This document shows positions 1 to 36,846 of a stretch of DNA of 36,846 bases, piece by piece. The number at the start of each line of letters is the position of its first letter. Within the stretch, counting starts at the first letter, position 1. Position numbers and translations under genes: made by a program. Below the pieces are notes generated by a model. The model did no database searches. It saw only the letters and a program-made list of their open reading frames with translations, and was not told the origin of the DNA. The stretch lies in assembly GCA_020628855.1 (NCBI GenBank), contig JAHDEL010000034.1:1-36846 (forward strand), read 5' to 3'. This stretch comes from Saprospiraceae bacterium. GTDB taxonomy: Bacteria; Bacteroidota; Bacteroidia; Chitinophagales; Saprospiraceae.

Positions 1-7
1 ATAAGAT

Positions 8-23
8 TGTTCCACGTGGAACA
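8..23. promoter_or_regulatory. parS-like centromere site
   Basis: The site reads TGTTCCACGTGGAACA, a perfect 16-bp palindrome with the GTTCCACGTGGAAC core of chromosomal parS sites bound by ParB. This is a direct match to a very well conserved family. No parA or parB gene lies in the window, so the link to segregation rests on the motif alone. The site sits upstream of the M1 peptidase promoter and about 4.3 kb from the candidate origin at 4186-4570, which fits the usual clustering of parS near oriC. Confidence 0.8.
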
Positions 24-75
24 TTAAAGTCTTGTTAGTGTTTACAAGCAAATACACCGATTGTCTCAATTCTTC

Positions 76-83
76 TATATTTG
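76..83 (+). promoter_or_regulatory. -7 promoter element of the M1 peptidase gene
   Basis: TATATTTG matches the TAnnTTTG -7 consensus of the Bacteroidota housekeeping sigma factor. It lies 20 bases before the ATG at 104, so transcription would start at about 88-92 with a very short leader. No good TTG -33 element is present at the expected distance, so this is a partial promoter call. It also argues against translation from the upstream TTG at 32. Confidence 0.45.
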
Positions 84-103
84 GCCTTCTAATTCTAATC
101 ACT

Positions 104-2383
104 ATGACTATTCGATTAATACTTGTTCTCTTACTACCTCTTGTCTTATATGGGCAAGAAAACACTAATCAAAGTAAGTTTCGTCAGCTAGGGCAAGAGC
201 TTCCCACCCCTAATACCTACAGAACTGCTTCTGGTGCTCCAGGTCATGAATACTGGCAACAGCAGGTAGATTACAAGATGGAGATAGAAATAGATGATGA
301 TAAACAAAAACTTTATGGCTTCGAACAAGTCACGTATTACAACAACTCACCTGATGCCTTGTCTTATCTCTGGTTACAACTTGATCAGAATGTTAGAGCA
401 TTGGATAGCGACTCCTATAAGATTTCTAGTTCTTCTTTTGGTGAGAAAGTTTCTACAAGAGAATTAAAGCGCCTCACTCCTAGCTTTGATGGAGGATTTA
501 AGATCGAATCTGTCACCTCTCAGACTGATGCTCCATTAGACTACATTATTAATAAAACGATGCTCAGAATTGATTTACCCCAAGTTCTTGAGCCTGGTCA
601 ATCATTCACATTTAATATCAAGTGGTGGTATAACATTAATGACAGAATGCAAATTGGTGGTAGGTCTGGATATGAATACTTTGAAGAGGATGAAAACTAC
701 CTCTACACTATTGCGCAATACTTTCCGAGACTGTGTATGTATAATGATGTCTACGGTTGGCAGAATAAACAATTCTTGGGTAGGGGAGAGTTTACTTTAG
801 AATTTGGAGACTACCAGGTCTCAATTACAGTACCATCAGATCACCTGGTTGCATCCACAGGGGTCTTACAAAACCCTGAAGATGTTCTTAGCGCTGATCA
901 AAGATCAAAACTCAAAGAAGCAGAAGAAGAATACGAAGAGCCGGTGATTATACATTCTCAGAAAGATGCTGAGAGAGCAGAGAAATCTAAAGCCACAACA
1001 AAAAAGACATGGGTTTTTCATGCAGAGAATGTCAGAGATTTTGCATTTGCAACATCAAGAAAATTCATATGGGATGCTATGGCTGTTGAACAAGAAGATG
1101 GGACCAAAGTGATGGCAATGTCTATGTACCCAAAAGAAGGTAATCCACTTTGGGAGCGTTATTCTACCAAGGCAGTTGCTCATACACTAAAGTGGTATTC
1201 TCACTATACATTTCCTTATCCTTATCCAGTAGCTTGGTCCATTAATGCTGCAAGAATAGGGATGGAGTATCCGATGATTTGCTTCAATTATGGAAGAACA
1301 GAAGAAGATGGGACGTATAGTATGCGAACTAAGTACGGTGTGATTTCTGTCATTATCCATGAAGTAGGACACAATTATTTTCCGATGATTGTCAACTCTG
1401 ACGAACGCCAATGGACCTGGATGGATGAAGGACTGAATACATTCTTACAGTTCCTATCCGAACAAGAGTGGGCAAGAAATTATCCTAGTAGAAGAGGACC
1501 AGCTCATAAAATTGTCGACTATATGAAAGGAGATAAGTCGAGAATATCACCTATCATGACTAATTCTGAGTCCATCCATCAGTTTGGAAATAATGCCTAC
1601 GGCAAACCCGCAACTGCATTAAATATCTTAAGAGAGTCTGTCATGGGAAGAGATCTATTTGATTTCTCTTTCAAGACCTATGCGAATAGATGGATGTTCA
1701 AGCATCCAACTCCAGCAGATTTCTTTAGGACCATGGAAGATGCTTCAGCGGTGGATCTTGATTGGTTTTGGAGAGGATGGTTCTATACAAATGATCATTG
1801 TGATATAGCATTAGATAATGTCACCTATCTCGCTCCAAATACCTATAATCCGGAAATTGAAAAAGAACAAAGTGACCTCCTTGATATCACTACCTTACGA
1901 AATAAGACAGCTATTAAGCAAACGCAGGAAGAAATAGATAATGATTTGATTGATTTCTATTCAACCTATGATCCGAAGAAAGTCTATGATTTTGAAAGAA
2001 CGGAGTACAAACAAAAAACTTCAACTCTTTCGCCAGAAGTCAAAGAATTCATTGGTTCTAAAGAGCATTATTACCAGCTTGATTTAAGTAATATTGGTGG
2101 GCTAGTAATGCCTGTCATTATCCGCATGAAATATGAAGATGGCAGTACTGAAGATCTTCGGATTCCCGCTGAGATTTGGAAAATGGGCACAAGCACTGTA
2201 TCCAAGATTATTGTCAGTGATAAACCAATATCGAATTTCGAATTAGACCCGTACCTTGAAACTGCAGATACTGATAGATCAAATAACTTCTATCCTCCAA
2301 AACAAGCAAAAAGTAAATTTGAAATCTATGAACAAAGACGAGGAGGAGGAAAAAATTTAATGCAAAAAACTAATAAAAAATAG
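104..2383 (+). CDS. M1 family metallopeptidase (aminopeptidase), secreted
   Basis: This 759-residue zinc peptidase of the M1 (aminopeptidase N-like) family probably trims peptides in the periplasm or at the cell surface. The zinc site is HEVGH at residues 419-423 with the third ligand Glu442 in MDEG, the exact HExxH-x18-E spacing. A GMEYP variant of the GxMEN exopeptidase motif lies at 386-390. The N-terminus MTIRLILVLLLPLVLYGQ is a signal peptide, and no lipobox or T9SS domain is seen. The frame is open back to a TTG at 32, but the ATG at 104 gives a clean signal peptide and lies just after a -7 element, so I chose it. Its stop codon directly abuts the stop of the convergent hydrolase gene, with no bases between. 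Confidence 0.93.
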   Translation: MTIRLILVLLLPLVLYGQENTNQSKFRQLGQELPTPNTYRTASGAPGHEYWQQQVDYKMEIEIDDDKQKLYGFEQVTYYNNSPDALSYLWLQLDQNVRALDSDSYKISSSSFGEKVSTRELKRLTPSFDGGFKIESVTSQTDAPLDYIINKTMLRIDLPQVLEPGQSFTFNIKWWYNINDRMQIGGRSGYEYFEEDENYLYTIAQYFPRLCMYNDVYGWQNKQFLGRGEFTLEFGDYQVSITVPSDHLVASTGVLQNPEDVLSADQRSKLKEAEEEYEEPVIIHSQKDAERAEKSKATTKKTWVFHAENVRDFAFATSRKFIWDAMAVEQEDGTKVMAMSMYPKEGNPLWERYSTKAVAHTLKWYSHYTFPYPYPVAWSINAARIGMEYPMICFNYGRTEEDGTYSMRTKYGVISVIIHEVGHNYFPMIVNSDERQWTWMDEGLNTFLQFLSEQEWARNYPSRRGPAHKIVDYMKGDKSRISPIMTNSESIHQFGNNAYGKPATALNILRESVMGRDLFDFSFKTYANRWMFKHPTPADFFRTMEDASAVDLDWFWRGWFYTNDHCDIALDNVTYLAPNTYNPEIEKEQSDLLDITTLRNKTAIKQTQEEIDNDLIDFYSTYDPKKVYDFERTEYKQKTSTLSPEVKEFIGSKEHYYQLDLSNIGGLVMPVIIRMKYEDGSTEDLRIPAEIWKMGTSTVSKIIVSDKPISNFELDPYLETADTDRSNNFYPPKQAKSKFEIYEQRRGGGKNLMQKTNKK

Positions 2384-3139
2384 TTAACTATATTTAGCTA
2401 AGAAGGATTGAAGTATTGCATTGAATTCATCCGGTCGTTCCATCATCGGTGCATGTCCACACTTATCAATAAAGTGTAACTCACTGTTCTGAATCTTCTC
2501 TTCGAATTTTTCAGCAACAAAAGGTGGAGTAATTGTATCATTCGCACCCCAAATTAATAATGTAGGTTGTGTCACTCGTTCTAAACGCTCTTCTACATTG
2601 TGTCTAATAGCAGTCTTTGCTGTAATGACTAATCTAATTGCTTTTGCCTTATCATTAACTAACTCGAAAACATCATCCACTAATTCCTTAGTCGCAATCT
2701 TAGGATCATAGAATGTTAGCTCTGTTTTCTTGCGGATATATTCGTAGTCTCCTCTTCGAGGAAAAGTATTACCCATTGTATTCTCAAAAAGACCACTACT
2801 ACCTGTCAAAATTAAACTTGAGAATAGCCCAGGGTTCCTGAAGACTAATAGCTGGGCAAGATGCCCTCCTAAAGAATTACCAAGAACATGAATTTCAGAA
2901 TATCCTTTCTCGGCTATAAATGCCTCTGTATATTCCAAAAGTCCACCCAATCCAGATTCCTTTAATGGAAGATCAAAAATTGGCAGGACAGGTAAGACGA
3001 CATTATATTCTGATTTGAATGCTTCGATCAAACCGCCAAAATTGCTCAATGAACCCATTAATCCATGTAGCAATAACAGTGTTTTCTCACTGCCTTGTGT
3101 TTCATAATATTGAAATCTGCCTTCAACCTTTAGCTCCAT
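2384..3139 (-). CDS. alpha/beta hydrolase
   Basis: An alpha/beta-fold hydrolase of about 251 residues with unknown substrate. It has an HG oxyanion motif (HGLMGS, from about residue 25), the nucleophile elbow GNSLGG with Ser89, an acid candidate Asp201 in WGANDTI, and the catalytic His229 in KCGHAPMMERP. No signal peptide is seen, so it is probably cytoplasmic. The reading frame extends three codons upstream to a TTG at 3148, but the ATG at 3139 starting MELKVEG is the better start. It lies 14 bases downstream of cox15 on the same strand and is probably co-transcribed with it. The family covers esterases, lipases and C-C hydrolases, so a finer call is not supported. Confidence 0.85.
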   Translation of the reverse strand: MELKVEGRFQYYETQGSEKTLLLLHGLMGSLSNFGGLIEAFKSEYNVVLPVLPIFDLPLKESGLGGLLEYTEAFIAEKGYSEIHVLGNSLGGHLAQLLVFRNPGLFSSLILTGSSGLFENTMGNTFPRRGDYEYIRKKTELTFYDPKIATKELVDDVFELVNDKAKAIRLVITAKTAIRHNVEERLERVTQPTLLIWGANDTITPPFVAEKFEEKIQNSELHFIDKCGHAPMMERPDEFNAILQSFLAKYS

Positions 3140-3153
3140 AAGCAACAAATGTA

Positions 3154-4185
3154 CTATGTTCTTCTTGCTTCATAGAGAAAAAGAACAAATGCACCCACTA
3201 TCAACAAAGCAATTCCTTGATGCATAACACCTAGAATAAGTGGAATGTGTCCTACACAATTGATCACAGTTAATATGCCAACAACAACCTGACACAACAC
3301 GAGAACCAAAAAGACGGTATAAATTTTCTGCACCTTAATAGTAAACTCTTCTTGCTTAACTTTAAAAAATTGGATAATAACCATGATAAATAAGGCATAA
3401 GCTACTACTCTATGCAACGCTTGTATCAAAGCTGGAGCAAATGGAGATTTATCATAAAACTCCAAATTACTCATTGTCCAGGCTGCAGAATCAGTGAGAA
3501 TATCTGGTACAACCTGTCCATACATATCTGGCCAAGTAGGATAATATAAACCTGCTTTCATGCCACTCATGATACCACCAAGAAAAATCTGCACACCTAA
3601 AAAGATTCCGATAGATAATACGAGTTTGGGTAGCCTACTTTTTACTGCAATGGGATTAAAAGCATAGGCAGTTGCTCTGACTAAAAATGCAAAGGTGATT
3701 GCTGCTATGCTTAAATGTATACTCAGCTTATAAGCATTCACCCAAGGCCGATCTATTAGACCACTCGCAACCATAATCCATCCAAATATGGCTGCCAATA
3801 CTGCAAAACTTATGACAGGTATTAACTTAGACCAAAGAGGTCTGTCTAATCGCTTATTAATGGTAAAAAAGACCGCAGGTATTAGAAAAATAAATCCCAT
3901 CATTCTTGCCCAAAGTCGATGGAAATACTCCCAGAAATAGATAAACTTAAACTCCGGCATTGTCATACCAACATTGAGCTTTTGGTACTGTGGAGTAACT
4001 TTGTAAGCATCAAACTCCACTTGCCAGTCTTCAGCATTCATTGGTGGCAAAGTTCCAGTAACAATTTCCCATTTAGTTATCGACAATCCTGACCCAGTGA
4101 TTCTGGTAATTCCGCCAATAATTACTTGAAAGAAAAGTAAGACACAACCTAAAACAAGCCAATATTTTATTACTCTGGAATACAT
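3154..4185 (-). CDS. cox15: heme A synthase (COX15/CtaA family)
   Basis: This 343-residue multi-pass inner-membrane protein oxidises the C8 methyl of heme O to make heme A for aa3-type cytochrome oxidases. It has about eight hydrophobic segments. The conserved histidines that ligate heme in this family are visible at His89 (EYFHRLW), His157 (SIHLSIA), His258 (ALHRVVAY) and His322 (VMHQGIA). The N-terminal GGITRITGSGLSITKW motif is typical of the COX15 type. The companion gene for heme O synthase is not in the window. It is followed by the hydrolase in the same direction. Its upstream region is the 385-bp gap with the origin candidate. Confidence 0.95.
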   Translation of the reverse strand: MYSRVIKYWLVLGCVLLFFQVIIGGITRITGSGLSITKWEIVTGTLPPMNAEDWQVEFDAYKVTPQYQKLNVGMTMPEFKFIYFWEYFHRLWARMMGFIFLIPAVFFTINKRLDRPLWSKLIPVISFAVLAAIFGWIMVASGLIDRPWVNAYKLSIHLSIAAITFAFLVRATAYAFNPIAVKSRLPKLVLSIGIFLGVQIFLGGIMSGMKAGLYYPTWPDMYGQVVPDILTDSAAWTMSNLEFYDKSPFAPALIQALHRVVAYALFIMVIIQFFKVKQEEFTIKVQKIYTVFLVLVLCQVVVGILTVINCVGHIPLILGVMHQGIALLIVGAFVLFLYEARRT

Positions 4186-4570
4186 ATCAATCTAACACGA
4201 CGCAAGGTATGATGTTTTCCTTTCACTTAAAATCTTCTCTTTTCCCCCAACAGTTATTATTTATTATTATATAATTATTTAAAAAGAAATTCATTATTCA
4301 TTATAAGTACATGTGAATTTGTGAATAAGTCTATTTTAACAAGTAGTCTACAAGTATTTTAACAGTAGAATCTATAGAACTATTAGCTTGAGCTGAGTTA
4401 TTCACTTTTGTGGAAAGTGATTAATGTGAAAAACCAAATTGTGTATTTTATGCTGAAGAAATGCGAATTTTGTAATAACATAATAATATTAGAGTATTCA
4501 TTTATATGTAAGTTGCTCATATCAAAATCACAGATGTGAATAACTAATTCTTTTCACCATTTTTAAACAC
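4186..4570. other. candidate replication origin (oriC-like) in intergenic gap
   Basis: This 385-bp gene-free stretch lies between the divergent starts of cox15 and dtd. It holds two exact matches to the DnaA box TTATNCACA on the minus strand (TTATTCACA, seen as TGTGAATAA at 4320-4328 and 4535-4543). Weaker copies are TTATTCACT at 4398-4406 (+), TTTTTCACA at 4425-4433 (-), and poorer matches at 4312-4320, 4409-4417 and 4440-4448. An almost pure A/T tract at 4253-4308 could act as the unwinding element. A 15/14-base direct repeat lies at 4332-4368. A divergent promoter region for cox15 and dtd is the alternative, and both could be true. I see no ORF or RNA gene here. Confidence 0.5.
4332..4368 (+). 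repeat. short direct repeat in the origin candidate
   Basis: TATTTTAACAAGTAG at 4332-4346 recurs as TATTTTAACAGTAG at 4355-4368, a 23-base offset differing by one base deletion. The copies sit between the AT-rich tract with the first exact DnaA box and the later box cluster. Iterated short repeats are usual in origins, but two copies could also be chance in AT-rich DNA. Confidence 0.5.
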
Positions 4571-5017
4571 ATGAGAGTTGTCATTCAAAGAGTTGAGGAA
4601 GCAGAGTTAGTAGTAGATAATTCAATTATCTCTAGTATTCAGAGAGGCTTAATTATTTACTTGGGTATAACCCAAGAAGATAATACAGATGACATCACTT
4701 GGTTGACACAAAAGATTAGTAATCTCCGCATCTTTTCTGATGAAAGTGGAAAGATGAATTTAAGTGTAAAAGATATAGGAGGAGAGGCTTTAGTTGTAAG
4801 CCAGTTTACCCTTTATGCTAGCACCAAGAAAGGCAATAGACCAAGTTACTTGAGATCAGCAAAACCTGAAATTGCAATTCCACTCTATGAGGAATTTGTA
4901 GTTACCTTGCGGAATTCACTACCTGTTCAGACTGGTGTATTTGGTGCTGACATGCAAATTTCCTATACCAATGCCGGACCTGTCACAATAATTATTGACT
5001 CTAAAAATAAAGAATGA
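4571..5017 (+). CDS. dtd: D-aminoacyl-tRNA deacylase
   Basis: A 148-residue enzyme that hydrolyses D-amino acids (and mischarged glycine) from tRNA, keeping them out of protein synthesis. It covers the full family length. It begins MRVVIQRVEEA, carries the SQFTL motif at about residues 77-81, and ends with the second conserved motif TNAGPVT, whose Gly-cis-Pro pair enforces chiral selection. It is the first gene of a tight + strand run: its TGA stop overlaps the ATG of the next gene (ATGA at 5014-5017). Confidence 0.96.
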   Translation: MRVVIQRVEEAELVVDNSIISSIQRGLIIYLGITQEDNTDDITWLTQKISNLRIFSDESGKMNLSVKDIGGEALVVSQFTLYASTKKGNRPSYLRSAKPEIAIPLYEEFVVTLRNSLPVQTGVFGADMQISYTNAGPVTIIIDSKNKE

Positions 5018-5358
5018 GATTACAAGCATTACAACAAACAGTTGATGATTGGATACATCAACATGGAGTTAGATACTTTTCTGAGACCACAAATATGTTG
5101 TTATTGACTGAAGAAGTAGGCGAATTAGCTAGACTTATCAGTAGAGTCTATGGTGAACAATCATTCAAACGCAAAGAAGATGAAATTATAGCTCAAGAAT
5201 CAATCAAGGAAGAGATGGCAGATATCCTTTTTGTATTGACCTGTCTTGCAAACCAAATGGATATCGATCTCGAAAAAGCAATGCAGCAAAACATAGAAAA
5301 GAAAACCAAAAGAGATAACCAAAGACACAAGGAGAATCCAAAACTCACAAATCAGTAA
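5014..5358 (+). CDS. MazG-like nucleotide pyrophosphohydrolase
   Basis: This 114-residue all-alpha protein of the MazG-like (NTP-PPase) superfamily hydrolyses nucleoside triphosphates to monophosphate and pyrophosphate, typically house-cleaning of non-canonical nucleotides. The metal-binding motif is visible as E34-x-x-E37 (EEVGE) and E67-x-x-D70 (EEMAD). It is a single short MazG domain rather than the two-domain MazG of enterobacteria, and the last 20 residues are a basic tail. It overlaps dtd by four bases and shares one base with the next gene (TAATG), suggesting translational coupling. The exact substrate cannot be read from sequence. Confidence 0.9.
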   Translation: MRLQALQQTVDDWIHQHGVRYFSETTNMLLLTEEVGELARLISRVYGEQSFKRKEDEIIAQESIKEEMADILFVLTCLANQMDIDLEKAMQQNIEKKTKRDNQRHKENPKLTNQ

Positions 5359-6404
5359 TGTTCAATCTCTGGAGATCATCATCTATTTTAGAAAGAATGA
5401 GTATGTCTTTCATATTGATTTGTGCTATGGCATCTGTTTTTGCCTATCTCCTCATAACTGATACCACACATAATGCCAATAATCAACAATTAGAATCTGC
5501 TCTTTTACCTCCCTTTAGTAAACAACAGTTTATTGAGATTCGTGAAGAAGGAAGTTTTCATTGGTTCCATGGTTACAAAGGATCTCTAACCACAGCACCT
5601 CTATTAGAAGTACTTGCTGTTGATCAAGAAATTGGTAGACTAGAATACTCAGATCAATTAGGCAACACGCAATTTTTAACCCACGCCAGGTTCAAAGGAA
5701 AGAATCTCACAGAAATAACAGATCTCTATATAAAAGCGCATTGGTTTGTCTGTGGAACAGATCGTTATGGAAGAGATGTCTTGAGTAGAATTCTTTTAGG
5801 AATTAGAATATCATTATTAGCTGGGTGTATTGCGGTATTTATTGCGACAGTGATAGGTGTACTTATTGGATTGCTTAGTGGGTATTTTGGGGGTTGGATA
5901 GACAAGGCAACCATGTTTGTGATTAACTCTTTGTGGGCTTTTCCGACTATTCTGTTTGTCTTTGCCATTGTAATGGCATTTGGACGAAGTATCTCCATCA
6001 TATTTATAGCAGTAGGCTGTACACTTTGGATTGATGTTGCTAGGTTAATTAGGGGCAAGACAAAACAATTGAAAGAAGAGACCTATGTTAAAGCAGCTCA
6101 GAGCTATGGAGCTTCTGCTTTTCGAATAGCATTCAGACACATACTTCCAAATACCTTAGGTCCTTTACTTGTCCTAACCGCAGCTAATTTTGCAATTGCA
6201 ATTCTCATAGAAGCCGGCTTAAGTTATTTGGGTTTTGGGGTGAGTCCACCTACTCCTTCACTTGGAAATATGCTCAATGAAAACTACGGTTTTGCACTGA
6301 GTGGGATTTTGTTCCTTGCTATTATTCCGGCGGTTGTTATTATGCTTTTGGTCCTAAGTTTCAATTTTACAAGTCAAGCAATACGTAATTACATTGCCCA
6401 GTGA
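5358..6404 (+). CDS. ABC transporter permease, DppC/OppC type
   Basis: A 348-residue inner-membrane permease of the binding-protein-dependent peptide/nickel uptake family. It has an N-terminal membrane segment (about 15-33), a periplasmic insert of about 100 residues, then the hallmark GTDRYGRDVLSR at 133-144 leading into the permease core. The cytoplasmic EAA loop that docks the ATPase is seen in SYGASAFRIAFRHILPNTLG. The partner permease, ATPases and binding protein are absent from the window, so it is an isolated subunit here. Its ATG overlaps the stop of the MazG-like gene by one base. Confidence 0.9.
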   Translation: MFNLWRSSSILERMSMSFILICAMASVFAYLLITDTTHNANNQQLESALLPPFSKQQFIEIREEGSFHWFHGYKGSLTTAPLLEVLAVDQEIGRLEYSDQLGNTQFLTHARFKGKNLTEITDLYIKAHWFVCGTDRYGRDVLSRILLGIRISLLAGCIAVFIATVIGVLIGLLSGYFGGWIDKATMFVINSLWAFPTILFVFAIVMAFGRSISIIFIAVGCTLWIDVARLIRGKTKQLKEETYVKAAQSYGASAFRIAFRHILPNTLGPLLVLTAANFAIAILIEAGLSYLGFGVSPPTPSLGNMLNENYGFALSGILFLAIIPAVVIMLLVLSFNFTSQAIRNYIAQ

Positions 6405-6474
6405 TCTCTCTACGAAACAAAGTGTTCGTAACTTCGCTTGGTAGATTACTATTTTCAAAATACTCAAAAGAGAC

Positions 6475-7704
6475 TTGTCTTTGATCGAAAGAGAAGAATT
6501 ATTAGAAAAGCTTGATAGAGAATTGAGTCTGAAAGAACTTCAGATCAAGAGTCTATTAACGATTACTCAAGCTATTAATGATAATGTGAGTAAAGATGGC
6601 TTGTTTAGGATGTATCAATCATTTCTGAGTTGGGAAATGGGGATTTCAACAATGTTGTTATTTATCCAATCAGAAGAGGATTGGGATTGTGTTTGTAGCA
6701 TCAATTATGATAAAGAGAGAGCTCAAAAATTGATACCACAAGTAATACACCTGAAGAGGTTATATACAATCAAGAAAAACGACCACAAAGATTTAGCAGG
6801 TTTTGATATCATTATACCTGTCTATCACAAAGACCAACCTATAGCCTATTCTCTCATAGGTGGAATAAAGGATAAGGAAGACCTGTATAATAAAATCCAA
6901 TTTATTACGACCATCACCAACATCATTGCTGTGGCAATTGAGAATAAGCGCTTGTTTAAGCAGATGATTGAAAAGGAGAAGTATGATAAGGATATGGCCT
7001 TGGCTGGGGAAGTACAGAAAATGCTGATTCCAGATGAAATACCAGTTGGTGATAACTATGAAGTTGATTTAGTTTATAAACCGCACAGTAGTATTGGAGG
7101 TGATTATATAGATTTTATCAAATTTGATAAAAACAAGTTTGCTCTGTGCATTGCTGATATCTCAGGCAAAGGAGTTGCAGCAGCTTTGTTAATGGCAAAT
7201 TTTCAAGCAACCTTGAGAAGTCTAATCTTCCAATATCGAGATCTAGAGACCTTCGTCTATGCTTTGAATGAGGCTGTCTTTAAAATCACCAAAAGTGAGC
7301 GATTTATAACTTTCTTTATTGCAGAAATAGATGCGAAGAAAATGAGCTTGCGGTATATAAATGCTGGTCATTATCCGCCATTACTCTATTCAAATGGTGA
7401 TATCAAAGAACTCAATAAAGGAACAACTGTGATAGGTGCCTTCGAAAAACTACCTATGATTGAAGAGACGACTGTTCCTCTGGGTTATGACTCATTGCTC
7501 TTGAGTTTTACAGATGGTCTAGCAGATATTAAGAATGAGAAAGACGAATACTTTGATGAAAACGTCTTAAAGGAGTTTATAGAAAAACATAAAGAATTAT
7601 CTACGAAAGACTTCAATGAGAAACTAATGAAGTCATTATTGAATTATAAAGGAGACAAGGAATATGTTGATGATATTGCCATACTTACTTGTAAAGTCAA
7701 ATAG
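6475..7704 (+). CDS. SpoIIE/PP2C-type serine phosphatase with GAF-like sensor
   Basis: A 409-residue signalling phosphatase, probably cytoplasmic, of the RsbU/SpoIIE type that usually dephosphorylates anti-sigma antagonists (STAS proteins). The N-terminus is helical, residues about 25-155 look like a GAF sensor, a short coiled linker follows, and the phosphatase core runs from about 185. Metal-binding acids are visible: D210 (GGDY), D228 (ADISGKG), D347 (FTDG) and D399/D400 (VDD). The start is a TTG: back to the in-frame TAG at 6442 there is no ATG or GTG, and the next ATG is 45 codons in, inside the sensor. The TTG at 6481 is an alternative. The gene directly abuts the next ATG. Confidence 0.9.
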   Translation: MSLIEREELLEKLDRELSLKELQIKSLLTITQAINDNVSKDGLFRMYQSFLSWEMGISTMLLFIQSEEDWDCVCSINYDKERAQKLIPQVIHLKRLYTIKKNDHKDLAGFDIIIPVYHKDQPIAYSLIGGIKDKEDLYNKIQFITTITNIIAVAIENKRLFKQMIEKEKYDKDMALAGEVQKMLIPDEIPVGDNYEVDLVYKPHSSIGGDYIDFIKFDKNKFALCIADISGKGVAAALLMANFQATLRSLIFQYRDLETFVYALNEAVFKITKSERFITFFIAEIDAKKMSLRYINAGHYPPLLYSNGDIKELNKGTTVIGAFEKLPMIEETTVPLGYDSLLLSFTDGLADIKNEKDEYFDENVLKEFIEKHKELSTKDFNEKLMKSLLNYKGDKEYVDDIAILTCKVK

Positions 7705-8457
7705 ATGAGACCAAGAAAAAGTAAACTTGTAGCGTCGATTCTCGCATTTTTTGGAGGATCATTTGGATTGCACCGATTCTACCTTGGGGAGTATCAAACA
7801 GGGTTTGTCTTTGTTGTAATGGCGATCATGTTTGCAGGCATGCGGTTTCCGATAACCACAATTATAGGATTTGTCGAGTTTTTTAGACTCCTTTCCATGG
7901 GTCAGAGTGAGTTTGACAGGAGATATAACAAACACTTAATGCATCAGCCAGGAGGTAGGAAAAGAACAAGAAAGCAACAACAGTCTCAACCAACGAATTA
8001 TAGGAGAAGAGAAAACCCTTATAAAAAGAATGGGTTCAAAAAATATAAAGAATACGACATAGAAGGAGCTATTGATGACCTAGAAGAAGCACTAAAAATA
8101 GATCCAAATGATAAAGAAATCTACTTTAAGCTAGCTTGTGGATATTCTCTTATGGAAGAACCTGAGGAAGCACTGAATTATCTCCATCATGCAATTCATG
8201 AGCTCGGTTACAAAGATTTTGAAAAAATAGAATCTATCGACGACCTAGCTTACCTCAGAATTTCCCCAGTTTTCCAAGCGTACAAAGCGAATGGATATAG
8301 TCCATCACCGAAAGCACAACTCGCGGCTCCAAAGAAGGATTTACTCCAAGACGATATGCTTCTATCTCAGCTCAAAAAACTCTCAGAGTTAAAAGCAAGA
8401 GGTTTACTTTCAGACATCGATTTTCAAAAGGAGAAGGCAAAACTCTTACGGAAATAG
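7705..8457 (+). CDS. TM2 domain protein with TPR and SHOCT regions
   Basis: A 250-residue membrane protein. Residues 1-75 form a TM2 domain, two hydrophobic helices with the GGSFGLHRFYLGEYQTG hairpin motif. A basic linker rich in Arg/Gln follows (about 82-110), then TPR-like helices at about 110-165 (DIEGAIDDLEEALKIDP). The C-terminal 30 residues (LSELKARGLLSDIDFQKEK) match the SHOCT short oligomerisation motif. It starts on the base after the phosphatase stop, so the two are almost certainly co-translated and perhaps work together. A specific function is not known to me. Confidence 0.85.
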   Translation: MRPRKSKLVASILAFFGGSFGLHRFYLGEYQTGFVFVVMAIMFAGMRFPITTIIGFVEFFRLLSMGQSEFDRRYNKHLMHQPGGRKRTRKQQQSQPTNYRRRENPYKKNGFKKYKEYDIEGAIDDLEEALKIDPNDKEIYFKLACGYSLMEEPEEALNYLHHAIHELGYKDFEKIESIDDLAYLRISPVFQAYKANGYSPSPKAQLAAPKKDLLQDDMLLSQLKKLSELKARGLLSDIDFQKEKAKLLRK

Positions 8458-8469
8458 AAAGAGACAGAT

Positions 8470-9390
8470 ATGTCCAAACTTCATCCTAGAAACAAGCATC
8501 AAGGTCGTTATGATTTGGATACACTTTCTCAAACAAGTTCAAACCTAGCTTCTTACATTCATACTAACCAATATGGTGTAAGAACTATAGACTTCTTTAA
8601 CCCTGATGCTGTAAGGCATTTAAATCAAGCATTGCTTCTACACTATTATGGACTCACGAATTGGGAAATTCCAGAAAATGTACTGTGTCCAGCAGTTCCT
8701 GGTCGAGCAGACTACATCCATACGATGGCAGATTTGCTTTACGAACAAAGACCAAAGCTTCTTAAGCAAAAAACCCCCAAAGTTCACTGCTTAGACATCG
8801 GTGTTGGAGCAAGTTGTATCTATCCTATCATTGGTAGAAGCGAATATGGTTGGTCATTTACGGGAAGTGATATTTCTCAAGACTCTCTAAAAAGTGCTAG
8901 TAAGATTATCGACTCTAATGACTTGTTGAGAGACCAGGTCAGGCTTATCTATCAACCAGATCCAAGTGCCACTTTGCAAGGAATTGTTGGTGAGAAAAGA
9001 TTTGATCTTGTAATCTCTAATCCGCCATTTCACAAATCTAAGAAAGAAGCAATCGCAGCGACCCAGAGAAAGCATGTCAACCTCAATAGCAAAACAACGG
9101 TCTCAGCATATCAGGGTGTGGAAACTGAATTATGGACAAAAGGTGGCGAACTTCAGTTTATTGGTACTCTAATCACCGAAAGCAAAAGCTATGCTTCGCA
9201 GATACAGTGGTTTTCTACTTTAGTTTCAAAGAAAGAACACCTACCAATTTTACAGAGGCAAATACATAATGCAGAAGCTGATGATTGCAGGATATTTGAG
9301 CTGGCACAGGGACAGAAGCAATCAAGAATTTTAACTTGGACTTATCTAACTCAAAAGCAAAGAAAAATTTGGGCAACAACACAATGGTAA
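8470..9390 (+). CDS. rlmF: 23S rRNA (adenine(1618)-N(6))-methyltransferase
   Basis: A 306-residue SAM-dependent methyltransferase that adds an N6-methyl to A1618 of 23S rRNA. It starts with the family signature LHPRNKHQGRYD. The SAM-binding motif is LDIGVGASCIYPIIG from residue 108, followed by the acidic GSDIS. The N6-adenine catalytic motif NPPF is at 184-187. The length fits the family (E. coli RlmF/YbiN). It begins 12 bases after the TM2 gene and is followed 10 bases later by the sulfurtransferase gene, so it is probably in one operon with both. Confidence 0.95.
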   Translation: MSKLHPRNKHQGRYDLDTLSQTSSNLASYIHTNQYGVRTIDFFNPDAVRHLNQALLLHYYGLTNWEIPENVLCPAVPGRADYIHTMADLLYEQRPKLLKQKTPKVHCLDIGVGASCIYPIIGRSEYGWSFTGSDISQDSLKSASKIIDSNDLLRDQVRLIYQPDPSATLQGIVGEKRFDLVISNPPFHKSKKEAIAATQRKHVNLNSKTTVSAYQGVETELWTKGGELQFIGTLITESKSYASQIQWFSTLVSKKEHLPILQRQIHNAEADDCRIFELAQGQKQSRILTWTYLTQKQRKIWATTQW

Positions 9391-9400
9391 CAGTGAAATA

Positions 9401-10210
9401 ATGGAAAAAGTAATACTATCGGTTGCTGATTTTCTTCAGGAACAAAAGCATGATAACATCATTTTATTGGATGCAAGCAAAGTTGTTGATGGCACCACGA
9501 AAAATGAAATAATTCCTGGAGCAATACAATTTGATTTACAATCATTCAAAGACAATGAGAGTCTTTACCCAAATACAATGCTGTCACCACTTCAATTTCA
9601 AAAGCAATGTCAGGCTTTGGGTATAAGTAATTCTAGTAGAGTAGTAGTCTATGATAACAAAGGAATCTACACAAGCCCAAGAGTATGGTGGATGTTGAAA
9701 AGTCACGGGCTCCAAAATGTTCTTATTCTTGATGGCGGACTCCCAGAGTATAAACGATTAAAAGGAAAGCTAAGTAGCAGCTACCAAGTGCCAGTAAAGC
9801 AGGGAGACTTCAATCCTGTATACAATCCTGAGTATTGGACTAATTATTCTGCAGTAAAACAGAATAGCGAAGAGACAGTACTTCTTCACTTAGATGTGAG
9901 ATCAGCAGGAAGGTTTTCTGGCAATGACCCCGAACCAAGACCTACGTTACTCAGTGGATGCATACCTAATTCTATCAATCTACCTTATGATCAAGTATTA
10001 GATAATGGGTGTTTCAAAGACCAAAATGCATTAACTTATCTGTTTAAGTCAAAGGGTTGTTCAGGGCAAAAACTAATAGTGAGCTGTGGTTCAGGAATAA
10101 CAGCTTGTATAGTTTTAGCCGCATATTATATTGCCTTTCGGCAAATGGGTAGACTCTATGATGGCTCTTGGACAGAATGGGCCATGAAAGAGAACCTGGT
10201 TAGGAGTTAA
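9401..10210 (+). CDS. sulfurtransferase, 3-mercaptopyruvate type
   Basis: A 269-residue protein with two rhodanese domains. It probably transfers sulfur from 3-mercaptopyruvate (or thiosulfate) to a thiol acceptor in the cytoplasm. The N-terminal domain is inactive and contains the SPRVWWMLKSHG motif. The C-terminal domain carries the active-site loop C229-GSGITA, closer to the CGSGVTA loop of 3-mercaptopyruvate sulfurtransferases than to the CRKGVTA loop of thiosulfate sulfurtransferases. It ends the + strand run begun by dtd. The stop is 18 bases from the stop of the convergent T9SS gene, with no obvious terminator hairpin between. Confidence 0.9.
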   Translation: MEKVILSVADFLQEQKHDNIILLDASKVVDGTTKNEIIPGAIQFDLQSFKDNESLYPNTMLSPLQFQKQCQALGISNSSRVVVYDNKGIYTSPRVWWMLKSHGLQNVLILDGGLPEYKRLKGKLSSSYQVPVKQGDFNPVYNPEYWTNYSAVKQNSEETVLLHLDVRSAGRFSGNDPEPRPTLLSGCIPNSINLPYDQVLDNGCFKDQNALTYLFKSKGCSGQKLIVSCGSGITACIVLAAYYIAFRQMGRLYDGSWTEWAMKENLVRS

Positions 10211-10228
10211 TCAGGAGTTAAGCAAGAC

Positions 10229-11797
10229 CTATCGACTAATAAACACAAACGACTTTGATCCCTTGTCTACTTTAACTTCTATCGTGCAAGCTCCAGATAA
10301 AAAACTCAGATCAATAAATGCATTAGTAAAAGAACGGTCTGAATATACTCTTTGACCTTGCATAGTATAAGCTATAATCTCACATTCTTGAAGAGACTCA
10401 GAATTGATGACTATTCCATTTTGATACTGAGTAATGTCAATGTCTTTTCCAATGTTTTGTGTGCTTGAAATGATGTTGGTTTGAGTAAGATCAAGACGAT
10501 AGAGTTCTCTTCCCACTTCAGCATCCAGATTAGAGTTGAAGTATAAGAAATCATCAACAACACCAAGTAGAAAAACAGATCGAGTATCCAGTGAACTTAA
10601 GTTAGTCTGATACAATGAACTGTAGCTTCCATCTTCCATATTTACCCAAAACATCTCTGGGTCAAAACCATTCGATGTTCCAAATGTGAAAATGGCGAAG
10701 TTGTTATAACTGATGATATTAGACGGAAATGGATCAACCTCTTGGAGGACTGTTGGGGTGTTAGAGTTCCCATCGTAGAAAACAAGGAAATCATCTTCCC
10801 ATATTCCCCCATATGAGTACATGGCTGTGTTCCCGAATCTATGTTGAAAGTGAATCGGCTCTCCTTGCACAAGGCTTGTATTGCCTTGCTCATGAACGAG
10901 AGATTCTCCATTGTCCGTGCCATTGAGCATATAATAACCCTCGCCACCAATCCAAGCTAAGGCGGAGGACCCAGACAGATCATATAATCTTCTAGAAACT
11001 GCTTCAGCATTATTTATCGTAAGCTTGGATAATGTTCCATCTGCTTCGTTATAAAAGAAGGTCGCATTTATACTGTCATCGTTAGCATCATCTGTTGAAA
11101 ACAACAGACCACCATCAACTCTGCTTAAACCATAGTAATCTGAAAAAAACTCTAGTTCAAAATCCGTACTAGCCAACTCTATGATCTCGCCATTTTCGAT
11201 AGTTTTTAATTTTACTCTATCATCCTCTTCTACAATAAATGCTATTTCATCCTTGTAAAGGCAATAGTTCGCATTATTCTGGGCAGAAAAGATTCCAAGA
11301 AATCCGGCACCCACTTCTGTGATCGAAGTTCCATCAAATGAAAGAATACTTCCATTATAGCTCAAATACATTAAACCAGAATCAGCAACGATCAACCCAT
11401 TTGGACGGAAGGAACTACTTCCAGGTAAAGGGATTTCCATTGTACCACTTTCTGTTCCATCAGTCTCCAGAAACTTTCCAGTACCATCAGGTCCTACTGC
11501 TACAAAATAGACTTTATCATTATACTTGGTTAATAGAGCAGGAGAAGAATCATCAGGACCTGGAACAAAGTCAATCAAAAGAGCAAGCTCACCGTTTTCA
11601 ACAACGCCAAGTTCGTCTCCAGTGTCTTCAGTTTCCATGGTTGTTATAATCTTATTATTATGTACCACGGCACTAATACTAAAATCACTAAACGAACCAG
11701 ACACTCCTGGAGAAAAGTCAGAAACCAATTCATGAGTTTGCCCTATGGCAAAGCAAAAGGTGAAAGACAACAGAAAGATCGAAAGTAGAAATCTCAT
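10229..11797 (-). CDS. T9SS type-A cargo protein, propeller-like, unknown function
   Basis: A 522-residue secreted protein. Residues 1-20 are a signal peptide ending in AIGQ. The body is made of short beta-rich repeats, some with the ExxxTDGTESGT pattern seen in Bacteroidota proteins that probably form beta-propellers. The last 75 residues, with YTMQGQRVYSD and the closing hydrophobic strand, resemble a T9SS type-A sorting domain, although the usual PNP motif is absent. It probably ends up on the surface or in the medium. No catalytic motif was recognised. It is monocistronic, and its stop faces the sulfurtransferase stop. Confidence 0.8.
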   Translation of the reverse strand: MRFLLSIFLLSFTFCFAIGQTHELVSDFSPGVSGSFSDFSISAVVHNNKIITTMETEDTGDELGVVENGELALLIDFVPGPDDSSPALLTKYNDKVYFVAVGPDGTGKFLETDGTESGTMEIPLPGSSSFRPNGLIVADSGLMYLSYNGSILSFDGTSITEVGAGFLGIFSAQNNANYCLYKDEIAFIVEEDDRVKLKTIENGEIIELASTDFELEFFSDYYGLSRVDGGLLFSTDDANDDSINATFFYNEADGTLSKLTINNAEAVSRRLYDLSGSSALAWIGGEGYYMLNGTDNGESLVHEQGNTSLVQGEPIHFQHRFGNTAMYSYGGIWEDDFLVFYDGNSNTPTVLQEVDPFPSNIISYNNFAIFTFGTSNGFDPEMFWVNMEDGSYSSLYQTNLSSLDTRSVFLLGVVDDFLYFNSNLDAEVGRELYRLDLTQTNIISSTQNIGKDIDITQYQNGIVINSESLQECEIIAYTMQGQRVYSDRSFTNAFIDLSFLSGACTIEVKVDKGSKSFVFISR

Positions 11798-11873
11798 AGC
11801 ACGTACGTTTATGTAGGCTAAAGTAGAACTTCTCCATAAAAATCAAAGCAAAGTCTGTTTATTGCTTTTGAAT

Positions 11874-12551
11874 TTAACGCCTCCAAGTAACTATTTCCTC
11901 AATTGGTCTTCTTGTCTTTGGGTGTTTAGGCGCTTCTTTTCTCTGCCCGAAAGCAACCATGTATGATAAGCCATATTGGTCAGTGTCTATAGCAAAGTGT
12001 TCTTTAAGGATTGGCTCTATTTTAGCTTGATGAAACCCTTCTATCGGACAGCTATCTATCCCATTCAATGCTGCTGCAGTCATCATGTTTGCTAGAGCAA
12101 TATAGGTTTGCTTTGCTGCCCAGTCGAATAGCTTCTTGTCTGTGTCAAGATCAAAGTCTGACTCTTGAAATGTTTTGTAAAATTGTGAATAGACTTCTTT
12201 AGCTTCTTGAGGGAGTTGTTTAATTTCTGTCATCATTCGATTCGTATGATCAGAACCCCATTTTGTCATAGGAGCCTTCATGGTCAACCCCAAGATGAAA
12301 TGACTAGCTGTGTCTAGCTTTAATGGCGCTCCCCAAGCAACAGGCTTTAAGAGTTCTCTGAGCTCTGTATTTTGTACGACTACGAAATGCCAAGGCTCAA
12401 AACCAAAAGAGCTGGGAGATAACCTCGCAGTTTCTAAGATGAAAGCAATATCCTCTTCTGAAAGTTTTTGAGAAGAATCAAATTCTTTACAAGCATGTCT
12501 AAATTGAAAAGCATGTAAGATGTCTTGTTGAGAGATGTTAGGTATCTGCAT
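11874..12551 (-). CDS. nitroreductase family NAD(P)H-dependent oxidoreductase
   Basis: A 225-residue flavoprotein of the nitroreductase (NfsB-like) fold. It probably reduces quinones or nitroaromatics using FMN and NAD(P)H. The FMN-binding N-terminus is visible in FQFRHACKEFD, and the family core LSPSSFGFEPWHFVVVQN sits near residues 50-67. The C-terminal region, with EGFHQAKIEPIL and the AFGQRKEAPKHPKTRRP tail, also fits. It is divergently paired with an HxlR-type regulator across a 93-bp gap holding inverted repeats, an arrangement like the YodB- and HypR-controlled reductases of Bacillus. That suggests induction by electrophiles, quinones or disulfide stress. Confidence 0.92.
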   Translation of the reverse strand: MQIPNISQQDILHAFQFRHACKEFDSSQKLSEEDIAFILETARLSPSSFGFEPWHFVVVQNTELRELLKPVAWGAPLKLDTASHFILGLTMKAPMTKWGSDHTNRMMTEIKQLPQEAKEVYSQFYKTFQESDFDLDTDKKLFDWAAKQTYIALANMMTAAALNGIDSCPIEGFHQAKIEPILKEHFAIDTDQYGLSYMVAFGQRKEAPKHPKTRRPIEEIVTWRR

Positions 12552-12558
12552 ATAATAT

Positions 12559-12577
12559 TACTATAAAATTGATAGTA
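12559..12577. promoter_or_regulatory. candidate HxlR operator
   Basis: TACTAT-AAAATTG-ATAGTA is a perfect 6-bp inverted repeat with a 7-base spacer. This is the TACT-N-AGTA layout known for YodB/HypR-type HxlR regulators. It lies only 7 bases upstream of the nitroreductase ATG. Further ATAGTA copies lie at 12590-12595 and 12625-12630. The role is inferred from the spacing and the adjacent regulator gene. Confidence 0.6.
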
Positions 12578-12624
12578 GCAAACATAATTATAGTATTTTG
12601 GTTATGCAATACCGGTCTAAATGT

Positions 12625-12646
12625 ATAGTATAAAATAATTCACTAT
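12625..12646. promoter_or_regulatory. second inverted repeat over the HxlR gene start
   Basis: ATAGT at 12625-12629 and ACTAT at 12642-12646 form a 5-bp inverted repeat with a 12-base spacer whose right arm overlaps the ATG of the HxlR gene. With the repeat at 12559-12577 it may allow autoregulation. The spacer is longer than in the first site, so this call is weaker. Confidence 0.35.
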
Positions 12647-13007
12647 GTATATGTATAATGGAAAGACATATCCTTGTTGTACTAGTTTGACGATGGGGCT
12701 GATTGGAGGAAAGTGGAAGAGTGTTATCCTTTACCACTTGCTAGAGGGAACATTAAGATATAGTGATCTCAGGAAAAAGATGTTAAACGTGACCGAACGT
12801 ACACTCAGCATCCAACTGAAAACATTAGCTTCAGATGGCCTAGTCAGCAGAACGGTTTATACAACAAAACCACCCTTGAAAGTAGAATATGCTTTAACCC
12901 CACTTGGTGAATCTCTGAGGCCAATTATTCAATCAATAGCAGACTGGGGCAACTACGCAGTTAAGTACAACAAAGCAAATCCTAAAAATGAGAGAGGAGT
13001 AGACTAA
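12645..13007 (+). CDS. HxlR family winged-helix transcriptional regulator
   Basis: A 120-residue DNA-binding protein of the HxlR family (MarR-like fold, dimer). The core LIGGKWKSVILYHLLEG, the RTLSIQLKTLASDGLV recognition region and the YALTPLGESL wing are visible. Many redox-sensing members carry one conserved cysteine just before this core. Here there are two adjacent cysteines, C11 and C12, in YPCCTSL, which could sense oxidants or electrophiles. It is divergent from the nitroreductase gene, its likely target. An alternative ATG two codons in also fits. Its stop overlaps the clpB stop by four bases on the opposite strand. Confidence 0.93.
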   Translation: MYMYNGKTYPCCTSLTMGLIGGKWKSVILYHLLEGTLRYSDLRKKMLNVTERTLSIQLKTLASDGLVSRTVYTTKPPLKVEYALTPLGESLRPIIQSIADWGNYAVKYNKANPKNERGVD

Positions 13008-15724
13008 TTATCCTTTACATTGTCTATCTCATCTTCAAGATCTTTAGTAGCTTTCTTTAACTTATCTAACTCACTTTTTTCTTTCTTTTCTACTTTCGGT
13101 TTAGCTGTGGACTTGGATGGTTTATCCGAAAACGTAAAACCTTTTTTATCCGTGCCAACATGAATAGTATCACCAGGGCCAACTTTTCCGCCTAGAACCT
13201 TGACAGAAAGAGGATTAATGATTTCTTTTTGAATAACTCGCTTTAGTGGTCTTGCGCCGAATTGAGGATCATAACCAAGATCTGCAAGGAGATCCATTGC
13301 ACTATCAGAAAACTCGATTTTCATTTCTTGCTTTCCAAGATTCTTCTTTGTCTTTTTTAAGAGGATATGAGCGATTTTCTTAATCTCTGATTTGGTAAGA
13401 GGTAAGAACATTATTTTATCATCAATCCTATTAAGAAACTCAGGCCTAAGACTTTCTTTCAAGAGATCAAAGACCTCCATCTTTGTTGTCTCGATAATAT
13501 CTTGTCGGTGGTCTTCTCCTACTGCTTCTAGATCTTCAAAGTTTTCTAAGATCGTTTCAGATCCCATATTACTTGTCATAATAATGATACTGTTCTTAAA
13601 GTTGGCTTCTCTTCCTTTATTGTCAGTCAACCTTCCATCATCTAAGACTTGCAGTAAAATATTAAAAGTATCAGGATGTGCCTTCTCTATTTCGTCAAGC
13701 AAAATAATCGAGTAAGGTCTTCTTCTTACCGCTTCTGTTAACTGTCCACCTTCATCATAACCTACGTATCCTGGAGGTGCACCGACTAATCGAGAGACTG
13801 CATGCTTTTCCATGTACTCACTCATATCTATTCTAGTGATTGCTTTTTCGTCATCGAACAAGACTTCAGCCAGCGACTTTGCCAATTCTGTCTTACCAAC
13901 ACCAGTGGGACCAAGGAAAATAAATGAACCAATCGGTTTGTTAGCATCTCCCAGACCAGCTCTACTTCTTCTCACTGCATCAGACACTGCGCGTACTGCT
14001 TCTTTCTGACCAATGAGTCTTTTGCCAATTTCGTCTTCGATATTGAGTAACTTTTCTTTTTCTGACTTCATCATTTTAGCCACAGGTATCCCAGTCCATT
14101 TCGCTACAACTTCTGCTATTTCATTACCAGTTACTTCTTCATTTGTAAATCGCTTTTCTTCTGGGAGTTTATCGAGGTTTTTCTCAGCTTCAGCTAGTTG
14201 AGTCTCCAGCTCTTTAAGATCTCCATATCGGATTTTGGCGACTTTTTCGAATTCGCTATTTCTCTCTGCTGCTTCTGCCTCGTGTTCTAGCTCTTCCATT
14301 TGTTTCTTGATATTCTGGATCGTGTCTACAATTTCTTTTTCATTCTTCCATGTAGCTGTGATACTATCAAGTGCTTCCTTCGCATCAGCAATCTGCTTGT
14401 TGATCGCTTCAAGTTTTTTCTTATTGCCTTCTCTTTTGATGGCTTCTCTTTCGATCTCAAGCTGACGTACCTTCCTATCCATTTCATCAATCTCCTCAGG
14501 TACTGAATCTAGTTCTAAGCGTAATTTTGCTGCAGCCTCATCTATCAGGTCAATAGCTTTGTCTGGAAGTTTTCTATCGGTAATATATCGGTGTGAAAGT
14601 TCTACTGCCGCAACGAGAGCATCATCAAGAATGTCAATCTTATGGTAGACTTCATATTTGTCTTGAATCCCTCTTAAAATGGATATGCAATCTTCAAGGC
14701 TTGGCTCATCAATATAGACAGTTTGGAACCTTCTGACCAAGGCTTTATCTTTCTCGAAATATTTTTGATATTCATCCAGTGTTGTTGCACCTATTGTTCT
14801 GAGTTCACCTCGAGCCAAAGCGGGCTTCAGAATGTTAGCAGCATCCATGGCACCATTACCACCACCAGCTCCAATGAGAGTGTGGATTTCATCTATAAAT
14901 AGGATAACTTCTCCATCTGATTCATTCACTTCCTTGATAACTGCTTTAAGCCTTTCTTCGAATTCTCCTTTGTATTTTGCCCCAGCAATAAGCGCAGCAA
15001 TATCTAACGCGTAAATTTGTTTACTCGCAAGATTTTCTGGTACATCTTTCTTGACAATTCTCCATGCAATTCCTTCGACGATAGCAGTTTTACCTACTCC
15101 TGCTTCTCCGACAAGGATTGGGTTATTTTTCTTTCTTCTTGAAAGGATATGCAGAATTCTTCGAATCTCTTCGTCCCTTCCAACAATAGGATCAAGTTTA
15201 CCGCTTTCTGCTCTTTCATTGAGATTGATAGCATATTTCTTCAGGGCATTATATTGATTATCTGTATTCTGATCTGTTACTTTTCTGCCGTTGCGAAGAG
15301 CGGTAATGGCAGATTTCATGTCTTTGATGGTAACACCTGCATCCTTGAGCATGGTAGATGCCTTATCTTTTCCAGCTGCGATACCAAGAAGTATGAGTTC
15401 GACAGAAATGTACTCATCGCCAAACTCCTTCATAGCTTTTTTAGCATAACTCAAAGACTTGTTAGCATCATTGGTAAGGTGTTGTTTGCCATCCCCTCCA
15501 GACACCTTCGGATAGGTTTTGACAACATCTTGCAGCTTTTCTATAAGGGCAGGCATGTTGACACCCATTTTTTGAAAAATGAACTTTGGAATATCTTCAT
15601 CAGTGTGATAGATTCCAAGTAGAAGATGGGTAGTATCCACTTGTTGCTGGTCCATTCCTCCAGCCATCTGCTGTGATTTTAGAATAGATTCTTGAGCCTT
15701 TATTGTAAAATTATCGTAGGTCAT
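13004..15724 (-). CDS. clpB: ATP-dependent disaggregase ClpB
   Basis: This 906-residue AAA+ chaperone, with DnaK, pulls proteins out of aggregates. It has the double Clp N domain (1-145), a first AAA domain with Walker A GEAGVGKT at 206-213 and Walker B LFIDEIH, a long coiled-coil middle domain at about 410-530, and a second AAA domain with [10 protein letters not shown] and ILLDEIEKA. The middle domain separates ClpB from ClpA and ClpX. No ClpP-docking IGL/IGF loop was noticed. A Lys/Glu-rich tail of about 40 residues extends past the usual end. It is transcribed divergently from the PA-domain genes. Several long antisense ORFs inside it are shadows. Confidence 0.96.
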
Positions 15725-15834
15725 AAGCTGTATTAGAGTTACAAGTTACTATACATACATCAAACTCAAGTCCAATCCTTTAGATGTGCCAAAATGTCCT
15801 AAATGAGAACTCTACAGGGTTGGTCATGCAAAGG

Positions 15835-15863
15835 TTTGTTTAGAAGCAAAACAAGTATTTTAT
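15835..15863 (+). promoter_or_regulatory. possible promoter of the PA-domain gene pair
   Basis: TTTG at 15835-15838 is followed after 17 bases by TATTTTAT at 15856-15863. This partly matches the Bacteroidota TTTG and TAnnTTTG elements. It ends 19 bases before the ATG at 15883. The -7 element misses the final TG, so the call is tentative. Confidence 0.3.
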
Positions 15864-15882
15864 TTAGTAAAATGTTACGAAT

Positions 15883-16599
15883 ATGCGACTTGTCACCTTT
15901 GCCTTTTTTCTTTTACTGAGCAATGCTAGTATACTAGCACAGCAATTACAAACCCTTATAATTACTGAGCCACAAGAGCTTCAAGGTCAGTTTGATATCA
16001 TCCAAGGATTGTTTTCAACGGTAGACTTTGATACACTTACAGGCTATGGAGTAATATTTGAAGACGGTATCGACGACACTTTTGATGGTTGTTCTGAATC
16101 AACCAATGACATTTCTGACAAAATTGCATTCATTGATAGAGGTACGTGTACATTTGTTGACAAAGCCATGCATGCAAGGAATGGTAATGCGGCAGCAGCA
16201 ATAATTTGTAATGGAGAGAATACTGCCGAAATTTTTCCGATGTCAGGAGAACCAGAAATGGATTATCCTGCGGCTATGATTAGCCATGATGATTGTATAG
16301 AAATAAAATCCCTCTTACAACAAGGAATAGAAATAGGAATTTCATTTAACCTAACACTAACAAGCGAAGACTATTTAAGCCAGTCCGAACACATTACATT
16401 CTTTCCAAATCCAACGGCTAACTTTTTAAGCAATCAAGCAGAAGAACCATTTGAGTACCAACTCTTCAACCAATCTGGAAAGCTCTTGCTATCAGGTAAA
16501 AGTGAAGTAGGAAAACCAATTGATCTCCGAACTTTGAACGCTGGATTCTATTTTATTCAGACAAAAGAAAGAGAGGTATATAAGATAGTCAAGTATTAG
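15883..16599 (+). CDS. PA-domain protein with T9SS type-A sorting domain
   Basis: A 238-residue secreted protein consisting of little more than one protease-associated (PA) domain. A signal peptide (1-19, ending ILAQ) leads into a PA domain at about 25-150, with the core DRGTCTF at 85-91 and the AAAAIICN strand. A T9SS type-A sorting domain follows at about 168-238 with FFPNPTA and the final GFYFIQT strand. PA domains usually sit inside subtilases or peptidases as substrate- or partner-binding lids. Here there is no catalytic domain. It is followed 19 bases later by a paralogous gene and is probably co-transcribed with it. A convergent subtilase lies beyond that gene. Confidence 0.85.
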   Translation: MRLVTFAFFLLLSNASILAQQLQTLIITEPQELQGQFDIIQGLFSTVDFDTLTGYGVIFEDGIDDTFDGCSESTNDISDKIAFIDRGTCTFVDKAMHARNGNAAAAIICNGENTAEIFPMSGEPEMDYPAAMISHDDCIEIKSLLQQGIEIGISFNLTLTSEDYLSQSEHITFFPNPTANFLSNQAEEPFEYQLFNQSGKLLLSGKSEVGKPIDLRTLNAGFYFIQTKEREVYKIVKY

Positions 16600-16618
16600 A
16601 AAGTAAAACTCTTAGATC

Positions 16619-18940
16619 ATGTATAAAAAGATTATTGTAATATTCTTCTTGAAGTTTTTATCATTTTTCATATTTGGTCAAACAGGCTATAATGCGCTTA
16701 TCATACATTCACCAGAGGAGATCCAGGACACCTTTGCAATAAGTACGGCTCTCTTTACGAACGTTACGCAAGATTCACTTTCTGGCACTTTACTTCTTTG
16801 TGATGATGCTATTGATATTGTTACGGATGGTTGTTCGCCAATTATCCAAGATATGTCAGAGAAAATCGGATTGGTAGATAGAGGACAATGCACCTTTGCA
16901 GACAAGGTGGGACATGCTAGAGATGCGGGAGCTATTGCAGTAATAATCTGTAACAATGAATCGGGCGGAGAAATATTTCCTATGGGTGGAGAAGGAGACT
17001 TTGGAGATGTGGTAGCTGTGATGCTTAGTTATGAAGACTGTCTATCAATAAAGCCATTTGCAGATCAAGAAATCAATGCTACATTCTCCATAGTAGAAGT
17101 AATAGAAGATTGCGACCCTGAGTGTACGCAGCCAACATACCCTGAGCATACAGTCTGGGGGCAACAGGGAGAAGGGTCATTTGCCTGTGGATTAGGTGAG
17201 TGGAGCACAATAGGAGTCTCCAACGATACAACAGTATGGGTATGGGATCAAGATGGAGTACCTTTTCCGATCGTAGGAAATGACCCAATAAACTCTGAAA
17301 CAAAATGTAATGGGGCTGCTCTTATGGATTTTTATAAATATAACATTGATCAAGAACTCACTTTAGAAGGTGTTACTCCACATGCAGATTTGATTTCACC
17401 TGTTATTGATCTGACAGATGTCGAATGGCCTATAGTTCATTTCACACAACTACTTTTCACTGCTTCACTTGAATCAGAATCAGCATTTATTACATATTCT
17501 ATTGATGGTGGTTCTACTTGGAAAGATACAATCACCATCCCCTCAAAACATGCAGTAAATTCTTTAGGAACTACAAAACCAGCTACTGCAGAACAACTGA
17601 GTTATTATTTCTGTAATGAGACAATTGGAAATGAGAAAGACGTCAGAATAAAATTTATTGGTAAAGGAGATTTTTATCATTGGTTAGTTGATGATGTCTA
17701 TATCACTAATGGAGCATATGAAGATATCTCCATAGATCCAAGTTGGGTAGGAGGACTTCCAAATTACAAAACACCTTCAACACAAATAGATAGTCAAGTC
17801 CCTTTGGCATTTAGAATTATAAATAATGGCAATATTGCTTATGAAAATTTGCAATACAAAGCTCTCATTCAAAAAGATGAGCAAATAATCTACGAGTACC
17901 AAGGAACGACAACTATCGGAAGTTGTGAAGGTGTAAAAGATATTATTATTCCTGAACTCTGGAGCCCACAGGAAGATGTTGGAAACTATCGAATAACAAT
18001 AGAGTTGACAGATGAACTTCTAGAAGAGGAAGATAATCTTGATGATAATAAAGTATCGAAAACTTTTCTTATCACGGAAAAAGTGTTCTCAAAGACTGAT
18101 AAAGAGGATAATCTTTTTAATTGCTATTCGAAGGTACACAATAACACAATAGCAAATGCATATGTAATTAATTCAGATGAAAGCTTCAGACCTGCTGTCA
18201 TTAATACAGGAATTGCAGGTGGAAATATTGCCTCTTTTGATCATCATTTTATAGGAGAAGTAAGGGAGTGGGTGGATGACACAAACGATAATGGAAAAGT
18301 AGAACTGGCTGAAGAAACAATCTTGATAGCTTCAGGAGAGCGAATATATACTGGCAACTTTGACTTACATGACTTCGAAATTCCTCTTGACGTTCATTTG
18401 GAGGACATGGATAAGGGTAAACAATATTTGGCCATCGTAAACCACATAGAAATCGATAATCCCAATCCGCTAGTTTGTGCAAACGAACTCTTCTATAAAC
18501 TGAGTCAAGGTAACTTAAGCTACAATCATTTAGCTACAAGCTATGCGTTTAAAGAGGTATTTAATGAATTCAGAGCAATAGCGTTTGCAAGCTTTGGAGA
18601 GACAAGATTGGATAACTATCAAGATTTAGTACTATCAGGAGAAGTTAGTGATACTGCCGTTTGGTTTGTGGATTTAGAAATAGAACTTTCTTCCGGCATT
18701 GAAGAAGAGGTTTTTCAATATACAGATGAAGTTTACCCCAATCCATTCATTAATAATTTACAGATATCTGACTCTGTGGAGTCTTACGAGGTCTATACAC
18801 TCCAAGGGAATAAAATTCGTACAAAAAGCAGTGAAAGAACACTTAATACATCTCAATGGCACAAAGGCATTTATTTATTAGTAACAACAGATAAAAAAGG
18901 AAGACAAGGGGTGCATAAAGTTCTGAAAGAGTCCTTCTAG
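16619..18940 (+). CDS. large PA-domain T9SS cargo protein
   Basis: A 773-residue secreted protein. A signal peptide (1-20, ending FGQ) precedes a PA domain at about 24-150 with DRGQCTF at 87-93, clearly related to the previous gene's PA domain. Residues from about 175 to 365 look like a MAM or jelly-roll ligand-binding domain, with ITYSIDGGSTWKD and the closing HWLVDDVYI strand. A beta-sandwich region of about 300 residues follows, then a T9SS sorting domain from about 706 (VYPNPFINN to the end). No catalytic residues were recognised. Its stop overlaps the convergent subtilase stop by four bases (CTAG). Confidence 0.82.
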   Translation: MYKKIIVIFFLKFLSFFIFGQTGYNALIIHSPEEIQDTFAISTALFTNVTQDSLSGTLLLCDDAIDIVTDGCSPIIQDMSEKIGLVDRGQCTFADKVGHARDAGAIAVIICNNESGGEIFPMGGEGDFGDVVAVMLSYEDCLSIKPFADQEINATFSIVEVIEDCDPECTQPTYPEHTVWGQQGEGSFACGLGEWSTIGVSNDTTVWVWDQDGVPFPIVGNDPINSETKCNGAALMDFYKYNIDQELTLEGVTPHADLISPVIDLTDVEWPIVHFTQLLFTASLESESAFITYSIDGGSTWKDTITIPSKHAVNSLGTTKPATAEQLSYYFCNETIGNEKDVRIKFIGKGDFYHWLVDDVYITNGAYEDISIDPSWVGGLPNYKTPSTQIDSQVPLAFRIINNGNIAYENLQYKALIQKDEQIIYEYQGTTTIGSCEGVKDIIIPELWSPQEDVGNYRITIELTDELLEEEDNLDDNKVSKTFLITEKVFSKTDKEDNLFNCYSKVHNNTIANAYVINSDESFRPAVINTGIAGGNIASFDHHFIGEVREWVDDTNDNGKVELAEETILIASGERIYTGNFDLHDFEIPLDVHLEDMDKGKQYLAIVNHIEIDNPNPLVCANELFYKLSQGNLSYNHLATSYAFKEVFNEFRAIAFASFGETRLDNYQDLVLSGEVSDTAVWFVDLEIELSSGIEEEVFQYTDEVYPNPFINNLQISDSVESYEVYTLQGNKIRTKSSERTLNTSQWHKGIYLLVTTDKKGRQGVHKVLKESF

Positions 18941-20676
18941 TCGACTTTAAAAAACTTACCGGTCAGGTGTTTACCTTGAGAGTCTGTTGCATTGATAAAG
19001 TAGATACCTTCAGAGAGGTGAGAGACTAAGATCTTGTTTCCTTCCTTCAGCAGAGGCACAACCTTTCCCTCAAAAGAAACGACGAATACATTCTGCATAC
19101 ATTGGATATCAAACAAGATGTATTCTTTACTTGGATTTGGGTAGAGAGCGAGCGAGAGAGAAGGACTCTGCTCCACTAGACCTGACTGGGTCTGAGCAAG
19201 CTCTACAGCCTTCAACACATTAATACGACCATAGCCATAGAGATTATTCGGAATGTTTTCAGCATCACATTCACCATTCCAGAAGAGCGGAGTGGCAGAC
19301 ATCTCTAAGATATCTTCAATGCGATCAACATCACCTCTTAATTCAGGAACTGCTGATAAGAGAAGAGCTGCTGCTCCAGCCACATGAGGTCCAGACATAC
19401 TCGTACCTCCAAACGTGGCATAGCCATCATTCAATACACATGACAGTGTCTGGGTACCAGGAGCAACGACATTGGGTTTCATGCGAAAACTACCATCTAT
19501 TGCCACAGGCCCACGACTGCTAAATCCTGCTAAAGTATCTAATTGATTTGTCGCGCCGACCGTAAAGCTTGGTTCGAATATAGCTGCTGGAGTCACAATA
19601 GATTCACAATTATTACCTGAGTTCCCTGCAGAAGCAACAACTAGGATACCAGCATTTTTTAGATTCTGAATAGCAGTATTCATGATTTCAAAATTGCCTG
19701 CATTGCATCCTTCCATTGGAGGGCAGGCCCAACTATTATTTATGATATCAGGTGCTACCCAAGGCTGCGGATTTTCCCCATTGAGATCCGTAGGTGCAAG
19801 GAACCACTCAAAACATTCTAAATAGGTTTGTAGCGTTCCATATCCTCTTTCCATACTGCGGCAAGCAATCCACTTTGCTTCTGGAGCCACGCCCATTTGA
19901 TAGAGACTATCTGAGCCAACCATGGTCCCCATAGTATGCGTCCCATGTCCATGGTCGTCACATGGAAACATCACATCAAGACCACAAGGATTGTTTTCTG
20001 GAAGAAAGATAGAATCATTGTGAAGAGGGCTTATTTCGTGAATGGCATCATGCCAATTATAGCGATGATTAATTCCTCCAGTTTCAGGGTCAAAGCCTCT
20101 ATACTTATCTTTTAGTGCTTGATGTTCCCAATCATATCCTGTATCCTGGCCTGCTACTACGATACCCTGACCTTTGTAACCTAATGCCCATACACTATCT
20201 GCTTCTATTTGCTGAATTCCCCACTCAGGCGCAGCAGGATCGCGGAATTCTGTTAGATCACCATAGTCCAAATAGTCAGAAACCATATAAGGCTCATTAA
20301 TAGAAAGCAGAGAAACACTTTCCAGTTCTGAAATAGAAAGAATCTCTACATTGGATAGTCTAGTAAACAGAACTGGAGCAATGACCAACGATTGATATGG
20401 TTTATTGAGCTCAGTTAAGAAAGCTTTTACTTCAAGACCTCTTTTAGCTTCTTGGTTTACAAGCGAAGAGTAGACGTAATTGCCTTTAGCATCTTTACTC
20501 AAAGTGTTCGAAGGAGGAAGGAGCTTTTCTTCATGCAGTTGGATACAAACAGAATGAGGACCTGTATTCTGTAACATTGCTTGTTGCAAACGAGAGCCAA
20601 TACTATCTTGACTACAAATAGATAATCCGCAACAACAGAGAAAACAAACCAAGAAAGAATTGTAAGCTGAAATCAT
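18937..20676 (-). CDS. S8 family (subtilisin-like) peptidase with T9SS sorting domain
   Basis: A 579-residue secreted serine endopeptidase. Residues 1-22 form a Cys-rich signal peptide, followed by a likely propeptide to about 150. The catalytic triad is Asp178 (GQDTG), His244 (HGHGTH) and Ser426 (GGTSMSGPHVAG), with the oxyanion Asn352 in ASAGNSG. There is no room for a PA insertion between His and Ser, unlike many large subtilases. The C-terminus from about 509 (LALYPNPSKEYI) is a T9SS type-A sorting domain, so it should be exported to the surface or medium. It converges on the PA-domain pair with overlapping stop codons. Confidence 0.93.
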   Translation of the reverse strand: MISAYNSFLVCFLCCCGLSICSQDSIGSRLQQAMLQNTGPHSVCIQLHEEKLLPPSNTLSKDAKGNYVYSSLVNQEAKRGLEVKAFLTELNKPYQSLVIAPVLFTRLSNVEILSISELESVSLLSINEPYMVSDYLDYGDLTEFRDPAAPEWGIQQIEADSVWALGYKGQGIVVAGQDTGYDWEHQALKDKYRGFDPETGGINHRYNWHDAIHEISPLHNDSIFLPENNPCGLDVMFPCDDHGHGTHTMGTMVGSDSLYQMGVAPEAKWIACRSMERGYGTLQTYLECFEWFLAPTDLNGENPQPWVAPDIINNSWACPPMEGCNAGNFEIMNTAIQNLKNAGILVVASAGNSGNNCESIVTPAAIFEPSFTVGATNQLDTLAGFSSRGPVAIDGSFRMKPNVVAPGTQTLSCVLNDGYATFGGTSMSGPHVAGAAALLLSAVPELRGDVDRIEDILEMSATPLFWNGECDAENIPNNLYGYGRINVLKAVELAQTQSGLVEQSPSLSLALYPNPSKEYILFDIQCMQNVFVVSFEGKVVPLLKEGNKILVSHLSEGIYFINATDSQGKHLTGKFFKVD

Positions 20677-20702
20677 GGAATGAAGATACTATTTCACAAG
20701 TA

Positions 20703-20730
20703 ACACTATTGTGGAAACAACAAGTAGTGT
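20703..20730. repeat. interrupted inverted repeat
   Basis: ACACTATTGT at 20703-20712 pairs with ACAA at 20717-20720 and TAGTGT at 20725-20730, leaving a 4-base loop and a 4-base bulge. It lies in the 168-bp divergent gap between the subtilase and dodecin genes, about 27 bases upstream of the subtilase ATG. It may be a regulatory hairpin or operator. There is no T-run, so it is not a terminator. Confidence 0.35.
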
Positions 20731-20844
20731 CAGCTAAGAGAATCCACATTTAACATATTCTGCAGAAGGAACGCGAAACCTTGCTTCCACTCAAGATGTT
20801 CAAGAAAGTGACAATATTATTCTAACAATAAACAAGAAAAGAAA

Positions 20845-21045
20845 ATGGCAGTAATTAAAGTCATCGAAATTTTATCCAACTCCAAGAAAAGCTGGGAAGA
20901 TGCTACAGAGAATGCAATAAAAAAGGCATCAGAATCCGTAAAGGATATCAAATCAGCGTTTGTCCAGAGTCAAAGTGTCACAGTCAAAGACGGTGAGGTA
21001 GATGAGTATAGAGTAAACCTTAAGGTCTCTTTCGAGGTTAAATAG
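20845..21045 (+). CDS. dodecin family protein
   Basis: A 66-residue protein of the dodecin family, small proteins that form hollow dodecamers and bind flavins or CoA. The N-terminal VIKVIEILSNSKKSWEDA and the C-terminal EYRVNLKVSFEVK strands are standard. The flavin-stacking Trp, found in the middle (NIRWFE) of halophile and Thermus dodecins, is missing; the matching stretch reads DIKSAF. Flavin binding is therefore doubtful. It is monocistronic, ending in a strong terminator at 21071-21099. Confidence 0.9.
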   Translation: MAVIKVIEILSNSKKSWEDATENAIKKASESVKDIKSAFVQSQSVTVKDGEVDEYRVNLKVSFEVK

Positions 21046-21070
21046 TTAGATTCCTATATTGATTTTATTT

Positions 21071-21099
21071 AGGAAGGTACAACAGTGCCTTCCTTTTTT
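21071..21099 (+). terminator. rho-independent terminator after dodecin
   Basis: AGGAAGGTAC pairs with GTGCCTTCCT (10 bp including one G-T wobble) around an AACA loop, followed by TTTTTATTTT. It starts 25 bases after the dodecin stop and slightly overlaps the stop end of the convergent SDR gene. The opposite strand has no T-run after the stem, so it should act only on the + strand. Confidence 0.9.
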
Positions 21100-21808
21100 A
21101 TTTTACAGGAGGCTTGCTAGGACGAACCTCTATCTTACTCGGTAGAGTTCGTGGATGCATTTTAAGAATATCAGAAACTATTTGTCCAAGGTCCTCAATT
21201 TGAATCTTCCAATCATCCTTTTCAGATGGGGTATTATTATTAAAGAAAGTAGCTACAGAACCTGGCATTATCGTAGTTACTTTAATATCATGTTGTCTGA
21301 GGTCTAACATAACGGATTGGGTAAACCCAACTAATCCAAACTTGCTCGCATTATAACCACTTCCTTTTGCAAAGAAATTAGTTCCTGCAAGACTTGCTAT
21401 CGTGATAAAATATCCCTTGCTAAGTTTTAGTGCTTCGACACTGGCCTTTATGCTATTAAACACTCCAGTTAAATTAATATCTATCATTTCATGCCATTGA
21501 CCAGGAGTCATTTTATCAATAGGTGTAAAGTGCCCAACTCCAGCATTCGCAATAACTACATCGAGTCTCCCTTGCTCATCAAGAATTTGTTGAATTGCTT
21601 TTTCTTGACCATCAAGGCTTCTTACGTCACAAGGAATACCGGTTACAAACTCCTTATCGTCACCGAATCCTTGAATGGCACTTTTGAGCGAGGACTCAGA
21701 GCGACCTGTGATGTAAACATGATAATTGTCTCTAACCAAAGACATGGCAATACCAAGGCCAATGCCCTTACTCCCACCTGTAATGTATGCAACCTTCTTT
21801 ATACCCAT
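21098..21808 (-). CDS. SDR family NAD(P)-dependent oxidoreductase
   Basis: A 236-residue classical short-chain dehydrogenase/reductase with a Rossmann fold. The cofactor motif TGGSKGIG is at 10-17, NAG at 88-90, and the catalytic Ser139, Tyr152 and Lys156 (YNASK) are all present. The Arg in TGRSES after the second strand hints at NADP(H) preference. The substrate is not predictable; the family includes 3-oxoacyl-ACP reductase-like enzymes. It lies five bases after the CDGSH gene, so the two form an operon. Confidence 0.92.
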   Translation of the reverse strand: MGIKKVAYITGGSKGIGLGIAMSLVRDNYHVYITGRSESSLKSAIQGFGDDKEFVTGIPCDVRSLDGQEKAIQQILDEQGRLDVVIANAGVGHFTPIDKMTPGQWHEMIDINLTGVFNSIKASVEALKLSKGYFITIASLAGTNFFAKGSGYNASKFGLVGFTQSVMLDLRQHDIKVTTIMPGSVATFFNNNTPSEKDDWKIQIEDLGQIVSDILKMHPRTLPSKIEVRPSKPPVK

Positions 21809-21813
21809 AATGA

Positions 21814-22053
21814 TTACAGTGCTTTGTGTGAACCATCACAGTATCCTGGGTTTTTGGTGTGCTTACAATTGCATAACCAAACATCCTTGGATTCAGAAGC
21901 CTCGAACTTAAGAGGAACAAATGGCCCACCTCTGTGACTGCCGTCACAAAAAGGTTGCTTACTAGACTCTCCACAAGTGCACCAACTATAGGTCTTGCCA
22001 GCTTCTACACTCACCTTAACAGGTACTTTGTCGTAAATTTTTGGATCAGCCAT
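21814..22053 (-). CDS. double CDGSH iron-sulfur protein
   Basis: A 79-residue protein with two CDGSH motifs, each binding a 2Fe-2S cluster through three Cys and one His. The first uses C25, C27, C36 and H40 (PFCDGSH). The second uses C61, C63, C72 and H76 (GYCDGSH). This is the tandem layout of the mitochondrial CISD3/MiNT type, here soluble and without a membrane anchor. These clusters are redox-active and can be transferred, but the partner is unknown. The following SDR gene in the same operon is a possible redox link. Confidence 0.93.
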   Translation of the reverse strand: MADPKIYDKVPVKVSVEAGKTYSWCTCGESSKQPFCDGSHRGGPFVPLKFEASESKDVWLCNCKHTKNPGYCDGSHKAL

Positions 22054-22127
22054 AACGTGTTTATTTTCCTTAAATGTACAGCTAATATCTGATGCGATTT
22101 ACTTAATTTACAAGCATAAGATAAGTT

Positions 22128-23015
22128 ATGAGATATACAGTTTTGCTCTGCGTGCTTGCGCTTGGTTCTTGTTACGTTCAACGATCAAATTCCGTACAAA
22201 CAAAACCACCTAAGACAATAGTGCGCCCAAATAATTATGTTGACTTTTTAGAAGAGGGAGAGAAAGTTATTGACTATGGATATAACTATATGAAGTCTCA
22301 GGATCCATTGGGCACTACCATCTATAGAGTATTCTATCCAGAGAAGCAACTCTTGACAGAGTATTGCGAATACCACGACTTGGGACTTGTAGAGAAACAT
22401 GGTCAATATAGAAGTTATACAGATACAGGCAAATTATCTGAAAAAGGATCATATTATAATGGTTATAAGGAAGGTGTTTGGGAGAGTTGGTCAATTGACG
22501 GAAGAAAATTTAGAGGCTCTTATATTAACAATCGAAAAGAAGGTGAGTGGATTACCACTGATACTTTAGGCAACCGAACAATAGAAAATTTTATAGAAGG
22601 CATGTTAGACGGTGAAGCTATTACCTATGATTCTATGAATGTTGTAAAACCCGAAGAGGGGTTGAAGAAAGGATTTGTTCTTGCAATGCCTTACTTAGCA
22701 CAATTCGAATCAATAGAAAATTTAGAAGAGAGACAACAGCTGTCTCAAAAACAAATGCTCACTCAGCTCTATCGTAATCTGAAATACCCAGCAAAAGCGA
22801 GAGAAGAAGGAGTTGAAGGCATGGCGATTATGCAGTTTGTCATTGATAAAGAAGGGAAATTGACAAAGCCAAGAGCAATTAAGGGTATTTGCGAACCAAT
22901 TGAAAAAGCATGTCTGGATGTGTTACAATATCTTGGGCCATGGAACCCAGGAACAGAAGATGGCAAAGCGGTGGATGTGCAATACACTTTACCGATAAGA
23001 TTTAAACTTCAATAA
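22128..23015 (+). CDS. lipoprotein with MORN/YwqK-like repeats and TonB C-terminal domain
   Basis: A 295-residue envelope protein. The N-terminus MRYTVLLCVLALGSC carries a lipobox (LGSC, lipidated Cys15). Residues about 75-170 are MORN/YwqK-type repeats (GKLSEKGSYYNGYKEGVWESW, then GSYINNRKEGEW). Residues about 210-295 form a TonB C-terminal domain with YPAKAREEGVEGMAIMQFVID and the closing LPIRFKLQ strand. A normal TonB has an inner-membrane helix to meet ExbB/ExbD; here there is a lipid anchor instead, so energy transduction is doubtful. It is monocistronic and divergent from the CDGSH gene. Confidence 0.85.
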   Translation: MRYTVLLCVLALGSCYVQRSNSVQTKPPKTIVRPNNYVDFLEEGEKVIDYGYNYMKSQDPLGTTIYRVFYPEKQLLTEYCEYHDLGLVEKHGQYRSYTDTGKLSEKGSYYNGYKEGVWESWSIDGRKFRGSYINNRKEGEWITTDTLGNRTIENFIEGMLDGEAITYDSMNVVKPEEGLKKGFVLAMPYLAQFESIENLEERQQLSQKQMLTQLYRNLKYPAKAREEGVEGMAIMQFVIDKEGKLTKPRAIKGICEPIEKACLDVLQYLGPWNPGTEDGKAVDVQYTLPIRFKLQ

Positions 23016-23070
23016 ATTCTACAAACTTATTCTGGGGACAGATTGTTGAATTCTTATAAAGCAATATACC

Positions 23071-25392
23071 ATGTCATCATCTGCTAAAACACATCCTCAA
23101 TTTACCCCAGGAATACTTAGCCTATTACCTACATTTTATGTAGGCTGGTCAGATAGTATTCTTAGTCCTGGAGAGATAGTCTTTATTCAAAACCTTATTA
23201 AGGACTTAGACTTTCTTACTGAAGAAGAAAGAACATATTTGTTGACCTATACGGATCCAAAGAACCCTCCAGGACCTGATGTTTTCAGGCAGTGGAAGCG
23301 AGCAATAACGGAGCATGCCCAATCATTGACTAAAGAAGACATCTCCTCATTGGAAGCGTTGGGGCTACAAATAGCAACAAAGGGAATAGGCTACAACAAC
23401 CAAGAATATTGGAAGTCTCCAAAAACAAAAGCGGCCATTAGAGAAATTAGAAAAGCATTAGGCGTACAGAATAGAGATGCTGCTAGGATTCTACCCGGAG
23501 ACTTGGTACAAACAAATCCAGAAACACAAATTGATTATGCCTTAGCAGAGGACATACAGACACACCTTGATGACAAGCATGCTGACTTGATAAATAGACT
23601 GAAGAAACTGTTACGCGACCCTTATTTTTCCTTGAAAACAATTAGAAACAAGGAAGAATATAGACAAGTCGTACTTAACCAGTTGCAGACACTTGCAGAT
23701 CAGGGGTATACAAGTTATGCTTTCCCAAAGGAGTATGGAGGTAAGGATGAAGTAGAGAAAAACTTAGTCATCTTCGAGACGTTAGCGTTTCAGGACTTGA
23801 GCTTGACAGTGAAGTATGGAGTACAGCTAGGTCTTTTTGGAGGAGCAATTATGGGGTTAGGGACTGAGAAACACCACAGTCAATACATCAATAGATTAAT
23901 TGATATGGATCTGTTGGGATGTTTCGCTATGACAGAAACGAACCATGGCTCAAATGTGAGAGGCCTTGAAACCACAGCGACCTACAACCATGAAACAGAA
24001 AGCTTTATAATACAAACCCCGCACGAAAAGGCGGGTAAAGAATATATAGGTAATGCTCTCCATTGCGAAATGGCAGTAGTCTTTGCACAGCTTATTATTG
24101 ATGGTGCATCAAAGGGAGTTCATGCTTTTGTTGTGCCTGTACGAAATAACGAAGGACAGCTAATGCCAGGAGTGAGGGTGGAGGATTGTGGATATAAAAT
24201 GGGGCTCAATGGTGTAGATAACGGGCGACTTTGGTTTGATAATGTGAGTATTCCAAAAGATGGGTTACTCGACAAATATGGAACAGTAGATAGTACAGGT
24301 AACTATGTTAGCTCAATTCAAAGTGATGCTAAGCGGTTTTTTACAATGTTAGGAGCCTTGGTAATGGGTAGAGTATGTGTTGGGATGGCAGGAGTATCTT
24401 GTAGTAAAACTGCCTTATCTATAGCAATTAAGTATGGAGATAAGCGAAGGCAATTTGGAGCAAATGATGCAAGCCCAGAAACGATAATTTTAGACTATCC
24501 AACTCACCAAGAGAAGCTTTTTCCACTTCTAGCAAAGACGTATGCCTATCATTTTGCTTTCAGGAAATTGTTTGAAGACTATGCAGAAGATACAAGCGAA
24601 GAAGGACGGAGAAAAGTCGAAACGAAAGCTGCGGGATTAAAAGCAATGGCAACATGGCATGCTACGAATACAATACAAGTATCACGAGAAGCGTGTGGTG
24701 GTAAAGGGTATCTAAGCGAGAATAGATTTACAGACTTAAAGGCAGACTCTGACATATTCACAACATTTGAAGGAGATAACACGGTCTTATTACAGCTTGT
24801 AGCAAAAGGACTACTCACGGAATTTAAAAAATCATTCCATGATAGTGGTTTTACTGCTGTAATGAAATACCTAGGATCCAAGTTTGCTCAAAGATTCTCT
24901 GAGTATAATTTTACCTATACTAGAAATACAAGCATTACGCATTTGAGAGACAGAGCTTTTCACCTCGAAGCATTCAAATATCGTGAGAAGAAACTACTCT
25001 ATACCGTGGCAAGCAGGATGCAGGACTTTACAAAAAAGAGAGTTGATACTTATGAGGCCTACTTGAAGTGTCAACTACATTTGCTGGAGCTTGCCAAAGC
25101 TTACATCGAGAGATTAGCGTTGCGCAATTTTGCATCGAAAATTAATAGTATGGAAGAAGGTAGAAGCAAAGACTTGATGAACCTGATGGCTGACTTGTAT
25201 GCAGTTCATACTATTCTTGACAATAAAGGCTGGTACTTAGAGAATGATTATATGGATGGAAGCAAAACCAAGGCATTGAGAAGGCTCAAACAAAAACTCT
25301 ATCAAGAGATAAGACCTCAGGCTACCACATTGGTTGAGGCGTTCGGAATACCAGAAGAGTTGTTAAATGCAAGGATTGTATTGTACAATTAA
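23071..25392 (+). CDS. acyl-CoA oxidase/dehydrogenase-like flavoprotein
   Basis: A 773-residue enzyme of the acyl-CoA oxidase/dehydrogenase superfamily that probably performs the first, FAD-dependent step of fatty-acid beta-oxidation. An N-terminal helical extension of about 130 residues precedes the dehydrogenase core. GCFAMTETNHGSNVRGLETT, KRRQFG, and CGGKGYL are conserved. The catalytic base is probably Glu567 in TTFEGDNTV, the position used by peroxisomal acyl-CoA oxidases. Overall length and the GLETTATY motif are closer to oxidases than to 380-residue dehydrogenases. Whether it passes electrons to oxygen or to ETF cannot be told from sequence. No other beta-oxidation gene adjoins it. 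Confidence 0.88.
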   Translation: MSSSAKTHPQFTPGILSLLPTFYVGWSDSILSPGEIVFIQNLIKDLDFLTEEERTYLLTYTDPKNPPGPDVFRQWKRAITEHAQSLTKEDISSLEALGLQIATKGIGYNNQEYWKSPKTKAAIREIRKALGVQNRDAARILPGDLVQTNPETQIDYALAEDIQTHLDDKHADLINRLKKLLRDPYFSLKTIRNKEEYRQVVLNQLQTLADQGYTSYAFPKEYGGKDEVEKNLVIFETLAFQDLSLTVKYGVQLGLFGGAIMGLGTEKHHSQYINRLIDMDLLGCFAMTETNHGSNVRGLETTATYNHETESFIIQTPHEKAGKEYIGNALHCEMAVVFAQLIIDGASKGVHAFVVPVRNNEGQLMPGVRVEDCGYKMGLNGVDNGRLWFDNVSIPKDGLLDKYGTVDSTGNYVSSIQSDAKRFFTMLGALVMGRVCVGMAGVSCSKTALSIAIKYGDKRRQFGANDASPETIILDYPTHQEKLFPLLAKTYAYHFAFRKLFEDYAEDTSEEGRRKVETKAAGLKAMATWHATNTIQVSREACGGKGYLSENRFTDLKADSDIFTTFEGDNTVLLQLVAKGLLTEFKKSFHDSGFTAVMKYLGSKFAQRFSEYNFTYTRNTSITHLRDRAFHLEAFKYREKKLLYTVASRMQDFTKKRVDTYEAYLKCQLHLLELAKAYIERLALRNFASKINSMEEGRSKDLMNLMADLYAVHTILDNKGWYLENDYMDGSKTKALRRLKQKLYQEIRPQATTLVEAFGIPEELLNARIVLYN

Positions 25393-25486
25393 TCAAGGAA
25401 AACACCCAAAAAGAACAACACATTAAGAATTTATTTAATATTATTTCACCTCTTTAGCAGCGTTTTATATATTAGAGTAGTTTATA

Positions 25487-27682
25487 ATGTATAAATTACT
25501 CAAAATGAATACTACAGCAAGAATTGCGGCAATAGTTCTAATGTTTTTTCTCACTAACAATCTTTGGGCAGAAGTTCCATTTACCTTGACATGTCCTCCT
25601 GATGTTTACGTAGATTGTACAGACGAACTCTGGGACTTGAGCATTTATGGCAATGCAACGTATACGAACTACCAAGGGACTTTCTCTGCAGGCAATCCAA
25701 CAGAAGAATTTTTTCTTAACAGCTGTAATATTGGAGTAATTAAAAGAACCTGGACAGTAGAAGACCCAAACTGGAATCAATATACCTGTACGCAAATAAT
25801 TCACGCTGAACCACTTGCTACATCAATAGCGATAACTTGGCCGGATCAAATTGTGACAGTAGAAGGTTGCGACCCAAACATTAGTCCTGATATCACAGGA
25901 AGTCCTACCTATATTGGCAACCAATGTTCAATGGTAGGTGTCAATCATGAAGATATTACTTTCACCTTTGGACCGCAATGCGAAAAAACGATCAGAAAAT
26001 GGACAATTATTGATTGGTGTACTTATGATCCTGACTTAGGTTCTGGAGCTGGATACTATACATTTCAACAGACAATAAAAGTTGCAGATAACTCAGTCCC
26101 AACCTATAATACTCAAGATACAATTCGTGTAGCTTCATATAATTGTCTAGATGCTTATGTGGATATAGCTATTCCACAAGTAGAGAACTCACCATGTGGA
26201 GGAAGTTATGAGATTAGTCATAACTCTTCCTATGCAGATAGTGAAGCCAATGCAAGTGGCCTTTACCCGATTGGAGAATACACTATAAGCTATGTTGTGA
26301 ATTACGGATGTAGCCTTAAGCAGTTTATATATCAAACAGTAGTCATTGAAAATGCTGTTACACCAGTCCCTTATTGTATTGCTAGTGTGGTCACAGCACT
26401 GTGTCCAAAGGATATGGATGGTGATGGTATCCCAGAAGATGGAGAAGTGGAAATTTGGGCTAAAGACTTTGATCTAGGGAGTTATTATCCTTGTAACCCG
26501 AATGCAGAACTCCAATTTTCTTTTTCACCAGACTTAGAAGAAATGTCTGCACTGTTTACTTGCGCAGAAGTAGGTTCTAACATGCTTAACATGTATGTGA
26601 CAGACAATTGCGGAAAACAATCATATTGTACGGTCGAACTCATCGTGCAGAACAATGCAGCAAATATTCCAAATTGTGAAGCGGAGGAATTAACCGAAGC
26701 AGAAAATCACGAGCATAGAATAGAAGGATATATCACATCAAGTACAGGACAAATGATGTCAGAAGCCAAAGTCAGGGTGGAAAGTATTGAATTAGACACG
26801 TTTCTGTTGCTTACTCAAGATACCGTTCTCCACCAAGTAGTCGTGGACTCTACAGAACAAACAGATGGAACATATGCATATATCTTTAGTGAGACTGAAG
26901 AAATAATAAACTCAGTAGACACTGTAATTTCAAGTAAGGCACAAGAAATAGAATCAGATATTGCGGGAGAATTTGGTTTTGAACACTTACCTCTTAATCT
27001 TTCCTATCATTTGAGATCTTCAATAGAGACATTTGAGACAGGGAGCGTGACTGTTAAAGATGCTGAAATACTCATGAACCACTTGTTAGGAATTAAACTC
27101 ATAGAAGATCCTTTGGCAAGATTGGCTGCTGATATTGATGAAGATAATGATATAGACTATGATGATTTTTTTGCAACAATGAAGGTTGTAAGAGATGGAG
27201 TTTATCCAGAAGCAATAGACCAGTATTGGTACTTAATTGACCAAGAGGCTTATCTTTCTACAGGAGAAGTATCAAAAAGTATTCTGGTAAACTTTGATCA
27301 AACAATTCTTAACAACAACTTTTTAGCTGTTCAAAAAGGAGATCTCACTGCATTTGCAGAGTTACATGATAACGCAGAACTCGAAATGAATACGGGTAGT
27401 TCACAAGCAACAAGGTTTAGAACTGCAGCTCAGACAAGGTATTCTATCTTTCCTAATCCAGCAAAAGACTTTCTTGTTATAGAGAGAGAGGTAGAAAAGC
27501 CAAGCGAAATTGAGGTAACGTTGTATAACACTTCAGGAGCAGAAGTTCTGAAAAAAGCTATAGACCATGAAGGGCTATCAATGCTAGCATTGCCGATAGA
27601 TATTCCATCAGGCATCTACTCATTGATGCTCAAGGATTTGACAACGCAAACACTCTCAAACGAGAAACTAATTATAGAATAA
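25487..27682 (+). CDS. T9SS cargo protein with dockerin/EF-hand-like segment
   Basis: A 731-residue secreted protein. The signal peptide ends near residue 28 (TNNLWA); an in-frame ATG six codons in is an alternative start. Residues about 35-400 are Cys-rich beta-sandwich repeats of HYR-like type, with RTWTVED and RKWTIIDWC echoing each other. DMDGDGIPEDGE (about 307-318) is a calcium-loop candidate. A carboxypeptidase-regulatory-like fold follows, then a dockerin-like pair around 520-570 with DIDEDNDIDYDDF. A T9SS type-A sorting domain with YSIFPNPAKDF closes it. The terminator at 27688-27723 follows directly. No enzyme motif was recognised. Confidence 0.82.
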   Translation: MYKLLKMNTTARIAAIVLMFFLTNNLWAEVPFTLTCPPDVYVDCTDELWDLSIYGNATYTNYQGTFSAGNPTEEFFLNSCNIGVIKRTWTVEDPNWNQYTCTQIIHAEPLATSIAITWPDQIVTVEGCDPNISPDITGSPTYIGNQCSMVGVNHEDITFTFGPQCEKTIRKWTIIDWCTYDPDLGSGAGYYTFQQTIKVADNSVPTYNTQDTIRVASYNCLDAYVDIAIPQVENSPCGGSYEISHNSSYADSEANASGLYPIGEYTISYVVNYGCSLKQFIYQTVVIENAVTPVPYCIASVVTALCPKDMDGDGIPEDGEVEIWAKDFDLGSYYPCNPNAELQFSFSPDLEEMSALFTCAEVGSNMLNMYVTDNCGKQSYCTVELIVQNNAANIPNCEAEELTEAENHEHRIEGYITSSTGQMMSEAKVRVESIELDTFLLLTQDTVLHQVVVDSTEQTDGTYAYIFSETEEIINSVDTVISSKAQEIESDIAGEFGFEHLPLNLSYHLRSSIETFETGSVTVKDAEILMNHLLGIKLIEDPLARLAADIDEDNDIDYDDFFATMKVVRDGVYPEAIDQYWYLIDQEAYLSTGEVSKSILVNFDQTILNNNFLAVQKGDLTAFAELHDNAELEMNTGSSQATRFRTAAQTRYSIFPNPAKDFLVIEREVEKPSEIEVTLYNTSGAEVLKKAIDHEGLSMLALPIDIPSGIYSLMLKDLTTQTLSNEKLIIE

Positions 27683-27687
27683 TTTAC

Positions 27688-27723
27688 AGAAGGCAAGTTG
27701 TAAGACTTGCCTTCTACTTTTTT
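27688..27723 (+). terminator. rho-independent terminator after the T9SS gene
   Basis: AGAAGGCAAGT pairs perfectly with ACTTGCCTTCT (11 bp) around a 6-base loop, followed by AC and six T. It begins five bases after the stop at 27682 and lies 19 bases before the next ATG, cleanly separating the two genes. Confidence 0.93.
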
Positions 27724-27741
27724 ATGATATACCTTTAGTCC

Positions 27742-28050
27742 ATGCTCAGATATCGACCAAAGCATAAGTCATTTGATTATAAGCCACGATTTTATGATCA
27801 AGAGAAAGAAGAGCTCATGGAGCGTCTAGCTAAGTATGACAGAGAAGGGAAAAGCAAGGATATAGAAGTATCAAAAGACAATATTAGAGCTTCTTTTCGA
27901 TCATCTTCTGGCAAGCCTAATGCAGACCTTGGCTATCGAGCAAAGATGGTCAACCAATCCAACAAAAGATTAATTGCTATTATTATCATTCTCTGTGCAG
28001 TACTCTATCTTTTGGTCCAATCACAATCAGTCCTTGATCTTATTGGGTAA
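27742..28050 (+). CDS. small membrane protein of unknown function
   Basis: A 102-residue protein. The first 70 residues are charged and soluble (many Lys/Arg, Asp/Glu), followed by one membrane segment at about 76-93 (LIAIIIILCAVLYLLV) and a short outside tail, so the N-terminus is probably cytoplasmic. No domain is recognised. It sits between a terminator and mutL, 85 bases upstream of mutL on the same strand, so it may share a transcript with mutL. The ATG at 27742 follows the terminator directly. Confidence 0.8.
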   Translation: MLRYRPKHKSFDYKPRFYDQEKEELMERLAKYDREGKSKDIEVSKDNIRASFRSSSGKPNADLGYRAKMVNQSNKRLIAIIIILCAVLYLLVQSQSVLDLIG

Positions 28051-28135
28051 TCTGTCAACAGGAAGTGGATAACTATTTTCGACAATTTTACAGAAAGCAT
28101 TTACCTTCGTTATAGACTAAACGTTTCAAGAAGTT

Positions 28136-29926
28136 ATGGCTGATATTATTCAGCTTTTACCGGAGTCAATTGCTAATCAAATAGCTGCTGGAGAAGTTAT
28201 TCAGCGGCCAGCGTCTGTTGTCAAAGAACTTCTTGAAAACAGTATTGATGCTCAGGGCACTTTGATTCAGTTGGTTATTAAAGATTCTGGTAAAACAATG
28301 ATCAAAGTCATCGATGATGGAATAGGTATGTCAGAGACTGATGCTCGAATGAGTCTGGAAAGGCATGCCACGTCCAAGATTCGATCAGCAGAAGATTTGT
28401 TTGCTATCAGGACTATGGGTTTTAGAGGTGAGGCAATGGCAAGTATCGCTTCGATATCACAGCTTGAGATAATCACAAAAGAACAAGGCAGTGATTTAGC
28501 TGTAAAGATTGATGTTGCTGGATCTAAATTGAAATCTCAAGAATATTGCCAGGCGCCTCAAGGCACTTCAATAACTGTAAAGAACCTCTTTTATAATATA
28601 CCAGCAAGGAGGAAATTCTTAAAATCAGACCCTGTCGAACTCAAACATATTTTGGAGGAGTTTAAACGGGTTGCTCTTGCAAATCCTGGAATAAAGTTTA
28701 GCCTCACACACAATGGTAATGAAGTCTACCATCTAGTAGAGAATAACTTACGCAAACGTATTGTCAAGATATTTGGAAAGAAGCACAATGAAGAGCTTGT
28801 TCCAATTGAAACAGAAACAGATGTTCTTAAAATTGGTGGTTTTATTGGCAAACCATCCCTTGCCAAGAAAATAAGAGGAGACCAATACCTATTTGTCAAT
28901 CAGAGATACATTAAAAGCCACTATCTCAACCATGCAATCAAGACGGCATTTGATGAACTTATAAGTAAGGAGCACACGCCTTTTTATGTTTTATATCTGG
29001 ATATAGACCCTTCAAGAATAGACATTAATGTTCATCCGACAAAGACAGAGATTAAGTTTGAAGACGAAAGACTCATTTATCAATACCTCAAGGTATCAGT
29101 CCAACATGGGTTAGGAAAGTACAATGTGACACCAAGTATAGATTTCGAAGCAGAGAATACATTCATCGGTAGCCGGAATGATGGAAGAATCACTTCAAGC
29201 CCTCAACAGTATGTTTCAAATAAACCTTCTGCAACCGAGAGGAAAGCATGGACAGAATTTTATGAAGAATTAGGAAGTCAGAATCGCGATGATCGCGTTT
29301 TGACATTACCAAGTGAAGCATCTCAGCAAGTTGAAATAGCTTTAGACAAACTACAACCGGTAACAACTCAAGAAAAACGTGCATATCAGATACATAACAC
29401 ATATGTGATTAATCAAATAAAGTCGGGCTACCTTATCATTCATCAGCAGTATGCTCACGAGCGCATTCTCTTCGAACGATTAATGAACTCGATGCAATCC
29501 AAAGAGAAAGCTACCCAACAGCTTCTCTTTCCAATAACTCTTGAGCTGAATCCAGACGAGTGTATCATCTTATCAAAAATTTTGCAACCTATTCGTGATA
29601 TGGGTTTTCAAATTGAACCTTTTGGACAACAAAGCTTCATCATCCAAGGTGTGCCTGTAATCCTGCACGAAGATATGTCTCATAAAGTGATGCTTCATCT
29701 CATTAGACAGGCTGCAGACAACATGGATCTCAATGCTGGATTAGAAGAATCTATTGCCAAAGCTGTTGCCAAACAAACGTGTATTAAGGCAAATCAATCA
29801 ATGACTCAAGAGGAAATGACAAAGCTCATAGATGATCTTTTTGCATGTGAAATCCCATATCTCAGCCCAAGTGGAAAGAAATGCTTTATTGATGTAGACT
29901 TGTCTAAGTTAGAGTCGCTCTTTTAA
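28136..29926 (+). CDS. mutL: DNA mismatch repair protein MutL
   Basis: A 596-residue GHKL ATPase that links MutS mismatch recognition to downstream repair. The N-terminal ATPase motifs are intact: VVKELLENSIDA, DDGIGM, RHATSKI and GFRGEAMASI. The S5-like domain ends in DINVHPTKTEIKF at about 296-308. The C-terminal dimerisation domain starts near 420. The endonuclease motif DQHA(x)2E(x)4E is replaced by HQQYAHER near 436-443, and the CPHGRP motif by SPSGKKC near 577-583. It therefore probably lacks the nicking activity of most non-MutH bacterial MutL proteins. Its last 18 bases overlap the convergent channel gene. Confidence 0.95.
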   Translation: MADIIQLLPESIANQIAAGEVIQRPASVVKELLENSIDAQGTLIQLVIKDSGKTMIKVIDDGIGMSETDARMSLERHATSKIRSAEDLFAIRTMGFRGEAMASIASISQLEIITKEQGSDLAVKIDVAGSKLKSQEYCQAPQGTSITVKNLFYNIPARRKFLKSDPVELKHILEEFKRVALANPGIKFSLTHNGNEVYHLVENNLRKRIVKIFGKKHNEELVPIETETDVLKIGGFIGKPSLAKKIRGDQYLFVNQRYIKSHYLNHAIKTAFDELISKEHTPFYVLYLDIDPSRIDINVHPTKTEIKFEDERLIYQYLKVSVQHGLGKYNVTPSIDFEAENTFIGSRNDGRITSSPQQYVSNKPSATERKAWTEFYEELGSQNRDDRVLTLPSEASQQVEIALDKLQPVTTQEKRAYQIHNTYVINQIKSGYLIIHQQYAHERILFERLMNSMQSKEKATQQLLFPITLELNPDECIILSKILQPIRDMGFQIEPFGQQSFIIQGVPVILHEDMSHKVMLHLIRQAADNMDLNAGLEESIAKAVAKQTCIKANQSMTQEEMTKLIDDLFACEIPYLSPSGKKCFIDVDLSKLESLF

Positions 29927-31282
29927 AGCATCCCTATCAAAAGAATCGTCAAACTTTATATTCATATCTCTTTGAGGGAATGGAATCTGAATATTATGCT
30001 CTCTGAATGCCTCATCTATAGCAAACCGTAAATCCGATTTTATATCTTCAATAACGATGTAATTTCTAGAGAAAAAATAGAGAGTAAAATCAAGACTACT
30101 TTCTCCGAAATTCTCGAACCTGACAAATGGTGGAGGATAATTAATGATGTAGGGATTTGTACTTGTGATTTGTAAAAGCAACCTTTTGACCAAAGCCGTA
30201 TCTGTGCCATATGAGACACCTACGCTGATACTGAATCGAGTCTTGTCACTATCATATGTCCAATTATTTACTACTTGGCTGACGAGCAGACTGTTTGGTA
30301 CGATGACACTAGTAGCATCTCTAATTTCTACAATTGATGATCGCATACCTATCTTTTTTACTCTCCCGATCATGCCGTTGGTCTCTACCATATCGCCAAC
30401 CTTCACAGAGCGCTCGAAGAGCAAGACAATGCCTGATATAAAGTCATTAAATGTAGACTGCAGACCAAGCCCAATGCCTACAAGTAAAGCTGCAGCACCA
30501 CCTAGTAGTAATGTAACATCTATTCCAAGAGCATCTAATCCAAAGAAGACGGCAAAAGTCCAAACGATGTATTTGAAAATCTGGCTTATCGCAAAAGAGG
30601 CTCCTACATCAAAGTTATTTCTGAGATAAATATTTCTCAATACAATCTGGGTCACCATCCAAATGAGGAGCTGTGTGCCAAAAATGATAAGAAGGACAAC
30701 CAAGATATTACTCAACTTAAAATCGAAAACCAAACCATTTGATAATGTCCTTGAGAAGAGGGTGAAGTCCAAATGCAGAACTTGGATCAATAAATTCGCA
30801 GCCACAGAAAAGATGAATAATCGGCCTATTCTAGACACCCGTTGTTCTGTTTGAACGCCCATGGGGTTTTCAGCTTCTTGAGACTCAATGGGTTTTGGTA
30901 CAAAAGCATCATGAATAAAGACATGACTAGCAAACCAATTAAATAGTCTTGCAATCTGAAAAATCACAATGGATAGAACGAAGTAGCTTATTTTAAAATC
31001 GAGATTCGATTTTGGCGTCAGATCAAAGTCAAATCCAGAGAAGAAAATGCTTAGAAAAAGAAGAGCACAAAGCAACGTAATTGTCAGAAGACGATATAAC
31101 CTTGTTATTTCCGATTCTTCTATTTCTCTCTTATGAAGGACAGCAGGTATCCACTTTCTTTTTAAATAGAAGAAGCAAGCAAGCAACAGTAGACACAGTA
31201 AGAACCAAAGCAATAAATTTCCGATAGTTAACTGTGCGCTACCAAACGAAAACAAAACTCTATCAAAAAAGGCGTTGAACAT
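29909..31282 (-). CDS. MscS family mechanosensitive ion channel
   Basis: A 457-residue inner-membrane channel that probably releases solutes on osmotic downshock. About four N-terminal membrane segments precede the MscS core. The pore helix is visible in LLLGGAAALLVGIGLGLQSTFNDFISG, Gly/Ala-rich as in MscS TM3, followed by the beta domain with GDMVETNGMIGRVKKIGMRSS and VPNSLLVSQVVNNWT. The C-terminal alpha/beta vestibule ends with IQIPFPQRDM. It is longer than E. coli MscS (286 residues), in line with larger family members. Its stop end overlaps the mutL stop end by 18 bases. Confidence 0.93.
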   Translation of the reverse strand: MFNAFFDRVLFSFGSAQLTIGNLLLWFLLCLLLLACFFYLKRKWIPAVLHKREIEESEITRLYRLLTITLLCALLFLSIFFSGFDFDLTPKSNLDFKISYFVLSIVIFQIARLFNWFASHVFIHDAFVPKPIESQEAENPMGVQTEQRVSRIGRLFIFSVAANLLIQVLHLDFTLFSRTLSNGLVFDFKLSNILVVLLIIFGTQLLIWMVTQIVLRNIYLRNNFDVGASFAISQIFKYIVWTFAVFFGLDALGIDVTLLLGGAAALLVGIGLGLQSTFNDFISGIVLLFERSVKVGDMVETNGMIGRVKKIGMRSSIVEIRDATSVIVPNSLLVSQVVNNWTYDSDKTRFSISVGVSYGTDTALVKRLLLQITSTNPYIINYPPPFVRFENFGESSLDFTLYFFSRNYIVIEDIKSDLRFAIDEAFREHNIQIPFPQRDMNIKFDDSFDRDALKERL

Positions 31283-31347
31283 GGTAAAAATACTGTGGTT
31301 ACTTTCGTAGTACTAATGTACAGAATACATCTACACAATGCTAAAGT

Positions 31348-32496
31348 ATGAGTAAGCCGAGAACACTAGAGGATATTATATCAATCATTCGACTACTTGC
31401 AGAGCAGTCCAAAGAAATGAAGATTGTATTTAGCAATCCGATGTCAAATATTGCTCAGAAGAAAATAGAGGTGCATACACAACCTCTTTCATCAAGTAAG
31501 CGATATGCTTATCATTATATACAAGAAAGCCAAAGCTTCACTCAACCGATAACCAAGGAAGAACTTGTTGATTTTTTTAACGCAAGGGTCATTCTGTTTA
31601 AACAAGTCCTGATACAGACAGCAACACATTCTCATCAAATATTACAGAACAATAAGGGAAAGACAACTATCATAAGCAAGCAACAGGAACATAAAAATTT
31701 AGTAGAAAGCCAAGAAAAACAGTATTTGATTTCTGCGAAAGAACCATGGCTTTATTCCCTTGGCATCACGACGAAAGAAGGCAAAGTAAAAGATAAAAAG
31801 CAAGCAAAATTTAGGCAGATCAACAAGTTTGTAGAAATTGTTTCAACAACTCTTCGGGAAGAAGACAAAACTAGTCAACTAACTTTGACTGATCTTGGGT
31901 GCGGTAAAGGATATTTATCTTTCGCACTATACAGTTATCTCAAGGCACGGAAGAGTGAGCCAAAAGCATTTCACTGCATTGACATCAAGCAGGATATAAT
32001 GAATAATTGCAATCAAATTGCCATGTCGTTAGACTACAAAAACCTGCATTTCACCTGTGGGGATATAGGCCAAACATCGATAAAACACACAGATGTCTTG
32101 ATTGCCCTTCATGCTTGTGACATACTCACAGATATTGCATTATACAAAGCAGTAAAAGCAGGTGCAAAATATATTTTCTCTTCTCCTTGTTGCCATAAGC
32201 AGATCAGAAAGTTGATGAGAAAAACAAAAGAAACACCGTTTATTCATAAACAAGGCATCCTTCAAGAAAGACAAGCAGAGATAGTGACAGATACCATTAG
32301 AGGACTCCTACTGGAGCAACATGGATATACTGTAGATATATTCGAATTCGTATCAACGGAGCATACCTCAAAGAATCTTATGATTAGAGCAGTTCAAACA
32401 GGAAAGAAACGAGACAATAGAACTGAGATAGAAACACTAAAAAGGCAATATGGGATTCAGGGAGCACACTACTTAGAAGACCTATTTAAGAGTTAA
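31348..32496 (+). CDS. class I SAM-dependent methyltransferase, substrate unknown
   Basis: A 382-residue protein. The N-terminal 150 residues are basic and may bind RNA (about 20-130, including SSSKRYAYHYI). The methyltransferase domain starts near 180 with the SAM motif D182-LGCGKGYLSF. It contains LHACDILTD near 251-259 and SPCCHK at 279-284, motifs of the Methyltransf_32-like group. The group is often suggested to act on RNA, but the substrate is not established to my knowledge. It is followed convergently by rsmG, with stops overlapping by four bases. Upstream is a 65-bp divergent gap shared with the channel gene. Confidence 0.8.
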   Translation: MSKPRTLEDIISIIRLLAEQSKEMKIVFSNPMSNIAQKKIEVHTQPLSSSKRYAYHYIQESQSFTQPITKEELVDFFNARVILFKQVLIQTATHSHQILQNNKGKTTIISKQQEHKNLVESQEKQYLISAKEPWLYSLGITTKEGKVKDKKQAKFRQINKFVEIVSTTLREEDKTSQLTLTDLGCGKGYLSFALYSYLKARKSEPKAFHCIDIKQDIMNNCNQIAMSLDYKNLHFTCGDIGQTSIKHTDVLIALHACDILTDIALYKAVKAGAKYIFSSPCCHKQIRKLMRKTKETPFIHKQGILQERQAEIVTDTIRGLLLEQHGYTVDIFEFVSTEHTSKNLMIRAVQTGKKRDNRTEIETLKRQYGIQGAHYLEDLFKS

Positions 32497-33119
32497 GCCT
32501 GTACATAGACAACGTACTTTTCTTCAAAGAAGTCTTCGTTAAAGTAAGATAGAATAGGGTGTTGTTCAACATACTCCCAAGAAGCAAGCAAAGCACGTTC
32601 TGCTTTTAAGTCACCACCCTTTAAGGCAATTAATCCATTTGGCATGGCATGCTTTTGTTTATTGCTGATTAATTTTCTTGACCAAGTCATCAAGACATCA
32701 AGTTTTGCTACAGCTCTGGTAATCACAAAATCATAGCGACTCTTCAACTCTTCTGCTCTTCCATGTTCTGAAATGACATTCTTGAGACCTAACTCATTGA
32801 CAACTGCATCCACAACTGTAATTTTCTTAGACCTAGCATCTACAAGATGAAATGTTGAATCAGGAAATAGAATAGCCAAAGGTATTCCAGGAAAACCGCC
32901 ACCACAGCCCAGATCTAAAATGCTCGCTTCATTAAATGTGATAAATTTGGCAATTGCAAGACTATGCAGGACATGTCTGATCATCAAGTTATCGATATCT
33001 TTTCTGGAGACGACATTAATTTTTGCATTCCACTCTTCATAAATACTTTGAAGAGCAGCAAAGCTTTTTAGTTGACTTTCAGAAAGCCTTGGAAAATACT
33101 CAGAAAGTCTATCTACCAT
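32493..33119 (-). CDS. rsmG: 16S rRNA (guanine(527)-N(7))-methyltransferase
   Basis: A 208-residue SAM-dependent enzyme that methylates N7 of G527 in 16S rRNA, a modification whose loss gives low-level streptomycin resistance. The family signatures RHVLHSLAI (48-56) and LDLGCGGGFPGIPLAI (from 68) are present, and the fold continues through VDARSKKI and FVITRAVAKLD. The start overlaps the glycosyltransferase stop by seven bases, so the two are translationally coupled. In many bacteria this gene (gidB) lies next to mnmG and parAB near the origin. Here it does not. Confidence 0.95.
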   Translation of the reverse strand: MVDRLSEYFPRLSESQLKSFAALQSIYEEWNAKINVVSRKDIDNLMIRHVLHSLAIAKFITFNEASILDLGCGGGFPGIPLAILFPDSTFHLVDARSKKITVVDAVVNELGLKNVISEHGRAEELKSRYDFVITRAVAKLDVLMTWSRKLISNKQKHAMPNGLIALKGGDLKAERALLASWEYVEQHPILSYFNEDFFEEKYVVYVQA

Positions 33120-34189
33120 TGTTTTGATGATTTGAATATCAAAGAAAGCCCAAAAACTAAATAATATAGAGCTAAGATTAAATCAAATAATGGAAATAAC
33201 CATATTAAATCTTTTACTTCAAGAAGGTTAGCTGCCTTTCGGCAAACTACAACCCAAAGCACCAACCTTGTTATCAGACAAAAAATTAGAACTTTGGCCA
33301 TACCCAAAACTCCGATAATCAGCAGTGAAAGCCAAAACAAGAAATGGGAGACGGAAAGAAGACCTAGCAAGATTTTTATGGAAGTAGGATATTGCTTGCT
33401 CGCAGAATAATGTCTTTTTTTCTGATTATAGTATCCTGAGAAAGTATCATTGGGAATACTGTCTACAAATCCATCTTGCAGAATACAAACACCGACATTC
33501 TGAGCATATTGAACTAAGAAATCATCGTCACCACTTGCTGTCTCTGCATGCAAATCGGATAAAGTTATTGGTTCAAAGGCAGACCTCTTAATTGCAAGGT
33601 TACGACCTACACCCATGTATGCTTTACCACTTAGTGCAAAACCAAAGTATTGTATTGCAGTTATGAATGTTTCGAAACGAATCCAAGCATTAAGAAAGCC
33701 AGGTCTTTTTAGATAAGGACTATAACCAATAACAACATCATGGTCTTGTAAGTGATCAAAAAGAATATTTGCCCATTTTTCTCTTGGATAACAATCTATA
33801 TCAGTCAGAAGCAAATGTTCAGCAGAAGCATGTTGAATACCATGAATAAGAGCTGCTTTTTTACCGGGAATATCTCTATCATTTCGGAGGACCCTGAGAT
33901 TTGGGTAAACACCCTGATCGCTTATCGATAATGGAGGATCAGAAAAATCATCCACAATTATAATTTCGTCCAAATCATGAGGAAAGTTTTCTTTGCTGAC
34001 TTGAGAGTCTAGCAAATCATGTCCATTCTTATTACAAATGAGTAGACCAGTAGAGTGGATAATACCCTTGTCTACGGAGCTAGTTGAAGGGCTTCTGCCT
34101 ACTCTTGATAGCAAAAAACACCAATAGCCGGTGTTGAAAAAACACAGAATAACACATAGAATCAGAAAGAAGAAACCTATATCCAACAT
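33113..34189 (-). CDS. membrane-anchored family 2 glycosyltransferase
   Basis: A family 2 glycosyltransferase of about 358 residues, probably working at the cytoplasmic face of the inner membrane. One N-terminal membrane helix precedes a GT-A domain with DDFSD near 80, the metal-binding DID at 130-132 (TDIDC), the acidic GDDDFL near 220-225 and QKKRH near 256. Two or three membrane helices follow. The frame extends 21 codons upstream to a GTG at 34252; I prefer the ATG at 34189 because the membrane segment begins right after it. The sugar and acceptor are unknown. It is followed by rsmG with a seven-base overlap. Confidence 0.85.
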   Translation of the reverse strand: MLDIGFFFLILCVILCFFNTGYWCFLLSRVGRSPSTSSVDKGIIHSTGLLICNKNGHDLLDSQVSKENFPHDLDEIIIVDDFSDPPLSISDQGVYPNLRVLRNDRDIPGKKAALIHGIQHASAEHLLLTDIDCYPREKWANILFDHLQDHDVVIGYSPYLKRPGFLNAWIRFETFITAIQYFGFALSGKAYMGVGRNLAIKRSAFEPITLSDLHAETASGDDDFLVQYAQNVGVCILQDGFVDSIPNDTFSGYYNQKKRHYSASKQYPTSIKILLGLLSVSHFLFWLSLLIIGVLGMAKVLIFCLITRLVLWVVVCRKAANLLEVKDLIWLFPLFDLILALYYLVFGLSLIFKSSKQW

Positions 34190-34523
34190 AACCAAAGCTG
34201 AGGTCAAAATTACTGAGAAGTTAATATGTCTGAGGTTATAGGGGTAAGTCACTGAAATTCAGTCATCTATATAGATATCTTTTGATATTTATCCCTCAAA
34301 CCAAAACGCTGAGACCCAAACAGAAAAAAAACTTAGGTAAAATGATACTATAGCTTAGTGTCATTTTGTTAACAATAGTGGTTTTAACTTCTACAAAACG
34401 AGGAAGAAACACATTATTTGTTTTTGTTATTTGTAATTTTATTGTTGAGTCAATATGTTGATTGAACTTGAGTAATAGAGCACAAAAACAGTGTTGGTTG
34501 AAAACAGAAAAAATTAGAAGAAA
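34190..34523. other. intergenic region upstream of the C25 peptidase
   Basis: The stretch is divergent between the glycosyltransferase and C25 peptidase genes and strongly AT-rich. It includes the alternative N-terminal extension of the glycosyltransferase up to 34252. Beyond that I see one near-palindrome (34339-34367) and T-rich segments that could hold promoters. No small ORF with convincing features and no RNA gene were found. Confidence 0.6.
34339..34367. repeat. inverted repeat / hairpin
   Basis: AAAATGATAC pairs with GTGTCATTTT (10 bp with one G-T wobble) around a 9-base loop. It lies between two divergent genes, so it cannot terminate either gene in its normal direction. An operator or a leader hairpin is more likely. 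Confidence 0.45.
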
Positions 34524-36846
34524 ATGAAAAAAGCGATTGTATTAGCTTTTGTATCCCTTTGCTTCATGTCTTTGAACGGACAATTTGTCTACAATGGTCA
34601 AGAGTATTATGGGGATGAGTGGATAGAGTATTCTCAAGATTATGCTAAAATCTTAGTAAATCAAACAGGAGTATGCAAAGTGCCAATCTCAGACCTACAG
34701 GCAAATGGCTTCTCGACATCAGGTATGAATGGTGCAGAATTACAATTGTTTTTTCGAGGAGAGAGAATACCATTGTATGTGAGTACTCAAGGAGCGTTAG
34801 ATGGGCAGGATTATATTGAGTTTTATGGAGTTAAGAATGACGGATGGTTTGACCAGTTTATGTTTGAAAACCCTTCTCAACAGCTCAATCCATATCATAG
34901 TATGGTAACAGACGCTTCTGCATATTTTCTTACAACAGAATCAGGAGCTTCAACGCAATACCAAACTATTTCAAACGGAGTTGCTACTAATAGTTTACTT
35001 CCAGAACCTTATTATACACATGAAGAGTTGATGGTCTTTTCAGATTTTCATGCTAATCCACCGGCTGATGCTTTAAGGTTATTGCAGTTTTCTCATTTGA
35101 TTTCAGGAGAAGGATATGGTTCAGCTGAGTCTAGCACATTTTCTGCTACAATGCCAGCCAGCTATAAATATACTGGTGCAGAAGCTGACAATCCAAAGTT
35201 AACTATTAGACAAAGTTTCTATCATTTCAACCATGTTTCAGAAGTATTGATAAATGGAGAGCTTAGAGAAACAAAAACGCACCCGACCTTGTCTGTTGAC
35301 GAATACACAGTAGATCTTTCAATTAATGACATTGTGGGATCGACGCAGGTTGAGATTAATGGTATAGCACCAAATAATGAGAATGATAGATCCATCAAGA
35401 GTTATTTGAAGCTTGAATATCCAAGAAGGCACAATGCTATCGACGGGGACTATTTTGAATTTAAGGTAGCTAGCTCTACTCAGAATAGGTATTTCGAAAT
35501 TGGAGAATTTAATGCAGGAAACTCTACCGTAGTACTAGATGTAACAAATGGGAACAGAATTTTACCAGAAATAGCGAATGATAAAGTGCAATTTGTTCTC
35601 CCAAGCTCTTCTCAAGAGTCCCATATCGTGGTATATAATTCAAATACAAATAGTATTGGCATTTCTCGGAAGACATTTCAGAACTTTTTTGAGTTAGACC
35701 CTGAATATCTCATCCTTACTTCCGAAGCCTTGAATTATGGACAAGGCTCAGGAGTGAATGCCTATGCAGATTATAGAAGATCAACACAAGGAGGAGAGTA
35801 TAGAGTTGATGTTATTAACTCAGAAGAAATTATGGATCAATTTGGTTATGGAATTGCTAATCACTCTCTAGCAATGAATAACTTCATCCGCAAAGCATAT
35901 CAGGCCTATGATGATCTTGAATTTATCTTTTTATTAGGTAAAGGATTGGATTACTCAAATTATAGAAAAGAAGATGCTTATCATCTTCCTACTTGGGGAT
36001 TCCCAGGGTCAGATAACTTATTGCTTTCTGCAAAAGGTTCTAACCATCCTCCAGTTCCAATTGGTAGACTAGCTGTTAGAACTGATGATTTGGTAAGGTC
36101 TTACTTAGAAAAGATAATACTCTATGAGAACTTTCCTCAATTAGCACAGACAGTAGAAGAAAGGGCATGGACTAAGAAATTCATTCACTTGAGTGGTGGA
36201 ACTATCGTAGAGCAAGATATTATCTATAACCACCTTAATAATATGAAAGACATCATCGAAAGCTCGACTTTTGGTGCAACAGTCAATACTTATAGAAAAA
36301 CAACAACTGATAATACGCAGACTACACTCTCACAACAAATTAAGAATGACATTAATGATGGTGCTGCGATGATTACTTTTTTCGGCCATTCTAGTACAGG
36401 TACATTTGACTTCAGTATAGAAGAACCTTCAGAATATAATAACGAAGGGAAACTGCCTGTGATAGTATCACTGGGTTGTCATTCGGGAGATGTACATAGT
36501 CACGCCGTAGGACTCAGTGAAAAATTCGTAACAGAGCCAAGAGTAGGAGCTATCGCTTTCTTAGCATCAGCAGGGAATGCTCAATTAAATGCGCAAGCAG
36601 TTCTTGGCTACGACTATTATGAAAATTTAGGAAGCCAACTCTACAGTGAAGAGATCGGAAAAATACATAGGACGTCAAATGACTATATCGCAGAAGAGTT
36701 TCCTTTCGACATCAACTTTGTCACCTTGGCAGAGCAATTTAGCCTGCATGGTGATCCAGCATTGATTATGGTCCACAGTGACTCACCAGATTATACACCG
36801 ACCATAGAAAATATTAGCACTACACCAGAAGAGATTAGTTCTAATC
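34524..36846 (+). CDS. C25 (gingipain-like) peptidase, PorU/PorU2 type, partial at 3' end
   Basis: The first 774 residues of a larger protein, cut by the window end. The signal peptide is MKKAIVLAFVSLCFMSLNGQ. The N-terminal beta domain (YAKILVNQTGVCKVPISDL, then DYIEFYGVKNDGWFDQF) is typical of PorU and PorU2-type proteins of the T9SS. The C25 catalytic domain spans about 410-755. The catalytic pair is His622 (FFGHSS) and Cys652 (LGCHSGD), 30 residues apart, much as in gingipains. PorU is the sortase that removes the sorting domain from T9SS cargo; PorU2-like paralogues are less well understood. The missing C-terminus, which would show whether it has its own sorting domain, decides between the two. 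Confidence 0.85.
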   Translation, partial: MKKAIVLAFVSLCFMSLNGQFVYNGQEYYGDEWIEYSQDYAKILVNQTGVCKVPISDLQANGFSTSGMNGAELQLFFRGERIPLYVSTQGALDGQDYIEFYGVKNDGWFDQFMFENPSQQLNPYHSMVTDASAYFLTTESGASTQYQTISNGVATNSLLPEPYYTHEELMVFSDFHANPPADALRLLQFSHLISGEGYGSAESSTFSATMPASYKYTGAEADNPKLTIRQSFYHFNHVSEVLINGELRETKTHPTLSVDEYTVDLSINDIVGSTQVEINGIAPNNENDRSIKSYLKLEYPRRHNAIDGDYFEFKVASSTQNRYFEIGEFNAGNSTVVLDVTNGNRILPEIANDKVQFVLPSSSQESHIVVYNSNTNSIGISRKTFQNFFELDPEYLILTSEALNYGQGSGVNAYADYRRSTQGGEYRVDVINSEEIMDQFGYGIANHSLAMNNFIRKAYQAYDDLEFIFLLGKGLDYSNYRKEDAYHLPTWGFPGSDNLLLSAKGSNHPPVPIGRLAVRTDDLVRSYLEKIILYENFPQLAQTVEERAWTKKFIHLSGGTIVEQDIIYNHLNNMKDIIESSTFGATVNTYRKTTTDNTQTTLSQQIKNDINDGAAMITFFGHSSTGTFDFSIEEPSEYNNEGKLPVIVSLGCHSGDVHSHAVGLSEKFVTEPRVGAIAFLASAGNAQLNAQAVLGYDYYENLGSQLYSEEIGKIHRTSNDYIAEEFPFDINFVTLAEQFSLHGDPALIMVHSDSPDYTPTIENISTTPEEISSN

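Follow-up and report, generated by a model that had tools for sequence, protein, structure and literature searches.

A predicted chromosomal replication origin in the gap between cox15 and dtd of a Saprospiraceae bacterium

The 385-bp gap between the divergent genes cox15 and dtd of an uncultured Saprospiraceae bacterium raises the question of whether chromosome replication starts there. The gap lies in contig C36, which was analysed over its full length of 36,846 bp (the window) and belongs to a draft genome (G000) of 3.43 Mb in 74 contigs that is 98.6% complete. An earlier note, made from the sequence alone, had suggested a possible chromosome origin at this place on the basis of two exact copies of the DnaA box TTATTCACA, several near matches, an almost pure A/T tract and a parS site 4.3 kb away. 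All of these features were located, the exact boxes on the minus strand and the near matches as three sites with one mismatch, and both flanking genes were confirmed by Pfam (Table 1). The suggestion itself gained support from the boxes of relatives, from the profile of a composite element, from linkage to parS and from the GC skew of relatives, and we consider the gap very probably to be oriC, the place where this bacterium starts chromosome replication. As an origin it is of an ordinary type, at a location that is new as far as the literature searched shows; neither a link between oriC and cox15 nor a Saprospiraceae origin was found among the titles and abstract openings listed, a search that did not cover DoriC.

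Table 1. Coordinates, in the window, of the features in and around the predicted origin
Feature	Position	Strand	Basis or remark
parS palindrome TGTTCCACGTGGAACA	8..23		4.3 kb from first box
cox15/ctaA, heme A synthase family	3154..4185	-	Pfam COX15-CtaA, E 4e-80
Predicted oriC, divergent intergenic gap cox15/dtd	4186..4570		Exact boxes of relatives; sign change of the skew at the corresponding site of G082
A/T tract, 10% GC, probable DNA unwinding element	4250..4299		Base composition
DnaA-trio-like run CTT-ATA-ATG, after TGTA spacer	4299..4307	-	Sequence inspection; agrees with family element; putative function
Weaker second member of the tandem pair, AAATTCACA, differing from TTATTCACA at 2 positions and offset by 8 bp	4312..4320	-	Sequence inspection
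Exact DnaA box TTATTCACA, first of tandem pair pointing at A/T tract	4320..4328	-	Pattern search
Near-match DnaA box TTATTCACT, one mismatch	4398..4406	+	Exact TTATNCACA in G001 and G002, same alignment columns
Near-match DnaA box TTTTTCACA, one mismatch	4425..4433	-	Exact in G001, G002 and G003
Exact DnaA box TTATTCACA near dtd	4535..4543	-	Only partly conserved in congeners
Near-match TTAAACACA, one mismatch, overlaps dtd start, low confidence	4563..4571	+	Pattern search
dtd, D-aminoacyl-tRNA deacylase	4571..5017	+	TIGR00256 (NCBIfam), E 1e-55; also Pfam

DnaA boxes, parS and dnaA in the window and its genome

The site TTAAACACA extends 1 base beyond the gap. The assignment of cox15 is that of the Pfam family, its match to the NCBIfam heme A synthase model being far below the cut-off. 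No Rfam element was found in the window at gathering score, and a search of the gap for inverted and direct repeats gave nothing of use apart from the boxes.

Shuffling of the whole window gave an expectation of 0.69 copies of TTATTCACA per window, lower than the two or so that the earlier note had estimated, and at least two copies were reached in 12 of 100 shuffles, so that the window-wide count is unremarkable. Over the whole window there is no enrichment either when up to one mismatch to TTATNCACA is tolerated (45 sites observed, 50 expected). The statement that the box pair stands out holds within the gap itself, where two exact TTATNCACA were reached in 2 of 2000 shuffles; the observed number of sites was matched in 27 of 2000 such shuffles when up to one mismatch was allowed and in 326 of 2000 with up to two. 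Ranked by the number of sites with up to one mismatch, the densest 385-bp windows overlap the gap, the best 12 listed starting at 4051-4401. The genome as a whole has 183 exact TTATNCACA, compared with 151 copies of a control (reversed) pattern, and at least one tighter pair, on contig C23 with the boxes 138 bp apart, is present among the 100 matches listed. Therefore the pair alone would not prove an origin.

The palindrome TGTTNCACGTGNAACA occurs once in this genome, at the parS site of Table 1. The contig starts 7 bases ahead of it, which indicates an assembly break within the origin region. The same palindrome is present in 51 of 60 genomes (this one included) at 1-3 copies each and, in a second sample, in 18 of 20 family genomes at 1-5 copies each; copies within one genome are mostly clustered, with G051, G146 and G222 as exceptions. 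A lone additional parS-like palindrome of G146 (C2:3631179) is located about 1.7 Mb from its origin cluster. In all 35 family genomes tabulated in which one contig carries both parS and cox15 (24 from the first sample and 11 from the second), parS lies 1.9-33.3 kb from the cox15 start, with a median of 8.5 kb; the table leaves out seven genomes with the two on separate contigs (G006, G010, G011, G012, G013, G023 and G032) as well as seven parS genomes of the second sample for which no cox15 position was listed.

A ParB gene is found on contig C19 and dnaA on contig C29. The latter encodes a DnaA of 466 amino acids whose C-terminal part includes FGGKDHSTVIY, which we take to resemble the usual box-binding motif. 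An origin beside dnaA was considered and rejected, as the surrounding 3.5 kb have no exact TTATNCACA; among the matches listed, no exact box of C29 is closer to dnaA than about 38 kb.

Conservation of the boxes and of a composite element

The neighbourhood of cox15 was compared in 72 family genomes, the window included, which were hand-picked, mostly one per genus; in a wider search of the family a cox15 match was found in 193 of 218 genomes. The 1-kb regions upstream of cox15 contain 123 exact TTATNCACA in 70,693 bp (1.74/kb) and the remainder of the same 72 loci 103 in 847,021 bp (0.12/kb), a 14-fold enrichment across the family. When 500 permuted motifs were counted in the same upstream regions the mean was 4.8 and the maximum 51, and in a k-mer comparison that was given no motif the DnaA-box words ranked first. 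The conservation of boxes in relatives, which had been proposed as a check on the origin, was thus borne out: at least one exact box is present in 55 of the 72 genomes and at least two in 31. No exact box was found within 1 kb upstream of cox15 in the other 17, two of which had only 298 and 395 bp of upstream sequence. The richest region is that of G146, with 11 exact TTATNCACA in about 560 bp (L157, C2:1882001-1902000, 6473-7027). In G009, G021 and G024 cox15 does not adjoin dtd, and its upstream region still has boxes.

An alignment with the congeners G001, G002 and G003 places the window boxes at 4320, 4398 and 4425 in the same columns as boxes of these genomes. The columns of the box at 4320-4328 read TTATCCACA in G001 and G002, with one mismatch in G003, and those of 4425-4433 read TGTGAATAA on the aligned strand in all three. 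G001 and G002 carry 5-6 exact boxes versus two in the gap studied here. No gene is linked to the origin more closely in the family than cox15, and the arrangement is the same in most relatives examined. None of 10 genomes examined from other families of the order (out of a set of 23) has an exact box upstream of cox15, and the link to this gene therefore seems limited to the Saprospiraceae-type family; judged by exact boxes, the position is conserved within the family and is not kept beside cox15 in these 10 genomes.

The k-mer comparison led to a 48-bp composite element located upstream of cox15 and facing it, which consists of tandem DnaA boxes, a short spacer, a trinucleotide repeat and an A/T tract. 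Its consensus is TTATCCACA AATYAACA GCCC TGATGATGATG, followed by A/T, and its boxes have the same tandem arrangement as those at 4312-4328. In the family, the median distance between the AT-richest 60 bp and the start of cox15 is 143.5 bp. The ACTAACA words of the k-mer comparison were considered as a separate motif, an idea that was rejected; they are now read as the weaker second tandem box.

Two descriptions of the element were used. With a matrix, 67 of the 72 regions scored above the 99th percentile of the controls (355 windows) when read toward cox15, a count that is partly circular since 61 regions had trained the matrix and the control windows were scored on one strand; in the opposite direction 15 of the 72 family regions did so, and other families gave 1 of 10. 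G001 and G002 barely passed the matrix threshold, and G000, G003, G065, G078 and G223 failed it. A fairer test was provided by a profile, R1, run against a genome-wide background and on 8 held-out family genomes. It was built from 63 sequences, those of G000 and G003 not being among them. In 32 of 37 family genomes, comprising 28 of 29 training genomes and 4 of 8 held-out ones (G006, G011, G020 and G025), R1 had its best genome-wide match where it was expected; in G000, G003, G022, G024 and G030 it was elsewhere or absent. The expected site was located by means of dtd in G011 and by dtd plus a divergent COX15-family gene in G020. The latter gene, which adjoins the origin element and carries the COX15-CtaA family domain (L262, G020 C71:43001-46000, 1768-2775, plus strand), was missed when the cox15 of the window was the query.

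At the site of the window itself (4282-4328) R1 gave 5.4 bits, with an E value of 1.3 and rank 8 within the window. Owing to this weak score, the assignment in this genome rests on gene order, the aligned boxes, the tandem pair, the A/T tract and parS.

Outside the family, R1 matched at E <= 5e-4 in 11 genomes of other families, none of which had trained it: G040, G045, G055 and G056 in a first set of 23 genomes, and G342, G263, G356, G265, G382, G261 and G330 in a set of 148 genomes sampled over the class. Seven of the 11 have a parS of the strict pattern, and in all seven the element shares a contig with it at a distance of 1.3-16.6 kb; the strict pattern is absent from the other four, among them G342, a single contig that has the element at 3,710,859. 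Weaker matches in G051, G057, G037 and G043 (E 0.0055-0.13) lie within 1.0-3.9 kb of parS, those of G051 and G057 (E 0.0055) at 1.0-1.4 kb, and the one near parS in G037 is not the best match of that genome. The other 15 of the 23 genomes showed no link to parS among the matches listed. Eight class genomes matched at E 0.001-0.003, mostly in part, and had no parS on the matching contig; parS is on another contig in G374, G385, G335, G307, G369 and G271, and G328 and G320 have none in the genome. Only 17 of the 148 genomes match R1 at E <= 0.003, and the element is not established class-wide.

The genes beside the element near parS in G055, G056, G051 and G057 are nadA- or mnmG-like, and in G040, which has no strict parS, the neighbour is nadD-like (all named by eye). 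Because the neighbours differ where the element is near parS, the element follows the origin region and not cox15. This suggests that the origin changed neighbours while mostly staying near parS.

GC skew and alternative explanations

The skew check that had been recommended for the locus came out in favour of it in part. It is clearest in G082, a single contig of 7,507,556 bp, in which adjacent 10-kb bins go from -0.068 to +0.042 at 2,348,000. The cox15 gene of G082 is at 2,347,723-2,348,745 and the exact upstream boxes start at 2,349,010. All nine 20-kb samples whose start is at or before 2,338,001 are negative, and of the 11 that come afterwards 8 are positive and 3 negative; slightly negative values recur in two of the 10-kb bins between the flip and 2.44 Mb. 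A similar change is seen in G055, which belongs to another family (2.85-Mb contig): 7 of 7 samples are negative up to 1,300,001 and 6 of 6 positive from 1,340,001, with the element at 1,330,411 in a sample of near-zero skew. On the other hand, the skew of G128 is weak and turns only after about 4.3-4.8 Mb, with cox15 at 3.80 Mb, and those of G146 and G019 are irregular, so that these three genomes were not used as support.

In the genus of the window the skew to the left of the gap is negative and that to the right higher in 4 of 4 genomes, the values being -0.047/+0.019 in G000 (computed on the contig of the window alone, of 74), -0.047/-0.005 in G001, -0.033/+0.033 in G002 and -0.044/+0.006 in G003. 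The four contigs reach their cumulative minima on the right, 5-11 kb from the gap, that of the window being at 15.5 kb and not at 4.4 kb; this offset could be caused by local genes, and the skew position is not exact.

The gap is divergent and might instead be a promoter region that serves cox15 and dtd under the control of DnaA, with the true origin elsewhere near parS. DnaA also regulates transcription, as stated in the part of PMC11317965 available to us, and across the family both boxes and element remain beside a COX15-family gene. Several results speak against such a promoter, namely the element near parS beside other genes in other families, the skew flip at the site in G082, the boxes kept upstream of cox15 in the three genomes where dtd is not adjacent, and the order of tandem boxes, repeat and A/T tract, which is the order of an unwinding site. 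We therefore regard the promoter explanation as very improbable.

It is likewise very unlikely that replication starts in a neighbouring gap a few kb off, within the ori-parS region, with the cox15-dtd gap as an ancestral origin in decay. The smaller number of exact boxes compared with G001 and G002, the weak element and the position of the in-window cumulative minimum would agree with decay, but the gap keeps the highest box density of the window together with the tandem pair and the A/T tract. That A/T-rich words have come together by chance in an intergenic gap, for which the number of exact boxes in the genome, the closer pair on C23 and the window-wide shuffles could be adduced, is scarcely credible in view of the family-wide enrichment and its permuted-motif control, the conserved columns in congeners, the skew and the linkage to parS.

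Comparison with known origins and proposed mechanism

DnaA-trios and their box are on opposite strands. The sequence shown in PMC7561715, in the part available, fits this. According to the rules given for the basal unwinding system (BUS) in the accessible part of PMC8287927, a DnaA box with up to 2 mismatches is followed by a spacer of 0-16 bp and at least 3 NAN trinucleotides. The window agrees with these rules, having TTATTCACA, a 12-bp spacer and CTT-ATA-ATG on the box strand, and a run of at least 3 trinucleotides is present in 58 of 63 aligned relatives, a set that was chosen with a seed favouring such repeats. Under the stricter DnaA-trio consensus, 3'-[G/A]A[T/A]-5' (PMC7561715, as far as available), trio 1 fits in 36 of the 63 relatives and trios 2-4 in none of the 63. 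Trios 2, 3 and 4 read ATR in 59, 53 and 33 of the 63, respectively. As judged from these sequences, the trio register is a conserved departure from the canonical DnaA-trio.

The predicted origin can be compared with three known ones. It shares with the BUS of Bacillus subtilis, as described in the portions of PMC8287927, PMC6669920 and PMC10721633 available, tandem boxes with weaker conservation of the second, at least 3 central-A trinucleotides opposite the box strand that begin after an 11-12 bp spacer counted from the first box, and A/T-rich DNA beyond them. Unlike the B. subtilis type, it is not beside dnaA, its boxes overlap by one base (a shift of 8 bp), and in aligned family members the box strand is mostly ATR (3'-TAY-5') from the second trinucleotide on. 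Clostridioides difficile oriC2, in the part of PMC7561715 available, likewise has DnaA boxes, a GC cluster, a trio repeat and an A/T unwinding region; its trio stretch is CACCTACTACTATTACTACTATGA and lies in the dnaA region, whereas here the repeat has mainly the form CTR(ATR)n and the flanking genes are cox15 and dtd. The Escherichia coli type of oriC, situated between gidA and mioC (in part PMC10225481), is also apart from dnaA and differs in its neighbours from the cox15-dtd site; a likeness to it is seen in G051 and G057, of other families, where the mnmG-like gene near the element is gidA-like (named by eye). A Blattabacterium origin was placed in dapB by skew, without DnaA boxes, according to the part of PMC2768785 available. 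In the literature searched, no publication named both DnaA-trio and Bacteroidetes.

From the elements observed, their conservation and the skew flip of relatives, we infer that initiation at the gap could proceed as follows. DnaA encoded on contig C29 would bind the scattered boxes, and on the tandem pair it would form a platform pointing toward cox15. From this platform a DnaA filament would grow along one of the strands of the trinucleotide repeat (about 4299-4307), helping to open the A/T tract in a manner like that of the BUS. The helicase would enter at the opened tract and two forks would leave, while ParB at parS would gather the newly copied origin for segregation.

A wider reading, which we put forward tentatively and hold to be possible rather than probable, is that Saprospiraceae and members of several other Bacteroidia families could share a lineage-specific unwinding signal made of boxes shifted by 8 bp, one near-canonical trio and then 3'-TAY-5' trios, to which their DnaA would be adapted. 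Such a signal would travel with the origin and parS and not with the neighbouring genes, and would serve to locate oriC in draft genomes of members that have not been cultured. The small share of class genomes that match R1 lowered the probability of this reading.

A reliable origin position of the Saprospiraceae type would be of use for growth-rate estimates from metagenome coverage, and knowing it would permit correct rotation of assemblies and the building of replicating plasmids. R1 also locates parS-linked sites in some other families, and the DnaA-trio rules become testable in Bacteroidetes.

Elsewhere in the window, two adjacent genes at 15883-18940 have N-terminal halves that are alike by eye and may be a tandem duplication, with secreted proteins as putative products. 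The gene rsmG (gidB), which frequently neighbours the origin in other bacteria, is located at 32493-33119, 28 kb from the predicted origin.
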